This document shows, one piece after another, positions 1 through 64,000 of a stretch of DNA of 64,000 nt. How positions within the stretch are numbered: position 1 is the stretch's first letter; the number at the start of each line of letters is the position of its first letter. The DNA is taken from positions 58,119-122,118 of the forward strand of contig JAHFCE010000007.1 of assembly GCA_023249675.1 (NCBI GenBank), read 5' to 3'. The notes under the pieces were generated by a model. It was not told the DNA's origin and did not search any database. It worked only from the letters and a program-made list of their open reading frames with translations. This DNA is from Elusimicrobiota bacterium (GTDB lineage: Bacteria > Elusimicrobiota > Elusimicrobia > UBA1565 > UBA9628). The translations under genes were made by a program, and so were the position numbers.

Positions 1-322
1 CCTTGGCCTTGTCCGCCTCGGTGAACAAGCCGGTCGACTCGATGACGATCTCCACACCGACCGAGGACCAAGGGAGCTTCGCCGGGTCCTTCTCCGCGAA
101 CACCTTGATGAGGCGCCCATCGATCTTGAGGTCGTTGCCGACGGCCTCGACCGTGCCCGGATACGGCCCGAACGTCGAGTCGTACTTGAAGAGGTTCGCG
201 TTCATCTTCGCGTCCGTCAAATCGTTGATCGCGACGACCTGGATATCGGGATTCTTGAGGGAAGCGCGCAGCACGAGGCGCCCGATACGTCCAAACCCGT
301 TGATGCCGACTTTAGTGGCCAT
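1..322 (-). CDS. gap: Glyceraldehyde-3-phosphate dehydrogenase, type I (N-terminal part, runs off the window)
   Basis: Reverse-strand reading from the ATG at 322 gives 107 codons that continue past the left edge. The ORF track missed it because no stop is present. The start reads [16 protein letters not shown], the NAD-binding Rossmann motif of GAPDH, followed by VVAINDL, the FKYDSTFG segment and the [10 protein letters not shown] stretch near residue 100. It oxidises glyceraldehyde 3-phosphate to 1,3-bisphosphoglycerate in glycolysis and gluconeogenesis. A good Shine-Dalgarno GGGAGG lies about 8 nt upstream, unlike many genes in this window. It follows ppdK on the same strand after about 160 nt. 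The catalytic Cys region lies outside the window, so the enzyme's integrity cannot be judged. Confidence 0.95.
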
Positions 323-363
323 GATGAGACCTCCCGAGCCGGATTGACGCCGGCTAAGAGGCG

Positions 364-369
364 ATCCTA
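364..369 (-). promoter_or_regulatory. Candidate -10 box of gap
   Basis: On the minus strand TAGGAT sits about 42 nt before the gap ATG, leaving a leader of roughly 35 nt that contains the GGGAGG ribosome-binding site. No convincing -35 is visible. This is a leadered contrast to the TAnnnT boxes that directly abut many other starts here. Confidence 0.35.
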
Positions 370-426
370 GCGCTTTTCGCGCGAGTTTTCCACTCCTGGG
401 GTGGGCACCGAACGAGATATCCACCA

Positions 427-444
427 ATCCGTCGCGCGACGGAT
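427..444. repeat. 18-bp perfect palindrome between ppdK and gap
   Basis: ATCCGTCGCGCGACGGAT equals its own reverse complement. It lies about 42 nt past the ppdK stop and about 105 nt before the gap start. No T-run follows on the minus strand, so it is not a standard terminator; an operator or a weak terminator stem is possible. Confidence 0.45.
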
Positions 445-485
445 CAGGGCATAAGTCCGCGATTTTCGGAGGAGCCTACAGGCGC

Positions 486-3239
<2,754 letters not shown>

Positions 3240-3359
3240 GCCCCGTCAATACCATAGTCTCCCCGCGCGTCAATAGGGATTCGGGGGCCTATTTTTCGTC
3301 CTATTTTACAACGCGCATCCGGACCGGGTGAGCGCGTCCGCCGTCGGAAGGTGCTAAGA

Positions 3360-4910
3360 TCAGCGCGTGTTGTTGTCTGTATTTATAGACAACGACGCGG
3401 CCGCGCTCGGAGAGACGAAGGGACCGGCGATAATCCAGAGCTTGCCGCCCAAGGACACCGTGACTCGGTAAGGCTTGCCCTGCTCCAAGATGGGAACGTC
3501 AAGCCATTGTCCATCCTTCTGCGCCACGACCTTGCCCCGGCGCAGCATCTCGATGTGCGCCATTTCGGGAGAGTAAATTCTCCAATTCGTCCCGCTTGCG
3601 GTCTTGACCGGCATGACCGAGAATCCCGTCGCGTCGCCCAAATGGTCGAAGGAGACATAGCTGCGGCCATCACGCAAAGCGGAGAGTATTTCGCTTTCAT
3701 CGAGAGACTTGGCCCAAACGTGGGTGGTCATGTGATGGAAGACCTGTTCGTAGGGAGCGGCCGTGCCGCCCAAGGGACCGAAAATCCTTATGTTGTTATG
3801 CGCGTCATTGCCTCCGATGATCGGCACCGGACGACGCTCGAGCCAGTCGTCCCAAACTTTAAAATTACCCGGCCACGGCCTTAAGGCCGCAAAAAGACCC
3901 GCCGGCGGCAGAAACAAAGCGCGCGCGATCATTTCCACCGGATTGGCCTGCTTGGCCGCGGCGTGCATGTTGTAGATCTCGAAACCGTCGAAAGGATAAG
4001 TCTCCAAATCCGCGCCGTGCTCCTCGAGATGGCCGATGAAAACAAGCCCGCCCTGCTCATGCACCCTTCGGATGATGTCCGACTGAGTGCCGTTTAAATC
4101 CACGGTCTGATGCACGCCCAAGACCAACAAAGAGCCCCCATTTTTCTTGGGCATCTCCAATTCGGCGCCGGCCATGAAAAGGGTTTTGCCGCGCATGCCA
4201 TAAATGGCGTCGGGCACCGAGCGCTCGCTCGGGTGATCGGTCATGATGATGAAGTCAAGGCCGTCTCGGTTGGCCTGCTTGATAATGTCCTGCGGAGTTC
4301 CCGGGCTGTCGTAGGAAAGATTGGAATGATTGTGGATCACGCCGCGATAATCATGAAGGGCAATTGCCGGCGGTGCGTCGGGGCCGAGGGCGCGCGGCGG
4401 CAAACCGCTATAACCTGGGAGCATCGCACAAGAGGAGGTCAGCGCAGCGAGAACCAACAGAACAAGCGGAGCCAGCCGGCTCCACAGTTTCTTTGCCGGC
4501 AGCGGGCGCCTTTTTAAAATCTCGATGCCGCCGCGATGAGCGCCCAACGAGAAGCGCGTGAGCGCGCTTCTCGATAAACCCGGCGCCGCCGCGGCCATTG
4601 GAGCCAGTGACGGCGCCACGCATTCCGCGGCTTGGCTCGGATGCGGCAAAACCCCGTCGTAAGCGGCGCTCATTGGCGCGCCCATCAGGCTTGCCTCTCC
4701 CGGTTTCACCTGAGCGACCGCCGTCCCGAGCGACGCCGCCAAAGCCAGCGCCGGAGCGGGAACAGAGACTGTCGGGACTAAAACGACTCCAGGCGCTCCC
4801 GCAACCATCGCCGGCCCGCTCATCCTCAACTGGACCGCATAGGCGGGCTGGCAGGAAAAAATTAATATCGAAACCGACAAATAAACAGCGACAGCCCGCC
4901 GTGTGAACAT
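3360..4910 (-). CDS. Exported PHP-domain (metal-dependent phosphoesterase-like) protein with Ala/Pro-rich N-terminal region
   Basis: I chose the ATG at 4910 (516 residues) over the ORF-track GTG at 4928, because a TACAAT -10 box lies exactly 7 nt before the ATG and overlaps the GTG region. The N-terminus is a signal peptide (MFTRRAVAVYLSVSILIFSC..AYA). A low-complexity Ala/Pro/Val stretch follows to about residue 130. Next comes a second hydrophobic segment near 148-160 ending LTSSC, which looks like an internal lipobox. The catalytic part starts near 190 with HNHSN and TDHPS, the metal-binding His/Asp motifs of PHP phosphoesterases, with HLEEHG and GGNDAHN further on. The substrate is unknown. 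PHP domains are usually cytoplasmic, so export is notable. Next upstream on this strand is the OmpA-like gene. Confidence 0.82.
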   Translation of the reverse strand: MFTRRAVAVYLSVSILIFSCQPAYAVQLRMSGPAMVAGAPGVVLVPTVSVPAPALALAASLGTAVAQVKPGEASLMGAPMSAAYDGVLPHPSQAAECVAPSLAPMAAAAPGLSRSALTRFSLGAHRGGIEILKRRPLPAKKLWSRLAPLVLLVLAALTSSCAMLPGYSGLPPRALGPDAPPAIALHDYRGVIHNHSNLSYDSPGTPQDIIKQANRDGLDFIIMTDHPSERSVPDAIYGMRGKTLFMAGAELEMPKKNGGSLLVLGVHQTVDLNGTQSDIIRRVHEQGGLVFIGHLEEHGADLETYPFDGFEIYNMHAAAKQANPVEMIARALFLPPAGLFAALRPWPGNFKVWDDWLERRPVPIIGGNDAHNNIRIFGPLGGTAAPYEQVFHHMTTHVWAKSLDESEILSALRDGRSYVSFDHLGDATGFSVMPVKTASGTNWRIYSPEMAHIEMLRRGKVVAQKDGQWLDVPILEQGKPYRVTVSLGGKLWIIAGPFVSPSAAASLSINTDNNTR

Positions 4911-4917
4911 GATGTGA

Positions 4918-4923
4918 ATTGTA
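4918..4923 (-). promoter_or_regulatory. TACAAT -10 box, leaderless start of the PHP gene
   Basis: The -10 hexamer is 7 nt before the ATG at 4910, so transcription should begin at or next to the start codon. No Shine-Dalgarno is present. Confidence 0.55.
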
Positions 4924-4948
4924 TCCACATCTCAACAGGACGGCGAGA

Positions 4949-5000
4949 GTCTTTAGACCCCTCTTTCACCGGCTAATAGTCCTACGGGGTCTACAACCCC
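4949..5000. repeat. Post-stop hairpin element A
   Basis: Directly after the TAG stop of the OmpA-like gene, the minus strand reads GGGGTTGTAGACCCC, a 5-bp stem with a 5-nt loop. Further on is a CTTTAGACCCC motif (plus-strand reading). AGACCCC and GGGGTCT can also pair across the element. It resembles elements B (20409) and C (22966), which also begin directly after, or a few bases after, a TAG stop. Confidence 0.4.
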
Positions 5001-5944
5001 TACCGATTGAGAAGGACGATCTCCACGCGCTGGTCGGAGAAGGGCGCGCGCGTCGCGTCGACGCCGACGTGGCGCGGGGCGACCATGAGCTCGAGCAGAA
5101 GGACGTCCTGAATCGCCTTCGCCTGGGCGTCGCCGAGCTCCTTGGTGTTCGCGAACACGCGCACCGAGATCGGGATGCCCGAGAATCTGCGCTTGATGAG
5201 GTCGGCGGCCGAACGCAGGAGGTCGGAGCCCGTCGGGGCCTGGAGTTCGGAGGCGTTCTTATTCGTGCCGAATAGGGCCGAGGAGTCGAGGCTCAAATGA
5301 AGGCCGGTGTCTTCCTGGTGGACGATGCCCTTAAACAACAGGGGCTTGCCGACCGTCGTGCGCGGCGAGCCGTCGGGGCTCGTAAACGTGTAGACGGCCG
5401 AGTAGGAGCGGCCGGCGCGAACCCACTCGCCCTGATCGTTCTGCCCGGTCCACAGCAGCTCCGCGGGCGGATCGCCGGAGCCGGAGTAGTTGTGGAAAAC
5501 GCGGCCTTCCTCATCGGCGATGGTCAAACTCCAACCCCACTTGCGCGCTTCCTTGGGCTCGAGTTTTCCGCCCAGCAGGGCCTCGAGCTGTTCCTTGATC
5601 TTGAAGCCGATGCCGGAGCGCTGGCTGAAGGTCGTGCGCCAGGGCTGGATCACGCGCTCATTCATCAGAATCTCGGGATGGGTGCGCCGCCACGAGACGG
5701 TGAGCGGCGAGACCGCGAGGAGCAGGCTCTCATCGGGCTTGAGCGATGAGCGGATCGTCTCGAAGGAGTCCACCTCGATCTTGAGCGGCGGCTTCTGATC
5801 GTTGAGCTTGGAGCCCACGCCCGCGGCCTTGATGACCACCTCGGCGGGCATGCCCCCGGAGTTGCTGCCCGGAAGCGAAGGAGTCGAGTCCGCGGCGCTC
5901 GCGGAGAACACGGTCGATGCGGCGAGAACAAGGGCGATGATCAT
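5000..5944 (-). CDS. Periplasmic protein with FlgD-like Ig domain and OmpA-like C-terminus
   Basis: The listed ORF starts at 6040, but the real start is almost certainly the ATG at 5944, which begins a signal peptide (MIIALVLAASTVFSASA) just 2 nt after the tonB-like stop. That gives 314 residues. A central segment (WSLTIADEEGRVFHNYSG...LLWTGQNDQGEWVRAGRSY) matches the FlgD/CHU_C-type Ig repeat common in surface proteins. The C-terminus ends DQRVEIVLLNR, the typical last strand of OmpA-like peptidoglycan-binding domains (NRRVEIVL), although the usual peptidoglycan-contact motif before it is degenerate. As last gene of the ExbB/ExbD/TonB unit, it may link that machine to the cell wall, much as Pal works with TolQRA. 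That link is inference. Confidence 0.75.
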   Translation of the reverse strand: MIIALVLAASTVFSASAADSTPSLPGSNSGGMPAEVVIKAAGVGSKLNDQKPPLKIEVDSFETIRSSLKPDESLLLAVSPLTVSWRRTHPEILMNERVIQPWRTTFSQRSGIGFKIKEQLEALLGGKLEPKEARKWGWSLTIADEEGRVFHNYSGSGDPPAELLWTGQNDQGEWVRAGRSYSAVYTFTSPDGSPRTTVGKPLLFKGIVHQEDTGLHLSLDSSALFGTNKNASELQAPTGSDLLRSAADLIKRRFSGIPISVRVFANTKELGDAQAKAIQDVLLLELMVAPRHVGVDATRAPFSDQRVEIVLLNR

Positions 5945-5946
5945 AG

Positions 5947-6999
5947 TCACTCCAGGATGAAACGAAATGTGATGACGCCCCACTGCGCGCCGGACCCGGG
6001 CGCGGGGGCGAAGGTCCAATGGCGAAGGCTGTCCAGGCAAAGACGGTCGAGGCGGCCGTAGCCCGAGGTGCGCTCAACGCGCATCCCGGACATCACGAGT
6101 CCCTCGGCGTCCACGTTGAAGCGGATGGCGACCTCGGCCTCCATCAGGCCCTGCAGACGGGCCCATTCGGGAAATGCGGGGATCACCGCGCCGACGACCT
6201 TGCGGTCCTTCAGCGGACCTTCGATCTCCACGCCCTTCTTTAAGCCGCCCTCCGTCGCCGCCGCGGCCTGCCGGCGCTCGAGCTTGGGCGCCGCCTCGAT
6301 CTTCTCGAACTTGGGCGCGATCGCCGCCTCGACGCGGGGCCGCAGCTCGAGATCCGCGGGCAGGACGGAAAAGCCCTTGCGCGTCGAGGGCCGCGCGGCC
6401 GGCGACTCCGCCTCGGTGAGGGCCGCCGCGGCGGCCATGACCTGACGGCGGCTCGAGGGGGCCAGAGCGCCGAGAGCGCCTCCGATGATCGCCGTGGCTT
6501 CCCGGCGCCTGTCCTCAAGCGCAAGAGCCTCGGGCAGATTCTTCACGCGGCGGCGACCCACTTCCTCGAGCTTGGGCAGGGCCGCCAAAGTCTCCGCGGC
6601 GCGGCGTCGGCTCATCGGCTCCGCGTCCATCTTCGCGGCCGCGACGCGCGAACGGGACAGGTCGAGCGCCTCAAGCTTGGGCGCGAGCTTGCGCACGCTG
6701 TCCTCGAGCTTGGGCGCCTCGGCGAGCGCAGGCTTACGGGTCTCCGGGACCTTCAAATCCACGGCCTGAAGAGCCGCGCGGCGCGGCAGCGCGACGGGCA
6801 GCGCCATTTTGAGAAAATCCATCGTGGACAAGGCAGGCGCCACGGGCTTCGGGCGAGACTCCGCGATCAGCAAGTCCACGCCCTCGACGATCTGCGCTGC
6901 TTGTCTTGGCGCTTCCTTGATAAAGCCCATGAAAAGAATCAGGAAGCCCGCGTGAAACGCGAGCGAGATCAGCACCGACGCTGGAACTCTCTGGGTCAT
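5947..6999 (-). CDS. TonB-family energy-transducer protein
   Basis: 350 residues. One N-terminal transmembrane helix (about residues 7-25, [19 protein letters not shown]) is followed by a long charged, Ala/Arg/Lys-rich periplasmic spacer. The C-terminal TonB fold runs from about 265 to 350, with [26 protein letters not shown] and the closing [17 protein letters not shown] strands. The spacer uses repeated [11 protein letters not shown]-like segments instead of the Pro-Lys repeats of E. coli TonB. It overlaps the upstream exbD by 4 nt and precedes the OmpA-like gene by 2 nt, so translation is probably coupled. Role: it carries proton-motive energy from ExbB/ExbD to an outer-membrane or periplasmic partner. 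No TonB-dependent receptor lies in the window, so the partner is unknown. Confidence 0.9.
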
Positions 7000-7406
7000 T
7001 TCAGCTGTTCCGTCGCGATTGTCAGAGACTGGGCCCCCGCGTCTTTGGCGCGCGCCATCAAATCGGTGAGTTGGCCGTGCAAGGCGTCCTTGTCGGCGCG
7101 CAGGACGACCATCTTCGACTCTTTCTGCGCGAGAGACGCCTTGAGAGCCTCGCCCAGAAGCTTCGGGTCGCTGAACTTCTGGGCGTCGATCGCGTATTCG
7201 CCCTCCTTTGAGAGCGTGATCGTGATCTTGTCGGCCTCCTCACCCTCGTGCGTGTGGGCCGAGGGCAGGTCGACCTTGATGGGCGGATCGGAGAAAAGCG
7301 GAGCGGTGACCATGAAGATGATGACGAGCACCAAGCACACATCCACCAGCGGCGTGATGTTGATGTCGGTGATGGGATCGTCGGAGTCGATGTTGGCGCC
7401 AGCCAT
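6996..7406 (-). CDS. exbD: ExbD/TolR-family biopolymer transport protein (second copy)
   Basis: 136 residues. A short cytoplasmic tail leads into [21 protein letters not shown], the single ExbD/TolR membrane helix that carries the essential proton-path Asp (in PLVDV). A periplasmic domain of about 90 residues follows, including the [14 protein letters not shown] segment typical of the family. It sits 1 nt after the first exbD and overlaps tonB by 4 nt. Two different ExbD subunits in tandem suggest a heteromeric stator plug. Its partner exbB is two genes upstream. Confidence 0.95.
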
Positions 7407-7407
7407 A

Positions 7408-7836
7408 TCAGATGCCGCCTTCGGCCTTCATCTCCGCCTTCATCACGGCGAGCTTGAGAGCGCCCGCCTGCTTCGAGGCGTCGAGAACCTCCACGACGAG
7501 CCCGACCCTGTTCTTCGCGTCGGCCGTGACGATGACCATCTTGTCCTTGCTCGACAGGAGGGCCGCGGCAAGAACGCCGCGAAACGTCACGCCATCGGTC
7601 TTCACGCCGTTGACGGCGATGGCGCCGTCTTCCGTGATCTTGATGTTGACGTTCTCATCGACGGACGCCTTGCCCTCGGCGGTGGAGGGCCGGGTCTCGA
7701 ACACCTTGATGCCGAACGTAACGGCCATGGGAGCGACCGCCATGAAGATGATGACAAGCACCAAGCACACGTCCACCAACGGGGTGACGTTGATATTCGT
7801 GATTGGTTCGTCTTCTTTCTGCCCTGCGCCGGCCAT
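7408..7836 (-). CDS. exbD: ExbD/TolR-family biopolymer transport protein (first copy)
   Basis: 142 residues. Near residue 12 it has the same [21 protein letters not shown] helix with the conserved Asp, then [17 protein letters not shown] and a periplasmic domain with [19 protein letters not shown]. It differs clearly from the second copy in the periplasmic part, so this is an old duplication and not a recent one. It lies 10 nt after exbB and 1 nt before the second exbD. Together they form the proton-driven inner-membrane motor feeding the TonB-like protein. Confidence 0.95.
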
Positions 7837-7846
7837 GACGCTCCCC

Positions 7847-8461
7847 TTACTTCGCCCCGAGCATCACGAGCAGCCGCGCCGAGGCGATCTCCATGTCCAC
7901 CGTGATGACCTTCAGGCGCCGCATGAAGTAGTTGTACAGGATCGACGCGGGAATCGCGACGAGCAGACCCGCGGCCGTGGCGACGAGCGCTTCGGCGATG
8001 CCCTTCGCGACGACGGCGGGACCGCCGGTGCCGGAAGCCGCAAGGTCCCGGAAAGCCTTGATGATACCGACGACGGTGCCGAACAGCCCGATGAAGGGAG
8101 AAATATTGCCCAGCGTGCCGAGCACTCCGAGGAAGCGCTCAAGCTTGATGCGCTCCTCCTTGAGCTTGGTCAGCATGAGCTCCTCGAGGTCCTTGCGCGA
8201 GCGCGCAGCGTGAACGAGGCCGTAGTGAATGACCTGGGCGACGGCCGAGGGGTGCTTCTGGCAGTACGCCGCCGCGACATCGGCCTTGCCGCTCTCGAGG
8301 CTCTTGCGGACATGGCCGAGGACCTCATCGGGGGTCGACTGAGCCGTGCGGAAGTACCACCAACGCTCGAGCGCGAAGGTGATGGAGAGGATCGAGCAAA
8401 AAAGCATGATGACGAGCGTGAAGCTTTCGCGAAACAGCGCCAGAATATGGATTTGACCCAT
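7847..8461 (-). CDS. exbB: ExbB/TolQ-family proton channel
   Basis: 204 residues, normal for TolQ/ExbB. An N-terminal helix (FTLVIMLFCSILSITFAL) is followed by a cytoplasmic loop. The family's second and third helices follow: LGNISPFIGLFGTVVGIIKAF with the hallmark GLxGTVxGI motif, and AEALVATAAGLLVAIPASILYNYF. It forms the pentameric channel around ExbD. The gene starts 19 nt after the TPR gene and precedes both exbD copies by 10 nt. The close packing with a TPR protein and an OmpA-like protein resembles Tol-Pal organisation (TolQ-R-A, CpoB, Pal) as much as Ton, so the motor may serve envelope constriction or export. Confidence 0.95.
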   Translation of the reverse strand: MGQIHILALFRESFTLVIMLFCSILSITFALERWWYFRTAQSTPDEVLGHVRKSLESGKADVAAAYCQKHPSAVAQVIHYGLVHAARSRKDLEELMLTKLKEERIKLERFLGVLGTLGNISPFIGLFGTVVGIIKAFRDLAASGTGGPAVVAKGIAEALVATAAGLLVAIPASILYNYFMRRLKVITVDMEIASARLLVMLGAK

Positions 8462-8480
8462 CTCTTTCTCCTTGCCCGAC

Positions 8481-11400
8481 CTAGTGAATTTCTTCCGCCG
8501 CCGGCATGCCCGGCAAATTCGGCGCCTTCTGTTTCTGGCCGCCGCGTCGGCCCTTGGCCCCGGACTTCACAGCGACCTTCGCGCCCTTCTGCGGGGCCGC
8601 ATTCTTCAAGGAGGCCTCGTCGGACGGCATCACCAGCGTCCCCCCGCCCTCGGACGCCCCCTGATCGTTGATGTTCGCGGCCGCCTGGGGCTTATTGACC
8701 TTGGCCCCCCCAGGCGACTTGCGCAAGACGGCGGCGCGCGCCGCGGCCTTCTGCGCCAGGTCTTTGGGCGCTGCGTGCGCGTAGTCCTCGTACACGCCGG
8801 CCGCGGAGGCGGAGTCGCCCGCCTTTTCATACGCCTCGCCGAGCTTGGCCAGCGCCTGAAGCCGGAACGCGGAGTTGAGCGGCTTCATCGTCCGCATCTT
8901 CTCCCACGCGGTCTGCGCCTCATCGGGACGGCCGGCGGCCGTATTCACCTCGGAGATCCGGTACATGACCTCGAGCGCTAACTCGCCGTCGGCCTTGCCC
9001 AAGTTTCTGATCTGCTCGAGGGTCGCGACCGCGCCCTCCAAGTCCTTGCGGTCGCGCTGGATCTGATAGGTCTCCCACAGCGCGTTCTGCGCCTGTGCGT
9101 CGCCGGGCTTGGCTGCGGCGATGTACTTCTGATAGGCGTACTGCGCCATATCGAGCTTGCCCAGCTTCTTGTAGGCAAGCGCCAGGTTGAACTGCGCTGG
9201 CGGCACGTACGGCGACGCCGGATACTCTTCGATGAGGCGCGAGTAGTGGCGGGTCGCCTCGTCGAATTTTTCGAGGTTGTAGTAGGCGCTCGCCAGGTGG
9301 AACACCGCGAGCGGAGTATCGTCTGACTTCTCGAAGTTGCCGAGCAGGCGCTCGTACGCGGGAATCGAGTCCTGCCACCGATTTTGATTGAAATAGCTCT
9401 CCCCCAGATAAAACTGCGCCTTCGGCAGTTCCGGATGATTGGTGAAATCGACCGAAAACTTTTGGAAGCCTGCGGCGGCTTCAGCCCAATCCTTGGCCTC
9501 GAACGCGCGGCGCGCGAGGCGGAACTGCGCTTCTCCGCCTATCGGCGTCGAAGGCTGAGAAGTCACGATCAGGCGCAAAGTCGCCTTGAAGTCGAGGCCC
9601 CGGCTGCGGTCGAAGACGCCCTCGAGGATGTCGAGGCCGTCGTTGGCCTCGGGCGCGGACGGAAACGCCGCGACGAGCTCCTGGACCTGCTTGATCGCGG
9701 CGGCGTCGTCCTTGGCGTTGAAGGCGGCCTGGGCGATGCGCAGATGCGCCGTCGGAGCGCCCGGAGCCTTGGGATCGGCGTCCAGAATCTCGCGGTAGGC
9801 CGCGATGGCTTCCCCGTACTTCTGCGCGCGAAACAAAGTGTCGGCGATCTGAGAGCGCGCAAGCGGCGCGTCCTTGGCGGTCGGGTACGCGGCCACGAGT
9901 TTCTTCCACAAATCGATGGCCTGCGTGTAGAAGCGCTGTTGATACGAGCTCATCGCCGCGCGGTAAAGCGCCGAAGGCGCCTCGGAGGCATTCGGGTTCT
10001 CTCGCGCGAACTTTTCATAAAGCTGGTAGGAGTCCTCGTAGTTCCTCTGGTTGAACATCGAGTCGGCGATGCCGAGCTCGTTGAGGCCGGAAAATGAGAA
10101 CGAGGAAGTCGCGATCGCCATCATGTCCTTGAGCTTCTGGCGGGACTCGAGAGCGAGCACGTCTTCGCCTTTGTACGAGTGGCACCAAGCCAGTCCGTCC
10201 TGCGCGTAAAACGCGGCGGGATCATCGGGATAGACCTTCAAGATCATCCCGTAGATGACCGCGGCCTCATCCACCTGGTTGAGCGCCAGGTAAGCCTCGG
10301 CGGCGTACAAGTAGCTCATCGAGCGCCACTTCGACTTCGAGGGGGGCAGGTGCCGGAAGATGAACTGGTAGGAGGTCAAAATCGAGTTGAACGCCTTCTG
10401 GTCGTACTGGTTCTTGAGAATGGTGAACAGCGCCTGTTCGGCGATGTCGGAGGAAGGCGCCAAGTCGATGATGCGCTGCAGCGAAGACGTCGCCTCGACG
10501 TAGCGCTTGAGCGCGATCTGTCCGTTGGCCATGATCAGGTAGATGTTCTTGGCCAGCATGTGATTCGGGTACTGGGCGACGAAGTTGGAGCCCGTCTGGA
10601 TCGCCTGCATGAAGTCGCCGACCTGGTACTGGCACCAGGCCAGCTTGAAGTAGGCGAGCGGCGTGATCTTGACCGCGTCGGGGTACTGCGTGATCACCTT
10701 CGTGTAGGCGAACAGCGCTTCGCGGACCTGCCCGGCGACAAGATGCGACTCGGCGATGAAGAACTGCGCGAGCGGCGCGAAGAAGTCCTTCGGGTAGCGG
10801 TCGAGCACGGCCTGGAAATTCGCGCGCGCCTCCACGTAATCCTTCTTCTGGAAGTAGGACGAACCGATGCGAAACAGCGCGGACACGCGCAGCGGGCTCT
10901 CGGGATACAGCGAGATGAAGGTCTGGTACTTGGAGATCGCGCCGTTGTAGTCCTCGGCGAGGAAGAACGAGTCGCCGATAAAAAATTGGGCTTCTTCCCT
11001 CAGGTCGGAGTCTTTATAATCCCGGATCAGGTTCTCGAAGGCGGCGGCGGCGAGGTAGGCGCGCTTGGAGAGCAGATAGGTCTTGCCGAGGTAGTACTGC
11101 GCCTCCGCGGTCTTGACCTCCTTGAGCGCGCGCTCAGCGCTCGCATAGTCGCCCTTGTGCAGGGCGACGATGCCCTGCGCGTACAGCACGACGGGCATCC
11201 GCAGGAAGGTCGGGAACGTTTCACCGAGCAGAAACAGGTTCGCCTCGGCCTGCGAGAACTGCTCGAGCGCCAAGTCGGCGTAGATCACGCCCATCAACGC
11301 TTCGGCATTGATGTACGCCTTCGGGTAGCGGCGGTCGACTTCCTTAAACTCCTCGACGGCCTTCTCCCAGTCCTTCTCGTTGTAGGCGACCTCGCCCAGG

Positions 11401-11810
11401 CGGTATTGGGCCGACGGGGCAAGCCCGGATTTCTTGTCGCCTATGACGGACTGATAGGCGTTGCGCGCGTCCTGGAGAGCCTTCGCCGCGGCGGGGTTTT
11501 TGGGAGCGAGCAGGCGCGCCGACGAGGCCTTCTTCGCGGACGCCTCGGCCTTCAAGATCGACAACGCGTGCTGCAGGTACGCCTCGCCCATGAGGAAGTT
11601 CGCATCGGGAATGCGCGGCGAACGCGCGAATTGAGCGGCGAAGTTCTCGAAAGCCGAGACGACGGCCAGCTTGTCGCGCCCCGTCTCCTGGGACATCTGC
11701 GTGGCGGCGTTGAACGCGGCCTCTTCGGCTGCGGCGTCGAAATCGGGCTTCGATGCGTAGGATGAACCGGACGCCGCCGACAAGACCACGACGATTAGAA
11801 ATTTTTTCAT
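8481..11810 (-). CDS. Large exported tetratricopeptide-repeat protein
   Basis: I prefer the ATG at 11810 (MKKFLIVVVLSAASGSSYAS, a signal peptide; 1109 residues) over the GTG at 11825 in the track, which would begin inside the thrS end. AGGAAG lies very close to the ATG. Almost the whole length is TPR-like helical hairpins of about 35 residues, with recurring patterns such as AQYRLGEVAYNEKDWEKAVEEF, AQFFIGDSFFLAEDYNGAI and ALFRIGSSYFQKKDYVEA. I estimate more than 20 repeats. The C-terminus is a basic, low-complexity tail. It is probably a periplasmic scaffold. Its position directly before exbB recalls CpoB/YbgF next to Tol-Pal, though it is several times larger than CpoB. Confidence 0.88.
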   Translation of the reverse strand: MKKFLIVVVLSAASGSSYASKPDFDAAAEEAAFNAATQMSQETGRDKLAVVSAFENFAAQFARSPRIPDANFLMGEAYLQHALSILKAEASAKKASSARLLAPKNPAAAKALQDARNAYQSVIGDKKSGLAPSAQYRLGEVAYNEKDWEKAVEEFKEVDRRYPKAYINAEALMGVIYADLALEQFSQAEANLFLLGETFPTFLRMPVVLYAQGIVALHKGDYASAERALKEVKTAEAQYYLGKTYLLSKRAYLAAAAFENLIRDYKDSDLREEAQFFIGDSFFLAEDYNGAISKYQTFISLYPESPLRVSALFRIGSSYFQKKDYVEARANFQAVLDRYPKDFFAPLAQFFIAESHLVAGQVREALFAYTKVITQYPDAVKITPLAYFKLAWCQYQVGDFMQAIQTGSNFVAQYPNHMLAKNIYLIMANGQIALKRYVEATSSLQRIIDLAPSSDIAEQALFTILKNQYDQKAFNSILTSYQFIFRHLPPSKSKWRSMSYLYAAEAYLALNQVDEAAVIYGMILKVYPDDPAAFYAQDGLAWCHSYKGEDVLALESRQKLKDMMAIATSSFSFSGLNELGIADSMFNQRNYEDSYQLYEKFARENPNASEAPSALYRAAMSSYQQRFYTQAIDLWKKLVAAYPTAKDAPLARSQIADTLFRAQKYGEAIAAYREILDADPKAPGAPTAHLRIAQAAFNAKDDAAAIKQVQELVAAFPSAPEANDGLDILEGVFDRSRGLDFKATLRLIVTSQPSTPIGGEAQFRLARRAFEAKDWAEAAAGFQKFSVDFTNHPELPKAQFYLGESYFNQNRWQDSIPAYERLLGNFEKSDDTPLAVFHLASAYYNLEKFDEATRHYSRLIEEYPASPYVPPAQFNLALAYKKLGKLDMAQYAYQKYIAAAKPGDAQAQNALWETYQIQRDRKDLEGAVATLEQIRNLGKADGELALEVMYRISEVNTAAGRPDEAQTAWEKMRTMKPLNSAFRLQALAKLGEAYEKAGDSASAAGVYEDYAHAAPKDLAQKAAARAAVLRKSPGGAKVNKPQAAANINDQGASEGGGTLVMPSDEASLKNAAPQKGAKVAVKSGAKGRRGGQKQKAPNLPGMPAAEEIH

Positions 11811-11815
11811 TCTTC

Positions 11816-13579
11816 CTATTCCCACACCGGAGTCGTTTGCTTCGCGGCGGCTTCAGCGGTCAGCTTCTCGATGAAGGCATCGGGAGCGATCCCATTGAAC
11901 TGCCTCCCATCGCGAAGGCGAACGGCAAGGGTGCCCGCCGCCACGTCCTTTGGGCCTAAAACGACCATGTATGGAATTTTTTCGATCGTCGCCTCCCGGA
12001 TCTTGTGCCCGATCTTCTCGGGACGCCCGTCAAGCTCGGCGCGCAGGCCCGCGTCCCGAAGTTTTTGGAGCAATTCTCCGGCCGGGACGATCTGATCATC
12101 GGTGAGCGTCAAGATCTTGACCTGCGTGGGCGCGAGCCACAGCGGGAAGTTGCCGGCGTAATGCTCAACGAGGATGCCGAAGAAGCGCTCGACCGAGCCG
12201 TACAGCGCACGGTGGACCATCAACGGCCGGTGGCGCGCGCCGTCGGCGCCGATGAACTCGAGGTTGAACTTCTTGGGCAGGTTGAAGTCGAACTGGACGG
12301 TCGAGAGCTGCCAGGGACGGCCGATCGCGTCGATGAGCTTCATGTCGATCTTCGGGCCGTAGAAAGCGGCCTCGCCCTTGCACAGCTTGTAGGGAATCTG
12401 CCGGCGGCGGAGCACGTTCTCAAGCGCTCCGGTCGCCCGCTCCCACTCGGCGGCCTCGCCGCTGTAATCCCCGGATTTCTCCGGGTCCCAGGTCGAAACC
12501 TCCATCGCGTATTTCTCGAAACCGTAAGTCTTGAACACCTCGAGCGCGAAATCCACGCAGCCCTCGACCTCACCTTCGATCTGCTCGGGAGTGCAGAAGA
12601 TGTGGGCGTCGTCTTGGGTAAACCCGCGCACGCGCATGAGGCCGTGCAGGACGCCCGAACGCTCGTAGCGATACACCGTGCCGAGCTCCGCAAAGCGCAG
12701 CGGCAGCGCCTTGTAGCTGCGCAGGCGGCTCTGGTAGATCAGGATGTGGAACGGGCAGTTCATCGGCTTGAGCATGTAGTCGGCTTTCTCGACCTCGATC
12801 TCGCCGAACATGTTTTCCTTGTAGAAACTGGTGTGCCCCGAGGTGTGCCAGAGATCCGCGTTGGCGATGTGCGGCGTGTAGACCATGTCGTAGCCGCGCT
12901 TAAGCGCCTCAGAGCGCAGCCAATCCTCCATGATCAAGCGCATGCGTCCGCCCTTCGGGTGCCAAAAAATAAGGCCGGGGCCGGCAAGGTCCTGGACGCT
13001 GAAGAGGTCGAGGGCGGGCCCGATCTTGCGGTGGTCGCGCTTTTTAGCTTCTTCAAGCATCTTGAGATGCTCGGTCAGCTGGTCCTTGGTGGGCCAGGCG
13101 GTCGCGTAGATGCGCTGGAGCATCGCGTTCTTCTCGTCGCCGCGCCAGTAGGCGCCGGCCACGGTCAACAGCTTGAAATGCCGGATTTGCTTGGTGCTCG
13201 GCGTATGTCCGCCGCGGCAGAGGTCAGTGAAGGTCCCATGCGAGTAATGGGTGAGCTTCTGATCCTTGAAGCCTTCCAGCAGCTCGAGCTTGTACGGTTC
13301 GCCTCGTTCGGTCCAGTACCTCTTCGATTCCTCGTAGGTGACTTCCTTGCCGACGAAGTCGTGGTTGCCCTCGGCGATCTGGAGCATCTTGCGCTCGATC
13401 GCCTTGAAGTCGTCTTCCGTGAATCGGTGGACTGAATCGAAGTCGTAGTAAAACCCGTTTTCGATGGCGGGTCCGATGGTGATCTTCGTGCCGGGAAAGA
13501 GTTCCTGCACGGCTTGAGCCATGACGTGAGCGCACGAGTGGCGCAGCGCGTCGAGGGCTTCCGAGGAATTCGAATTCAA
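11816..13579 (-). CDS. thrS: Threonyl-tRNA synthetase lacking the TGS domain
   Basis: 587 residues against about 640 in E. coli. The start is TTG at 13579, with GGAG 5 nt upstream. The protein opens directly in the editing domain (LRHSCAHVMAQAVQELFPGTKITIGP), whose HxxxH zinc/editing motif is present, so the N-terminal TGS domain is absent. It cannot lie upstream in frame because tRNA-Val occupies that DNA. The class II core follows: GHTSFYKENMF (motif 2 region), MNCPFHILIYQ with a zinc-ligand Cys, RFAELGTVYRYERSGVLHGLMRVRGFTQDDAHIF, and motif 3 HRALYGSVERF. The anticodon-binding domain starts near 475. It charges tRNA-Thr. The TPR gene begins 5 nt past its stop. Confidence 0.96.
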   Translation of the reverse strand: MNSNSSEALDALRHSCAHVMAQAVQELFPGTKITIGPAIENGFYYDFDSVHRFTEDDFKAIERKMLQIAEGNHDFVGKEVTYEESKRYWTERGEPYKLELLEGFKDQKLTHYSHGTFTDLCRGGHTPSTKQIRHFKLLTVAGAYWRGDEKNAMLQRIYATAWPTKDQLTEHLKMLEEAKKRDHRKIGPALDLFSVQDLAGPGLIFWHPKGGRMRLIMEDWLRSEALKRGYDMVYTPHIANADLWHTSGHTSFYKENMFGEIEVEKADYMLKPMNCPFHILIYQSRLRSYKALPLRFAELGTVYRYERSGVLHGLMRVRGFTQDDAHIFCTPEQIEGEVEGCVDFALEVFKTYGFEKYAMEVSTWDPEKSGDYSGEAAEWERATGALENVLRRRQIPYKLCKGEAAFYGPKIDMKLIDAIGRPWQLSTVQFDFNLPKKFNLEFIGADGARHRPLMVHRALYGSVERFFGILVEHYAGNFPLWLAPTQVKILTLTDDQIVPAGELLQKLRDAGLRAELDGRPEKIGHKIREATIEKIPYMVVLGPKDVAAGTLAVRLRDGRQFNGIAPDAFIEKLTAEAAAKQTTPVWE

Positions 13580-13601
13580 CAGGGCTCCGAGGGCAAAAAA
13601 A

Positions 13602-13676
13602 TGGTGCCCAGTACAGGATTTGAACCTGTGACCTTTCCCATGTCAAGGGAACGCGCTACCACTGCGCCAACTGGGC
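13602..13676 (-). tRNA. tRNA-Val (GAC)
   Basis: 75 nt reverse-strand cloverleaf. The acceptor GCCCAGT pairs with ACTGGGC. The D-arm is GCGC-AGTGGTA-GCGC. The anticodon stem TTCCC/GGGAA holds loop TTGACAT, anticodon GAC. The T-arm is ACAGG-TTCAAAT-CCTGT. The 3' end has discriminator A and an encoded CCA. It ends 22 nt before the thrS start, so it is probably on the same transcript. Confidence 0.96.
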
Positions 13677-13712
13677 ACGAGAGACGACATAAGGAGCAAG
13701 ACGACGGGGTTG

Positions 13713-13721
13713 ATCTTATCA
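13713..13721 (-). promoter_or_regulatory. Extended -10 (TGATAAGAT) before tRNA-Val/thrS
   Basis: This nonamer is identical to the one before tRNA-Leu at 35716. Transcription from here would begin about 30 nt before the tRNA and could read on into the thrS-TPR-exbB-exbD-tonB unit. Confidence 0.5.
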
Positions 13722-13768
13722 TGTCCAGGCGCGGGCAGACAACTTATAACTAATTTAACTGTATCCTG

Positions 13769-15463
13769 TTACGGTTTCAAGACATTTGAGCGTTTGCGGC
13801 GGAAAAGCGGCAACGTCCCGATTCTCGGGGAAAAGTCACGAAAGAGCGGATCGGGGTTGTTCTGCCACATCAAAAGCGGCGCCGAAACCGGGACCGCCTC
13901 GTAAGCGCCACTCGAGGCGAGCGCCGACACCTTGATCAGGGCCTGCGGGTCAAGGCGCAGCCATGGCGAGGGCAAAATCCAGTCGGGCTTGACGAACGAC
14001 AGCTCGTCCTCATAAATGGGTTTGACGCCGGCGGCGAACATGAGCGACAGGTTGTCGGCATCGGAATACGCCGTCTTCCCGCCTTCGGCTTTGATCGTGC
14101 GCGCCGCGCGCTCGATATAGCCCTCCGGGCCGCGCCTGATTTCTCCAAGGAAGCGCGCCAGGTCGGAGCGGGGCCGCACGTCGCGCAGGCGCTGACGCAT
14201 CATGCCGGACACGGACTCGACCGGCTCCGCCGGCGCGCTGAACATCGCGGCGGCCTTCAGCGGCAGCCAGCCGGCCCAGTTCACCGCGACAAGAGCGGCC
14301 GCCAAGCCGAGCGCGGGCGCGGCCCTGCCGCCCGCAAGCTCCGAGATCCAGCGGCCGCCAAGATAGGCCAGAACCGGAAGCACGCCCATCAGATACCGCC
14401 CATAAGGCTCCGCCGCGGTCAACGACAGAAGGCCGAGCGTGGCCGCAAGCCACAGCCAGGACAGCCGCCTCATGTTCGCGACACCCTGCGGCGCGCTCTC
14501 ACGCATGGCGCAGACGACGATCCAGAGGAACACCAGGGCCGCGGCCGCGCGCGAGAAAACGCCCTCGGAGACGAGCCCGCAGAAAAGAACGAATCCCGCC
14601 AAAAGAAGAAGCGGCTTGCGGCGCTTGAGCAGGACCGCCGCGGGCAGGAGCGTCGGGATCGCAAATAACGACAGCCACAGTAAAAATGTTTTCAGGAATT
14701 CAAAGGCCTCGGCTGGAGCGTAGGCGTGGTTGCCCGGTCGTTCCCAGACGCGGAAGTACCAGAGCACCGGAAAGGACAAGGCCGCCATCGCGAGCGCGGC
14801 GCCCTGGAAGCGGCGGCCGAGGCACTCGCGCCCGCGCAGAACCGCGTCGGCGCCGAGCGCCAATACGGCGATCGCGAAGAAGGCAAACGAGGAATGGAGC
14901 AGGAGCAGAAGCGAGAAGATGAGCGCCGCCGCGCCGCCCTTTTTGCCGGCGAGCAGGCGCCGCCACGACAGCAGCGCGAGCACCGTGCCGAGCGCCGTTA
15001 ACGCGTAGTAACGCGACTGCCGCGCGAACAGCAAGAACGCGGGCGAAAGGACGAGCAGAAGGAGGCCCGCTTCTGCGGCCCACGGCCGATCAGCACCATC
15101 CCTAAACAGGCGGCAAAATAGGCACAACGTCAAAAAAGCCGCGAGCGCGAACGGAAGGCGGGCGGCAAACGGGGTCTGTCCGAACATCAAGAACGACAAC
15201 GCGGTCGTGTACGCGGGCAGCCAGGTGTTCCAAATCCAGAGGCCGGAGCCGTTGCCCTCGAACTGGGCGAGCGACGGCTGGGCGCTCACGCGCGCGCCGT
15301 CGACGGCCATGCGCGGAAGACCGGTCTCCTGAATGGACACGGCCCGAAGCGCGGTCTCCGCCTCGTCCTGCCACAGCGCGGGCCGTCCCAGGCGGACGAA
15401 AAGCAGAGCGGCGCCCAGAACGAGCAGGCCGGCCCGAAGCTTGCGCCGCTCCGCCCTGATCAA
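13769..15463 (-). CDS. GT39/ArnT-like integral membrane glycosyltransferase
   Basis: 564 residues, start TTG at 15463 inside a 4-nt overlap with queF. There are ten or more hydrophobic helices. LWQDEAETALRA near residue 30 carries the acidic DE motif in the first extracytoplasmic loop of GT-C enzymes. LLFARQSRYYALTALGTVLALLSW resembles the PMT/ArnT core. Such enzymes move a sugar from a polyprenyl-phosphate donor to protein or lipid A on the periplasmic side. A soluble C-terminal segment follows about residue 400. It is the last gene of the lipoprotein-copper ATPase-queF-GT run, with no obvious functional link to those neighbours. The acceptor is unknown. Confidence 0.82.
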   Translation of the reverse strand: MIRAERRKLRAGLLVLGAALLFVRLGRPALWQDEAETALRAVSIQETGLPRMAVDGARVSAQPSLAQFEGNGSGLWIWNTWLPAYTTALSFLMFGQTPFAARLPFALAAFLTLCLFCRLFRDGADRPWAAEAGLLLLVLSPAFLLFARQSRYYALTALGTVLALLSWRRLLAGKKGGAAALIFSLLLLLHSSFAFFAIAVLALGADAVLRGRECLGRRFQGAALAMAALSFPVLWYFRVWERPGNHAYAPAEAFEFLKTFLLWLSLFAIPTLLPAAVLLKRRKPLLLLAGFVLFCGLVSEGVFSRAAAALVFLWIVVCAMRESAPQGVANMRRLSWLWLAATLGLLSLTAAEPYGRYLMGVLPVLAYLGGRWISELAGGRAAPALGLAAALVAVNWAGWLPLKAAAMFSAPAEPVESVSGMMRQRLRDVRPRSDLARFLGEIRRGPEGYIERAARTIKAEGGKTAYSDADNLSLMFAAGVKPIYEDELSFVKPDWILPSPWLRLDPQALIKVSALASSGAYEAVPVSAPLLMWQNNPDPLFRDFSPRIGTLPLFRRKRSNVLKP

Positions 15464-15879
15464 TGCGGGGCGAAAGCCTTGCGCGGCCAGCGCGCGACGA
15501 TCGTGGACTGCATGCCGCCGCGCGGGGTGAATTTACCCGTCACCTCAAGCCAGACCGGCTTGCACGCCTTCGCGATGTCGTTGGTGATGCGGTTCACGGC
15601 GTTTTCATAGAAGATGCCCATGTTGCGGTAGCCGAGCATGTAGTACTTGAAGCTCTTGAGCTCGAGGCACTCCTTGTTCGGCAGGTAGCGCACGGTGATC
15701 GTCCCGAAATCCGGGAGCTTGGTCTTCGGGCAAACGGACGTGAACTCGGGCACGTCGATTGTGATCTCATAGCCCTTATACTGGTTGGGCCAGGTCTCGA
15801 TCGGCGGCAGCGGCGCGGTCGCGCCGGACAGCGACAGGTCAGGATTGTAGCCGTAGATCAGCGGCTTCTTATTCGACAT
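15460..15879 (-). CDS. queF: NADPH-dependent 7-cyano-7-deazaguanine reductase
   Basis: 139 residues, the size of the single-domain QueF type. [17 protein letters not shown] has the nucleophilic Cys that forms a thioimide with preQ0. [25 protein letters not shown] matches the conserved substrate/NADPH segment (family ELKSLKLYLxSFRNxGxFHE). It reduces preQ0 to preQ1 in queuosine synthesis. It overlaps the ATPase upstream by 11 nt and the glycosyltransferase downstream by 4 nt. No other queuosine gene lies in the window. Confidence 0.95.
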
Positions 15880-18085
15880 TTTTTCTCCTCAGTCTCAGGG
15901 AATTCAACACGACGGACATCGAGCTCAACGCCATCGCCCCGCCCGCGTACTCCGGGCGCAGCAGGATCCCCCACCGCGGATACAGCGCACCCGCGGCGAC
16001 GGGGATCAAGAAAAGATTGTAGATGAAAGCCCACGCGAGATTCTCGCGGATCACGCGGCGGATGCGGCGGCTGAGTTTGATTGCGCGCACGAGCGTCATG
16101 AGGTCTGGACTCAGCAAAGTCATATCGGCCGACTCGATGGCGACATCCGTGCCCGTCGCGAGCGCGACCCCCACGTCCGCGTGCGCCAGCGCGGGCGCGT
16201 CGTTGAAACCCTCCCCGACCATCGCGACCTTCTTGCCCTCGGACTGGAAGCGCCGGACGATGCCGGCCTTCTCCTCGGGGCGGATCTCGGCGAACACGGT
16301 GCCAATACCGCACAACTCGGCCGCGCGGTAGGCCGCGGCGTTGCGGTCGCCCGAAACGAGGTAGACCTCAAGACCCATGCCCTTGAGCGCGGCGACCGCC
16401 GCCGGCGCCGAGGGGCGCAGGACGTCCTCCATCTGGAACGCCCCGAGCAGTTCTTTGCCCACGGCGACGCCGAGCAAGGAGCCGAATTCGGAAAATCTCA
16501 TCGCTTGATCCGCCGGGACCCGCACGCCCTCCTCCTTGAGCCAGGGCAGGCTCCCCGCGCGCACCGCGCGCGCGCCGGAACGCACGAGCACGCCGCGCCC
16601 GGGCATGGCCTCAAATGAGTCCACCTTCGGCGCCTGAACCTTGCGCTCCTTGGCGAGCGCGACAATCGCGGCGGCGAACGGATGCTCGGAGCGCTCCTCG
16701 CAGGCGAGCGCCCAGGACAGCATCTCGTCCTCGGTCCCGCGCACAGTGATGGCACCCGCCACGCGCGGCCGTCCCTCGGTGAGCGTGCCGGTCTTGTCGA
16801 AGAGCACGACGTCGAGTTTTCCGACTTCCTCTAAAATCTCGGCGTTCCTCAGGAACACGCCCATCTCCGCCGCGCGGCCGATGCCCGCGACCACGGCGAG
16901 AGGCGTCGCCAGGCCGAGCGCGCACGGGCAGGCCGAGGCCAGCACCGAAACCGTGCACGTCATCGCCAGAAGAAATCGAGGCTCCGGCCCCCAGCGCATC
17001 CACAGGACGGCCGTCAGAATCGAAAGCCCGATCACCGCCGGCACAAACCACGCCGCGAGCGTGTCCACGTAGCGCTGGATTTTGGGCTTGGTCGCCTGGC
17101 TCTCGCGCACCGCCTCGACGATGCGCGCGAGCGCGGACTTGTCTCCGGGCCGGGTCACGCGGATCTCAAGCGCCCCGTTCTTGTTCAGCGTTCCACCCCA
17201 GACGCGCGAGCCGACCGTCTTTTCGACGGGCAGGCTCTCGCCGGTCAGCATGGATTCGTCAAGAGTCGAGCTGCCGCTGGTGACCTCGCCGTCGGCCCCG
17301 ATCTGCTCGCCCGGGCGCACTCGGACGGTCTCGCCGACTTCAACCTCCGCGAGCGGCACGACCAGCTCCGCGCCCCCCCGCAGAACGCGCGCGGTCTTAG
17401 GCGCGAGGCGCATGAGTTTGACCACGGCCTCGTTCGTCTTGCCGCGCGTGCGCGACTCGAGCCAGCGGCCGAACGTCACGAACACGATCAAGCCACTGAC
17501 CGCGTCCCACTGCGTGACGCGCGCCGCGGGCGGCAAGGTTTCAGGAAGAAGCACGACGTAGGCGCTGTACAGAAACGCGGCCCACGTGGACACCGAGACG
17601 AGCGTGTCCATGTCGGCGCGACGACGCAGCAGCGCGCGTGAAAATCCTTGGTGAAAGTGCCAGCCGCCCCAAAGCTGCACCGGCACGGCCAGAAACAGCG
17701 CGGTGTAGGCCGAGAGATTCAGCGCGTGCGCGAGCAGGAGCGGCACGGAGAACACGACCGCGACCTGCAGCCGCGACATCAGCGCGCGCTGCTCGGCCTG
17801 CTGGGACAACAGGCTCATGGATTCCGCCTGGGTGCGCGACTCGCTTTCGCCGAGAACATCGTAGCCGGCCTTCTCGATCGCGCGGCGCAGGCTGCGCACC
17901 TCGAGCTTGCCCGCCCCCGGCGTGAACTCGACGGCGACCGTGCGCGAGGGCAGATCCACCGACACGGCCCGCACTCCCGCGAGCGACTTCAGCGCGCCCT
18001 CAACCTTGCTCACACAGGACGCGCAGTGCATGCCGCGCACGGGCAGCACGATGCGCCGCACGCCGGCGGGCAAGGCTGCGCTCAC
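15869..18085 (-). CDS. copA: Copper-translocating P1B-type ATPase
   Basis: The 868-residue ORF carries a long out-of-frame N-terminal extension. The real start is GTG at 18085, in a GTGA overlap with the upstream stop, giving 738 residues. One heavy-metal domain with GMHCASC is at residues 18-24. The ion-channel motif is [10 protein letters not shown], with a metal-binding CPC. The actuator loop has a TGES motif. The phosphorylation site is [10 protein letters not shown], the P1B-specific dipeptide is in SEHPFAAAI, and the hinge is [10 protein letters not shown] (Glu-Gly-Phe replaces the usual GDGxNDxPAL). This pattern indicates Cu(I) export. Neighbours are a gluzincin lipoprotein upstream and queF downstream; no copper regulator is visible. 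Confidence 0.95.
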
Positions 18086-18909
18086 TGCAGGCTCCGCTTC
18101 CAGTCGCGCTCGAGCTCCTCGAGCGTGCGCCACGAACCGGGAAAGCCTGCGTTGACCGCCTGATCCAGGTTCTTGTCGTAGCGCAGCGCGCCCAGAAACT
18201 GCGAGAAGCCGATGCGTCCGCCCCGCTCGAGCATGAACCGCACCATGCTTTCCGACTGCGCATACCAGAGGCTGACCTCGTAGGCGCGCTCGGTCGCGGG
18301 CACCAGATGGATCATCTGGTCCATCGCAATCGGCTGGGAGCGGAGGTTGCCGCGCAGAACTGAAAATAGGTCGCCCTGACCGCGGCTGCCGAGCGCTCTG
18401 TTCTCCTGATAGACAGCCAGGCCCTCGTTGACCCAGCGACAATCCGGATTGACGTGGCCCATGTACTCGAACCAAATCAAGTGGGTCATCTCATGCGAGA
18501 GCACCGCCTCCAGGCGAGGCGAGAGGAAGGTGTAGATCGCGTTGCCCACGGCCACGCCGCCGGACCAATCCGGCTGGCCGGTTTTCTTGCGGTACTCGTC
18601 CTGCGTGCCGTACACGACGATCTGATACAGGCCGCGCGGCATAAACGAGCTCAAACCCGTGTCGGTCATGATCCGCACGTAGGCCGCCTCGGCCGTGCTT
18701 GAGACGCCGAGCACGGTGTCGGCACCGTAAGCTTTCACCTTAAAGTGCAGGCTCGAGTTCTCCTGCGCGCCCGCGTCAAGGCCCGGATAGACGCCCTCCA
18801 TGATTCCGCCGTACGAGCGCCCGCGCCCGTCGTCGGGCAATTCTCCGGGATACGGCACACAGGCAGCGCACATCAGCAGGACAAGACCTAGACTCAAATA
18901 CCGATTCAC
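18082..18909 (-). CDS. Peptidase-MA-like (gluzincin) lipoprotein
   Basis: 275 residues, GTG start at 18909. A TAGAAT -10 box sits exactly 6 nt before it. The N-terminus [17 protein letters not shown] is a lipoprotein-type signal with Cys 17 as likely anchor. The HExxH zinc motif SHEMTHLI is at 139-143. [11 protein letters not shown] about 20 residues later supplies the third ligand Glu (162) and matches the peptidase-MA/M1-like active site. It is probably an envelope metallopeptidase of unknown substrate. It opens a four-gene run of overlapping genes (4, 11 and 4 nt), which argues for one mRNA. A peptidase upstream of a copper pump may be only operon convenience. Confidence 0.82.
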
Positions 18910-18915
18910 CTCTTC

Positions 18916-18921
18916 ATTCTA
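18916..18921 (-). promoter_or_regulatory. TAGAAT -10 box, leaderless start of the gluzincin lipoprotein operon
   Basis: Minus-strand TAGAAT-GAAGAG-GTG: the hexamer is 6 nt from the GTG at 18909. It lies about 70 bp from the back-to-back box for the plus-strand methyltransferase. Confidence 0.55.
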
Positions 18922-18985
18922 TGAAATTCTTCCTGTCCAAGAAGTTCTCCCCCGCGTTTCCAACGTTGGAAGCGTTGTGGAGAAT

Positions 18986-18994
18986 TGGTATCAT
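18986..18994 (+). promoter_or_regulatory. Extended -10 (TGGTATCAT), leaderless start of the methyltransferase gene
   Basis: TGn-TATCAT is followed by exactly 6 nt and then GTG at 19001. This supports 19001 as the start and rejects the ORF-track start at 18800. Confidence 0.6.
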
Positions 18995-19000
18995 CTCGTC

Positions 19001-20410
19001 GTGGAACAACGAACCGCTTCCCCTTCTATCGGCGAAATCCTGACGGTCAAGGTCGATCGAATGGCGCCCGCCGGCGACGGGCTCGCGAAGGCCGAGGGCT
19101 CAAACCGCGTGGTGTTCGTGCCCGGCGCCGCTCCGGGCGACCGCCTCGAGGTGTCGGTGTTCGAGGCCAAGTCCAATTTCGCCCGCGCCCGCATCGTGAA
19201 GGTCCTCTCCTCGGGCCCCGAACGCATCGACCCGCCCTGCCCGCACCACGCCGCCCCCTCCCGTCCGGGCCCCGCGTGCGGCGGCTGCGACTGGCAGCAC
19301 ATCGCCTATGACAGCCAGCTCAAGCACAAGCGCGCCATCGTCGTCGACTGCGTCAGCCGCATCGGCAAATTCCCGGACGCCGAGACTCTCGTCCTGCCGA
19401 CCATGCGCGCGCCGAAGCCGTTCGGCTACAGAAACAAAGTCCAGATCCCTTTTATGGCCGGCGACCATGGCCCGCGGATGGGATTTTTTTCCGCGGGCTC
19501 TCGCGAGATCGTCGATATGAGAGAATGCCCGATCCAGCCGGACCTCTCGGTGCGCATCGCGCTCAAGGTCAAGACAATGGCCATTGAACGCGGCTGGACC
19601 TTCTATGACGGCAAGACCGGCCGCGGCTGGCTGCGCCACCTCTATATCCGCACAAACGCCGAGGGCCGAGCGCTCGTAGGGCTTGTCACCACGCACCAGG
19701 AATTCCCCGACCGCGAGGTGTTCGCGGCCGAATTGCGCGCCTCGCATCCCGAAATCGTCGGCATCCACCAGAACATCCAGCCCGAGCGCACCTCGGTCGT
19801 GCTTGGCCCCGTCTGGCGCCGCCTGTGGGGCCAACGCGAGCTCGAGGAGACCCTCGGACGCTTCCATTTCTCGGCCTCGCCGGGCGCCTTCCTCCAAGTC
19901 AACACCCCGGCCGCCGAGGTCCTCTACGATGCGGCCAAGGACGCCGTCCGCGAGGGCGGCAAGAAGTTCCCGCTCGGCCTCGACCTGTACTGCGGAGTCG
20001 GCACGCTCACGTTGTGGATGGCCGACGCCTTTGCGCGCGTGCTCGGCGTCGAGGAAAACAAGGACGCGATCAACGACGCCTACCGCAACGCCGAGCGCAA
20101 CCGCGTGCGCAACGCCCGCTTCAAGGCGGGCCGGGCCGAGGCCGTTTTGCCCAAACTCGCCAAAGAGCTCCCTGAAAATATCTGCGTCGTCGTCGACCCG
20201 CCCCGCATCGGCCTGTCCCAGCCCGTGCGACGCTTTCTCACCGACAAGAAGATCAAGCGCCTCGTCTACGTCTCCTGCGACCCGGCCACGTTCGCGCGCG
20301 ACGCCGGCTTCCTGTCGCACTCCGGCTACGTCCTACGCCGAGTCCAGCCCGTCGATCTCTTCCCGCAGACCAGCCATGTCGAGCTCGTCGCCCTGCTGGA
20401 CCGGAAGTAG
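19001..20410 (+). CDS. RlmD/TrmA-family RNA (uracil-5-)-methyltransferase
   Basis: 469 residues from GTG 19001; the longer track ORF extends into the promoter and the divergent gene. An N-terminal TRAM domain (EILTVKVDRMAPAGDGLAKAEG) comes first. A cysteine cluster with CGGCDWQHI resembles the 4Fe-4S motif of RlmD. The SAM-binding motif is LDLYCGVGTLTLWMA. The catalytic part has VVDPPRIGL and LVYVSCDPATFARD, where the Cys of SCDP attacks C6 of uracil. It methylates a uracil in 23S rRNA or tRNA; position (1939, 747 or tRNA-54) cannot be decided from sequence. The stop TAG is immediately followed by hairpin element B. Confidence 0.93.
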   Translation: MEQRTASPSIGEILTVKVDRMAPAGDGLAKAEGSNRVVFVPGAAPGDRLEVSVFEAKSNFARARIVKVLSSGPERIDPPCPHHAAPSRPGPACGGCDWQHIAYDSQLKHKRAIVVDCVSRIGKFPDAETLVLPTMRAPKPFGYRNKVQIPFMAGDHGPRMGFFSAGSREIVDMRECPIQPDLSVRIALKVKTMAIERGWTFYDGKTGRGWLRHLYIRTNAEGRALVGLVTTHQEFPDREVFAAELRASHPEIVGIHQNIQPERTSVVLGPVWRRLWGQRELEETLGRFHFSASPGAFLQVNTPAAEVLYDAAKDAVREGGKKFPLGLDLYCGVGTLTLWMADAFARVLGVEENKDAINDAYRNAERNRVRNARFKAGRAEAVLPKLAKELPENICVVVDPPRIGLSQPVRRFLTDKKIKRLVYVSCDPATFARDAGFLSHSGYVLRRVQPVDLFPQTSHVELVALLDRK

Positions 20411-20449
20411 GTCTTTAGACCTATTTACGTCAGGGGCCAAAAGGCCTTG
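20409..20449. repeat. Post-stop hairpin element B
   Basis: AGGTCT-tt-AGACCT starts inside the methyltransferase stop codon and is followed by GGGGCC-AAAA-GGCC. It aligns with element C as CTTTAGrCCTA, a 7-9 nt spacer, then GGGGyCCAA(AA)GGCC. There is no T-run, so it is not a classic terminator. Confidence 0.45.
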
Positions 20450-20463
20450 CGTTTTGGCGGTTT

Positions 20464-20479
20464 TGGGCTTATATTTGCC
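20464..20479 (+). promoter_or_regulatory. Sigma-54 type -24/-12 promoter
   Basis: TGGGCTT-ATAT-TTGCC has GG and GC at the exact 11-nt phase of the YTGGCACG-N4-TTGCW consensus. Transcription would begin near 20490, leaving a leader with GAGGA before the ATG at 20515. It fits the sigma-54-like gene found at 61678. Confidence 0.5.
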
Positions 20480-20514
20480 GCAGCGATCCCGAATAGGCAT
20501 TGAATGAGGACCCC

Positions 20515-22956
20515 ATGAAAACCCCTCGCGCCGCCTGTCTCATCTTGCTCGTGCTGGCCGCCTCCGCCGCGCACGCCGATGACCCGACCTCAATCATCCC
20601 CCAGGCGGGCCAGGTCGGAATCACCGATTATTCGCGTCCGCAGCAAAGCCGCGCTTGGAAAATTTTACACATCGAACGTGCGGATTCGACCCCGAGCGAG
20701 CCAAGCGTCCGGATCAATCCGTTCGACAAGGTCTTCCTCATTCCGACCCGTAATTACGACGCGAGCTTCGGCGTCACCCCCCTTCTCAGCGTGTCCGACA
20801 AGCCCTATCCGGGAGCCACGAAAGGCAAGCCGGTGCGCCTGTTGGACAGCAACGAGCAGCCCACCGGGCCGAAACTGTGGCTGTCGAGCCGCCGGAACGA
20901 CGATATTCTCGAGGAGTCGAAACGTTGGCCCGCCGACACATCCCGGAACGACCCGCTGGCTTTCATCCGCTCCCCCTTAGACTCAAAGACGCTCCTGGGC
21001 AAATTTCTGTCCCCCCCGGGAAGCCCGGCCCTCTACCCGTTCAGCCCGCGCAAGGAGCCGCCCACCTTCTACTCGGCCGTCACGAACTATCGCTACGACG
21101 CGGGCAGGAAGAAGGTCATCGACGCCGAGGGCCACAAGGTGACCTTCACCGTGTCGGACCTACCCAATGACAGCGGAGGTTTTTACCTGACGCCCCCGGC
21201 CATTCCGGCCGATTTCAACTTCGGAGACCTGACCTTCGCCGACGCCGAGGGCGAACCCGTGGACGTAAAAAAAGGCGCGGTCCCGGAAGAGCCCGCAGCC
21301 GCGAAAAAACCCGAGGCGCCCCGTTCCCTGAGAAAACTCAACACCGCACGCGGGTGGAAAGGCGAGGTCACCGCCATCGGCGAGTGGCATGCGATCGGGA
21401 CTGCGGCGATCCTGATGCCTCCCCTTCCCGCGCAGACCTTCTACTGCTACCACGAACAGATGAACGGCGATTCGACCCTCGAGGAGCACTTGAAGAAAAA
21501 TCCGGTCATCGTGGAGTGCATCGACTGGTCCATACCGGAAGACGACGCGACGCAGGGCAGCGCGGACAAGAGGTATAAGATCCGCAACTACCATCTCCAA
21601 TTTGATCTGGCCTACAAGGAGGGCAAGCTCACCACCATCAATTCTGCCCTCAGTCTGACCGTGACCGGAAGACCCCTGTCGAGCGCCGCCATCGGAGGCG
21701 CGCAATTTGTCAAGGTGACGAACGCCCAGTCCCCAGCCACCCCGGGCTCAATCCTGCTCAGCGCCAAGGAGCAGACCTGGCTCGACAAGCGCCAGGCCGC
21801 GGAGTACGCGTCAGACAAGACCGCCGCCACGGGGAAGGCCGACGCGATCACGGCCCTTGCTCGGAAATACCGGACACTTGTCGTTGAGAACCTTGCGCCG
21901 AACGCGGCCGCCAGCGCGGCCTACACGAGCGCCATCGCCGCCGCCGGGGCGACGCCGCAGACCATCGACGCGGCCTTGCCCGCCGAAGTCTGGGGCGGCT
22001 CAAACAGCGCCGTCGTCGGTCTTTTCGGCGACCGCGCCGACATCCAGCTGTCGAAGGCCGACTGGGACGTCTTAAGCAAAAATCCCCCCGCCAAGCCGGA
22101 ATACCAGGCCGCGCTCGAGGCGTACAAAACCGCCCGCGCCGGCGCCGACGGCCGGGGCGCGGGGGCCGACTTCACGCGCTCGATGTACGATCCCATCGTC
22201 CTGCACCGCACCGCGGAGGCCGCGCGCAAGCTCCTCGCGCCCCCTCCCGCCACCGCGCCGGCGCCGAACGACGCACACGGCTCGCTGCTGACCGCGGCCG
22301 AGAAGCAGCTGCTCACGCCGGGAGAGCTCGCGACATACCACAGCATCCTTCGCTCGGCCAAGGACGATCCAAACGATCCCTCCCTGCAACGCTATGTCGC
22401 CCAGCTGCGCAAGCGAATCGACGTCGAGCGCCGCCAGGATGACCCGCCATACGCCGTTCCGATCGACAGGGCCGCGTTCGACAAGCTTCCAAAATGGCAG
22501 AAGAGGAAGTTCTGCGGCACTTCCGCCGCCTCAGCCAACCCGGCAGAGGACACGCGCGCGGCCGAGTTGCGCGGCGGGAGCACCGCGCGGGCGGATCTCG
22601 AGGCGAGCGCAGCCGCGTCCGCGACATCCGGGAACACGGCGACGGCGGATGCCCCCGCCACGACATGGGTTGCCGACGCCTGTCGGCCGTACAGGACTCC
22701 GATCGTGGTAAGCCGTCCCGACGCGAAGCCCACCGTCACGGCGGAGACCCCTCCCCCTCCCCTCGGTGTCGACAAGGATGCCGGGGCCAAGAAGCCGAGC
22801 AACTGGTTAAACGCCGACGTCGTGACCAGCGCCGTGAAGGGTGCCATGATCGGCCTGCTGGTCGGCTCTCTGTTCGGCCCCCCCGGCCTCATCGCAGGTC
22901 CGCTCATCGGCGCCGGGCTGTTCTACGGCCTGACCGTATTCGCCAACTGGAAGTAG
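20515..22956 (+). CDS. Large exported protein of unknown function with C-terminal glycine-zipper module
   Basis: 813 residues from ATG 20515 (SD GAGGA, 4-nt gap), chosen over TTG 20500 because it begins a signal peptide (MKTPRAACLILLVLAASAAHA). I do not recognise the roughly 700-residue body. It has an N-terminal half with beta-type sequence, an Ala/Lys-rich middle (about 430-650), and few Cys. The last 50-55 residues are KKPSNWLNADVVTSAVKG followed by GLLVGSLFGPPGLIAGPLIGAG, a glycine-zipper membrane hairpin. The next gene carries the same module almost unchanged. A sigma-54-like promoter precedes it, so expression may be conditional. Glycine zippers of this kind are known in membrane-inserting or pore-forming proteins, but that role here is speculation. 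Confidence 0.78.
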   Translation: MKTPRAACLILLVLAASAAHADDPTSIIPQAGQVGITDYSRPQQSRAWKILHIERADSTPSEPSVRINPFDKVFLIPTRNYDASFGVTPLLSVSDKPYPGATKGKPVRLLDSNEQPTGPKLWLSSRRNDDILEESKRWPADTSRNDPLAFIRSPLDSKTLLGKFLSPPGSPALYPFSPRKEPPTFYSAVTNYRYDAGRKKVIDAEGHKVTFTVSDLPNDSGGFYLTPPAIPADFNFGDLTFADAEGEPVDVKKGAVPEEPAAAKKPEAPRSLRKLNTARGWKGEVTAIGEWHAIGTAAILMPPLPAQTFYCYHEQMNGDSTLEEHLKKNPVIVECIDWSIPEDDATQGSADKRYKIRNYHLQFDLAYKEGKLTTINSALSLTVTGRPLSSAAIGGAQFVKVTNAQSPATPGSILLSAKEQTWLDKRQAAEYASDKTAATGKADAITALARKYRTLVVENLAPNAAASAAYTSAIAAAGATPQTIDAALPAEVWGGSNSAVVGLFGDRADIQLSKADWDVLSKNPPAKPEYQAALEAYKTARAGADGRGAGADFTRSMYDPIVLHRTAEAARKLLAPPPATAPAPNDAHGSLLTAAEKQLLTPGELATYHSILRSAKDDPNDPSLQRYVAQLRKRIDVERRQDDPPYAVPIDRAAFDKLPKWQKRKFCGTSAASANPAEDTRAAELRGGSTARADLEASAAASATSGNTATADAPATTWVADACRPYRTPIVVSRPDAKPTVTAETPPPPLGVDKDAGAKKPSNWLNADVVTSAVKGAMIGLLVGSLFGPPGLIAGPLIGAGLFYGLTVFANWK

Positions 22957-22965
22957 GGGATCGCA

Positions 22966-23003
22966 GACTTTAGGCCTAGGCCGATCGGGGTCCAAGGCCC
23001 CTG
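22966..23003. repeat. Post-stop hairpin element C
   Basis: CTTTAGGCCTAGGCC, then GGGGTCCAAGGCCCC, starting about 9 nt after the TAG stop of the large glycine-zipper gene. It lies in the gap before its small paralogue. It aligns with element B. Confidence 0.45.
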
Positions 23004-23024
23004 ACGGAGCGCCGCGCGGGACGC

Positions 23025-23030
23025 TATCCT
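23025..23030 (+). promoter_or_regulatory. TATCCT -10 box, leaderless start
   Basis: TATCCT-atacgt-ATG places the box 6 nt before the ATG at 23037. No Shine-Dalgarno is present. Confidence 0.5.
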
Positions 23031-23036
23031 ATACGT

Positions 23037-23408
23037 ATGAAAATCCGCGTTCTTCCCCTGCTGCTCGCCGCAACCCTGACCGCCCCGCCTCGCGCCGTCG
23101 CCGGCGAAGCGCTTGCGCAGGCTCGCGCCGCCTCGAGCGATCCCGCGAACTTCGACGGCGGCCGCGCGCGCTTCGAGGGGAACTTCATGGCCCTCGGCGC
23201 CACCACGACCCTCGCTCCACCGGGCGCCGACCAGGAGACCGGAACGAAGAAGCCGAACAAATATTTCAACGCCGACCTCGTGACCAGCGCCGTAAAAGGT
23301 TCCCTGATCGGCCTGCTGGTCGGCTCTTTGTTCGGGCCGCCCGGCCTCATCGCAGGTCCGGTCATCGGCGCCGCTCTGTTCTACGGCCTGACCAAAATCA
23401 CGGCTTAG
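23037..23408 (+). CDS. Small exported protein carrying the same glycine-zipper module
   Basis: 123 residues. The signal peptide is MKIRVLPLLLAATLTAPPRAVAG. A short linker of about 45 residues is followed by the C-terminal module KKPNKYFNADLVTSAVKG then GLLVGSLFGPPGLIAGPVIGAA, nearly identical to the end of the 813-residue protein 80 nt upstream. This is effectively the module alone on a signal peptide. It has its own -10 box, so it need not be co-expressed with its large relative. Its stop overlaps the convergent lspA stop region by 11 nt. The function is unknown; membrane insertion of the zipper hairpin is the only thing the sequence suggests. Confidence 0.85.
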   Translation: MKIRVLPLLLAATLTAPPRAVAGEALAQARAASSDPANFDGGRARFEGNFMALGATTTLAPPGADQETGTKKPNKYFNADLVTSAVKGSLIGLLVGSLFGPPGLIAGPVIGAALFYGLTKITA

Positions 23409-23844
23409 CGGCCGCCTCGTCCTTCATCCCCCACGCGAGCATCCCCGCCCCGATCGAGATGCACGAGTCCGCCACGTTGAACACGGGCCAGTGGTGGAGA
23501 TGCAGGAAATCCACGACGTAGCCGACCATCAGGCGGTCGTAGAGGTTTCCCACCGCCCCCGTCGTGACGAGGAGCGCCCCCCACTGCAGCCAAGGATCAT
23601 TCTTCGGCCAGCGGCGGCGCAGAACCTGCAGGACGATCACAAGGCCGATCGAGACGGCGGTCAGGACCTTGTTGGCCCCGCGCCCCAGGCCGAACGCGGC
23701 GCCCGTGTTCTCGACGTAGGTCAAATCGAAAAATGGCAGGAGCGGTATCGTCCCCACGGCCGCAAGCGAGGCCGCCGCCCAGAGCTTGGTCGCTCGGTCA
23801 AGCGCCAGCAGCGCGACTACAGCTGCCGCGCGCAGCGCCCGCAT
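23398..23844 (-). CDS. lspA: Lipoprotein signal peptidase (signal peptidase II)
   Basis: 148 residues from ATG 23844. The track start at 23952 lies inside ileS and is not needed. There are four membrane helices. Conserved boxes are LDRATKLWA, TYVENTGAAFGLG, TGAVGNLYDRLMVGYVVDFL and FNVADSCI; the two catalytic Asp are in the YVVDFL and NVADSC segments. It cleaves the signal peptide of prolipoproteins after lipidation. It overlaps the 3' end of ileS by 28 nt, the classical ileS-lspA pairing. Several predicted lipoproteins in this window would be clients. Confidence 0.96.
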   Translation of the reverse strand: MRALRAAAVVALLALDRATKLWAAASLAAVGTIPLLPFFDLTYVENTGAAFGLGRGANKVLTAVSIGLVIVLQVLRRRWPKNDPWLQWGALLVTTGAVGNLYDRLMVGYVVDFLHLHHWPVFNVADSCISIGAGMLAWGMKDEAAAKP

Positions 23845-26552
23845 AGCTCCGGGTAGGACTTGTTTGAACCGAGGTCGGTCTGCCAGCGCCAGCAACGCGG
23901 GCACTTGGCGCCTTCGGCGTGAACAACCGAGATCTCGCTTCCAGTCCCCCACTCCGCTTGGGAGACGATGAACAGCTCCTCGAGGTTGAGGCCTTTGAAC
24001 TGCGCGGAGTCGCCGGGCAGAATGACCTTGGCGTCAAGCGACTTGCCCACGAGCTTGGCCGTACGCGCTTCCTCGATCTTCTTGGTGACGTGCTCGCGCA
24101 GTTCAAGCGCCTTCGTCCAACGCTCGGCGAGCGCGGCGTTCGTCCAGCGCTCCTCGGGCGCCGGCAGGTCCCACAGGAACACGCTGTCGGACGGACGCGA
24201 CGGCCAGAAGCGCCAGGCCTCCTCCGCCGTGAAGGACAGGATTGGAGAGAGCAAAGCGCACAGCCGCGCGAATGTCTCCGCCATGACGGTCTGGGCCGCC
24301 AGGCGTTCCGGAGATTCCGGTTTGAACGTATAGAGACGATCCTTGGTCCCGTCGAGATAAAACGCCGAGAGATCGAACGCGCAGAAATCGACGAGTCGGC
24401 GCGCGGCGGCGCGGTAGCGATAAGCGCGATAATCCGCGAACGTCTCCGTCTGCACCGCGGCGAGGCGATGCAGCAGGTAACGCTCCATCTCGGGAAGCTT
24501 CTCGAAAGAAACCGCTTTCGAGGAATCAAAATCGCTCAGATTGCCGAGCAGGTAGCGCAGCGTGTTGCGCACCCGGAAGTAGGAATCCCCGGGACCGGCG
24601 AGAAGCTTGTCGGAGATGCGCACATCGTCGTTGTAATCGCACAGCGCCACCCAGAGGCGAAGAAGATCCGCGCCCCACTTTTCGATGACCGCCTGAGGCG
24701 CCACGACGTTGCCTGTCGACTTGTGCATGGCGCGGCCCTTCTCGTCGAGCACGAAGCCGTGCGTCAGCACCGCCCGGTAAGGAGCCTTGCCGCGCAAGGC
24801 CGTCGACATGACGAGCGAGCTTTGAAACCAGCCGCGGTGCTGGTCGGAGCCCTCGAGGTAAAGATCGGCGAGCGCGTCCTCGCCCAGCACCGAGAGCCAG
24901 GAGACGCCGGAGTCGAGCCAGACGTCGAGAATATCGGACTCGCGGCGGAAGCCGTCCTTCAACGCGGGATGATCGGGAAGGAAGGGCCAGTCGGCGGGTT
25001 TGAGAACCTCACCCCATTTCTCGAACCAGAAATCGGTCCCTTCGGCGGCCGCCTTCTTCTCGATCGCCTCAAGAACGGCGTCATCGAGGACGGCTTCGCC
25101 CGTCTTCACGGAATAAAGAACGGTGATCGGAGTGCCCCACACGCGCTGGCGCGAGAGGCACCAATCAGGGCGGTTTTGGACCATGGACGCGATGCGGTTG
25201 CGCCCCTCGGCCGGAACCCATTGGACCTTGTCGATCTGGGCCAACAGCCGCACGCGCAGGTCCTCGGACAACTTCAAGAACCATTGCTCGGTCGTGCGGA
25301 AGATGACGGGATTCTTGCAGCGCCAGCAATGCGGATACGAATGTTGGATGTCTTTCTTCGCGAGCAGAAGACCGCGTTCCAGGAGATCGGCCATGATCTC
25401 GGGATTACCCTCTTTGAAGATGTGCTTGCCCGTCCAGCGCGGGGCCTTGTCGGTGAACACGCCGGAGTGGTCGACGGGGTTTAAGATCTCCAAGCCGTGC
25501 TTGAGGCCGGTGTGGAAGTCGTCCTCGCCGTGGCCGGGAGCCGTATGAACGATGCCGGTGCCATCCTCAGCGGTGACGTAGTCGGCAAGCACCGCCACAG
25601 AATCGCGGCCTCCATACGGGGCTTCGCAGATCAGGCCTGCATCGACTATCTTCTGTCCTGTCCAGGTTGGTCCCTCAAAGCGATAGGGCTCATCGCCGAC
25701 CCTCGCGTTCTGCACGACTCGCTCAAGCCCCGAAGAAGTCGTGGCCAAAAATCTCCGTCCCCTGAGTTCGGCGACTTGGTAGCTCAGCAGCGGATTAAAA
25801 GCGACCGCCATGTTGGCCGGCAACGTCCACGGCGTCGTCGTCCAGATGACGACCTCCGCGCCCTCCAACTCCTTGATCCCCGACTTCTTGATGGGAAACG
25901 CCACATACACCGAGGGCGAGGTCTTGTCCTTGTACTCGACCTCGGCGTCGGCAAGTGCCGTCTCGCATGTCGGACACCACAGCACGGGCTTGAGGCCGCG
26001 ATAGACGTGACCTTTCTTGACCAGCAGGCGAAACGCGCGCAGAATTTTTGCCTCGTAGTCCTTGGCCATCGTCTTGTACGGGCGCTCCCAGTCGCCGAGC
26101 ACGCCCAGGCGCTTGAACTCCCCGCGCTGGAGGCCGATGAAGCGCTCGGCGAAGGCGGCGGCGTCCTTGCGGAACTTGGAAATGTCGGTGACCCCGCGCT
26201 TGCTCATCTTCATTTCTTTGAGCAAGGCGGTCTCGATGGGCAGGCCGTGGCAGTCCCAGCCGGGAACATAGGGCGCCGCATGGCCCATCAAAGCGCGCGC
26301 CTTCACGGTCATGTCCTTAAGGATTTTGTTCAGCGCGTGGCCGATGTGGATGCTGCCGTTCGCATAGGGCGGACCGTCGTGCAGGACGAAGGGAGTGCGG
26401 CCTTTCTGGCGCTCCTGCAGCTTCTGATAAAGCCGGTCTTTCTCCCAGACCTTCAGGAGCTCGGGCTCGCGCTTGGCCAGGTCCCCTCTCATGGGGAAAT
26501 CGGTCTTGGGCAAGTGGATGGTCGCCGACCAGTCGGTGCGAGCTTCGGGCAT
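23817..26552 (-). CDS. ileS: Isoleucyl-tRNA synthetase
   Basis: 911 residues from ATG 26552. I chose this over upstream in-frame starts because TGGTAGGAT sits 7 nt before it. The HIGH motif is in PYANGSIHIGHALNK, the editing domain has GWDCHGLPIE and WTTTPWTLPANMA, and DVWLDSGVSW precedes the second signature. The KMSKS loop is unusual: GRAMHKSTGN. The C-terminal zinc finger has CPRCWRW and CGRC. It charges tRNA-Ile and edits valine. It is the bacterial zinc-containing form. The downstream lspA overlaps it. Upstream lies the DnaA-box inverted repeat, about 70 bp from the -10 box. Confidence 0.97.
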   Translation of the reverse strand: MPEARTDWSATIHLPKTDFPMRGDLAKREPELLKVWEKDRLYQKLQERQKGRTPFVLHDGPPYANGSIHIGHALNKILKDMTVKARALMGHAAPYVPGWDCHGLPIETALLKEMKMSKRGVTDISKFRKDAAAFAERFIGLQRGEFKRLGVLGDWERPYKTMAKDYEAKILRAFRLLVKKGHVYRGLKPVLWCPTCETALADAEVEYKDKTSPSVYVAFPIKKSGIKELEGAEVVIWTTTPWTLPANMAVAFNPLLSYQVAELRGRRFLATTSSGLERVVQNARVGDEPYRFEGPTWTGQKIVDAGLICEAPYGGRDSVAVLADYVTAEDGTGIVHTAPGHGEDDFHTGLKHGLEILNPVDHSGVFTDKAPRWTGKHIFKEGNPEIMADLLERGLLLAKKDIQHSYPHCWRCKNPVIFRTTEQWFLKLSEDLRVRLLAQIDKVQWVPAEGRNRIASMVQNRPDWCLSRQRVWGTPITVLYSVKTGEAVLDDAVLEAIEKKAAAEGTDFWFEKWGEVLKPADWPFLPDHPALKDGFRRESDILDVWLDSGVSWLSVLGEDALADLYLEGSDQHRGWFQSSLVMSTALRGKAPYRAVLTHGFVLDEKGRAMHKSTGNVVAPQAVIEKWGADLLRLWVALCDYNDDVRISDKLLAGPGDSYFRVRNTLRYLLGNLSDFDSSKAVSFEKLPEMERYLLHRLAAVQTETFADYRAYRYRAAARRLVDFCAFDLSAFYLDGTKDRLYTFKPESPERLAAQTVMAETFARLCALLSPILSFTAEEAWRFWPSRPSDSVFLWDLPAPEERWTNAALAERWTKALELREHVTKKIEEARTAKLVGKSLDAKVILPGDSAQFKGLNLEELFIVSQAEWGTGSEISVVHAEGAKCPRCWRWQTDLGSNKSYPELCGRCARQL

Positions 26553-26559
26553 GAGCCTC

Positions 26560-26568
26560 ATCCTACCA
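26560..26568 (-). promoter_or_regulatory. Extended -10 (TGGTAGGAT), leaderless start of ileS
   Basis: On the minus strand TGG-TAGGAT is followed by GAGGCTC (7 nt) and ATG at 26552. A GAGG in the spacer might also act as a weak ribosome-binding site if transcription starts earlier. Confidence 0.5.
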
Positions 26569-26631
26569 ATTCCAAGTTCTTCCCGGAATAGCATCCCTAC
26601 GACACGTGCAACGACTATCGTGTTCCCAAAT

Positions 26632-26750
26632 AGTTATCCACAAACTTGGCACGTACCAAGTTGACTCACCCGAAATCTTTCATTGGCGCAACCTAAAGAC
26701 CCCATCATCAAGCGCGTGGAACTCGGCCTGGGCCGAGTTTGTGGATAACT
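26632..26750. repeat. 119-bp inverted-repeat element with two DnaA boxes and two hairpins
   Basis: The left end reads AGTTATCCACAAACTTGG, continuing CACGTACCAAGTT. The right end, on the minus strand, reads AGTTATCCACAAACTCGG, continuing CCCAGGCCGAGTT. Each end is a perfect DnaA box TTATCCACA (26634-26642 plus; 26740-26748 minus). A palindrome built from the same bases follows each box. The palindrome stems differ by a compensatory T-A to C-G change. It lies in the 231-nt space between the HEFVH gene and the ileS promoter. It could be a DnaA-responsive site, a replication-related site, or a REPIN/MITE-like mobile repeat. No target-site duplication is evident. Confidence 0.7.
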
Positions 26751-26783
26751 CAGAGCCCCATTCGGGAGCTAGATCTAGGGCCA

Positions 26784-27614
26784 TCACCAGTTTAGATACT
26801 CGTGCGCGTCGGCGTCATCCCAGCCCTCAAAAGTCCCATGGGGTTCTACTATGTGTTCCATAAAAAATGACTTTTCCCACTGCTTGTTGTGCACGAATTC
26901 ATGCTCGTATCCCCCACGGCTGTCTTCAGGCCGCGGATAATCTGTGAAAACTGTATGCCAACTCGGAGCTATGCCAACTGCCCATGTCCCCATAATTCCC
27001 GCCACAGGTCCCCCGCTAAAGATGAGACGGTTATTGGCATACATGAAGTCGGTGTGCTCATCGGAATTGATCGCGTTCCACACCGGGGCCGCGGCGCAGT
27101 TAAGAAGACCGACCGTGGTCATAAGGGCGTCTTGCGCGACGTTTTTAACCGTGCGTAGAGGATCCAAGATAGCCAGCGGGTCGCCATTGGCGAGGCCTTT
27201 GGCCATTCTGACAGGCGTCAGCGCCACGGCCTGGATCGTCTCCAGGGCAAAGGCGATCGGCGCGAGGAGCAGACCGAAAAGTCCACCGAGCAGGCCGTGA
27301 AGATAGCCCGGCCTTTGCTCCCAAGTGACGGGGCCGATGCCGGTGGGTTTTTCATGATATGTGGGCGCTCCGCCTGGACCAAAAATATGAGGGAGCGCGC
27401 CGAGGGTCTTCTTAAGGGCGAGCGTTGCGCTAAAACCGGAGGAGTGCCGGACTGGCGCATTGACCACGAAGCCCCCCGCGTTGACCGTCGAGTTATTGGC
27501 GGCGACGTTGTCGAAAGGCATGGCGGCGTCAAGCCAGGCCGATTCCAGGGGTGCTCCCGCCGCGGGCAGAACGGCGAGAGCCAGGCTTAAAATTCCTCCG
27601 ATAATTTTCCGCAT
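26784..27614 (-). CDS. Exported protein with HExxH-like motif
   Basis: 276 residues. The signal peptide is MRKIIGGILSLALAVLPAAG. Two hydrophobic stretches near 115-135 and 205-222 may be membrane-associated. The C-terminal part has YEHEFVHNKQWEKSFFMEH, an HExxH plus downstream His/Glu arrangement reminiscent of small zinc-metallopeptidase-like proteins with HExxHxxQ, but the third ligand cannot be assigned. I do not recognise the family. A TACACT -10 box lies 7 nt before the ATG, so it is probably leaderless. It diverges from the 27713 gene and ends about 34 nt before the DnaA-box element. Confidence 0.75.
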   Translation of the reverse strand: MRKIIGGILSLALAVLPAAGAPLESAWLDAAMPFDNVAANNSTVNAGGFVVNAPVRHSSGFSATLALKKTLGALPHIFGPGGAPTYHEKPTGIGPVTWEQRPGYLHGLLGGLFGLLLAPIAFALETIQAVALTPVRMAKGLANGDPLAILDPLRTVKNVAQDALMTTVGLLNCAAAPVWNAINSDEHTDFMYANNRLIFSGGPVAGIMGTWAVGIAPSWHTVFTDYPRPEDSRGGYEHEFVHNKQWEKSFFMEHIVEPHGTFEGWDDADAHEYLNW

Positions 27615-27621
27615 ATAATCA

Positions 27622-27627
27622 AGTGTA
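27622..27627 (-). promoter_or_regulatory. TACACT -10 box, leaderless start
   Basis: Minus-strand TACACT-TGATTAT-ATG puts the box 7 nt before the start codon at 27614. Confidence 0.5.
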
Positions 27628-27697
27628 ACGGTGAAGCCGCCCGGCGGGAGGGTCCAGGGACCCAGAGCGTCTGGGCCCCGAAGCTGACCCCGAATTT

Positions 27698-27706
27698 TGA
27701 TAGTAT
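27698..27706 (+). promoter_or_regulatory. Extended -10 (TGATAGTAT), leaderless start
   Basis: TGA-TAGTAT is followed by 6 nt and then ATG at 27713. Just upstream (about 27649-27677) is a GC-rich stretch with GGGTCC-a-GGGACCC that can fold. Confidence 0.55.
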
Positions 27707-27712
27707 GCCCCC

Positions 27713-27943
27713 ATGAACACCTTCATCGCCGTCTGCCTCGCCTTGATCGTCGTTGAGCTCGCCGTCATGATCGGAGTGTTCGCCTACGTGATGCTCCGCG
27801 TCAAGGACGCCGCCGCCGCCGTCGAGGTGGCCGCGTACCGCGTGGACCAGGAAGTGCTCTGCGCCGGCGAAACCTTGCGCTCCGGATGGGGCGGCACGCT
27901 CAAGACGATCCTCTCCGCCGGGCTGTCGCTGATCCGCCGCTGA
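27713..27943 (+). CDS. Small single-pass membrane protein (DUF948-like)
   Basis: 76 residues. One N-terminal helix (TFIAVCLALIVVELAVMIGVFAYVMLRV) is followed by an amphipathic cytoplasmic part with an Ala/Val heptad-like stretch. It resembles DUF948-type small membrane proteins, but the match is only by pattern. It leads a three-gene unit with the cyclic-nucleotide-binding protein (1 nt after its stop) and the PerM transporter. The function is unknown. It could be a membrane anchor or modulator for its neighbours. Confidence 0.7.
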   Translation: MNTFIAVCLALIVVELAVMIGVFAYVMLRVKDAAAAVEVAAYRVDQEVLCAGETLRSGWGGTLKTILSAGLSLIRR

Positions 27944-27944
27944 C

Positions 27945-28451
27945 ATGAGCGCGCTGAAGTCGTTCAAGCGCTGGTTCCTCGATCCTCAGTTCTCGCGCAA
28001 GAAGCAGTTTCTGCGCTCGCTCGACATCTTCAAGGACCTGCGCGACCGGGATCTCGGCCACCTCGTCGCGGCCCTCCACTCACGCAGCTACCGGGAAGGG
28101 GAGGTCATTTTCGTCGAGGGCGATATCGGACGCGCGCTGTTCGTGCTCGAGAGCGGAGAAGTCGTGCTCACGCGCTCCGTCGCGGGCAAAGAACCCGTCG
28201 TCCTCTATCGCCTCAAGCCCGGCGACTTCTTCGGAGAGATGGCCCTGCTCGAGTCGCTGCCGAGGAGCGCCACCGCGACGGCGACCGAAAAGACCCGCCT
28301 GCACCTGCTCTACAAGAGCAAGCTCGACGCCTTGCTCCACGCCGAGCCGCGCATCGGAGTGTCGATCATGAGCCACCTCGCGCGCATGCTCTCAGCCCGC
28401 CTGCGCCGCCTGAGCGCGGATCCGAAGCTCCTGTCCTCGAAAAATGACTGA
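27945..28451 (+). CDS. Cyclic-nucleotide-binding-domain protein without DNA-binding domain
   Basis: 168 residues. The Crp-like beta-roll spans roughly 28-145: FKDLRDRDLGHLVAALHSRSYREGEVIFVEGD, LFVLESGEVVLTR, GDFFGEMALLESLPRSATATA. The GEMALL..PRSATATA cassette matches the phosphate-binding cassette, including the Arg that contacts the cyclic phosphate. No helix-turn-helix follows; the C-terminus is a short basic helix. It is therefore probably an effector or sensor partner and not a transcription factor. Its stop overlaps the transporter start by 8 nt, so nucleotide control of that transporter is plausible but unproven. Confidence 0.9.
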   Translation: MSALKSFKRWFLDPQFSRKKQFLRSLDIFKDLRDRDLGHLVAALHSRSYREGEVIFVEGDIGRALFVLESGEVVLTRSVAGKEPVVLYRLKPGDFFGEMALLESLPRSATATATEKTRLHLLYKSKLDALLHAEPRIGVSIMSHLARMLSARLRRLSADPKLLSSKND

Positions 28452-29523
28452 CGAGCGCCACGCGTTTCCCTTTCTCACCGCATTCGTCGTGACGGGCGTC
28501 GGACTGTATGCGTTCTACCGCGTGCATGAGGCGCTGACCCCCTTCCTGCTCGCCGCGGCTTTCGCCTACGTCCTCAATCCGGTCGTCAGCTACTTTGAGG
28601 CGAGAGGCCTGCGCCGCTCCCACCTCGTCGTCGCGGGCTACGCCTTAGCCCTGGCGCTGAGCCTTGTGGCGTACGCGGGCCTCAAGTCGATGATCCTCTC
28701 TGAGACCGAGCTGTTCCAGTCGCGCGCGCCGGGATATCTCTCTCAGGTGCAGAAGCTGGTTTATGCCCAACAGGTCCAACTCGCCAAGAAGCTGCCCCTG
28801 CCGCCCAAGATCACCGAGCACGCGCTCGAATCCGCGCTCAGCGGGGCGCTGCACGCACTCCAAGAACTGCCGGCCCACTTTTTCGCCCTGCTGCCGCTGC
28901 TCGCGCACGCCCTGCTCGTCCCCTTCATCGGCTTCTTCTTCCTGCTCGACGCCCCCGACGGTGTTACGGCCGCGATCCAGATCCTGCCAAGCCGCTACGT
29001 CGAGCAGGCGATCCATCTGCTCAGCGAGATCGATAGCGCGCTCGGCAACTACCTGCGCGGCATCCTCATCGTGGCGGCCGCGATCACCTTGATTTCCTTC
29101 GTCAGCCTCGTCATCATGGGCATCGACAACGCGATCGTGATCGCCGTGCTCTCGGGCGCAAGCTCGTTTGTCCCCTATCTCGGCGCGATCGTCGGCGCCC
29201 TCGTCGGCGGCGGCATGGCCTTCTACCAGTTCGGCACGCTGTCGGCCGCGATGAAGGTCGTCGCGCTCTTCGTCGGCATCCGCCTCGCCGACGAGATTTT
29301 CCTGCAGCCCGTGATCGCCAAGCACTCGGTGCACCTGCACCCGATGGTCTTTCTGCTGGCGCTCGTGCTCGGCGGCGAGATGTTCGGCTTCATCGGCCTC
29401 GTGTTCGCGATTCCCGCCGCGTGCATCCTCAAAGCCCTCGTCTCGGTGGCCTGGTCCTGGTACTCGAGCGAGCGCGGCCTCGCCCTCAACCTGGCCGACG
29501 GCGCCGGCGTCCCCTACACCTAA
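28444..29523 (+). CDS. AI-2E/PerM-family membrane transporter
   Basis: 359 residues with the family's eight-helix pattern. An N-terminal pair includes LTPFLLAAAFAYVLNPVVSYFEARGLRR, the hallmark PxxxAxxxAYxxxPxVxxxxxRG-like box. A soluble loop of about 90 residues comes next, then clustered C-terminal helices with PYLGAIVGALVGGG and QPVIAKHSVHLHPMVFLLALVLGG, also typical. Known relatives export autoinducer-2 or act as sodium/proton antiporters; the substrate cannot be inferred. It overlaps the upstream gene by 8 nt and the convergent regulator-thioesterase gene by 4 nt. Confidence 0.93.
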   Translation: MTDERHAFPFLTAFVVTGVGLYAFYRVHEALTPFLLAAAFAYVLNPVVSYFEARGLRRSHLVVAGYALALALSLVAYAGLKSMILSETELFQSRAPGYLSQVQKLVYAQQVQLAKKLPLPPKITEHALESALSGALHALQELPAHFFALLPLLAHALLVPFIGFFFLLDAPDGVTAAIQILPSRYVEQAIHLLSEIDSALGNYLRGILIVAAAITLISFVSLVIMGIDNAIVIAVLSGASSFVPYLGAIVGALVGGGMAFYQFGTLSAAMKVVALFVGIRLADEIFLQPVIAKHSVHLHPMVFLLALVLGGEMFGFIGLVFAIPAACILKALVSVAWSWYSSERGLALNLADGAGVPYT

Positions 29524-30389
29524 GGCTGGACGTAGGGGGCCAGCAGCACGCGCAAGTCAGGAGGAACGCGCGTCGGCCGCCACAGGTCGGTCACGACCGC
29601 ATGGCGCGAGTGCACGCGCGCAACGACCTTGCCGACAAACTCGCTGTCGACCACCTCACATGAAAAGGAGATGCTCGCGCGGCCGAGCTCCGCGATCCAG
29701 GTGCGGATGATCAGCAAGTCGTCGTAGCGGCTTGGAGCGAGGTACTCGCAACGAGCCGACACGGCCGGCAAGAACAACTTGCGCTGAACCTCAAGGTCTC
29801 GGTAGCGCACGCCGAGAGAGCGCAGCAGCTCGGTGCGCCCCTGCTCGAGGTACTTCAGGTAGTTCGCGTAGTAGATGATGCCGGCCTTGTCGGTGTCGGC
29901 GTAGGTCACGCGCACCTGGAACTCGTGAAACTTGGGCTTGCCCGGAGAGCGTTTGACGACGGCGCGCGGCGGCGGCGTGCCCGCGGTGCTCGGCAAGGTC
30001 GCGTTCGTAATCGCCTTTCGGTCCTCGCCCAGCACCTGATTGACCACCGAGAGAACGCCGGAAAAACCCACGGGCTTGCGCAGGAAGAACGTTTTGGCGC
30101 CCGGCTTGATCTTCCCCTTCAGCTCCTCGAGCGTCATGCCCGTCGAGAAGACGACGGGCGTGCCGCTTGTCAGCGGCGAGTCGCGCAGGCGGTCGTACAG
30201 AGCGCCGCCGTCCGCGCCCGGCATGTAGAAGTCGAGAATGATGAGGTCCGGCCTGAGCTCCTGGGCGAGCAGAAGGCCCTGCGCGGAGTCGAAGGCGACG
30301 GCGACGCGGTAGCCGGCCGACTCGAGGCCGTCCTTGAGGGGAGCGACCAAGGTGACGTCGTCGTCAACGACGAGGATCGTGCGCGACAT
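29520..30389 (-). CDS. Response-regulator receiver / acyl-CoA thioesterase (YbgC-like) fusion
   Basis: 289 residues with two complete domains. Residues 1-120 are a CheY-like receiver: acidic DDD at 9-11, phospho-acceptor Asp 53 in ILDFYMPG, Ser/Thr 82-83, and Lys 105 in RKPVG. After a linker of about 30 residues rich in Pro, Thr and Ala, residues 155-285 form a hot-dog thioesterase of the 4HBT/YbgC type: RVTYADTDKAGIIYYANYLKYLEQGR, with the catalytic Asp corresponding to 167. Both active sites look intact, suggesting phosphorylation-controlled hydrolysis of an acyl-CoA or acyl-ACP. No kinase is adjacent. It diverges from the FabA-like gene by 40 nt and has a leaderless -10. The fusion is very unusual to my knowledge. 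Confidence 0.92.
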   Translation of the reverse strand: MSRTILVVDDDVTLVAPLKDGLESAGYRVAVAFDSAQGLLLAQELRPDLIILDFYMPGADGGALYDRLRDSPLTSGTPVVFSTGMTLEELKGKIKPGAKTFFLRKPVGFSGVLSVVNQVLGEDRKAITNATLPSTAGTPPPRAVVKRSPGKPKFHEFQVRVTYADTDKAGIIYYANYLKYLEQGRTELLRSLGVRYRDLEVQRKLFLPAVSARCEYLAPSRYDDLLIIRTWIAELGRASISFSCEVVDSEFVGKVVARVHSRHAVVTDLWRPTRVPPDLRVLLAPYVQP

Positions 30390-30395
30390 GACAGG

Positions 30396-30404
30396 ATGCT
30401 ATCA
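30396..30404 (-). promoter_or_regulatory. Extended -10 (TGATAGCAT), leaderless start of the fusion gene
   Basis: Minus-strand TGA-TAGCAT is followed by CCTGTC (6 nt) and ATG at 30389. Confidence 0.6.
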
Positions 30405-30407
30405 ATG

Positions 30408-30413
30408 TATAAT
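30408..30413 (+). promoter_or_regulatory. TATAAT -10 box of the FabA-like gene
   Basis: A perfect consensus hexamer 16 nt before the ATG at 30430, giving a leader of about 10 nt. It lies 6 bp from the oppositely directed box, so the two promoters overlap and one polymerase should exclude the other. Confidence 0.55.
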
Positions 30414-30429
30414 GCGCAGAGCAACCGCT

Positions 30430-31617
30430 ATGAAATTCGAAGAATTCCGGAATAAAAGCAGCTTCGGGCGCGAGGAGATTCTTTCTTTTGTCGCGGGCCG
30501 CCTTCTCGACGACGCCCCCGCCGGGCTGCCCGCCTTGCCCGGCGCCCTGCTCCTCCCATTTCACGAGATCACCGACATCTCCTGGGACCCGGCCTCCGGG
30601 ACCGGCCGCGTCGAGGCCGTGCGCCATAATCAGCTCGACGACTGGTTTTATGCCTGCCACTTCCCGGGCGACCCCGTGATGCCCGGCTGCTGGGGCGTGG
30701 ACGCCGCCTGGCAGTGCCTGCGCTTCTTCGCCGCCTGGAGGGGTCTCTCCGGCTGCGGCAAGACCATGGGCATGGAGAACGTCTCCTTCTTCGGACAGAT
30801 CCGCCCCTACGACAAAAAAATCGTCTACGCCATCGATGTCATCTCTCAGGAAACCTCCGAGGGCGAAACGCGGATCACCGGCAAGGCCACCGTCACCGTA
30901 GACGGCGCGCTCGTCTACACGATCGGCAGCGTGTCCGTGGCGACCGCCTTATGGATCGACGACGCGCCATCCAAGCGCGAGGCCGTCGCCAGCATTGAGG
31001 ATGCCCCGATCCGCAAGCTCCGCTACGACGAGTTCGCCGCGAAAGCCAAGCTCTCGCACGCCGAGATCATCGCCCTCTCCCAGGGGACGTTGATCGACGC
31101 CCCGGGCCTCGAGGTCGGGCTTCTGCCCTCCTCGCTCATGCTCGAGGTCGGCGCCATCCAGCAACTCGTCTTCGATGAATCGACCGGCGAGGGCCGGATC
31201 GCGGCCTCGCGCGGCAACGGCCCGCTCGAGTGGTTCTATACGATGACGCCGGGCGTCAAGCCGACGGTCCTCTCGATCGACGCCGTGTGGCAGCTGATGG
31301 GCCTTTTTCTCACCTGGCGGCAAAACCCCGGGACCGGCCGCGCGCTCGGCTTTGAGCGCGTCGAGGTGTTCAGCGAGATCCTGCCCGAGGACCGCGACAT
31401 CCGCTACGAGGTCACGATCGTGCGCTACTCGCGCATGGCCAACGGCGACGCCTTCGTGCGCGCCGACGCCACGATCCGCGCAAGCGGCCGCCTGATCCTC
31501 GCCTGCACGAACCTCAACGTCGGCTGCCACAAAAACATCCGCTACTCGGGCTACCCTCTGCCAAGCGAAATGGCCTTGGGCGGCAAGCTCAAGGTCCGCG
31601 GGGACACGGCCCCATGA
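30430..31617 (+). CDS. Tandem FabA-like hot-dog dehydratase (one active, one degenerate domain)
   Basis: 395 residues from ATG 30430; the track start at 30334 lies beyond the promoter. Domain 1 (about 35-175) has WFYACHFPGDPVMPGCWGVDAAWQ, with His 77 and Asp 91 spaced as in E. coli FabA (His 70, Asp 84), then MGMENVSFFGQIRP. Domain 2 (about 215-380) reads WFYTMTPGVKPTVLSIDAVWQ: the histidine is lost but Asp 284 is kept. Since FabA dimers build each site from both subunits, this is an asymmetric fused dimer, recalling the paired DH domains of polyunsaturated-fatty-acid synthases. It probably acts on 3-hydroxyacyl-ACP. It overlaps the next gene by 4 nt. Confidence 0.9.
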   Translation: MKFEEFRNKSSFGREEILSFVAGRLLDDAPAGLPALPGALLLPFHEITDISWDPASGTGRVEAVRHNQLDDWFYACHFPGDPVMPGCWGVDAAWQCLRFFAAWRGLSGCGKTMGMENVSFFGQIRPYDKKIVYAIDVISQETSEGETRITGKATVTVDGALVYTIGSVSVATALWIDDAPSKREAVASIEDAPIRKLRYDEFAAKAKLSHAEIIALSQGTLIDAPGLEVGLLPSSLMLEVGAIQQLVFDESTGEGRIAASRGNGPLEWFYTMTPGVKPTVLSIDAVWQLMGLFLTWRQNPGTGRALGFERVEVFSEILPEDRDIRYEVTIVRYSRMANGDAFVRADATIRASGRLILACTNLNVGCHKNIRYSGYPLPSEMALGGKLKVRGDTAP

Positions 31618-32105
31618 GCGTGCTCACCCCCGAGCAGGTCCTTGCCCTTATCCCGCAGCAGCGCCCGATGCGCTTTCTCGATGAGATCGTCGAGATGGAC
31701 GCCGAGCACATCGTCGGCCGCTACACCTGGAAACCCGAGGATTGCGCCGGCTATTGCGCCGACGACACGTTGGTCCCCCCCTTCAAGATGATCGAGATGG
31801 CGGCGCAAATCGGCAGCGTGGCATGGTGCATCTATCACATGACGCTCAAGATGACCCCTGAGGAGATCGCCCAACTGGTCGGCTTCTTCACGCAGGTCGA
31901 AAACGTCGAGTTCTTCAAGACCGTACGCGCGGGCGACACCATCGCCTGCCTGGCGAGCTTCGAGCCCGAGGGCTACTTCCGCGAGGGCAAGCTCCTCAGC
32001 TGCGTCGAGTCCCAGTTCGACGGAGGCCCGAAGGACGGCACGACCATCATGACCGGCCTCGTCGGCGGTATGTGGGTGCCGAAGAACTCCCCAACGCTCG
32101 TCTAA
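31614..32105 (+). CDS. FabZ-like hot-dog protein with missing catalytic histidine
   Basis: 163 residues. The opening PEQVLALIPQQRPMRFLDEIVEMD matches the FabZ N-terminus (LLPHRxPFLLVDRV). The active-site stretch is DCAGYCADDTLVPPFKMIEMAAQ: where FabZ has GHFPxxPVxPG, this has GYC, so the catalytic His is replaced while the Glu of the IExxAQ box is kept. It may be a binding or structural partner of the tandem FabA-like protein, possibly completing a site. The ATGA overlap implies coupled translation. No ketosynthase or acyl carrier protein is adjacent. Confidence 0.85.
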   Translation: MSVLTPEQVLALIPQQRPMRFLDEIVEMDAEHIVGRYTWKPEDCAGYCADDTLVPPFKMIEMAAQIGSVAWCIYHMTLKMTPEEIAQLVGFFTQVENVEFFKTVRAGDTIACLASFEPEGYFREGKLLSCVESQFDGGPKDGTTIMTGLVGGMWVPKNSPTLV

Positions 32106-32138
32106 GGCCGCTCCCACTGGCCGGTTTGTTGCGGCAAT

Positions 32139-32153
32139 TAGGCCTGAGGGCCT

Positions 32154-32154
<1 letters not shown>
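32139..32154 (+). promoter_or_regulatory. Hairpin covering the nifJ ribosome-binding site
   Basis: TAGGCC-TGAG-GGCCTA ends on the first base of the nifJ ATG. The only Shine-Dalgarno-like stretch (GAGGG) is in its loop and 3' arm, so folding could limit initiation. Confidence 0.4.
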
Positions 32155-35696
<3,542 letters not shown>

Positions 35697-35715
35697 GAGA
35701 ATATTCGCGGCGATT

Positions 35716-35724
35716 TGATAAGAT
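35716..35724 (+). promoter_or_regulatory. Extended -10 (TGATAAGAT) of tRNA-Leu
   Basis: The -10 ends 8 nt before the tRNA 5' end. The nonamer is identical to the one before tRNA-Val. Confidence 0.5.
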
Positions 35725-35732
35725 GACGCGTA

Positions 35733-35815
35733 GCCGGCGTGGCGGAATGGCAGACGCAATCGACTCAAAATCGATCGGGCTCACGCCCTTGTGGGTTCAA
35801 GTCCCACCGCCGGTA
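35733..35815 (+). tRNA. tRNA-Leu (CAA)
   Basis: 83 nt type II tRNA. The acceptor GCCGGCG pairs with CGCCGGT, with a G-U first pair. The anticodon stem ATCGA/TCGAT carries loop CTCAAAA, anticodon CAA. A long variable arm (CGGGCTCACGCCC) marks leucine. The T-arm is GTGGG-TTCAAGT-CCCAC. The discriminator is A and no CCA is encoded, unlike tRNA-Val. Confidence 0.95.
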
Positions 35816-35827
35816 CTCTTTGCCGCG

Positions 35828-36490
35828 ATGAGAGACTTCAAAATCGCCTTCCTCGGAACGCTTCTGGCCGCCGCGGCGGCCGCCCCGTTGCTGGCCGCCC
35901 CCCGCCGCTGCGGCGACGGCTCGTCTCCCCGACTCTCGGGCGACGCTTTCTCCCCCGTGGAGTGCTCGACGACGACCAAAACGGTCGTCGTTCTGCCCGG
36001 GCTGCCCGCCCACATCGACAAGCAGACGGTCGACCTGCGCGACCTCGACGGCCGCTGGGAAGGACATTTGATCCACGCGCTCGGACGCTACGAGCTGCTG
36101 GTCGCGATCAGAACGTCCTGGAGCGGGAAGACCTCGCTGACAATGGACGTCAAGGAGCTGCAGTTCCACGAGCGCCTGACCGACCGATTGTTCTTGGTCC
36201 CATCGAAACAGCGCGGCGCCTACGAGGCCCTGCTCACGACGACCCTGGCCCCGGATGCGTCCTTGAAAGGCGGGGCGGTCATCGGCGCCGCCGCGCCCGC
36301 GGTCCCGACTCCGACGGCCCCGGACGAGCGCCAGATGGACCTGCTGTTCGAAAATGGCGCCGCGCACCGCGTATTCTTCTCGCTCCCAAAGAAGGACACC
36401 CTGCGCCTGCGCGCATTCTCCGGGATTCCCGGCGCCCCGCTCCAGACATTTGAGATAACGCTCACGCGCACGAAACGCGAAGCGCTATAG
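35828..36490 (+). CDS. Exported protein of unknown function
   Basis: 220 residues from ATG 35828; the 481-residue track ORF runs through nifJ and the tRNA in a shadow frame. The signal peptide is MRDFKIAFLGTLLAAAAAAPLLA. The mature part looks beta-rich: TVDLRDLDGRWEGHLIHALGRYELLVAIR, then SLTMDVKELQFHERLTDRLFLVPSKQRGAYEALLTTTL, with a Pro/Thr linker near 155-170. RWEGHLIHALGRYE is lipocalin-like in flavour, but I cannot assign a family. TACTCT lies 8 nt before the ATG, overlapping the tRNA end. It may instead be read through from tRNA-Leu. Confidence 0.72.
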   Translation: MRDFKIAFLGTLLAAAAAAPLLAAPRRCGDGSSPRLSGDAFSPVECSTTTKTVVVLPGLPAHIDKQTVDLRDLDGRWEGHLIHALGRYELLVAIRTSWSGKTSLTMDVKELQFHERLTDRLFLVPSKQRGAYEALLTTTLAPDASLKGGAVIGAAAPAVPTPTAPDERQMDLLFENGAAHRVFFSLPKKDTLRLRAFSGIPGAPLQTFEITLTRTKREAL

Positions 36491-36495
36491 CCCCC

Positions 36496-36530
36496 CCACC
36501 AACTGTTTCCGGAAACAGTTTCAGCGGTGG
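36496..36530. terminator. Palindromic bidirectional terminator-like hairpin
   Basis: AACTGTTTCCGGAAACAGTT is a 20-bp perfect palindrome flanked by CCACC and GGTGG. It separates two convergent genes and can fold on either strand. No strong T-run follows, so a factor-dependent terminator or a REP-like repeat is also possible. Confidence 0.55.
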
Positions 36531-36555
36531 TGCGGACCCGGCAGGGAATCTCAGG

Positions 36556-37281
36556 TCAGCGAACGAGTTCCGACGCGCGCACGAACTCGATGCCTTCCTT
36601 TTCGTAGCGCGGCATCTCTTCCTTAAGGCAGTCGAACGTCGCGCGGAAGTAGTGATGCCCGATCGCGACCGCCGAGCCGGTCTTGCGTGCGTGCGTAACG
36701 GCCTGCCTGAGCATCCTCCCGCAGAACGCCTGCGTGTGCAGCTCCGCCGTGTCGAGAAAGATGCAGTTGACCGCGGCCGGGATCCCGGCGGCCTGCGCCG
36801 CGGCGTAAGCCACGCTCTTCTCCGAGACCTTCGAATCAATGAAGTACAGCCCCGTGGGCTTGAGTTGGGCCATGAACGCCTTCATCAGCGGTTGGTTCTT
36901 CGTCGCCTTGTAGGACCGGTGATTGTTGAGCCCTTTGGCGTTCGGGATCTGCTTCATCGCCTTGTCGAGCAGCTTCTGGGTCTTGGCGATGTCCTCGGGG
37001 TCTGCTTGATCCTTCGTCAGCTTCAGCGACTGGAACGGATCAAACGGATAATGGATGATCAGCTCCTTGCCCGCGGCGGCCAAGACGAGCGCTGCGGCCT
37101 TCTTCGTGCGCGGCGACTCGGGCATCACCGCGAAGGTCATCGTGCCCGGCTGCGCCATCCACTCCTCGTCAGGAGGCGTCTTCTTGTAGTTCAGGCCAAA
37201 GTCGTCGATCACAACGGCCACTTGCGGCGCCGCCGCGGCGGGGACGGAGAACAACAGAACGGCAAAGATATATTTATTCAT
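36556..37281 (-). CDS. Divergent polysaccharide deacetylase (YibQ/DUF610 family)
   Basis: 241 residues from ATG 37281, which begins a signal peptide (MNKYIFAVLLFSVPAAAA). PQVAVVIDDFGLN carries the Asp-Asp of the NodB-like metal site. Further boxes are TFAVMPES, IIHYPFDP, GLNNHRS (conserved His) and GLYFIDSKVS, in the family's order, with AIGHHYFRATFDCL near the end. It acts on an envelope polysaccharide in the periplasm; the substrate is not known for the family. It overlaps the ABC permease end by 8 nt. It is the last gene of a seven-gene envelope operon. Confidence 0.9.
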   Translation of the reverse strand: MNKYIFAVLLFSVPAAAAPQVAVVIDDFGLNYKKTPPDEEWMAQPGTMTFAVMPESPRTKKAAALVLAAAGKELIIHYPFDPFQSLKLTKDQADPEDIAKTQKLLDKAMKQIPNAKGLNNHRSYKATKNQPLMKAFMAQLKPTGLYFIDSKVSEKSVAYAAAQAAGIPAAVNCIFLDTAELHTQAFCGRMLRQAVTHARKTGSAVAIGHHYFRATFDCLKEEMPRYEKEGIEFVRASELVR

Positions 37282-38929
37282 GATCCTCGAGAGCCTGGCG
37301 GCCAAGCTGCCAAGGCACGATGAAAGCGACTAGGTTCAGTATGAGCCACCCCGCGCCCGAATAGAGCGCGACGCGGGAATTCCAGACGCCCGTGCCGAAA
37401 CGCTCGGCGAAGTGCATCTGCATGGGCGGCGCCAGCACCGCGATCGTGAGGCCGACGTAGAATAGGCAGGCGGCCATGTAAACGAAGCCCCCCACCGACG
37501 ACTCGATCTGGTGGATATTCTCGACCAAAAAATTCGGGAACAGCGCTCCGAAGCCAACGCCCATCGCGCAGATGGCCAGACCCACGGTGAGAAGCGCCGC
37601 GAGGGAGAGCCACGACGTGAAGCGGTCGGCCTCGAGGATCCAGTTCGTCATCGCGGCCAAGGTCGCCGCGATCCCGAGAATAGGAACCGCGGAGAACGCG
37701 AACTTCTCGCGCATGATCTGACCGATATCGAGCGGCGCGCTGCGCAGCACCCACCATGAGCGCCCCTCGAGGCTGATCGCGGGGAAAGTGAAGCGCAGAC
37801 CAAGGGCCGCGAGGACGAAGCCCGCGGCCCCGACATTGAGAAAGGACACGAGGCTCTTGAGCTCGGCGGAATCAAGCGGTAGGCGCTGAATGCTGAACAG
37901 ATAAACGAACACAAGGCCCATGATCAAGAGTATCTGGGACCAGTGTTTAACGTCCCGAAAAAACGTGGTGCGCTCCTTCCAGAGAAGAGCAGCCGCAGAG
38001 CGAACGCCCAGCAGCCGTTGTTCCGGAAGAAGCTGAAAGGCATGGACGCGTCGATGCAACGCCCCCTCTTGAGCGCCGCTGTACCCGATAAAATAGATCT
38101 TCCCGGCCAATGCGACCAACAAGCCGTACACCAAACAGGCCATCGCCCACGAACCCGCCGTCCGCAGCGCCCAGCCGCGCCCATTACCCTCCGCCGCCAT
38201 GCGCAATGCCTCAGCCAGCCACCAGGAGGGCAGATAGGGCGCGGTCGGCGCCTGCAGGAAGTTCAGGTACTCGGCGACGACCTTCAGCGCATCGGGGCGG
38301 ATCAGCCTCTCGGGTTGGGCGAAGCGCACCAGGCCGTAGACAACCGTCAGCGACAAGCTCGAGAACACCCAGACGATATCGCGCGTGCGCGACGTCGGAA
38401 ATAGCCAGAGCAAGAGCAAGGTGAACGCGATGCCAAACGACGCGGCCAGAAGAAGAAACGGCGGCAGCGCGGCCGCGAACGCCAGGAAGTAGCCGGCCCC
38501 AAGGCCGCGCACGCGCATGAGCGCTGCGATGTAGGGCACAAGGATCAGGCCGATCATCCAGGACGCGAAGAACGCGCTCTCGAGGGACTTATCAAGGAAC
38601 ACGACGCGCAGGCTGAGCGGAGCCTTGAACAAGAACTTAAGATCGGAGGAATAGAACAAGGTCGTCAGCGCCGTGAGCAGGCTTGAGACGATGACCATCG
38701 AGAAGGTCATCAGCAGGAGCATCGCCGTGAGCTTCCAGATCAATAAAAGACCGATCAGCTCCACACCCGCCAAATACTTGAGCAGGCGGTAAAAGCCGTC
38801 ATGCAGGCCGAATAGGAGGCCGAAACCCGCGGAGCCGAACGCCGCGTTGCGAAGCCACTCATAACCGGTCCAGTGCAGGATCGTGTTGAAGAAGGTGCGC
38901 GCCCGGCGCCTTAAAAGCGTGCCGAACAT
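37274..38929 (-). CDS. ABC-2-type exporter permease
   Basis: 551 residues with about a dozen predicted helices, such as LLLIWKLTAMLLLMTFSMVIVSSLLTAL and FLAFAAALPPFLLLAASFGIAFTLLLLWLF. It is larger than simple ABC-2 permeases and resembles the putative ABC exporter family that pairs with one small ATPase. It lies 1 nt after the ATPase gene 38931-39683. Substrate unknown. The surrounding cell-wall genes make a polysaccharide or lipid substrate reasonable, but that is inference. Confidence 0.88.
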   Translation of the reverse strand: MFGTLLRRRARTFFNTILHWTGYEWLRNAAFGSAGFGLLFGLHDGFYRLLKYLAGVELIGLLLIWKLTAMLLLMTFSMVIVSSLLTALTTLFYSSDLKFLFKAPLSLRVVFLDKSLESAFFASWMIGLILVPYIAALMRVRGLGAGYFLAFAAALPPFLLLAASFGIAFTLLLLWLFPTSRTRDIVWVFSSLSLTVVYGLVRFAQPERLIRPDALKVVAEYLNFLQAPTAPYLPSWWLAEALRMAAEGNGRGWALRTAGSWAMACLVYGLLVALAGKIYFIGYSGAQEGALHRRVHAFQLLPEQRLLGVRSAAALLWKERTTFFRDVKHWSQILLIMGLVFVYLFSIQRLPLDSAELKSLVSFLNVGAAGFVLAALGLRFTFPAISLEGRSWWVLRSAPLDIGQIMREKFAFSAVPILGIAATLAAMTNWILEADRFTSWLSLAALLTVGLAICAMGVGFGALFPNFLVENIHQIESSVGGFVYMAACLFYVGLTIAVLAPPMQMHFAERFGTGVWNSRVALYSGAGWLILNLVAFIVPWQLGRQALEDHE

Positions 38930-38930
38930 G

Positions 38931-39683
38931 CTACAGGTGGCGCAGAAGCGTCGAGTATTCGGCGCCGCCGGTCAGGCTCAGGAAGACGCTCTCGAGGTCC
39001 CGCCCTTCTTCCTTTGACTGCGCGCGCAGCTCGTCGAGCGTGCCGCAGGCGATCAGCTTGCCGCGGGTCATGACGCCGATGCGGTGGCACAGCTTCTCGG
39101 CAATTTCAAGGACATGCGTGCACATGAAGATCGCGGTGCCTCGCCGGGCGAGACGGAGGAATATATCCTTGACGAGGCGAGCGCTTTTCGGATCGAGGCC
39201 GACCATCGGCTCATCGAGGACGAGAATCTTGGGGTCATGGAGCAAAATCCCCCCGAGTACGAGCTTCTGGCGCATGCCGTGCGAGTAGCTTTCGAGCAGC
39301 TCCCCTCCCCAGGGCGTCAGCTCGAACATCTCAAGCAGCTCAGGGACGCGCTTCTTCATGTCGGAGAGGCAGACCCCGTATAGTTCGCCCACGAAGCGCA
39401 GGTACTCCGCACCGGTGAGCTTCGGGTACACGAAAGGCTCGTCGGGAACGAGGCCCATCGCGCGCTTGGCCGCGATCGGGTCTCGGGCCATGTCGCGTCC
39501 GGCGACGAGCACGCGACCAGAGGTGGGACGGAGCAAGCCGGTCATCATCTTGACCGTGGTGGTTTTCCCCGCCCCATTGGGGCCGAGGAAGCCGACGATT
39601 TCGCCCGGCTTCACCTCGAGATTAAGGTCTGAAACGGCCGCGTAGGCGCCGAAGCTCTTGCTGAGGCCTTCGAGGCGGATCAC
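38931..39683 (-). CDS. ABC transporter ATP-binding protein
   Basis: 250 residues. Walker A is GPNGAGKTTTVKM, the Q-loop region is LVPDEPFVYPKLTG, the signature is YSHGMRQKLVLG (SHGMRQ replaces LSGGQ), Walker B is ILVLDEPMVGLDPKS, and the H-loop is CTHVLE. This is the multidrug/lipid exporter (CcmA-type) class of ATPases. It overlaps the PfkB-family gene upstream by 4 nt and drives the permease downstream. Confidence 0.95.
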   Translation of the reverse strand: MIRLEGLSKSFGAYAAVSDLNLEVKPGEIVGFLGPNGAGKTTTVKMMTGLLRPTSGRVLVAGRDMARDPIAAKRAMGLVPDEPFVYPKLTGAEYLRFVGELYGVCLSDMKKRVPELLEMFELTPWGGELLESYSHGMRQKLVLGGILLHDPKILVLDEPMVGLDPKSARLVKDIFLRLARRGTAIFMCTHVLEIAEKLCHRIGVMTRGKLIACGTLDELRAQSKEEGRDLESVFLSLTGGAEYSTLLRHL

Positions 39684-40633
39684 GCCGAAACGGCGCGCCG
39701 GCCCTTGAAAAGCCCCTCGACGCGCGGCACCGTCATGCGCTCCGCGAAGTCGTGAAAGCGCTCCTCGATCAGCTCTCGCTCCAACGCCTCGATATTCCTC
39801 GTCGAAAAATCCTCGACATTGAACGAGGCCATGGTCGTGCCGTAGGCCATCGCGCGTTTCAAGCGGCCCACGTCGTTGTGGGGCCCGCCCATAGACGCCA
39901 GAGAGCCGAGAAAGCCCCCGGCGAACGTGTCGCCCGCGCCCGTCGGATCCTTGATGCGCGCCAGCGGGTAGGCCGGAAAGACGAAAAACTTGGAACCGAC
40001 CTTCATCAAAGCGCCATGCTCACCCTTCTTGATGACGATGACGGCGGGGCCAAGCGCGCCGAGCGCCTCGGCGGCCTGCAGCGCATTGGGCGCGCCGGTC
40101 AGCCTCATCGCTTCCTGGTCGTTCGAGAAGAACACATCCACTTTGCAGAGCAACTTCTTGATCGCGGCGGGCTTGGAGTCAATCCAATAGTTCATCGTGT
40201 CGCAGGCGACAAGCGCGGGTGACTGCATCTGCGCGAGCACAGAGGCCTGAAGATCAGGGTCGATGTTCGCGAGAAACACCACAGGCATCCTGCGCTGGGC
40301 CTCCGAGAGAACCGGTTTGAAATTTTTAAAGACGTTGAGGTCGGTGGCGAGCGTCTTCGCGATAGAAGCGTCCTTGCCGTAGCGGCCCGACCAGCGGAAA
40401 GTCTTGCCTTTCGCGACCTTCAGGCCCGATAGATCCACGCCCCGACGCTCAAGCGTGTGGCGATGCGCCCGCGGGAAGTCCTCGCCGACGACGCCGACAA
40501 GAGCGACGTCAGCGAAGTAGCTCGCGGCGAGCGCGAAATAAGTGGCCGAGCCCCCCAACGCCTCCACGCTCTTGCCGGCGGTCGTTCGGACGGAGTCGAG
40601 CGCGACGGAGCCGACGACGAGGATGCCGCTCAC
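39680..40633 (-). CDS. PfkB-family carbohydrate/nucleoside kinase
   Basis: 317 residues. GSVALDSVRT at the start and GGSATYFALAAS (substrate-binding Gly-Gly) belong to the ribokinase superfamily. The C-terminal DPTGAGDTFAGGFLG is the anion-hole/catalytic-base signature with Asp in GAGD. The pattern, including VFFSNDQEAMRLTG, resembles ribokinase/adenosine-kinase-like members; the sugar cannot be fixed. It is translationally coupled to both neighbours by 4-nt overlaps. Confidence 0.92.
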   Translation of the reverse strand: MSGILVVGSVALDSVRTTAGKSVEALGGSATYFALAASYFADVALVGVVGEDFPRAHRHTLERRGVDLSGLKVAKGKTFRWSGRYGKDASIAKTLATDLNVFKNFKPVLSEAQRRMPVVFLANIDPDLQASVLAQMQSPALVACDTMNYWIDSKPAAIKKLLCKVDVFFSNDQEAMRLTGAPNALQAAEALGALGPAVIVIKKGEHGALMKVGSKFFVFPAYPLARIKDPTGAGDTFAGGFLGSLASMGGPHNDVGRLKRAMAYGTTMASFNVEDFSTRNIEALERELIEERFHDFAERMTVPRVEGLFKGRRAVSA

Positions 40634-41346
40634 GAATTCGCGCCGCCCTCGATGCGCTCCATCCAGATCTGGTGCTCGACCGAGGCGGACAGCTGCTTGA
40701 GGCAGTGGTAGATCAGCTCGACGGCATGCTGCTGCCGGAGGTTCTGGGCGACGGCCTCTTTTGTCACCTTGGCCGCGTCCTTCTTCGGCGCGGACTTCAG
40801 AACCTGCGCGTAGGCGGCGTCCACCTCCGCCGGCGAGACCTTCGCCATGCGGTAGAGCAGCTGCTTCAAGCGGCCGCTCTTGATCGACTTGCGGCGCGAA
40901 CGCTCGTACTCCTGGGGGTTCTCGCGAAACAACGCGCGCACCTGCCGGAAGTAAACGTCCTGGTCGAACTGGCCGTCGCGCTGAAACGCCGGCGTTGCGC
41001 GGATGTCGCGGGCCAGCTCGTCGTTGGTGACCTTGAGGCCGAGCTCATCGGCCTTGATCGACAGCATCTCCTCGATCATCATGTCGTTGAGCTTCTCGCG
41101 CTTGAAGCGCGACATCATCGCGTCGTCGACCTCCGTGCCTTTCGCGCGCAGCGCATCGGCATATTGGTTGACGCTCAGTAACAGCTTCTGGGCGGAGATC
41201 TTGTTGCCGCCGATGCGCGCCACGGCGCCGTCGTTGTCGCGACTTGTGAACCAGAAGCCCCCAAGGCCGACGAAACTTCCGGAGAGAAAAACGGAAACGG
41301 TCGCGACGAAGATGCTTTTTTGATGGCGGCGCAGGAACGAGATCAT
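40630..41346 (-). CDS. SurA/PpiD-N-like chaperone domain protein with membrane anchor
   Basis: 238 residues from ATG 41346; GGAG lies 6 nt upstream. The listed start at 41433 would run into the bactofilin gene. One N-terminal helix (FVATVSVFLSGSFVGLGGFWF) anchors it. It is followed by a SurA_N/PpiD-type helical region with VARIGGNKISAQKLLLSVNQYADAL and MMIEEMLSIKADELGLKVTNDELARDI, then FQRDGQFDQDVYFRQVRAL. The parvulin prolyl-isomerase domain that normally follows is absent, so this is probably a chaperone-only form. It assists folding of exported proteins. Confidence 0.85.
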   Translation of the reverse strand: MISFLRRHQKSIFVATVSVFLSGSFVGLGGFWFTSRDNDGAVARIGGNKISAQKLLLSVNQYADALRAKGTEVDDAMMSRFKREKLNDMMIEEMLSIKADELGLKVTNDELARDIRATPAFQRDGQFDQDVYFRQVRALFRENPQEYERSRRKSIKSGRLKQLLYRMAKVSPAEVDAAYAQVLKSAPKKDAAKVTKEAVAQNLRQQHAVELIYHCLKQLSASVEHQIWMERIEGGANS

Positions 41347-41359
41347 GGCAACTCCTTGT

Positions 41360-41782
41360 CTAAGAGACGGGATCGGCCGGTTGGGCCGCGTCGAGCAAAT
41401 CGCGCGAACGGCGCCGGCGGGGCTTTTCATCACCCGAGCCCATCGAGCAGGAGCCCTCGTAAAACGCGCCTTCGTCGATCTTGAGCTTGGGGGTGCGCAC
41501 GTCGCCGGTCACGCGGCCGCTCGATAGAATCTCAAGCGAGCGCGCGGCCACGATGTCCCCGGCCACCTCGCCGGCGATCACGATCGTCTCGGCCGCGAGG
41601 CTGCCGATCACGCGGCCCTTCGCGCCGACCTCGAGGTCCACCGCATCCGAGATGTCGCCTTCGAAGGCGCCCTCGACGCGCAGCGAGCCCTTGACCACAA
41701 GCGAGCCGTGAAAGAAGGCGTCCTCGCTGATCAAGGTCATGCCCTCGCGCGCGTCGCCGCGTCCGCCCTTCTCCCAGAACAT
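41360..41782 (-). CDS. Bactofilin
   Basis: 140 residues from ATG 41782, in a TGATG overlap with the peptidase stop. The track lists it only as the tail of a long shadow ORF. The core (about 15-110) is repeated beta-helix: SEDAFFHGSLVVKGSLRVEGAFEGDISD, then VGAKGRVIGSLAAETIVIAGEVAGDI, the short hydrophobic/Gly rungs of DUF583 bactofilins. The Arg/Lys-rich C-terminal tail suits membrane or DNA contact. It polymerises into cytoskeletal filaments that localise cell-wall enzymes. Its pairing with an M23 peptidase is the typical arrangement (for example CcmA with Csd peptidases). Confidence 0.93.
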   Translation of the reverse strand: MFWEKGGRGDAREGMTLISEDAFFHGSLVVKGSLRVEGAFEGDISDAVDLEVGAKGRVIGSLAAETIVIAGEVAGDIVAARSLEILSSGRVTGDVRTPKLKIDEGAFYEGSCSMGSGDEKPRRRRSRDLLDAAQPADPVS

Positions 41783-42765
41783 CAGGAGCGGACCTTCAAG
41801 CCGCGCGGCGCGTAGCCGAGCAGGTCGGGTCCGGAGCGAACCTTCAGGTAGGACATCGGATCGACGGGGCGGCCTTGGCGCCACACCTCGTAGTGCAGGT
41901 GCGCGCCGGTCGAACGTCCGGTGGTGCCCATGTACGCGATCACCTGGCCGCGCATGACGCGCTCGCCGGCCTTCACGAGCGCCTTGGAGGTGTGGCCGTA
42001 CAAAGTGCTCACGCCGTAGCCGTGGTCGATGACGAGCATGTTGCCATAGCCGTGGGACCAGCCCGAAAAGCGGACGGTGCCGTCGGCGGTCGCGTGCACG
42101 AGCGTGTCGGCGGCGTTGGCGATGTCGAGGCCCGAGTGGAACTCGCCGGTCTCGCCCTCGCCGCCATGCATCGGCGAGAAGCGGTAACCGAACAACGAGG
42201 TGATCGCGCCTTCGGTGGGCCAGAGGCTCGGCGTCGCGTTGCGCAGGCTCTTCTGGTTGCCGACATACCAGCCGATCTCCTGGAAGCTCGCCAGGCGGCC
42301 TTCCGCGTCCCGGCGCAGGCGCGCGATCTCGCGATGCCAGTCCGCCTGGCGGATGGCGGAAGCCCCGCCGCCCAGCATCGCGCCAAGGCTGAGACGGTCG
42401 GCCAGAGTCGGCCCCCCGACGCCGGTGGCGGCATCGATCGGGTCGCGGCTGCCGGCCATGGTCAGCAGGCCCCGCAGCTGACGGTCGGTGCTCCGGGCCT
42501 GGTCCAGAATGAAGCGCGCGCGGTCCATCTCCTGGGCCAGACGGGTCATCTTGGCCAGCATGACCTGGTTGTCGGCCTTGGTGATCCAGTAATCGACGTG
42601 CCGGCCGACCACCACGCCCGCCCCCACGGTCATGGCCGACCATAATCCCAACCAAAAGAGGAAAAAACCCGTAGAACACTGCCAGCGCCAGAGCTTCCTC
42701 TGGGTCTGGGGGATGATGAGAACGGTCAGGCGGCGGGACAGAGCATCGAGGATTTTCTTGCGCAT
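41782..42765 (-). CDS. M23-family peptidoglycan endopeptidase, membrane-anchored
   Basis: 327 residues. A cytoplasmic N-terminus is followed by one helix near 30-52 (GFFLFWLGLWSAMTVGAGVVVG) and a coiled-coil-like stretch (about 60-165). The LytM domain has FHSGLDIAN near 213 and HLHYEVW near 293, with HxxxD and HxH zinc ligands and GYGNMLVIDHG between. All ligands are present, so it should be an active endopeptidase. It starts the operon M23-bactofilin-SurA-like-PfkB-ABC-ABC-deacetylase, which reads as a cell-shape and envelope-building unit. Confidence 0.95.
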   Translation of the reverse strand: MRKKILDALSRRLTVLIIPQTQRKLWRWQCSTGFFLFWLGLWSAMTVGAGVVVGRHVDYWITKADNQVMLAKMTRLAQEMDRARFILDQARSTDRQLRGLLTMAGSRDPIDAATGVGGPTLADRLSLGAMLGGGASAIRQADWHREIARLRRDAEGRLASFQEIGWYVGNQKSLRNATPSLWPTEGAITSLFGYRFSPMHGGEGETGEFHSGLDIANAADTLVHATADGTVRFSGWSHGYGNMLVIDHGYGVSTLYGHTSKALVKAGERVMRGQVIAYMGTTGRSTGAHLHYEVWRQGRPVDPMSYLKVRSGPDLLGYAPRGLKVRS

Positions 42766-42785
42766 GCAATTTTTCCGTCGGTGAT

Positions 42786-42794
42786 GTTATAACA
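42786..42794 (-). promoter_or_regulatory. Extended -10 (TGTTATAAC) of the M23-bactofilin operon
   Basis: TGT-TATAAC on the minus strand is 20 nt before the M23 ATG, giving a leader of about 13 nt. Confidence 0.45.
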
Positions 42795-42840
42795 GACTCG
42801 ATCAGACCTGTCAACGAAATCTTATTCGACGTTTCCCCTC

Positions 42841-42870
42841 TTGACAGACCCTGTGGGCCGGGCTTACACT
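42841..42870 (+). promoter_or_regulatory. Consensus promoter, leaderless start of the HD gene
   Basis: TTGACA (42841-42846), 18-nt spacer, TACACT (42865-42870), then 7 nt to ATG at 42878. It is the only leaderless promoter here with a perfect -35. Confidence 0.7.
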
Positions 42871-42877
42871 GCTGGAC

Positions 42878-44728
42878 ATGCGGCCCTCGCGAGCAATCCA
42901 GTTGCTCCTCAGCATCATCGCCCTGGCCCTCCCGGTCAGCGCTCAGATAAAGGCTAACGCCGGCGCCGACGCGGCCGTCGGCGGAACCGGTCAGGTCGGC
43001 TCCTCCCTTAATTCAGGCGGAGCGGCAGCGACCGGGCTTCCGGGCGCCGGCCAGCTCTCCCCCCTTCCCCTCTCTCTCAGCCTTCCCCCGTCGGCCCTCG
43101 CCACGCCGCCGCGGCCCGCAGCTGAAGAGACATCCGCTCCCCAAGCCGCCGTTTCACCCGAGCCGCCCGCCTCGCCCTCCGTCGCGCCCGCCAATACGCC
43201 CAACGACCCGCCTCATTTCATTGAAGCCTTGGCTTCTCTCGGCGTGCCGGCCGCCTTGACCGAGCGCCTGCAGGCCTTCCTCACGGTGCGCCACCCGGGC
43301 GAGCAGAGCAAAATTTACCATCGCCTCAAGCATTCCCAAGAAGTCGCCGATCTCACCGCGCGCATCGCCTCGGACCAGGAGCTTTCCGCCGAGAAGAAGA
43401 TCCTGCTGATCTTATCCGCCGCGCTGCACGATGTGGACCCGGACCGGACCAAGCACACCCCTGCGCGCGCGCCGGTCACGATCGCCTATCTCGGCTCGGA
43501 CGACGCGGCCCGCGGCCTGCTCCTGGACTTCGGCAACCGCTACGGCTTCACTGCGGCCCAAGTCAAGGCTCTGATCATGGCCACCGACTTCGACTTGGAC
43601 CCGGCCAAGATGCAGCGGATACAAGCCGCCTTCGCTTCGGCCGCTCAAGAAGCCTTCCCCGCCGAGCCCGACTGGGCCCTGAATTGGGGCAAGCGTCTCG
43701 CCTTCGCCGACCAGGCCTCCACATACGTCGGCTCGCCGGCCGAGGCGCGCAAGCGCGTCGCGGGCCTCGCGGTCGAAATCCGCACCCAGCTCGAGGCGAT
43801 CGGCAAGGGACCGGGTCCGAGCAACGAGGTGATCCTCGCCGGCACCTACAAGTTCCTGAGCGTCCTCAAACAGAACCCGCTTTTCGCTCTGCTCCCCGAT
43901 GAGCAGCGCCGAAACTTCGAGACCGTGTACGCCTACTTCGCGACGCGGCAAACGCCCGCGGCCTGGACCGCTGAGTCCGCCCCCGCCCCGGCGCGCGCGC
44001 CTCCCCGCCTCGATCAAGACGCCGCTCAGCGCTACATCAACGGCATCATGGGCGGCCGCGCCCCCACCGACCGCGAAGCCGACGCTCTCCTCGGCGACTG
44101 GCTCAATGAAAACGCCATCCCCCTCCAGTCTCAACAGGCTCAAGATATCCGCGCAGCGCTCCTGCCCGCGAAAGCCGGAGCCGACGCCGCGACCGCCGCC
44201 CAGCTCGACCCGGCCCTGCGCCGCCATGCCGCCTTGCTCATCCGCATCGCCGCCGAGCACCGCGTCACCGTTTCGTACGTCGAGTCCGTGATCGTCAAGC
44301 GCGGCCTCCTCCGACGCCTCAACATCATCCCCGACGCAAGCCTTGAGAACCAAATAGATCAAGCGCTCATCAACGCCGAACTCGAGCGCGCCGTCTCCGC
44401 CTACCCCAAGAACGCGCAGGGCGAGCTCATGCGCTCAGTCGCCCAAGTCATGGGAACGAAGGGAGGCAAGTCCCTCGAGGAAATCTCCCGCAATGGTGCC
44501 TTTCTGTACGCCGACTTCAGCGCCAGGAATTTCCTGAACGGCCGCGCCAGCCGCGATCCGGATATTCAGGGCCACACAATCGTCTTCTACGTCACGCGCA
44601 AGGACGGCCAATGGCGCCTGGAGGGCTACCGCCAGGCATCTCGGAGCGTGACGCCCGATCTCGCCTATATCAACGCCCTGAAGGCCTGGCTGCGCGCCGG
44701 CGGCATCCCCTCCTCCGACTTTTTCTGA
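42878..44728 (+). CDS. Exported HD-domain phosphohydrolase-like protein
   Basis: 616 residues. The signal peptide is MRPSRAIQLLLSIIALALPVSA. A Gly/Ala/Pro low-complexity region follows to about 110. The HD fold is near 130-290: KIYHRLKHSQEVADL with His 152, and LSAALHDVDPDR with the metal-binding His 184-Asp 185. The remaining 300 residues contain an Ala/Pro linker near 365-385 and a helical C-terminal domain with no family I recognise. HD proteins normally hydrolyse cytoplasmic nucleotides or phosphoesters, so the export signal is unusual. It diverges from the M23 operon. Confidence 0.85.
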   Translation: MRPSRAIQLLLSIIALALPVSAQIKANAGADAAVGGTGQVGSSLNSGGAAATGLPGAGQLSPLPLSLSLPPSALATPPRPAAEETSAPQAAVSPEPPASPSVAPANTPNDPPHFIEALASLGVPAALTERLQAFLTVRHPGEQSKIYHRLKHSQEVADLTARIASDQELSAEKKILLILSAALHDVDPDRTKHTPARAPVTIAYLGSDDAARGLLLDFGNRYGFTAAQVKALIMATDFDLDPAKMQRIQAAFASAAQEAFPAEPDWALNWGKRLAFADQASTYVGSPAEARKRVAGLAVEIRTQLEAIGKGPGPSNEVILAGTYKFLSVLKQNPLFALLPDEQRRNFETVYAYFATRQTPAAWTAESAPAPARAPPRLDQDAAQRYINGIMGGRAPTDREADALLGDWLNENAIPLQSQQAQDIRAALLPAKAGADAATAAQLDPALRRHAALLIRIAAEHRVTVSYVESVIVKRGLLRRLNIIPDASLENQIDQALINAELERAVSAYPKNAQGELMRSVAQVMGTKGGKSLEEISRNGAFLYADFSARNFLNGRASRDPDIQGHTIVFYVTRKDGQWRLEGYRQASRSVTPDLAYINALKAWLRAGGIPSSDFF

Positions 44729-44744
44729 AGACGGGCCGGGGATG

Positions 44745-44753
44745 TGATAAAAT
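44745..44753 (+). promoter_or_regulatory. Extended -10 (TGATAAAAT), leaderless start
   Basis: TGA-TAAAAT is followed by CCCCGC (6 nt) and ATG at 44760. Confidence 0.6.
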
Positions 44754-44759
44754 CCCCGC

Positions 44760-45257
44760 ATGAACGCCGCCCCCGACTGCCCCTGCGGAAGCAAGACGTC
44801 TTTCTCGGCCTGCTGCGAGCCCTACATCACCGGCCAGGCCGCGGCCCCGACGGCCGAAGCCCTGATGCGCGCCCGCTACACGAGCTACGCGACCGGCAAG
44901 ATCGACTTCATCGAGAAAACCCACGCGCCCGAGAGCCGCGCCGACTTCGACCGCAAGGCCTCCGAAAAGTGGGCCCGGGACAGTTCCTGGAAAGGCCTCG
45001 CCGTGGTGGCGACCAAAGACGGCGGCCCCGCCGATTCGACCGGCGTCGTGAGCTTTGTCGCCGGCTTCTCCCAAGGCGGTAAGGACTATGAACACCATGA
45101 GATCGCCACCTTCCGTAAAGAAGGAGCGAATTGGCTGTTCGTGGATGGCAAGTCCCCCAAGCCCGAGACGGTCGTCAACACCGGCCCCGACGTGGGCCGC
45201 AACGACCCCTGCCACTGCGGCTCCGGCAAGAAGTTCAAGAAGTGCCACGGTCATTAG
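44760..45257 (+). CDS. YchJ-family protein with two SEC-C zinc motifs
   Basis: 165 residues. An N-terminal SEC-C-like motif ([17 protein letters not shown]) leads into the YchJ NTF2-like middle domain ([45 protein letters not shown]). A full C-terminal SEC-C ([19 protein letters not shown]) resembles the SecA tail that binds zinc and SecB/ribosome. The role of YchJ proteins is not established. It ends 14 nt before alaS and is probably co-transcribed with it. Confidence 0.9.
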
Positions 45258-45271
45258 CCGATGTCGCGATC

Positions 45272-47872
45272 ATGAAGACAAGCTCACAACTCCGAAGCGG
45301 CTACCTTGATTTCTTCGTCCAGAACGGCCATACGCTCAAGGCCTCCGCGCCCATCGTCCCCTCAGGCGACGCAACACTCATGTTCAACTCGGCCGGCATG
45401 GTGCCGTTTAAGCCCTATTACCTCGGTCTGAAAACCGACCTCACGCGCGCCACCTCCGCGCAGAAATGCTTCCGCACAACCGACATCGAGCGCGTCGGCA
45501 CCACGCTTCGCCACATGACGTTCTTCGAGATGCTCGGCAATTTCTCCTTCGGCGACTACTTCAAGGCCGAGGCCGTGTCCTGGGCGTGGGAGTACCTGAC
45601 CAAGGAAGCCGGCCTCGACCCGAAGCGCCTGCACCCGACGGTCTTTAAGGAAGATGATGAAGCGGTTCGCTTATGGGCGACAGTCGGCGCGCCGAACCCC
45701 GCCGTGCGCCTGGGCGAGGACACCAACTTCTGGAACATGGGTCCGACGGGGCCGTGCGGGCCCTGCTCGGAGATCTATTATGATCTCGGCCCCGAGTTCG
45801 CCTCGGGCCAGGACGACGTGGTCGGCGGCGACGGCGACCGCTACATCGAGATATGGAACCTGGTGTTCACCGGATTCGACCGCCAGCCTGATGGGAGCTT
45901 AAAACCCCTCGCACGGCCCTGCATCGACACCGGCATGGGCCTTGAGCGCCTCGCGTTCTGCGCGCAGGCGACGAAGTCCCCCTTCCACACCGACCTGTTC
46001 GCGCCGATCGTCACGAAAGCCGCCGAGATCATCGGCGCAGACCCGGCGGACCCCAAGCACGCGCTCGGCTTTCGCGTCATCGCCGACCACGCGCGCGCGG
46101 CGACCATGCTCATGAGCGAGGGCATCATCCCCTCGAACGTCGAGCGCGGCTACGTCCTGCGCCGCCTCGTGCGCCGCGCGGCGCGCTACGGCCAGCTGAT
46201 GGGCTTTGACCGCCCGTTCCTGCATTTCCTCGTCCCCGCCGCAATCGACATCTTCGCGCCGGGGTACCCGGAGCTGCGCGCGGCCTCGGAGCAAGTCTCG
46301 GCCGTCATGAAGACCGAGGAGTCCAAGTTCCTCGAGACGCTTCACGCGGGCGAAGGCGAGCTCGCCAAGGCGCTCGAAAAGTCCGGCAAGACGCTTTCCG
46401 GAGAGGCCGCGTTCCGGCTCTACGAGACGTTCGGCTTTCCTCTCGAGATGACGAAGGAGATCGCAAGCCAGCGCGGAATCTCCATCGATGAAAACGGCTT
46501 CAAGGCCGCGCAGGAAAAGGCGGTCGAGATCGCGCGCGCGTCCTGGAAAGGGTCCGGCGAGAAAAATCTGACGGCGCTGGTCTCCACGGCGGCGAAGACG
46601 GAATTTCTCGGGTATGCCGCCGATGAGACGAAGGCCAAAATCGTCGCGTCGGCGCCAGGCATGGCCGCTTTCGACAAGACCACGTTCTACGCGGAGGGCG
46701 GCGGGCAAGTCGGGGATACCGGCGACATCGTTTCCGCCGATGGACGAACGGTTCTCGCGCGCGTCGTCGACACGCAAAAACAGAACGACGTTTTCGTGCA
46801 CATCCTCGAAGACAGCACGACCCTCCCGGCGGGGACCGAAGTCATTCTGCGCGTCGACGCCCAACGGCGGGCTCGGATCAAGCCCCACCACACCGCGACC
46901 CATCTGATGAACGAAGCTCTCAAGCGCGTGCTCGGCGGCGGAATCCGCCAGGCCGGCTCCTACGTGGGTCCCGACAAGCTGCGCTTCGACTTCACCCATG
47001 CGAAAGCGCTCACGCCGGAGCAGATCGCTCAAATCGAGATCCTCGTCAACGATGAGATCAAGGCGGCGCATCCGGTCGTGCCTCAATGCCACCCCGTCTC
47101 GAAGGTCTCAGAATTCGGCGCCACGACCTTGCTCGGCGAAGACTACGGTTCAGAACCGCGTTTTCTGCTGATCGGGCCGAAGGGATGGAGCGAGCCGAAG
47201 AACCGATTCAGCCTCGAGTTATGCGGCGGCGTCCACGTGGACAACACCTCCGAGATTCTTGCGTTCAAGATCACAAAGGAAGCCTCGGCCTCCTCCGGCG
47301 TGCGCCGCATCGAGGCGATCGCGGGCAAGGCCGTCGAGGAATACGCCGCCGCCCAGCACGCCGCGAAGCTGAGAGCGAACAGCGAGGCCGCCGCAAAGGC
47401 CGAGTCTCTGGCCGCGTCGATCCGCGCTCTCGGGGGCAAGGCCGAGGCCGCGGAAGGGCTCAAAGCGCTTGAGAACAAGCTCGGCCAGTTGAAGGCCTCC
47501 CGGCTCGCCGCCCAGGCCCAGGCCGGCCGAAAAATCGTCGAGGTCAAAGGCGTGAAAATTGTCCTCCAGCGCCTCCAAGGCGCGGACCCAAAATCCTTGA
47601 GAGGGCTCTCGGACAAGATTGTGGCCGAAGTCGGCTCCGGCCTCGTGTTCCTCGCCGCGCCCGGCGAAGGCAAGCTCTCGTTCGTGCTCGCGGCCACGCC
47701 GGACATGGCGGCCAAAGGCGTCGATGCGGCGAAAATCGCCAAGGCCTTCGCCTCCGCCCATGGCGGCTCGGCGGGCGGCCGCGCGGATTTCGCTCAAGGC
47801 GGGACCGCGGATGGAGACTGGGACAAAGCCGTGGAAAGCCTCACCGCCTTGATCGGCTTGGAGAGAACATGA
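45272..47872 (+). CDS. alaS: Alanyl-tRNA synthetase
   Basis: 866 residues from ATG 45272; the track start at 45131 lies inside the previous gene. The aminoacylation domain begins SSQLRSGYLDFFVQNGHTLKASAPIVPS, with FNSAGMVPFKPYYLG and RHMTFFEMLGNFSFGDYFK (motif 2). The editing domain has HHTATHLMNEALKRVL plus the distal Cys/His pair in CGGVHVDNT. The C-Ala region near 770-850 ends the protein. It charges tRNA-Ala and clears mischarged Ser/Gly. Its stop overlaps the start of a small gene by ATGA. Confidence 0.97.
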   Translation: MKTSSQLRSGYLDFFVQNGHTLKASAPIVPSGDATLMFNSAGMVPFKPYYLGLKTDLTRATSAQKCFRTTDIERVGTTLRHMTFFEMLGNFSFGDYFKAEAVSWAWEYLTKEAGLDPKRLHPTVFKEDDEAVRLWATVGAPNPAVRLGEDTNFWNMGPTGPCGPCSEIYYDLGPEFASGQDDVVGGDGDRYIEIWNLVFTGFDRQPDGSLKPLARPCIDTGMGLERLAFCAQATKSPFHTDLFAPIVTKAAEIIGADPADPKHALGFRVIADHARAATMLMSEGIIPSNVERGYVLRRLVRRAARYGQLMGFDRPFLHFLVPAAIDIFAPGYPELRAASEQVSAVMKTEESKFLETLHAGEGELAKALEKSGKTLSGEAAFRLYETFGFPLEMTKEIASQRGISIDENGFKAAQEKAVEIARASWKGSGEKNLTALVSTAAKTEFLGYAADETKAKIVASAPGMAAFDKTTFYAEGGGQVGDTGDIVSADGRTVLARVVDTQKQNDVFVHILEDSTTLPAGTEVILRVDAQRRARIKPHHTATHLMNEALKRVLGGGIRQAGSYVGPDKLRFDFTHAKALTPEQIAQIEILVNDEIKAAHPVVPQCHPVSKVSEFGATTLLGEDYGSEPRFLLIGPKGWSEPKNRFSLELCGGVHVDNTSEILAFKITKEASASSGVRRIEAIAGKAVEEYAAAQHAAKLRANSEAAAKAESLAASIRALGGKAEAAEGLKALENKLGQLKASRLAAQAQAGRKIVEVKGVKIVLQRLQGADPKSLRGLSDKIVAEVGSGLVFLAAPGEGKLSFVLAATPDMAAKGVDAAKIAKAFASAHGGSAGGRADFAQGGTADGDWDKAVESLTALIGLERT

Positions 47873-48129
47873 CCGTTTCAAACGACGTCGCCGCTCAAAT
47901 TGACGCGGCCTTCGATTTCCGCGGCCACGTGACCGTCCGCTTCGCCGACGGCAAAACGCTGGAAGGCTATCTGTTCAACCGTGAGTTGACGCCGATGACA
48001 GGCGAAGCCTACATCGAGCTGATCCCGAAAGACTCCGATCAGCGCCTGCGCTTTGCCGCCGCGTCGGTCCAGTCCGTGGCGATCACCGGCAAGGACTTCG
48101 CCTCGCCCTTCGTGCCGCCGAAGCCCTAA
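47869..48129 (+). CDS. Small beta-barrel-like protein coupled to alaS
   Basis: 86 residues. DFRGHVTVRFADGKTLEGYLFNREL followed by EAYIELIPKDSDQRLRFAAASVQSVAITG suggests a five-stranded SH3/Sm-like small barrel. The family is not certain; I cannot name a function. The ATGA overlap with alaS implies coupled translation. It ends 12 nt before the convergent ABC-F gene, with no room for an intrinsic terminator. Confidence 0.75.
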   Translation: MTVSNDVAAQIDAAFDFRGHVTVRFADGKTLEGYLFNRELTPMTGEAYIELIPKDSDQRLRFAAASVQSVAITGKDFASPFVPPKP

Positions 48130-48141
48130 AATCTTTCCAGG

Positions 48142-49932
48142 TCAGCGGCGGGCTTCGAGCTCGTTCCAGCGCTGAAACAGCGCCTCGACCTTCCCGCGGG
48201 CCTCGTCAAGACGCGCTTGCCGTTTGATCAGCTCCGGGGCGTCGGTCGCGATCGCAGGATCTTCAAGGGCGGCACGCGCCATCGAAGCCTCGTTCTCGGC
48301 GGCCTTGATGCTCGCCTCCATCTTCTGAAGCTCCTTGGCCTCCCTCGGCGAGAGCTGCTTTGAAACGCTCGCGACCGCAACGGGATGCGAAACGCCGAGC
48401 GAGTCCGACTCCTCGCGCGCCGCTTCCCACTGGGAAAGGTCGGCGTAGAAGTTCGCGTTGCCCTTGCCGTCGAGCGCCAGAAGGCGCTGGGAGACCCGTT
48501 CCAACAGATACCGGTCGTGGGTCACGAGCACGAGGGCGCCGGGAAACTCCATCATGCTGTTCTCGAGCACCTCGAGGGACTGCAGGTCGAGGTCATTGGT
48601 GGGCTCATCAAGCAGCAGCAGGTCCGCGGGACGCAGCATGAGGCGTGCGATCAGCACGCGCGCCTGCTCGCCTCCCGACAGGCGGCTCAGCGGGTATTCC
48701 ATCTGTTCCTTGCGGAACAGGAAGCGCTCGGCCCAGCCGTAGACATGAATGCGAGTGCCCCGGAAGTCCACATGCTCGCCGACCTCGCACAGGGAACGCT
48801 TGAGGGTCTTCGTCCGATCGAGCTGTTCACGGTGCTGGTCGAAGGTCACGACCTTTAGGTTCTCCGCGCGCTTCATCACGCCCTTGTCCGGCGCGAGCGC
48901 TCCCGCGAACATCTTGAGCAAGGTGCTCTTGCCGGAGCCGTTCTCGCCGAGCAGGCCGAGCTTGTCACCGGGGCTCAGGATCAGATCAAGCGGGCCGAAC
49001 AGCTTCTTGCCACCCATGCTCTTCTCGACCTGAGTCGCGCGCACGAGGCACTTGCTCTGGCGCTCGGTCGCGTCGAAGTCGATCTCGGTCGCGCGGACCT
49101 GCGCGTTGCGGAACTTGAGCTCGGCTAAATCCGCGATCATCTCCCCCGCGCGATCGATGCGCGCCTGCTGTTTGGTCGTGCGCGCCTTCGGCCCCTTGCG
49201 CAGCCAGGCGATCTCGCCCTTGACCGTGTTCTGCATCGTGTCCTGGAGCGTGGCCTGGTGGCTGAACAACGCCTCGCGCTTCTCGAGGAAATCGCTGTAG
49301 TTGCCCGCGCTCGCAAAATGCCCGCCCTCGTAGCGCTTGTTGAGCTCGATGACCCGGTTGCACACGCGTTCAAGGAAGCTGCGGTCATGGGTGATGGTCA
49401 GAAACGAAAACGTGAGCCCCGACAGGAAGCGCTCCAGCCACAGCACCCCCTCGAGGTCGAGATGGTTCGTCGGCTCATCAAGCAGAAGCAAATCAGGTTC
49501 GCGCAGAACTTGCGATAAGATCGCAAGGCGCTTGCGCCAGCCGCCGGAGAGCGCGTCCACGCGCTGGTCCGGGTCCGCGAAGCCGGACTGCTCCATGCCC
49601 GACTCGACGCGCATGTCGATTTCCCAATCTTCGAGGTCGAGGCCCTGCAGCGCGCTGTTGAGCTCGTCGCGGACGCTCCCGTCTTCACCGACGGTCGCAA
49701 AGAACTCCTGTTGAGCGAGATATCCGACGCGCAGGCCACGACGCGCAACGATCTTACCCTCATCGACGGTCTCAAGGCCCGCCAGAATCCTGAGCACAGT
49801 GGACTTGCCCGCGCCGTTGGGGCCGATCAGCCCGGCGCGCTCACCCTCAAAGAGCCCGAGCGACAGGCCCTCGAAGAGCGGGCGAATGCCGAAGCTCTTG
49901 GTGAGATTTTGACAGCTGAGAAGAATAGCCAC
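48142..49932 (-). CDS. ABC-F family ATPase (Uup/EttA-like ribosome factor)
   Basis: 596 residues, GTG start. Two ABC domains without membrane segments: Walker A GPNGAGKSTVLRIL and GENGSGKSTLLKM, signatures LSGGWRKRLAI and LSGGEQARVLI, and Walker B LLLLDEPTNHLD and LLLLDEPTNDLD. The linker (about 235-320) is typical of ABC-F, and the C-terminal coiled coil near 525-590 (KELQKMEASIKAAENEAS) points to the Uup type. It acts on ribosomes or nucleic acids, not in transport. TATACT lies 20 nt upstream. Confidence 0.95.
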   Translation of the reverse strand: MAILLSCQNLTKSFGIRPLFEGLSLGLFEGERAGLIGPNGAGKSTVLRILAGLETVDEGKIVARRGLRVGYLAQQEFFATVGEDGSVRDELNSALQGLDLEDWEIDMRVESGMEQSGFADPDQRVDALSGGWRKRLAILSQVLREPDLLLLDEPTNHLDLEGVLWLERFLSGLTFSFLTITHDRSFLERVCNRVIELNKRYEGGHFASAGNYSDFLEKREALFSHQATLQDTMQNTVKGEIAWLRKGPKARTTKQQARIDRAGEMIADLAELKFRNAQVRATEIDFDATERQSKCLVRATQVEKSMGGKKLFGPLDLILSPGDKLGLLGENGSGKSTLLKMFAGALAPDKGVMKRAENLKVVTFDQHREQLDRTKTLKRSLCEVGEHVDFRGTRIHVYGWAERFLFRKEQMEYPLSRLSGGEQARVLIARLMLRPADLLLLDEPTNDLDLQSLEVLENSMMEFPGALVLVTHDRYLLERVSQRLLALDGKGNANFYADLSQWEAAREESDSLGVSHPVAVASVSKQLSPREAKELQKMEASIKAAENEASMARAALEDPAIATDAPELIKRQARLDEARGKVEALFQRWNELEARR

Positions 49933-49951
49933 GAGAGGAGTGCGGGGGGAG

Positions 49952-49957
49952 AGTATA
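49952..49957 (-). promoter_or_regulatory. TATACT -10 box of the ABC-F gene
   Basis: The box is 19 nt before the GTG, so a leader of about 12 nt is expected; no Shine-Dalgarno is visible. Confidence 0.4.
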
Positions 49958-50011
49958 CCGCATCGCCGCTGCTTGAGCCCCTCCGTCAGTGTTTCACTTC
50001 GGATTCAGCTT

Positions 50012-50974
50012 TCACTTGGCCCAATTTTGCGGAGGAAGACTGATTGATTGATCGATCGATTCCGCATGCGTGTCCCAATGAAAAGTCACCGAGATCCGGT
50101 GCGCGCTGCCCAGCTCACCCATCGGAACGATGGCATAGTCGACGCTCCCCCTCTTGAAAAGATAGCCGAAGCCGGCCGTGATCCCCGGCCCAGCCTCGTT
50201 GCGCCCGTCGTAGCCCATGCGCAGGGCCAAGAAGTCCGCAAGGCGCGTCTCAACACCGACTCTCGGGAACGGGCTCTCGCTGCGCGGTGCTATCACATCT
50301 AGGGCGAGCACACTCGCACGTCCAGCGAGCATTCCGGCATAAGCCGCGCCCATCCGCACCTGAAAGGGGAGATTTTCGTCGGCGCCCTGGAAGCGCACGG
50401 CTGGCCCTAGGTTCTGCGCCGTCAGGCCCAGGTTCAGCCCGGGCGCCGCAGGCAGCGCATAGAGGACCCCGAGGTCCGCAGCGATTCCGTCGCCATTTGT
50501 ACTATCGATGGTCTCTCGGATGTACTTGAGCCCCGCACCCACAGCGAGCGACTCCGTCAGAGCGTGTCCGTAGCCCGCGCCGAGGGCCAGATCGGAAAGC
50601 GTGGTCTGCCCTAGACTGGCACCGCCGGGGTCGCTGAGAGTCGTCTTCTGCACGTCGCCGAAACTGAGCTGATTCAGGCTCAACGACCAGCCGGCAGGAT
50701 GGAGGTATGCGACGTATTCCTGCTTGATCTCTTGGAAATAGGCGTTATGCATGAACGTCGCCTCATGCCGCCGCACACGCGCCAGGCCGGCCGGATTGTA
50801 GAGCAAGGCGTTCACGTCCGCAGCCAAGGCTGTGTAGGCCCCGCCGAGCGCCACAGGGCGGGCGTTGGCGTCCAAGTTCAGGAAGGTCAGTGGTTCGGCG
50901 CCGGATCCGCCTAGGCAAGGTCGGCCCCAGAACAGAAAGCAGGCAGCGATGCCGATACATTGCGCATTTCTCAT
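50012..50974 (-). CDS. PorV/PorQ-like outer-membrane beta-barrel protein
   Basis: 320 residues. After a signal peptide ending near 22, the sequence opens LNLDANARPVALGGAYTALAADVNALLYNPAGLARV, the hallmark start of the PorV/PorQ (UPF0164, FadL-like) family. Alternating beta strands with aromatic girdles follow (AYLHPAGWSLSLNQLSFGDV; GAGYGHALTESLAVGAGLKYI). In Bacteroidetes, PorV shuttles cargo of the type IX secretion system. Here it overlaps by 4 nt the gene of a huge surface protein with a sorting-like C-terminus, which supports a similar partner role by inference. No other Por components are in the window. Confidence 0.87.
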   Translation of the reverse strand: MRNAQCIGIAACFLFWGRPCLGGSGAEPLTFLNLDANARPVALGGAYTALAADVNALLYNPAGLARVRRHEATFMHNAYFQEIKQEYVAYLHPAGWSLSLNQLSFGDVQKTTLSDPGGASLGQTTLSDLALGAGYGHALTESLAVGAGLKYIRETIDSTNGDGIAADLGVLYALPAAPGLNLGLTAQNLGPAVRFQGADENLPFQVRMGAAYAGMLAGRASVLALDVIAPRSESPFPRVGVETRLADFLALRMGYDGRNEAGPGITAGFGYLFKRGSVDYAIVPMGELGSAHRISVTFHWDTHAESIDQSISLPPQNWAK

Positions 50975-53900
50975 CGGATAATCAAAATCTTCTTAACCAC
51001 GCTCGCTGCGCCGGGACTTCCGATAACGGCGACATATCCCCCCGAAGCAATATCTTGTCCCGCGGCATTTCGCGCATCCCAGCGCAGCGTACCGCCGGAG
51101 TTCTCCGAGTCGAAGCTCGTCACCAGGCCGCCCAAAAGCGTGTAGATCTTGATATTCACGCTGGACGGGAGGTTATCGAAGATGATCCCGGAGGTGGTAT
51201 CGGAAGCCGAGTAAGGCTTGCCCTGGTCTGCTATGCCGCCATTAGGGCGGTAGGGAACGGGGTAGACGCGCGCCGCCAAGAGGCCGGAGCCGACCCCCGC
51301 GGCGACGCCAAAAGCGGTGAAGATGGAGAGATGGCTGGCATCTCCCTGCACGACCTTCCGTGAGGTATCGACGCTCGAGCCCGGCAGTATCTCCCAAAGA
51401 CCGCTGCTCTCATTGAGCACATAGAGCCGGAGGGAATCGACACGGATCGGGGGAGAGGTCCCGTCCACATAGCCCGTGCCGTTGACGTCCGCATAGGGGA
51501 CGCTCACCCTCACCGGCGTGTCGAAGTTCCCAGTCACTCGCGCGCCGTTGACCGCGATGATGAACTCAGTTAAGGAGCTGGGCGACTCGCGCAATCCCGC
51601 GGGCGCCACTCCCGCCGCAATCAGAGAGGTCGTATTGCTCATGAGCGGGTGCTGAAGAGGGGCTTCCGAGAGTAGCCAGCTCGTCGTGGCGCCCAGCAGG
51701 GCACTCGGGACGTCGAGCGCGACCTCGCCGTCGGCCCGCGTAAGCTGATTGGAGCCCACGCCCGCGAACTGAGAGCGCGGCGTGGCCACGGTCACTGTCG
51801 ACGAATTCGCCTCCCCGCCCGTATTTAAGGCCTTGAGGAACCTCTGGTAGACGGTGTTGGTGGAAAGATTGGTCTCCAGGAAATAGGTCGCCGAACCCGA
51901 CAAGGCGGCCCTCAGGCTGCCCGTTGCGTAATAGAACTCGAAAGTGTCGGCCTGTCCTCCCGCACCGCTCCAGACCCATCGTATCGTGCCGCTGGAGACG
52001 GCGATGCCGCTCAAACTGGGCACTCCGGGAGCATTGGCCATGGTTGTGCGGGACGCCGGCGATGTGTTCGCGTAAGAGGTCGTTTGGCCCCACAACGCTC
52101 CGGCGCGCAAATAATAGGTGGTGTTGGCAGACAACCCCTGCACCGTCAGGCTGGCGGCCTGGCCACTGGTCGAGGATGAGTAAAGCGTTCCCGTGAAATT
52201 CGACGCCGTGGACGCCTCGATCGTGTAGCCATCCGCGCTCACCGTACTGAAGGAAACGATGAGCGCGGAAGAGGAGGACACGCTCGAGAGGGGGGCGCTC
52301 GGCGCCGGCATCGCCAGAGCCGGCCCAGGAGCGCTCGTATTGTCGGCGTTTCCGTAAGCATCCGTCACCGCGTTGGCGGGATTGACGGTCGCTCCGCTGG
52401 CGAAGGTCGCGTTGGAAGCAAGGGTAACGACGAGAGTGGTGTTGCTCGTCCAACTGACGCCGGAGGCCCCGGAAGTCCCATAATGTCCGGCGGACGGCGC
52501 CAGCACCGTGTCGATGTCGTTCGCCCCGCTCGCGTTGTCGATGGTCGCCGTGCGCATCGCCTTCGAGAATACGAAGGTGAGGGTTCCGTCGCCGCGCGTG
52601 ATCGACACAAGAGTCGGCCGCACCGTGTCGACGCCGAAGGCCGCCGAAGTCGCGTAACTGACCGCATAGTCAGTGCCATCATGAGGCTTGAGACGTACCT
52701 TGTAGCTCCCTGAGACACCGTAGCCCAGGTCTGCCGCCGCATCCCACCAGAGCTCGCCGGTATGGGCCGTCCCCCCCGGCGTGGAGGTCAGGGCCGTCAC
52801 GGTCGAGGCGGAAACTATCGTGGCACTGCTCCAACTGGCGTACGGGTCTACCGCGTATTGGACCTGCGCAGTGGAAGTATTCAGATTGCCGCTGTTCGAG
52901 TCGACGTCCGTCAGCGTGTAGTCCACGAGAACCTTGCCGATCTGAGCGCCGGAAGTCTGCTGCGCCGCCGAGACGGCGCTGGCCGACGGGACGGTGTTGG
53001 CCCCGGACGCGTACTCACAGGCCCCAATGTCCGTCCCACCCACCCGCGCGATGCCGCGCTGATCCGTCGTCGGGATGGTCACGCCGTTATTGGCCGTGGT
53101 CGTGCCCGCGTCGATCGCCACGCTATTGGCCGACAACGCAAGGGTCTGGGTATAGTTCAGCGTGCCGTTGCTCGCCAGCGACGCGGCGATATTCAGATTG
53201 GCTTGGTTGCCCGTGATGTCGCCCGTGGCGTTGAAGGTCCGGCCAGTGGCCGTCTCCACGATGTTGTAGCCGTTGTCGTTGACCGTTCCGCCGCTGTAAT
53301 AGAAGTCGACGGTGCTATTGGCCATCAGGTTGTTCTTCATGTAGACGACCTGACCGGCTTCCACGTAGATGCTGGAGTTGATCGACGTCGCGCTGTCCAT
53401 GACGACAGTGTTGTTCGTCAACGTGATCGTTCCATAGCCGGCGTAGAACCCTCCGCCCACCGTCCCTGCCCTGTTGTTGAAGATCGTCGTGTTCGTGATC
53501 TTGACGACGCCGTAATAGAACTCCATCGCGCCGCCGATCGCGGAAGCAACATTCCGGTCGAAGGTCGAGTTCGTGATCAGCGACGCGCTCAGCGTGTTGT
53601 CCCCATCCAGGTACATCCCGCCACCGTCGCTGCTCGCGGTGTTGCTCGAGACCGTGCAATTGTCCATCGTGAATCTTTGATCGTACATGTAGATTGCGCC
53701 GCCGTCTGCCGCGGAGGAGTTGTTATAAAAGGTCGAGCTCTGCAACGTGATCGCTCCGCTGACGGATCGGAAGAAAATAGCCCCTCCGCCGTAACTGGAG
53801 CTGGTCGAACGGCAGGAGCTCATCGTCGTGCTCGTGATTGAGACGTTGCCCACCGTTCCCCAGACGTACACGCAGCCCCCATAGGCCGACTTGCCATCGG

Positions 53901-54348
53901 TGATGGTCAGGTTGTCGAGCACCATATGCCCGCTGCTGTCGCCGGAGTAGTTCTTGATCACCCCGCCATAATCGCTCGCGCCGACGTCGCCGCCCCGAAG
54001 CGTCATGTTCTTCACGGTCATGGTGACGGTGTAGGGCCTGAACTCGAATATGCGGAAAGTGGAGGCACCCGGCGTCGTCACCTGCACCGTCACCGGCGTT
54101 CCGCTTCCAGCCGTGTTACTCCCGTCGATCGTCACCCCTTTGTCCCAGATGAGCGCGAACGCGGAGGCGATCGTGATCGTCTCGTTGCCGGCGGAGAGGT
54201 TGAAGACGACGGTGTCGCCGTTGGCGTGATCGATGAGCGCCTGACGGAGCGTGCCGGCCCCGCTGTTCGCATTGCTGGTGACCGTGATCGTCGTGGCGAG
54301 GGCTGCTTCCGCAAGGAGGAAGAACGCTGCGAGAAGGGTCAATCTCAC
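50971..54348 (-). CDS. Giant right-handed beta-helix surface protein with FnIII-like repeats and sorting-type C-terminus
   Basis: 1125 residues, GTG start with TACCCT 6 nt before it. After the signal peptide (MRLTLLAAFFLLAEAALA), residues 20-440 are polymorphic outer-membrane-protein style parallel beta-helix: SGAGTLRQALIDHANGDTVVFN, GGAIFFRSVSGAITLQSSTFYNNSSAADGGAIYM. Residues 440-900 look like Ig/Big and fibronectin-like repeats (SLTVQGLSANTTYYLRAGALW). The last 90 residues (VYPVPYRPNGG...SVNIKIYTLLGGLVTSF...RWDARNAAGQDIASGGYVAVI) match the FlgD-like/type A sorting domain. It is probably displayed or secreted as an adhesin-like protein. The codon-rich Ser/Thr/Gly composition differs from its neighbours. 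Confidence 0.87.
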   Translation of the reverse strand: MRLTLLAAFFLLAEAALATTITVTSNANSGAGTLRQALIDHANGDTVVFNLSAGNETITIASAFALIWDKGVTIDGSNTAGSGTPVTVQVTTPGASTFRIFEFRPYTVTMTVKNMTLRGGDVGASDYGGVIKNYSGDSSGHMVLDNLTITDGKSAYGGCVYVWGTVGNVSITSTTMSSCRSTSSSYGGGAIFFRSVSGAITLQSSTFYNNSSAADGGAIYMYDQRFTMDNCTVSSNTASSDGGGMYLDGDNTLSASLITNSTFDRNVASAIGGAMEFYYGVVKITNTTIFNNRAGTVGGGFYAGYGTITLTNNTVVMDSATSINSSIYVEAGQVVYMKNNLMANSTVDFYYSGGTVNDNGYNIVETATGRTFNATGDITGNQANLNIAASLASNGTLNYTQTLALSANSVAIDAGTTTANNGVTIPTTDQRGIARVGGTDIGACEYASGANTVPSASAVSAAQQTSGAQIGKVLVDYTLTDVDSNSGNLNTSTAQVQYAVDPYASWSSATIVSASTVTALTSTPGGTAHTGELWWDAAADLGYGVSGSYKVRLKPHDGTDYAVSYATSAAFGVDTVRPTLVSITRGDGTLTFVFSKAMRTATIDNASGANDIDTVLAPSAGHYGTSGASGVSWTSNTTLVVTLASNATFASGATVNPANAVTDAYGNADNTSAPGPALAMPAPSAPLSSVSSSSALIVSFSTVSADGYTIEASTASNFTGTLYSSSTSGQAASLTVQGLSANTTYYLRAGALWGQTTSYANTSPASRTTMANAPGVPSLSGIAVSSGTIRWVWSGAGGQADTFEFYYATGSLRAALSGSATYFLETNLSTNTVYQRFLKALNTGGEANSSTVTVATPRSQFAGVGSNQLTRADGEVALDVPSALLGATTSWLLSEAPLQHPLMSNTTSLIAAGVAPAGLRESPSSLTEFIIAVNGARVTGNFDTPVRVSVPYADVNGTGYVDGTSPPIRVDSLRLYVLNESSGLWEILPGSSVDTSRKVVQGDASHLSIFTAFGVAAGVGSGLLAARVYPVPYRPNGGIADQGKPYSASDTTSGIIFDNLPSSVNIKIYTLLGGLVTSFDSENSGGTLRWDARNAAGQDIASGGYVAVIGSPGAASVVKKILIIR

Positions 54349-54354
54349 AGCCGC

Positions 54355-54360
54355 AGGGTA
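54355..54360 (-). promoter_or_regulatory. TACCCT -10 box, leaderless start of the beta-helix/PorV operon
   Basis: Minus-strand TACCCT-GCGGCT-GTG puts the box 6 nt before the start at 54348. Confidence 0.45.
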
Positions 54361-54449
54361 ACCCCTCTGGCCGCGCTTGTCCAGGGCTAATCCGTCAGTG
54401 TTCCCCTAAGAGCATGGGTTCGATTCCTGACTCGAAATCGAAAAGTATT

Positions 54450-54521
54450 TGCGCCCGCCAGGAATCGAACCTGGACCCGCAGCTTCGGAGGCTGCTGTGA
54501 TATCCATTTCACCACGGGCGC
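54450..54521 (-). tRNA. tRNA-Arg (CCG)
   Basis: 72 nt reverse-strand cloverleaf. The acceptor GCGCCCG pairs with CGGGCGC. The anticodon stem GCAGC/GCTGC holds loop CTCCGAA, anticodon CCG. The T-arm is CCAGG-TTCGATT-CCTGG. The discriminator is A and no CCA is encoded. Confidence 0.95.
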
Positions 54522-54540
54522 GAAAGGTGGGAACTTCGCT

Positions 54541-54546
54541 ATTTTA
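54541..54546 (-). promoter_or_regulatory. TAAAAT -10 box before tRNA-Arg
   Basis: Minus-strand TAAAAT is 19 nt before the tRNA 5' end. Confidence 0.35.
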
Positions 54547-54585
54547 CCTTAAAAGGGCCCCCTGGCGCGTCCGAGGGGACAGGGC

Positions 54586-54591
54586 TATACT
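54586..54591 (+). promoter_or_regulatory. TATACT -10 box, leaderless start
   Basis: GGC-TATACT is followed by tcgatc (6 nt) and GTG at 54598. Confidence 0.55.
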
Positions 54592-54597
54592 TCGATC

Positions 54598-55818
54598 GTG
54601 CCCCTCCTACGCGGTCTCAGGTTTTTTTGGCTTGCCGCGGCGTTGGCCGTCCGCGTCCAGGCCGGCGTCGTGCGCGGTCCTGCGCCCGTCTACGCGCCCC
54701 CCTCCGGGGCGTGGGCCGGGCCGCTCGGCGCCGCCTGCGCCGATCCCGCCCTGTCGGGACTTCTTCCCCCGTCGCTCGCGGCCCAAAATCTCTCCGCGCC
54801 GGAGGCGCTGCGCGCGGCGTCGCCGCTTGTGGAGCATCTCGCGCAAAGCCTCAAGCTCACGCCGGAGAAGTTCGCGGCTCTGCCCGTCTCCGAGAAGAAA
54901 GCCGTCCTCGAGCTCGCCTCCGAGGCGGCGCGCGAGGAACTGCGCCAGACGGTCTACGAACTGGCGGAGGACGCGCGCGACCTGTCGTCGCGCCGCAAGG
55001 GGCTTGACCGGGAGGCTCGAGCCCAGCTCTACGGGACCATCGCCCGGCTGATGGAAGTGCGCGATCATTACGGCGCGTGGGAAATACGCAACTTGCTGAT
55101 CGGCGACGCGGCCGCGCCGTTCGCTGTCACGACGCCTCCGGCCGCCGCTCGGCCCGCCCTCCGGGCGCCGTCGGCCGCCGCGCGCCGTCTGCGCGAAACC
55201 ATGGGAAAAAGCAAGAGCGGCTGGGGCCAAAACGACCTGGACGCGCTGTACATCGGCTACGGCTTCGTCCTGCGCCAGGGCGGCAAGCACCGCTTCTACT
55301 CCCATCCCGATTTCCCCCAGCTTCACGCGACCGTCTCGCGCCAGAACGACCTGCCGCCCGGCTACGTGCAAAGCGCCCTGAAGCTCATCGCCGAGCTCGA
55401 GCGCCTCAGCGCGCCCCAAAAAATCGCGGCGTCCGCCGCCGCAGGCCCGCCCGCGGCCTTGACGTTGGCCGATCTTTCGGCGCTGTTGTCTCCGCCCGCG
55501 GCGAAGATCGCGACGCCAGAGCCCGCCCTTGAGGAGTCAAGGCCGCGCGCGCCCCCGAAAATCAGGATCGCTCTTCATAACACCCCGGCGCCCGCGTCAA
55601 ACCCGATCAAGCTCGCCCCGCCGACCGCGCACGAACCCATCGCCAAGACCGCGACGCCCGCGCCCGCGGCAACCTCGTCCGCGAAGTCTTCCGGCCTCTT
55701 CAAGCGAATCAAAGACGCGACGCAATCCGCGTTGACGCGCGCAAGAAATTCGAGGGCAAGAAAAAAATTCGAGCGCCTTAAACAATATTTTTTCCCTTAC
55801 GCAAAAACGCGCGACTAA
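54598..55818 (+). CDS. Exported protein with an embedded HicA-like domain
   Basis: 406 residues, GTG start. The signal peptide is LRGLRFFWLAAALAVRVQA. Residues 25-160 are helical, Ala/Leu-rich and unrecognised. Residues 206-270 (GWGQNDLDALYIGYGFVLRQGGKHRFYSHPDFPQLHATV) resemble the small HicA/YcfA double-stranded-RNA-binding-like fold. His 231 in GGKHRFY sits where HicA toxins have their catalytic His. An Ala/Pro-rich linker and a basic C-terminal tail (about 365-400) follow. HicA toxins are normally 60-80-residue cytoplasmic proteins with HicB partners; no HicB is here. Export may instead reflect reuse of the fold. Confidence 0.75.
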   Translation: MPLLRGLRFFWLAAALAVRVQAGVVRGPAPVYAPPSGAWAGPLGAACADPALSGLLPPSLAAQNLSAPEALRAASPLVEHLAQSLKLTPEKFAALPVSEKKAVLELASEAAREELRQTVYELAEDARDLSSRRKGLDREARAQLYGTIARLMEVRDHYGAWEIRNLLIGDAAAPFAVTTPPAAARPALRAPSAAARRLRETMGKSKSGWGQNDLDALYIGYGFVLRQGGKHRFYSHPDFPQLHATVSRQNDLPPGYVQSALKLIAELERLSAPQKIAASAAAGPPAALTLADLSALLSPPAAKIATPEPALEESRPRAPPKIRIALHNTPAPASNPIKLAPPTAHEPIAKTATPAPAATSSAKSSGLFKRIKDATQSALTRARNSRARKKFERLKQYFFPYAKTRD

Positions 55819-55819
55819 A

Positions 55820-55828
55820 TGCTATTCT
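55820..55828 (+). promoter_or_regulatory. Extended -10 (TGCTATTCT), leaderless start
   Basis: TGC-TATTCT is followed by 6 nt and GTG at 55835. It begins 2 nt after the previous gene's stop. Confidence 0.55.
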
Positions 55829-55834
55829 CTGGCC

Positions 55835-56128
55835 GTGCGAAGCTCCTTGCTTCTGTGCCTTCGACTTTTTGTTCCCGCCGCTTTACTCGGCGTCGTCTTG
55901 CTTCTCGGCGAGCGTTCGCCCAACCCCCCCGACGAGGTTCCATCGGCCACTTTGTCCGCCGCCTCGGATGATCTCGCCGAACGCATCATCCCGTGCCCCG
56001 GCCTCGTCCCGGGACGACTCATCATCTCGCTCCTGCCGGTCCGGCTGCCTCCCGCGGCCTCCGCTCCTCTCAAAGCCGACGCTCCGATTCCGCAGCCGCG
56101 CTCTCTGTCGCCTCCAACCGCCGTCTAG
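55835..56128 (+). CDS. Small membrane or exported peptide of unknown function
   Basis: 97 residues, GTG start, supported mainly by the perfectly placed -10 box. An N-terminal hydrophobic helix (LLLCLRLFVPAALLGVVLLL) is followed by a Pro/Ala/Ser-rich tail with one Cys (RIIPCPGLVPGR). There are no recognisable domains. It might be an anchored small protein. The tail composition resembles the low-complexity regions of other exported proteins here. Confidence 0.5.
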   Translation: MRSSLLLCLRLFVPAALLGVVLLLGERSPNPPDEVPSATLSAASDDLAERIIPCPGLVPGRLIISLLPVRLPPAASAPLKADAPIPQPRSLSPPTAV

Positions 56129-56224
56129 CCCCCTCCGTCCGACGCCCAAGGACGCGCGCCCTCGATGACGCACGTTCCCGACTTGAAGCCGCATCACGCA
56201 TTGAAATTAAAAGGAGATACCGAA

Positions 56225-56458
56225 ATGAAGAAGTTCCTCATCGCCGTCGCCGTTCTGGGCCTCACCGCCCCGTTGTTCGCGCAGGCCCCCGAGACCAAGC
56301 CCGCCGCTGCTCCCGTAGCGGCCGCGCCGGTCAAGGCCGCGAAGAAGGCCGCCAAGAAGGGCGCAAAGAAGGCCGCGAAAAAGGCCGCCAAGCAGGTCAA
56401 GACCGAGGAAGCCCCGAAGGCTCCGGCCGCTGCACCCGCCGCGACCAAGGCTCAGTAA
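56225..56458 (+). CDS. Exported Lys/Ala-rich histone-H1-like peptide
   Basis: 77 residues from ATG 56225; an excellent AAAAGGAG lies 8 nt upstream, unlike the leaderless neighbours. The signal peptide is MKKFLIAVAVLGLTAPLFAQA. The mature part is nearly all Ala, Lys, Pro: AAPVKAAKKAAKKGAKKAAKKAAKQVK then EEAPKAPAAAP. Such tracts resemble bacterial histone-H1-like tails or polycationic wall-binding peptides. With a signal peptide, binding to anionic envelope polymers is more likely than DNA packing. A strong terminator follows, so it may be abundantly expressed. Confidence 0.8.
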   Translation: MKKFLIAVAVLGLTAPLFAQAPETKPAAAPVAAAPVKAAKKAAKKGAKKAAKKAAKQVKTEEAPKAPAAAPAATKAQ

Positions 56459-56475
56459 GGCCTCAGCCTCAAAAT

Positions 56476-56513
56476 AAGGCCCCGCGCCCTCAAGGCGCGG
56501 GGCCTTCGTTTTT
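56476..56513. terminator. Bidirectional rho-independent terminator
   Basis: AAGGCCCCGCGCC-ctcaa-GGCGCGGGGCCTT is a perfect 13-bp stem followed by CGTTTTT on the plus strand. On the minus strand it is followed by ATTTT, so it also serves the convergent HMG-CoA lyase gene. Confidence 0.93.
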
Positions 56514-57410
56514 CTATTTCGCGGGCCGGGCGCCGACCGGGCGCCCGAGATGCTTAAAGAGGCCGGCGGCGGCGGCCTTGAGCTTGGCCTCGTCGACGCC
56601 GGGATCGGAGCCCGCGGCCTTGAACGCCGAGACGAGCGCTTCCGTCGCGACATTGCCCGATGCGCCGGGCGCGTAGGGACAGCCGCCGACGCCGCCGGTC
56701 GAGGCGTCGAAACCGGTGATGCCGAACGTCTTCCAAGCCACGATCGCATTGGCGACCGCGCGGCCGAAGGTGTTGTGGAAGTGCAGAAATACGCTGTCTT
56801 TCGGCACCGCCTTGAGCAGAAGGAACAGAAGCCGGCGGACCTCATCCGGCGAGGCCTTGCCGATCGTGTCGCCGATCGAGAACTCGCTCACCCCCAGGCC
56901 CGAGAGCCTCTTGACGACCTCAACGACTTTCTCGGGCGCCACCTTGCCCTCATACGGGCACCAAAACGCGGTCGAGACGTAGCCGCGCACCGGCAGGCGC
57001 GCGGCGCGCGAGCGCGCGACCACGGGACGGAAGCGCTCGATCGACTGGGAAATCGTCGCCTTGATGTTTTTGGCGTTGAAGGTTTCCGAGGCCGCCGTGA
57101 AGACTGAGATTTTGTCCGCCTTGACGGCCAGCGCCAAATCGAGGCCGATCTCGTTGGGCACAAGCGCCGAGTACAGTACGCCCGGCTTGCGCTTGATGCG
57201 CGCGAACACCTGCTCGGAATTCGCCATCTGCGGAACGGACTTCGGGTTGACGAAGGCCCCGGCCTCGATCTCCTTGAGGCCCGTCTCGGAGAGCGCGTCG
57301 ATGAAGGCGACCTTCGCCTCGAGAGGAACCGGATTCTTTTCGTTCTGCAGGCCGTCGCGCGGCCCGACCTCGACGAGGCGCGGCTGAGGGCGCGGCTTTA
57401 CCGGGTCCAC
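56514..57410 (-). CDS. liuE: Hydroxymethylglutaryl-CoA lyase
   Basis: 298 residues from GTG 57410, overlapping the hydratase end by 13 nt; the 419-residue track ORF is a shadow before that. RLVEVGPRDGLQNEKNPVP opens the TIM barrel with catalytic Arg/Asp. AGAFVNPKSVPQM and HFHNTFGRAVAN follow, and GCPYAPGASGNVATE carries the active-site Cys of HMG-CoA lyases. It splits HMG-CoA into acetoacetate and acetyl-CoA, the last step of leucine degradation. It ends at the shared terminator. Confidence 0.94.
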   Translation of the reverse strand: MDPVKPRPQPRLVEVGPRDGLQNEKNPVPLEAKVAFIDALSETGLKEIEAGAFVNPKSVPQMANSEQVFARIKRKPGVLYSALVPNEIGLDLALAVKADKISVFTAASETFNAKNIKATISQSIERFRPVVARSRAARLPVRGYVSTAFWCPYEGKVAPEKVVEVVKRLSGLGVSEFSIGDTIGKASPDEVRRLLFLLLKAVPKDSVFLHFHNTFGRAVANAIVAWKTFGITGFDASTGGVGGCPYAPGASGNVATEALVSAFKAAGSDPGVDEAKLKAAAAGLFKHLGRPVGARPAK

Positions 57411-58177
57411 TCGGGGGCCCGCTTTTCGAGGAAGGCGGCCAGACCCTCTTGGCCTTCGGCGGAGGAACGCAGCCGGACCAAGGTCTCGACGGCAAGACCG
57501 ATGCGCTGGTTCAAACCCAGCACAGAAAGCCTCGGGAGCAGGGCCTTGGCGGCGCGCACGGCGTTCGGTCCGCACTTGACGATGTTCGCCGCGATCGCGT
57601 CCGCCTTCGCGGACAGTTCGGCCGCGGCAACGGCCTCGTGGGCGAGGCCCATCTGCACCGCCTCCTTCGCCCCGAAGACTTCTCCGGTCAAATAGTAGCG
57701 GCGAGCGTTGGCGGCGCCGATCTTGGGGAGCACCCAGCAGGAGATGACGGCGGGCATGATGCCGAGACGGCATTCGGAAAAAGACATCTTCGCATCATCG
57801 GCAAGAAGGGCGATGTCGCAGGCCGCGACCAGGCCCAAGCCGCCCCCGAACACGTTGCCGTGCGCCGCCACGATGACCGGAACCGGACATTCGTCGACGG
57901 CTTGAAGCATGTCGGCCAGAAGACGCGCGTCTTTTTTGCCCTCGTCAGGAGGAAGCTTGCCCGACTCTTTCATCCAATGGATGTCCGCGCCCGCGCAGAA
58001 ATCCGGGCCTTCGCCGGTCACGATCACGGCGCGGACGGCGGGGTCCTTGGCAATCGCCGAGAACGCCATCGTCAACGAACGGAGAGTCTCATCACTCATC
58101 GCATTCCGCGTCTCAGGACGCGACAGCGTCACCATGGTCACGGGTCCGGCGCGGACTTTGAGGTGCCGGTATTCCAT
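57398..58177 (-). CDS. liuC: Enoyl-CoA hydratase family, probable methylglutaconyl-CoA hydratase
   Basis: 259 residues from ATG 58177, 1 nt after the carboxylase stop; the longer track ORF begins inside that gene. Crotonase-fold marks are LSRPETRNAMSDETL, DFCAGADIHWMKESG (oxyanion hole) and AAHGNVFGGGLGLVAACDIALLADDAKMSFSECRLGIMPA with the catalytic Glu region. Context between methylcrotonyl-CoA carboxylase and HMG-CoA lyase suggests hydration of 3-methylglutaconyl-CoA to HMG-CoA. Confidence 0.92.
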   Translation of the reverse strand: MEYRHLKVRAGPVTMVTLSRPETRNAMSDETLRSLTMAFSAIAKDPAVRAVIVTGEGPDFCAGADIHWMKESGKLPPDEGKKDARLLADMLQAVDECPVPVIVAAHGNVFGGGLGLVAACDIALLADDAKMSFSECRLGIMPAVISCWVLPKIGAANARRYYLTGEVFGAKEAVQMGLAHEAVAAAELSAKADAIAANIVKCGPNAVRAAKALLPRLSVLGLNQRIGLAVETLVRLRSSAEGQEGLAAFLEKRAPEWTR

Positions 58178-58178
58178 G

Positions 58179-59792
58179 CTACATCCGGAAAACAGGCCGG
58201 CGCAGCTCCCCGATCGGCGCGTGCGCCGCGGCGGCCAAGGCCATCGCCAGAACCCGACGCGTATCGGCGGGCGCGATGATGCCGTCGTCCCACAGGCGCG
58301 CGGTGCCGAAGTAAGGATGGCCCTCGGTCTCGTACTGAGCGCGGATCGGGGCCTGTATCTTGGCTTCATCTTCGGCGGTCAGCTCGGCCTTCTGCCGCTT
58401 GAGCTGCTCGCGCTTGATGATCGCCATCACGGTCGCGGCCTGGTCGGCCCCCATCACCGAGACGCGCGCGTTGGGCCAGGTGAACAGGAAGCGCGCGCCA
58501 TAGGCGCGGCCGCACATGGCGTAGTTGCCGGCCCCGTTCGAGGAGCCGACGATGACGGTGATCTTCGGCACGCGCGCGGTCGAAACGGCCTGGACAAGCT
58601 TAGCGCCATGCTTAATAATGCCGGCCTGTTCGAAATCTTTGCCGACCATGAAACCCGTGATGTTCTGTAGAAACAGGAGCGGAATCTTGCGTTGGTCGCA
58701 CAACTCGATAAAATGCGCGCCCTTCAAGGCCGCTTCTGAAAAAAGCACGCCGCGATTGGCGAGAATACCCACCGGACGCCCGTGAATCTTGGCGAAGCCC
58801 GTCGTCATCGTCAGACCGTACAACGCCTTGAACTCGTGGAAGCGCGAACCATCGACGAGACGCGCGATGACCTCTTTGGGCTCGGCCGGACGGCGCAGGT
58901 CGCGGTTGACAATCCCGTACAGGTCCTCGGCCGGATAGAGCGGAGCTTCGCCTTCACCAAGATCAAAAAAGGGAGCATTCAAATTGGCCACAATAGACCG
59001 GCAAATTTGCAATGCATGTTCGTCGTTGTCGGCAAGATGATCGGTGACGCCGGAGACCCGGCTGTGCATGTCGCCGCCGCCGAGTTCCTCGGCGGTGGAC
59101 TCCTCTCCGGTCGCGGCCTTGACCAGGGGCGGCCCGCCGAGGTAGATCGTGCCCTGGCCGCGCACGATCACGCACTCGTCGGCCATCGCAGGAACGTAAG
59201 CGCCGCCGGCGGTGCACATGCCCATCACGATCGCGATCTGCGGAATGCCCAGAGACGACATCAGCGCTTGATTGTAGAAAATGCGCCCGAAGTGCTCCTT
59301 GTCCGGGAAAACCTCGGCCTGCCTCGGCAGGAACACGCCGCCGGAGTCGACAAGATAGACGCAGGGCAGGCGGTTTTCGAGCGCCACTTCCTGGGCGCGC
59401 AGGTGCTTCTTGATCGTTTCCGCGTAGTAGGTGCCGCCTTTAACCGTCGCATCGTTGGCGACGATCACGCACAGCCGTCCGCTGATCACGCCGAGCCCGG
59501 AGATCATGCCCGCGGCGGGAACTTCGTCATCGTATAGGCCCATCGCGGCCAGAGCCGACAACTCGAGGAAATAGGAGCCGTGATCGAGCAGGCGCTCGAC
59601 ACGCTCGCGCGCGGTCAGCTTGCCGCGGGAACGGTGCAGCTCGACCGCCTTCGCCGAGCCCCCCGTCCGGATCTTCGCAAGCCTCGCGTTCAGGTCCGCG
59701 AGCAGCTCGCCATGATGCTTGACGTTGGCTTTAAATTCCGCGGCTTCGCGCGCAACCGTGGACACTATCGGGGGCGTGTCGGCGTCGATCAT
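58179..59792 (-). CDS. liuB: Methylcrotonyl-CoA carboxylase, beta (carboxyltransferase) subunit
   Basis: 537 residues. Typical MCC-beta features are [74 protein letters not shown] and [15 protein letters not shown]. The C-terminal acyl-CoA site has [33 protein letters not shown] favours methylcrotonyl- over propionyl-CoA carboxylase. The biotin-carrying alpha subunit is not in the window. TATCAT lies 7 nt before the ATG, so it begins a transcript liuB-liuC-liuE. Confidence 0.93.
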
Positions 59793-59799
59793 GACCGGG

Positions 59800-59805
59800 A
59801 TGATA
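59800..59805 (-). promoter_or_regulatory. TATCAT -10 box, leaderless start of the liu operon
   Basis: Minus-strand TATCAT-CCCGGTC-ATG: 7 nt to the start at 59792. It lies directly after the CoA-transferase stop. Confidence 0.5.
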
Positions 59806-59811
59806 TAAAAT

Positions 59812-61647
59812 CTAGGCGCGGTCCGCGAAACGGTCCGCCAAGCGCACCCAGGATCGTCTCGCCCCCTCGGCGGCCCCGCGCTCGCGCACCTCGGAAAAAC
59901 TCCCGCGCAGCAGCCTCACGATGCCGGGGCCGCGCTCCACGCACCGAAACGATTCCAGCCCACGCGCAACGCCGATCTCGGCCAGCGCTCGCACCAAAGC
60001 GCTTCCCACGCCCCGGCGCTGGAAATCATCCCGCACCGCGACGCTCAGTTCGGCCTCGCTCTCGCCCGTCCGCGCGTGATAGCGCGCCACGCCCACCAGG
60101 AGGCGCCGCCGTCCCTCGCGCAGAAAGGCCCCGAGCGCCATCGAGGTGCGAAAGTCGATGGCCACGAGCTCCTGGAACTGCGCCTCCGAGAGGCGCGACA
60201 GCGGCGTGCCGAAGCGCAAAGCGCTCGTCTCCTGCGACTGCGCGTAGAAAAGCTCCTTCAAGGGGCGCTCATCGGCAGGTCCCAAAGGCCGCAGCAGCAA
60301 GTCGAGCTCGCCGACCCGGCGGCGCGACTGCAGCTCGATGGGATAAGCGCCGTTCGGCGGAGGCAGAATGTGTCCCGCGTCGAGCAGGCCCGCCTTGGCC
60401 GCCTCACCCGCAAGCGCCACGCGAAAGCGCGGGTGCGCGATCTGGATCAGGGCCACGGCGCGCTGACGGATCGTCTTGGCCTTGAGGCTGGCGATGCCGT
60501 ACTCGGTGACCACATAGTCGATGTCGGCGCGCGTCGTGACCACGCCGGTGCCCGGAGACAGCGCGCAGGCGATCCGGGAGACCGTCCCCTTCTTGGCGGT
60601 GGACGGCAGAACGATGATGGATTTCCCACCGCGCGAGGCCGTCGCGCCCCGCACGAAATCCACCTGGCCGCCGACGCCGCTGTACAGCCTCCCGCCGATC
60701 GAGTCGGCGGCGACCTGGCCGGTCAGGTCCACGAGCAAAGCCGAGTTGATCGAGACCATCCGCTCATTGCTCGCGATGACGGCGGGATCGTTGACGTAGT
60801 CGCTCGGGTGAAACAGGAACTGGGGATTGCCGTCGACGGCAGCGTAGAGGCGCCGGCTGCCCATGCAGAAGGAGGTCACGACACGGCCGGGGTGAAGGCT
60901 CTTCGCTCTGCCTGTGACGACCCCAGCGTTCAAGAGGTCGAGCACGCCATCGGAAATCATCTCCGAGTGGACGCCGAGGTCCTTCTTGCCGGAGAGCGCT
61001 GCGAGCACGGCATCGGGCACCGCGCCGATGCCGACCTGGATGGTCGAGTCGTCCTCAATAAGCTCGCGCACATAGCGCCCGATCCACAGCGCCTCGGCCG
61101 TGGCCTCGCGCGCCGGCAGCTCGAGAATCGGGCCGCCGCCCGCGACGAACGCGTCGATGTCCGTGACAGGAACCGTCGAGTCGCCCTCCGTCCAGGGCAT
61201 ATTCGGATTGATCAGAGCCACGACATAAGCCGCCGACTCGACCGCGGCCTTGACCACGTCCACCGAAACGCCCAGAGAGCACACGCCCCCGCGGGCGGGT
61301 GTGGCCTGCACGAGTGCGACGTCGAGCGGCAGGTGCCCGGAACGGAACAGCCCGGGCACCTCATGGAGGAAACACGGGGTGTAGTCCGCCAACCCGGCGC
61401 CGACCGCCTCGCGGGTATTGGCTCCGATGAACAGCGCGTTGTGCCGCACGTGCCCGCGGAAGGACGGCGCCGCGTAGGGCGCCTGCGCGAGCGTCATCAG
61501 GTGCAGGACTTCGACATCGGAGAGGTCCGCGGCCCGCGCGGCGAGTGCCACGACCAACTCCTGCGGGGCGGCGGCCCCAGACCCCACGAGCACGCGCTGA
61601 CCGCTGCGAAGCGGCGCCAAAGCCTGTGCCGCGGAGACCTTCTTCAT
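59812..61647 (-). CDS. Acetyl-CoA hydrolase/CoA-transferase fused to a GNAT acetyltransferase
   Basis: 611 residues. Residues 1-430 are an acetyl-CoA hydrolase/4-hydroxybutyrate CoA-transferase: [68 protein letters not shown] and [13 protein letters not shown], the last resembling the C-terminal family signature. Residues 450-600 form a GNAT domain with [20 protein letters not shown], the acetyl-CoA pyrophosphate loop. The fusion could modify itself or sense acetyl-CoA. Acetoacetate from the liu pathway is a plausible CoA acceptor. A TATAGG-like -10 lies only 4 nt from the ATG, so the promoter is uncertain. Confidence 0.9.
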
Positions 61648-61677
61648 GACACCTATACGAGCAACAAAACGGCCAAC

Positions 61678-62760
61678 CTAGCGGCGCCGAGTCGCTTTGA
61701 GCTCGTGGCGCACGGCGTTGACCGTGCGGCGGGAGACGGAAATGCCGCGCTCCGCCTTCAGCCGCTCCACGAGGACGGCATCGGTGACAGCCACGCTCAC
61801 GGCAAGCCACTGCCCGAGCAGCTCGCGCAGAACGCTCCGTCGTCCGGGCACGAAAGCGATCAGAGGCAGCTCCCGTCCGGAAGGCAGGCGCACGGAGCGC
61901 TGCGCGAAGGCGCGGCTGACCGTGCTCGGCGCCAGGTCGAGGCGCTTGGCCAATTGACGCAGGCTGATCGGGCGGACGTCCTCGGGACGAGCGCTCTTCA
62001 GGTAGTCGACCTGCAGGCGCGCGACCATCTCGAGCAGACGGAACAAGGTGCTCTGGCGGAGGTTCACGGTCTCGAGGCGCTTGAGCATGGCGGGCAGATG
62101 CTTGCGCTCCTGCGCCGTCAGCCCCCCGTCCTTCCAGCGGTCGAGGAGGTCATGACGGACCTGGTAGAGGCCGCGCGCCCAATACGGCGCGTAGAACTCG
62201 AAAGTCGGCGAGCCGCTCTCCAGGGAAATTTGGGCGAGGCAGGCCGCCTGGCGAGAGGGCGCGGCCGCCGGCGCCGACACCTTGCCCTCGAACTCGGCGC
62301 GCGCTCCCAGCTCGACGACGAGTTCGTGAATCCGACGCACCTCCTCGGCCGCAAGGCCGGTGCGGCGGCCGATCTCTTCGAGAGTGAGCGCGTCCTCGCC
62401 ATGCAGAAAGTAGCGCTCGAAGTCCTTCTGCCCCATGCGCTTGATCGCGGCCAACGCGGGACCGCGCGCCTCGGCGAACTCTTCGACGCCGACGCGTTCC
62501 CCGGCGCCGGCCGCGGTCCGTTCGTCGATCTCGTAGAACGAGCCCGAGAGCTTGCCTCCCGGCCAGCGCTGGCGGCGAAGCGCGCCGGGAATGCGTCCGT
62601 CGCCGAAGTAAAGTTTCTGGAAAAGAGGATCTTTCTCGAGCTTTTCGACCTCACGCGCGAACTCGCGTTCGGGCATCTCGATCCAGTCGGCCATGCGCAT
62701 ACGTCCCATCACGGTCAGACGTTGGCTGGTGGCGAGAACAAGCTTCTGGGTCTGCTTCAT
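61678..62760 (-). CDS. rpoN: Short, divergent RNA polymerase sigma-54 factor
   Basis: 360 residues against about 480 in E. coli. The N-terminus (KLVLATSQRLTVMGRMRMADWIEMPEREFAREVEKL) matches region I in layout but is poor in Gln. A shortened acidic region follows. The core-binding part has LTLEEIGRRTGLAAEEVRRIHELV. The DNA-binding region has ISLRQLAKRLDLAPSTVSRAF, the family's helix-turn-helix with PSTVSRA. The RpoN box is degenerate: SVSRRTVNAVRHELK instead of ARRTVAKYREE. AAGGA lies 8 nt before the ATG, and a near-consensus sigma-54 promoter lies upstream. It is next to an NtrB/NtrC-like pair. Confidence 0.87.
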   Translation of the reverse strand: MKQTQKLVLATSQRLTVMGRMRMADWIEMPEREFAREVEKLEKDPLFQKLYFGDGRIPGALRRQRWPGGKLSGSFYEIDERTAAGAGERVGVEEFAEARGPALAAIKRMGQKDFERYFLHGEDALTLEEIGRRTGLAAEEVRRIHELVVELGARAEFEGKVSAPAAAPSRQAACLAQISLESGSPTFEFYAPYWARGLYQVRHDLLDRWKDGGLTAQERKHLPAMLKRLETVNLRQSTLFRLLEMVARLQVDYLKSARPEDVRPISLRQLAKRLDLAPSTVSRAFAQRSVRLPSGRELPLIAFVPGRRSVLRELLGQWLAVSVAVTDAVLVERLKAERGISVSRRTVNAVRHELKATRRR

Positions 62761-62799
62761 GATTTTGGTCCTTGGCCGTTATGTTCCGACGGACATCGT

Positions 62800-62816
62800 A
62801 GCAATATTCCGGCCAA
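62800..62816 (-). promoter_or_regulatory. Near-consensus sigma-54 promoter of rpoN
   Basis: Minus strand TTGGCCGG-AATA-TTGCT against YTGGCACG-N4-TTGCW: both invariant GG and GC are present at the right distance. Transcription would start near 62789, about 28 nt before the ATG. It implies autoregulation. TGCTACGAT overlaps and could serve as a housekeeping extended -10. Confidence 0.6.
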
Positions 62817-62823
62817 ACCGTTT

Positions 62824-62839
62824 TTGAGCCAAATTTGCT
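62824..62839 (+). promoter_or_regulatory. Weaker sigma-54-like promoter of the kinase gene
   Basis: TTGAGCC-AAAT-TTGCT keeps the -12 TTGCT and one of the two -24 Gs. It mirrors the minus-strand promoter: GTAGCAA and TTGCTAC form an inverted pair 30 bp apart. Confidence 0.35.
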
Positions 62840-62883
62840 ACAAAATGGAACACTTCTCTAAGCCTCGGATAAAAGTCTCGATC

Positions 62884-63957
62884 ATGCCCCCCACGGACCT
62901 CCAACTCATGACCGTCCTGTTGACGGGCTTTCGCCGCTCCAACGACGTGATGTTCTACAGCGACCCCAACGGCGTGATCTTGGACATCAACGACGCCTTC
63001 ACCACCCACTACGGCTACACGCGCGAGGAGGCGCTCGGACACACGCCGGCCCTGCTGCGCTCGCGGCACTCGACCGACGAACTCTACAAGCGCATGTGGC
63101 GCAGCATCCTCGACCCCAAGAAGGGCTACTGGCGCGGCGAGCTCATCAACAAAGCCAAGGACGGGCGAGAAGTGCCCCTCATCCTCACCATCACCGCCGT
63201 GCGCGACGATAAGAACGAGATCCTCGGCTACGTCTCCAACGGCATCGACCTCAGCGAGCAGAAGGCCCTGGAGGAGCGGGTGGCGCATGCCGAAGCGCTC
63301 GCCACCATCGGCGAAATGGCGGCCGTCGTCGCCCACGAAATCCGCAATCCCCTCGGCTCGATCGTCATGGCCGCCCAGCAGCTGGCCGATGAAGGCTTGT
63401 CGCGCGAGGACAAGGACACCGTCACCCGCGTCCTGCGCACCGAGAGCAAGCGCCTCAACGAAGCCCTCAGCAACTTCCTCTCCTACGCGCGTCCGCGCCC
63501 CTTGAACCGCGGAGACAACGATCTCAACGCCCTCCTCAAGGAAATCTCGGAGATGGCGTTCGTCAACGATGAGCTCACCGGCGGCGCGCGCTTGTCGCTG
63601 TCCTTCGACGGCAGCCTTGAAAGCTTCCCTTTCGACGCGGATCATATCCGCCAGGTGGTCTGGAATATCCTGCTCAACGCGATCCAGATCCTCGGCGGCA
63701 AGGGAACGGTGACGGTGCGCTCGGGCAAAGGCGACGGCGCGGCCTGGTTTTCGATCTCCGACACCGGCCCCGGCATCCCGGAGTCCATACGCGCCGACCT
63801 GTTCAAGCCATTCCGCACCACCAAGCAGCAGGGCACGGGCCTGGGCCTAGCCATCGCCGAGCGCATCGTCAAGGCGCACGGAGGCCGCGTCGACGTCGAG
63901 ACCCGACTCGGGCACGGAACCACCTTCACCGTCGTTTTGCCGCGCATCGAGGGCTGA
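62884..63957 (+). CDS. NtrB-like PAS sensor histidine kinase, soluble
   Basis: 357 residues from ATG 62884 (ATG 62845 is possible); the 1293-residue track ORF is a shadow over the minus-strand genes. A PAS domain (about 15-130: DVMFYSDPNGVILDINDAFTTHYGYTREEALG) is followed by HisKA with VVAHEIRNPLGSI (phospho-His in HEIRNP). The HATPase then has N-box VWNILLNAIQI, G1 SDTGPGIP, and G2 GTGLGLAIAERI. There is no transmembrane helix, so it senses a cytoplasmic signal. It is followed by its response regulator 1 nt after the stop. The rpoN divergence suggests control of sigma-54 genes. Confidence 0.93.
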   Translation: MPPTDLQLMTVLLTGFRRSNDVMFYSDPNGVILDINDAFTTHYGYTREEALGHTPALLRSRHSTDELYKRMWRSILDPKKGYWRGELINKAKDGREVPLILTITAVRDDKNEILGYVSNGIDLSEQKALEERVAHAEALATIGEMAAVVAHEIRNPLGSIVMAAQQLADEGLSREDKDTVTRVLRTESKRLNEALSNFLSYARPRPLNRGDNDLNALLKEISEMAFVNDELTGGARLSLSFDGSLESFPFDADHIRQVVWNILLNAIQILGGKGTVTVRSGKGDGAAWFSISDTGPGIPESIRADLFKPFRTTKQQGTGLGLAIAERIVKAHGGRVDVETRLGHGTTFTVVLPRIEG

Positions 63958-63958
63958 C

Positions 63959-64000
63959 ATGGACAAGATCCGCATCCTACTCGCCGAAGACGACTTTTCC
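63959..64000 (+). CDS. Response regulator (first 14 codons only)
   Basis: ATG at 63959, 1 nt after the kinase stop. The visible residues MDKIRILLAEDDFS contain the acidic EDD at the start of a receiver domain. The rest is outside the window. An NtrC-type AAA+ activator is expected from context, but that cannot be seen. Confidence 0.8.
   Translation, partial: MDKIRILLAEDDFS

Follow-up and report, generated by a model that had tools for sequence, protein, structure and literature searches.

Positions 26632 to 26750 of a 64,000-nucleotide stretch of an Elusimicrobiota genome (the whole of which we call the window) hold a 119-bp inverted element in which two perfect DnaA boxes face each other, next to the isoleucyl-tRNA synthetase gene ileS. 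A preliminary description, made from the sequence alone, had offered three identities for it: a DnaA-titration or replication-control site, a DnaA-regulated ileS promoter, or a mobile repeat of the REPIN/MITE type. The question is therefore which of these the element is and, if it is a repeat, what could have spread it.

Architecture and surroundings of the window element

The coordinates, a repeat search, and folding all bear out the element as it had been described, with perfect DnaA boxes and compensated stems. It is made of two facing 30-nt units, each consisting of GTTATCCACA, a perfect DnaA box, followed by a 20-nt palindrome (Table 1). The repeat search delimits inverted arms of 31 nt (26632-26662 and 26720-26750) that are 81% complementary, with 57 nt in between. 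The left stem is AACTTGG(CACGTA)CCAAGTT and the right stem is AACTCGGCC(TG)GGCCGAGTT, and the difference between them, T-A to C-G, is compensated on both arms. With up to one mismatch, the 11-mer AGTTATCCACA is found in the 64 kb only at these two arms (expected number, 0.18), and two such occurrences were seen in none of 100 shuffled sequences. As single-stranded DNA, the 119 nt fold better than 200 of 200 shuffles on either strand (z of -4.0 and -4.8), and an Rfam search returned nothing above chance. The stem ATCCGTCGCGCGACGGAT, at 416-445 of the window, represents a second stem subfamily of the same genome.

Table 1 Coordinates of the features discussed (window positions, unless a genome and contig are given)
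Feature	Position	Strand	Basis
Left REP unit: foot GTTATCCACA and 20-nt palindrome AACTTGGCACGTACCAAGTT	26633..26662	+	cmsearch with family model R1: 44.5 bits, E 2.6e-9
Right REP unit: foot GTTATCCACA and 20-nt palindrome AACTCGGCCCAGGCCGAGTT	26720..26749	-	cmsearch with R1: 47.3 bits, E 5.3e-10
Left foot, perfect DnaA box TTATCCACA	26634..26642	+	Sequence; identical 9-mer adjoins the host dnaA gene
Right foot, perfect DnaA box TTATCCACA	26740..26748	-	Sequence
57-nt interior between the hairpins	26663..26719	.	blastn: unrepeated elsewhere in own genome
ileS (isoleucyl-tRNA synthetase), neighbor, outside the element	23817..26594	-	ORF translation; present in 19 of 19 genomes of the genus
276-aa ORF, function unassigned, other flank	26784..27614	-	ORF translation; not adjoining ileS in relatives
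Degenerate further copy, stem subfamily ATCCGTCGCGCGACGGAT	416..445	+	R1: 24.4 bits, E 2.6e-4; stem also at G000:C37, C53, C6
Loop-less 20-nt palindrome AACTGTTTCCGGAAACAGTT, degenerate foot (CCACC), possible decayed copy	36501..36520	.	R1: 21.3 bits; palindrome scan
Second protein with DnaA-type AAA+ domain (PF00308)	G000:C37:44931-45410; G010:C1:266038; G013:C10:95004; G054:C79:46312		

The element is flanked on one side by the start of ileS (first ATG at 26594, minus strand) and on the other by the stop codon of the 276-aa ORF. It occupies 38 to 156 bp upstream of that ATG, a position that would suit the DnaA-regulated promoter or operator of ileS that had been proposed. However, the region upstream of ileS lacks the element in all 18 of the other same-genus genomes and has a different neighbor there, not the 276-aa ORF, no promoter-like site was matched at the window element, and the same element adjoins many unrelated genes. 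The promoter reading is thus largely refuted by non-conservation, and we regard it as extremely improbable.

Neither does the window correspond to a replication origin. In this 2.6-Mb draft genome of 54 contigs, dnaA and its adjoining DnaA boxes are on contig C25 and not on the contig of the window, which is therefore not oriC. Apart from dnaA, another protein bearing a DnaA-type AAA+ domain was observed, in open frames of 572 to 937 aa (Table 1). In the sole complete genome, that of G010 (same genus, a single contig of 3,802,950 bases), the dnaA frame (L316) is 394 aa long, and its end consists of out-of-frame residues in place of domain IV, probably because of a sequencing frameshift.

A dispersed family of palindromes with a DnaA-box foot

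A blastn search of the own genome with a 191-nt query recovered copies on contigs C5, C13, C16, C17, and C53, besides the window, and these other convincing matches span the REP arms only. The pattern GTTATCCACA occurs 12 times in this genome (reversed control, 0), and the covariance model R1, built from 39 distinct units aligned without gaps, likewise gives 12 matches. With one mismatch allowed, GTTATCCACAAACT is present in 19 of the 44 genomes of the taxonomic family, with reversed controls near zero, while R1 has matches in 22 of the 56 genomes of the order at an E of ≤0.01. When 196 genomes were drawn from the whole class (E of ≤0.001), matches were found in 18 genomes, every one of them within that order. 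We also scanned public genomes with the pattern TTATCCACA-N20-TGTGGATAA, which gave at least 118 stretches, of which 80 were read. Among the matches listed, four Elusimicrobiota genomes have 20-nt spacers that pair at 9 or 10 of 10 positions (L183, L191, L196/L224, and L212), and most of the other spacers, from Streptomyces, SAR86, Halomonas, and others, are non-palindromic; the exceptions in the same set are Clostridium tyrobutyricum (L237, 9 pairs), which is the main one, and Dictyobacter (L254, 8 of 10 pairs). The scan also placed the same element on the Elusimicrobiota chromosome CP096137.1.

Judged by their sequence, these sites make up a hitherto undescribed palindrome family, short and dispersed, in one Elusimicrobiota order, and its constant end is formed by a perfect DnaA box. 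A search of the available literature found no paper linking Elusimicrobiota with repetitive extragenic palindromes. The blastn copies and the R1 matches across the order bear out a REPIN-like repeat, so that of the original options the repeat has stood and the ileS promoter has not. Copy number is around 5 to 30 per genome, which is low compared with classical REPs, with few copies in complete G010. Around 50 copies were read in total. Thirty-eight of 41 further sites checked are intergenic; copies lie mostly between tandem genes, often 10 to 40 nt from gene ends, and divergent intergenic positions occur too.

The family comes in several forms: a single foot with its hairpin, a 40-nt double foot, inverted pairs of around 105 to 120 bp, and BIME-like arrays, in which several 20-nt palindromes stand between two feet (L365-L369). 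Inverted pairs or arrays were seen in the window, on C53 (a pair), and in G053 (both pairs and arrays). In all 39 aligned units, the palindrome is 20 nt long and the foot is TTATCC-C, although 19-nt versions are also present in G020 and slightly shorter ones in G026 and G032. Pairing holds in 95.2% of the cells, against 75.8% in shuffles and 28 to 43% when the alignment is slid, and 69 cells are double changed, against 24.7. The covariation score is 0.577, compared with 0.200 in shuffles and 0.05 to 0.15 in slid versions. Because pairing or palindromy was part of how the units were picked, most weight goes to the slid controls and to how varied the pair types are. A comparison of foot constraint via partner feet was set aside, because some of its loci had been chosen for having a perfect second box.

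The DnaA-box foot is constant, while each lineage has its own covarying stem cores, with AACATACGGTACCGTATGTT in G040, AACTCTTCGCGCGAAGAGTT in G053, AACTTGCCCCGGGGCAAGTT in G054, and AAAACTTCCCGGGAAGTTTT in G020. Within a single genome, identical stems recur at several sites (G040, G053, and G054), and the presence of one core at unrelated loci points to amplification. Certain positions are occupied in more than one genome (neighboring genes were named from reading translations). The site beside nth is common to G000, G003, G007, G008, G010, and G016, with stems that differ and are compensated, the SDR/fabH gap is occupied in both G000 and G021, which belong to different genera, and the same applies to rlmN in G003 and G006 and to uvrA in G053 and G055.

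Of the 21 perfect DnaA boxes of the own genome, 9 are found in these elements. G020 has around 63 perfect TTATCCACA sites, against 7 for the reversed control, many of which form palindromes of 37 to 38 nt with the core AAAACTTCCCGGGAAGTTTT, including around 25 near-identical copies (contigs L440-L459). In G013, a fixed 60-bp element composed of TTATCCACA, variable arms, the core AGTGTTGTCGACAACACT, and TGTGGATAA has around ten copies, on C6, C9, C14, C15, C18, C20, and C23 (L295 and L420-L427), and pairing of its arms is somewhat better inside a copy than across copies (permutation P value of 0.015).

Candidate transposase partners

Two Y1-transposase homologs were detected in the own genome, RAYT-A on C14 and RAYT-B on C6. 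RAYT-A belongs to a multicopy family with its own inverted GGTGTCAGGCC-type terminal repeats, and a flanking DnaA-box pair was found at none of the 60 RAYT loci read. For both reasons, we rejected the idea that the palindromes are the repeats of RAYT-A. The RAYT-A loci L087-L126 carry TIRYT-like transposase genes, with 11 matches in the complete genome of G010, and the RAYT-A N terminus, MQLFxGVNRM, resembles the start of a gene adjoining nth. The GGTGTCAGGCC-type repeats that flank RAYT-A in these genomes resemble the GGGGWSAS ends of TIRYTs and TIRtrons (PMC3733652), whose element ends are the repeats flanking the transposase gene. However, the RAYT-A ends lack a DnaA box, the window element does not match them, and no inverted DnaA-box pair is present at RAYT-A genes. 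The paper on GTAG/CGTC repeats and TIRYTs does not mention DnaA (PMC3733652).

RAYT-B is a vertically inherited Y1/HUH transposase homolog. It was found in 17 of the 19 genera of the order at an E of ≤1e-25, with some distant matches in the count, and it is syntenic across several genera and positionally stable. A Y1_Tnp match is present in 13 of 17 orthologs, consistent with a Y1/RAYT fold, and the AlphaFold model (pLDDT of 84.9) has as its top Foldseek match 4er8, a RAYT bound to a REP hairpin (E of 2.7e-6). As for the HUH motif and catalytic tyrosine that characterize TnpA_REP, the first HUH histidine is missing in all the RAYT-B orthologs displayed, and the tyrosine is kept in many but not all of them. 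At the C terminus, Pfam Bac_DnaA_C was detected in 16 of 17 orthologs (best E of 4.9e-6), with the own copy below the curated cutoff, and Foldseek superimposes this part of the model on 3pvp, the DNA-binding domain of Mycobacterium tuberculosis DnaA on a DnaA box, over 72 columns with an rmsd of 1.2 Å. An hhalign comparison with three host DnaA sequences was weak (probability of 5.8%, E of 0.0065), so the assignment of a DnaA domain is based on Pfam and Foldseek. The DHT residues through which DnaA contacts the bases are not retained in RAYT-B.

In G039, RAYT-B (L357, 808-1701) has double-foot copies on both sides, GTTATCCACCGACATCTCTTAAGAGATGTCGGTGGATAAC around 300 bp upstream and GTTATCCACCAACCTATCTTAAGATAGCGTGTGGATAAC around 60 bp downstream. 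Such two-sided flanking was seen in G039 only; R1 gave no strong matches at the other RAYT-B loci tested, and at the own locus there is one degenerate copy around 650 bp away. Loop-less palindromes (arms of ≥10 bp) are enriched near RAYT-B, where 113 kb contain 10 of them, whereas 319 kb of control loci contain 2 (P value of 6e-5, or 6e-4 when de-duplicated). In tables tallied by hand that ignore phylogeny, the figures for co-occurrence of RAYT-B and the element are 12/23 versus 1/13 for the more complete genomes (P value of 0.011) and 17/32 versus 5/24 for all genomes (P value of 0.026), a co-occurrence that is suggestive only. G007, which is 91% complete, has copies and lacks RAYT-B. Since the first HUH histidine is missing and the position is stable, RAYT-B alone cannot explain current movement. 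Our best guess, weaker than the description of the family itself, is that the RAYT-B lineage is the partner, with a DnaA domain IV-like C terminus that could read a box-like foot.

Alternative explanations and relation to known systems

Several other explanations can be proposed for a family of this kind. The location of most copies between tandem genes, close to gene ends, and the stable hairpins would be expected of RNA-level signals, either terminators or 3'-end stabilizers of mRNA; however, there is no terminator-like site at the window element, divergent positions occur, and termination needs neither a constant DnaA-box foot nor loop-less DNA palindromes, so we find this quite unlikely. 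Inverted ends of around 30 bp and length classes of 40, 60, and around 120 bp could also describe a conventional MITE of a DDE-type insertion sequence, with a DnaA box in its terminal inverted repeats by chance. MITEs have a conserved interior and a target-site duplication, but here the interior is not common to the copies and no duplication is visible at the window copy, where it was looked for; in addition, single-ended copies are common and no transposase gene with such ends was met, and a MITE therefore seems very unlikely.

The main rival is that the host maintains these palindromes as DnaA-binding sites, for titration, replication timing, or DnaA-controlled regulation, in which case paired boxes at a fixed spacing would be selected for cooperative DnaA binding and no parasitic spread would be involved. 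The feet are identical to the boxes beside dnaA, the elements hold many of the perfect boxes (as counted above for the own genome and G020), orthologous positions are retained at nth in six species and at SDR/fabH in two genera, and in the G013 element the boxes and core have a constant spacing even though the arms are variable. On the other hand, the distribution is patchy (34 of the 56 genomes of the order are without the element at an E of ≤0.01), the cores are lineage specific and copies have been amplified within genomes, DnaA binding needs no palindrome between boxes, and the window site is not conserved. Known loci of this type, datA and DARS of Escherichia coli, are single-copy DnaA-titration and reactivation loci with several boxes and accessory sites; they resemble the palindromes in being chromosomal DnaA boxes outside the origin, but the palindromes are many and short, with one or two boxes each. 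We consider maintenance by the host a serious possibility, though less likely than not, and it is compatible with a REP/REPIN reading rather than mutually exclusive with it. Host DnaA is expected, from the sequence of the feet, to bind them as well.

We think it probable, without being confident, that the element is a REPIN in a REP/REPIN/BIME-like family with a DnaA-box foot, spread by a Y1/HUH enzyme for which the RAYT-B lineage is the candidate. Like the REPs, REPINs, and BIMEs of E. coli, Pseudomonas, and Stenotrophomonas, the family is built on a short hairpin whose foot is conserved, occurs singly, as inverted pairs, and in arrays, and has multiple dispersed intergenic copies with lineage-specific stems. 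It differs in its low copy number and in the absence of a consistently adjoining RAYT gene, and because the foot is the DnaA box GTTATCCACA and not GTAG or GTGG, we file it as a REP-like variant and not as a canonical REP. The copies may be mobile, or may have been so: by analogy with TnpA_REP (PMC8266576), they would spread, or would once have spread, in the form of single-stranded hairpins that become exposed at replication forks and are the substrate of a Y1/HUH transposase from the TnpA_REP (RAYT) superfamily. The partner would be the RAYT-B lineage, in which a C-terminal domain with the DnaA domain IV fold may read the box-like foot. RAYT-B would later have lost the first HUH histidine, and, given that loss, the present-day protein may bind the copies and no longer move them.

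In its domain makeup, RAYT-B, a Y1_Tnp homolog with a Bac_DnaA_C-like C-terminal domain, can be likened to TnpA_REP subclass 2.1 (RAYT group 1), specifically to subclass 2.1.2, from which it differs in lacking the first HUH histidine (PMC6006769). Quentin et al. described in 2018 a DnaA-like domain in subclass 2.1, which is one large subclass; they found no REP-like sequences for it, judged the flanking repeats to be unlike DnaA boxes, and left open what the domain recognizes (PMC6006769). More speculatively, and we hold this to be rather doubtful, an HUH-transposase lineage might have gained a reader resembling DnaA domain IV and taken DnaA boxes for its REP feet, so that the spread of the repeat became coupled to replication initiation, and its vertically inherited descendant RAYT-B might now be a host DNA-binding protein that shares a scattered network of DnaA-box palindromes with DnaA and influences replication or chromosome organization.

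Palindromes with a DnaA-box foot thus occur in genomes that carry DnaA-domain TnpA_REP-like proteins, and once they bracket the gene itself, which makes the question of what the domain recognizes directly testable. A repeat family of this kind can also load a chromosome with DnaA sites, as in G020, with possible effects on replication control.

Follow-up and report, generated by a model that had tools for sequence, protein, structure and literature searches.

A CheY-like receiver fused to a YbgC-type thioesterase in Elusimicrobiota, a candidate response regulator with an acyl-thioester hydrolase as output

Introduction

Can an acyl thioesterase be placed under two-component control within a single polypeptide? 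The question is raised by one gene in a 64,000-nucleotide stretch of DNA (the window) from a 2.6-Mb Elusimicrobiota assembly. From the letters of this stretch, it had been predicted that a complete CheY-like receiver is joined to a complete YbgC/4HBT-type hot-dog thioesterase, an architecture not known as established. Response regulators with enzymatic outputs are exemplified by the GGDEF proteins PleD and WspR, the HD-GYP protein RpfG and the methylesterase CheB. To our knowledge, the enzymatic outputs of response regulators comprise second-messenger synthesis and breakdown, chemoreceptor modification, kinases and phosphatases. We therefore asked whether the fused protein is real, how it is distributed and constrained, and which explanation of its architecture the evidence favours.

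Results

One reading frame encodes a receiver and a hot-dog thioesterase

The gene and its functional elements were located in the window as follows.

29520..30389, minus strand: whole receiver-thioesterase gene (289 aa; ATG start, stop codon at 29520-29522; single open reading frame)
30024..30383, minus strand: CheY-like receiver domain, residues 3-122 (Pfam Response_reg, AlphaFold)
30231..30233, minus strand: Asp53 codon, predicted phosphoacceptor (D in 29/29 fused sequences)
30141..30143, minus strand: Thr83 codon, Thr/Ser switch residue (T in 25 and S in 4 of 29)
30075..30077, minus strand: Lys105 codon, conserved receiver Lys (29/29)
29934..30023, minus strand: variable Pro/Ala-rich linker, residues 123-152 (omega 0.57; conservation 0.41)
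29532..29933, minus strand: YbgC/FadM-family hot-dog thioesterase domain, residues 153-286 (TIGR00051, Pfam 4HBT and 4HBT_2, PDB 5v10)
29889..29891, minus strand: Asp167 codon, predicted catalytic Asp in a DTD motif (D in 28/29, E in one)

The interval originally assigned to the gene, 29520-30389, proved exact at both ends, with the correction that the protein is read from the minus strand and that the plus-strand interval does not encode it. The N-terminal half matched Pfam Response_reg (PF00072) over residues 5-110 (E 2.1e-16; 60.5 bits against a curated cut-off of 30.2) and carries D9/D10, D53, T83, K105 and, at the aromatic switch position, F102. The C-terminal half exceeded the curated cut-offs of both Pfam 4HBT (residues 170-249, E 6.6e-14) and Pfam 4HBT_2 (residues 161-280, E 2.3e-12), and its NCBIfam score against the YbgC/FadM acyl-CoA thioesterases (TIGR00051) was 86.4 bits versus a cut-off of 68.7. 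Assignment to the tol-pal YbgC equivalog of NCBIfam (TIGR02799) was rejected, as a score of 92.7 did not reach the cut-off of 141.35. Thioesterases in the PDB aligned over residues 149-283, the best of them being 5v10 (E 5e-19). The original description of a complete receiver with Asp53 and Lys105, followed by a complete thioesterase with Asp167, was thus borne out for both halves. In the AlphaFold model, pLDDT per block was mostly 88-98 over residues 1-120 (76 at residues 91-100) and below 50 in the thioesterase half, which was modelled unreliably because few relatives (two) covered that half in the alignment; since the model is confident for the receiver alone, domain contacts are not readable from it.

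Experimentally, YbgC enzymes are acyl-CoA/ACP thioesterases that require the Asp equivalent to Asp167 (PMC5479800, PMC12794305, PMC516016). The equivalent residues are Asp15 in S. oneidensis YbgC (PMC5479800) and Asp17 in 4HBT (PMC516016); the Shewanella enzyme hydrolyses short-chain acyl-CoA in a manner that depends on this Asp (PMC5479800), and the Sinorhizobium YbgC is an acyl-ACP/CoA thioesterase that prefers C14 (PMC12794305). The window protein shares the catalytic Asp, the DTD..G motif and the hot-dog length with the YbgC/FadM enzymes (TIGR00051), among them the YbgC proteins of E. coli, H. influenzae and S. oneidensis, but differs from them in its N-terminal receiver and in scoring below the tol-pal equivalog cut-off. 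In most fused members, Tyr replaces His at Asp+7, as in the 4HBT of Pseudomonas CBS-3.

The fusion is shared by three families of a single order

The original prediction had named, as one possible refutation, a sequencing frameshift that merges two genes; we considered errors of assembly as well. Using the thioesterase half as query against 341 genomes of the phylum, supplemented by full-length searches, we recovered an intact, stop-free fused frame in 31 genomes, all of a single Elusimicrobiota order and spread over three of its families (f1, f2 and f3). Two further probable fusions are broken, one by a contig end (G037) and the other by a run of N (G024). Such an artefact, to which we assign practically no credence, is ruled out by the same continuous frame recurring in 31 genomes and by purifying selection on both halves, with the linker between them under weak constraint. 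The fusion is real and inherited across the three families. The nearest named relative, Elusimicrobiota bacterium isolate C5_metabat.bin.68, is 83% identical. In the rest of the phylum, this thioesterase occurs unfused, as a protein of about 140 aa, judging by frame length at the loci fetched. Fused sequences clustered on the thioesterase tree (5 changes versus a mean of 14 with shuffled labels), a tree that is weakly supported near its base and on which G037 was scored as free despite being a truncated fusion; the simplest reading of the history is one gain and a few losses.

Both domains are under equal constraint

Within the genus, dN/dS across 28 pairs was almost identical in the receiver (0.138) and the thioesterase (0.139) and higher in the linker (0.57); the two domains are under equal, strong purifying selection, and the linker is relaxed. 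All 29 fused sequences retain D53, F102, K105-P106 and Thr or Ser at position 83, and D9-D11 are invariant in the 28 that have letters at those positions. Such a pattern makes it very improbable that a constitutive YbgC enzyme simply carries a receiver that no longer signals. This relaxed hitch-hiking would accommodate the occasional loss of the receiver described below, but not a receiver whose omega of 0.138 equals that of the enzyme and whose phospho-site residues do not vary across three families.

Helix alpha1 is the kinase-recognition helix of receivers. In the fused proteins, it was the most family-specifically conserved receiver element, with an entropy of 1.01 versus 3.07 bits in unrelated receivers, a difference partly owed to the relatedness of the fused sequences. 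The conservation of this helix, taken with its role in recognising kinases, therefore points to one conserved phosphodonor.

Thioesterase and receiver genes are also paired without fusion

Outside the fused families, the two functions recur side by side as separate genes.

L192, L193, L194/L222, L207 and L208, same strand: YbgC-then-receiver gene pairs (four Elusimicrobiota families)

At these loci (genomes G245, G323, G324, G325 and G327; families f20, f22, f23 and f25), a stand-alone receiver gene comes directly after a free YbgC gene in the same orientation, the two overlapping or lying no more than 5 bp apart. The pairs resemble the fusion in combining the same two functions in overlapping or nearly overlapping genes, but unlike the fusion they are unfused, with the enzyme first and a CheY-like receiver of another lineage by best hits. 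The paired receivers form a group of their own by the same measure, with no close tie to the fused receivers, and we rejected orthology between the two because best hits do not support it. Just upstream of the pair in G325 and G327 (L192 and L193) lie an aldolase gene and an accA-type gene; in G325, Pfam confirmed these as a fructose-bisphosphate aldolase and an acetyl-CoA carboxylase subunit. Furthermore, in four fused genomes that together represent all three families (G020; G040 and G045; G041), a CheY-like gene abuts the fusion upstream, overlapping it or nearly so. The gene pairs in distant families, together with these abutting CheY-like genes, thus indicate that receivers and thioesterase became associated more than once in the phylum.

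Two other arrangements were observed at the loci surveyed. Family f21 (L187-L191) has a free YbgC gene paired with a cytidine/adenosine-deaminase-like gene, and at L127:11716-13533 a protein with guanylate-cyclase-like and HD_5 domains adjoins a double-receiver gene and is divergent from the receiver-thioesterase operon.

Receiver loss and enzyme decay in individual lineages

Some lineages retain only one of the two parts intact. In G018 (L133:9547-10050), which belongs to the same genus, the receiver has been cleanly excised in frame, so that MPRPILVVDDD runs straight into RRYHEFQVRVSYADTD of the enzyme, and the excision sits at the orthologous locus of the fusion. The receiver is also absent at this locus in G232, and three genomes of genus g9 carry a stand-alone copy of the enzyme at a different locus. 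These receiver-less cases show that the enzyme can persist without the receiver.

Such persistence is consistent with a docking or scaffold role, in which a thioesterase that is always active is carried by its receiver to a signalling partner or cell site (a kinase array or the pole, for example) and phosphorylation sets location or partner, not turnover. The long, variable Pro/Ala-rich linker, which in family f2 reaches up to about 110 residues, adds to this case, as it argues against rigid allosteric coupling. Docking leaves unexplained why the thioesterase is separately paired with an unfused receiver gene from a different lineage, although that pairing might also serve as a location signal; we regard docking as unlikely, while giving it some weight.

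The converse exception was found in genus g17 (G040, L127:9303-10247; G045, L120:9150-10013), in which the receiver is intact and the motif of the fused enzyme is degraded. Both genomes carry the changes Tyr163 to Pro and Tyr173 to Arg, G040 additionally has D167E, and both possess another YbgC-like thioesterase elsewhere. A shift of the g17 thioesterase from enzyme to ligand-binding domain is possible. For the fused proteins in general, control could run in the reverse direction, with the hot-dog domain mainly sensing acyl-CoA or acyl-ACP and the bound ligand tuning the receiver as a phosphate sink or kinase regulator. A precedent exists in FapR, whose hot-dog ligand domain senses malonyl-CoA without catalysis (PMC516016), and the g17 proteins, which keep the receiver alongside a decayed hot-dog motif and a second thioesterase in the genome, fit this arrangement. 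It is nevertheless rather improbable for the group as a whole, given that the catalytic Asp is kept in 28/29 fused sequences, that enzyme and receiver are constrained alike, and that the genome holds no close YbgC relative besides the window protein. The three receiver-less lineages and the decay of the g17 enzyme mean, therefore, that coupling between receiver and enzyme is not indispensable everywhere.

Genomic neighbourhood and candidate kinases

The receiver-thioesterase gene stands alone on its strand, with the following genes and intervals mapped around it.

30390..30429, no strand: gap to the divergent FabA-FabA gene (40 bp; arrangement in part of the genus only)
30430-31617, plus strand: tandem FabA-FabA protein (first FabA domain keeps the CHFPGDPVMPG motif)
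31614-32105, plus strand: FabZ-like protein, next after FabA-FabA
60076-63957, plus strand: large PAS/HisKA/HATPase histidine kinase (sole HisKA match found in the window, 30 kb away)

Downstream lie convergent genes for an AI-2E family permease, a cNMP-binding protein and a small membrane protein, a synteny kept in most fused genomes, although these genes are not co-transcribed with the receiver-thioesterase gene. On the other side, the divergent gap of 40 bp means that any promoter of the receiver-thioesterase gene must lie in the gap or within the FabA-FabA gene. By eye, the catalytic His is missing from the second FabA domain and from the FabZ-like protein, beyond which a large protein resembles a pyruvate:ferredoxin oxidoreductase (a putative reading from sequence). 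The FabA-FabA and FabZ-like genes are kept in about 8 genomes of the genus, and we dropped a functional link to them, since they, like the gene for the large protein, are confined to part of it.

No kinase gene adjoins the receiver-thioesterase gene in the window, and an operon with a kinase was accordingly rejected. In its own genome, at least 15 HisKA matches exceed the cut-off and are potential phosphate donors; other 4HBT proteins are present too, but no other close YbgC relative. No Tol or Pal proteins were recognised among the annotated neighbours.

The architecture beyond the phylum

The fusion was absent among the matches listed from 384 Omnitrophota, 395 Desulfobacterota and 297 Acidobacteriota genomes, these phylum names being taken from the titles of the seed loci, and none of 36 thioesterase matches from other phyla, nearly all picked for their long open frames, carries a receiver. 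Likewise, two more phyla, sampled by 237 and 246 genomes, yielded no match to a full-length profile at E 1e-42, bringing the sample, which is not a census, to about 1,560 genomes from five phyla. No plasmid record covers 80% of the query, and no such protein is described in the titles and abstracts of the literature found on response regulators and 4HBT thioesterases. Similarly, the text of the hot-dog survey of Dillon and Bateman 2004 mentions no receiver-hot-dog protein (PMC516016). Within these sampled genomes, plasmids and publications, the original view of the architecture as not established therefore holds.

Discussion

We consider it probable, reading from sequence, that the window protein is a single-polypeptide response regulator with an enzyme as output, in which phosphorylation of Asp53 would alter acyl-thioester hydrolysis. 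Phospho-control is the explanation that we infer as the best, because the phospho-site residues are invariant, the two domains are equally constrained and a second association between thioesterase and receiver exists. A histidine kinase or phosphorelay protein encoded elsewhere in the genome would phosphorylate Asp53, upon which the Thr83/Phe102 switch would alter the signalling face of the receiver. This change may reach the YbgC-type thioesterase, presumably acting as an oligomer, as hot-dog enzymes do, by way of the flexible linker or by bypassing it, and would alter the hydrolysis, at Asp167, of an acyl-CoA or acyl-ACP of short or medium chain length. The outcome would be fast post-translational control of the acyl-thioester pools supplying the synthesis of fatty acids and envelope lipids. 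In this scheme, we infer the phosphorylation of Asp53 and its effect on thioesterase activity, and likewise the kinase, the substrate and the direction in which activity would shift. Because the protein is small and its two domain types are normally soluble, the hypothesis is accessible to a standard DTNB assay.

Like PleD, WspR, RpfG and CheB, the window protein combines an N-terminal receiver with a canonical phospho-site and a C-terminal enzyme in one chain; unlike theirs, its predicted output acts not on a second messenger or chemoreceptor but on acyl thioesters, which places it in primary lipid metabolism. Hot-dog domains joined to regulatory modules are also represented by the CBS-hotdog protein BH3175 and by FapR (Dillon and Bateman 2004, PMC516016). 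That survey comes nearest to such a combination with ComA2 of B. subtilis, a 4HBT class II protein that is separate from the response regulator ComA but co-transcribed with it (PMC516016). Collectively, the fused proteins form a real and apparently undescribed class of response regulator with enzymatic output, in which the new element is the enzyme. The broader proposition is that two-component phosphorylation directly sets the rate of an acyl thioesterase, giving a phosphorelay transcription-independent control over acyl-CoA/ACP pools, and that the association arose at least twice in Elusimicrobiota, as a fusion and as a gene pair; for this proposition as a whole, we judge the chances to be evenly balanced.

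For the order of little-known Elusimicrobiota that carries the fusion, acyl-thioester hydrolysis can probably be turned up or down on a signal without making new protein. If phosphorylation gates the enzyme, two-component systems would have a route for adjusting the chemistry of fatty acids or envelope lipids in a matter of seconds. The YbgC family is poorly understood, and its purpose is a long-standing question. If the proposal is true, the family would gain a natural regulated member, and the signal to which that member responds could reveal the function of YbgC.
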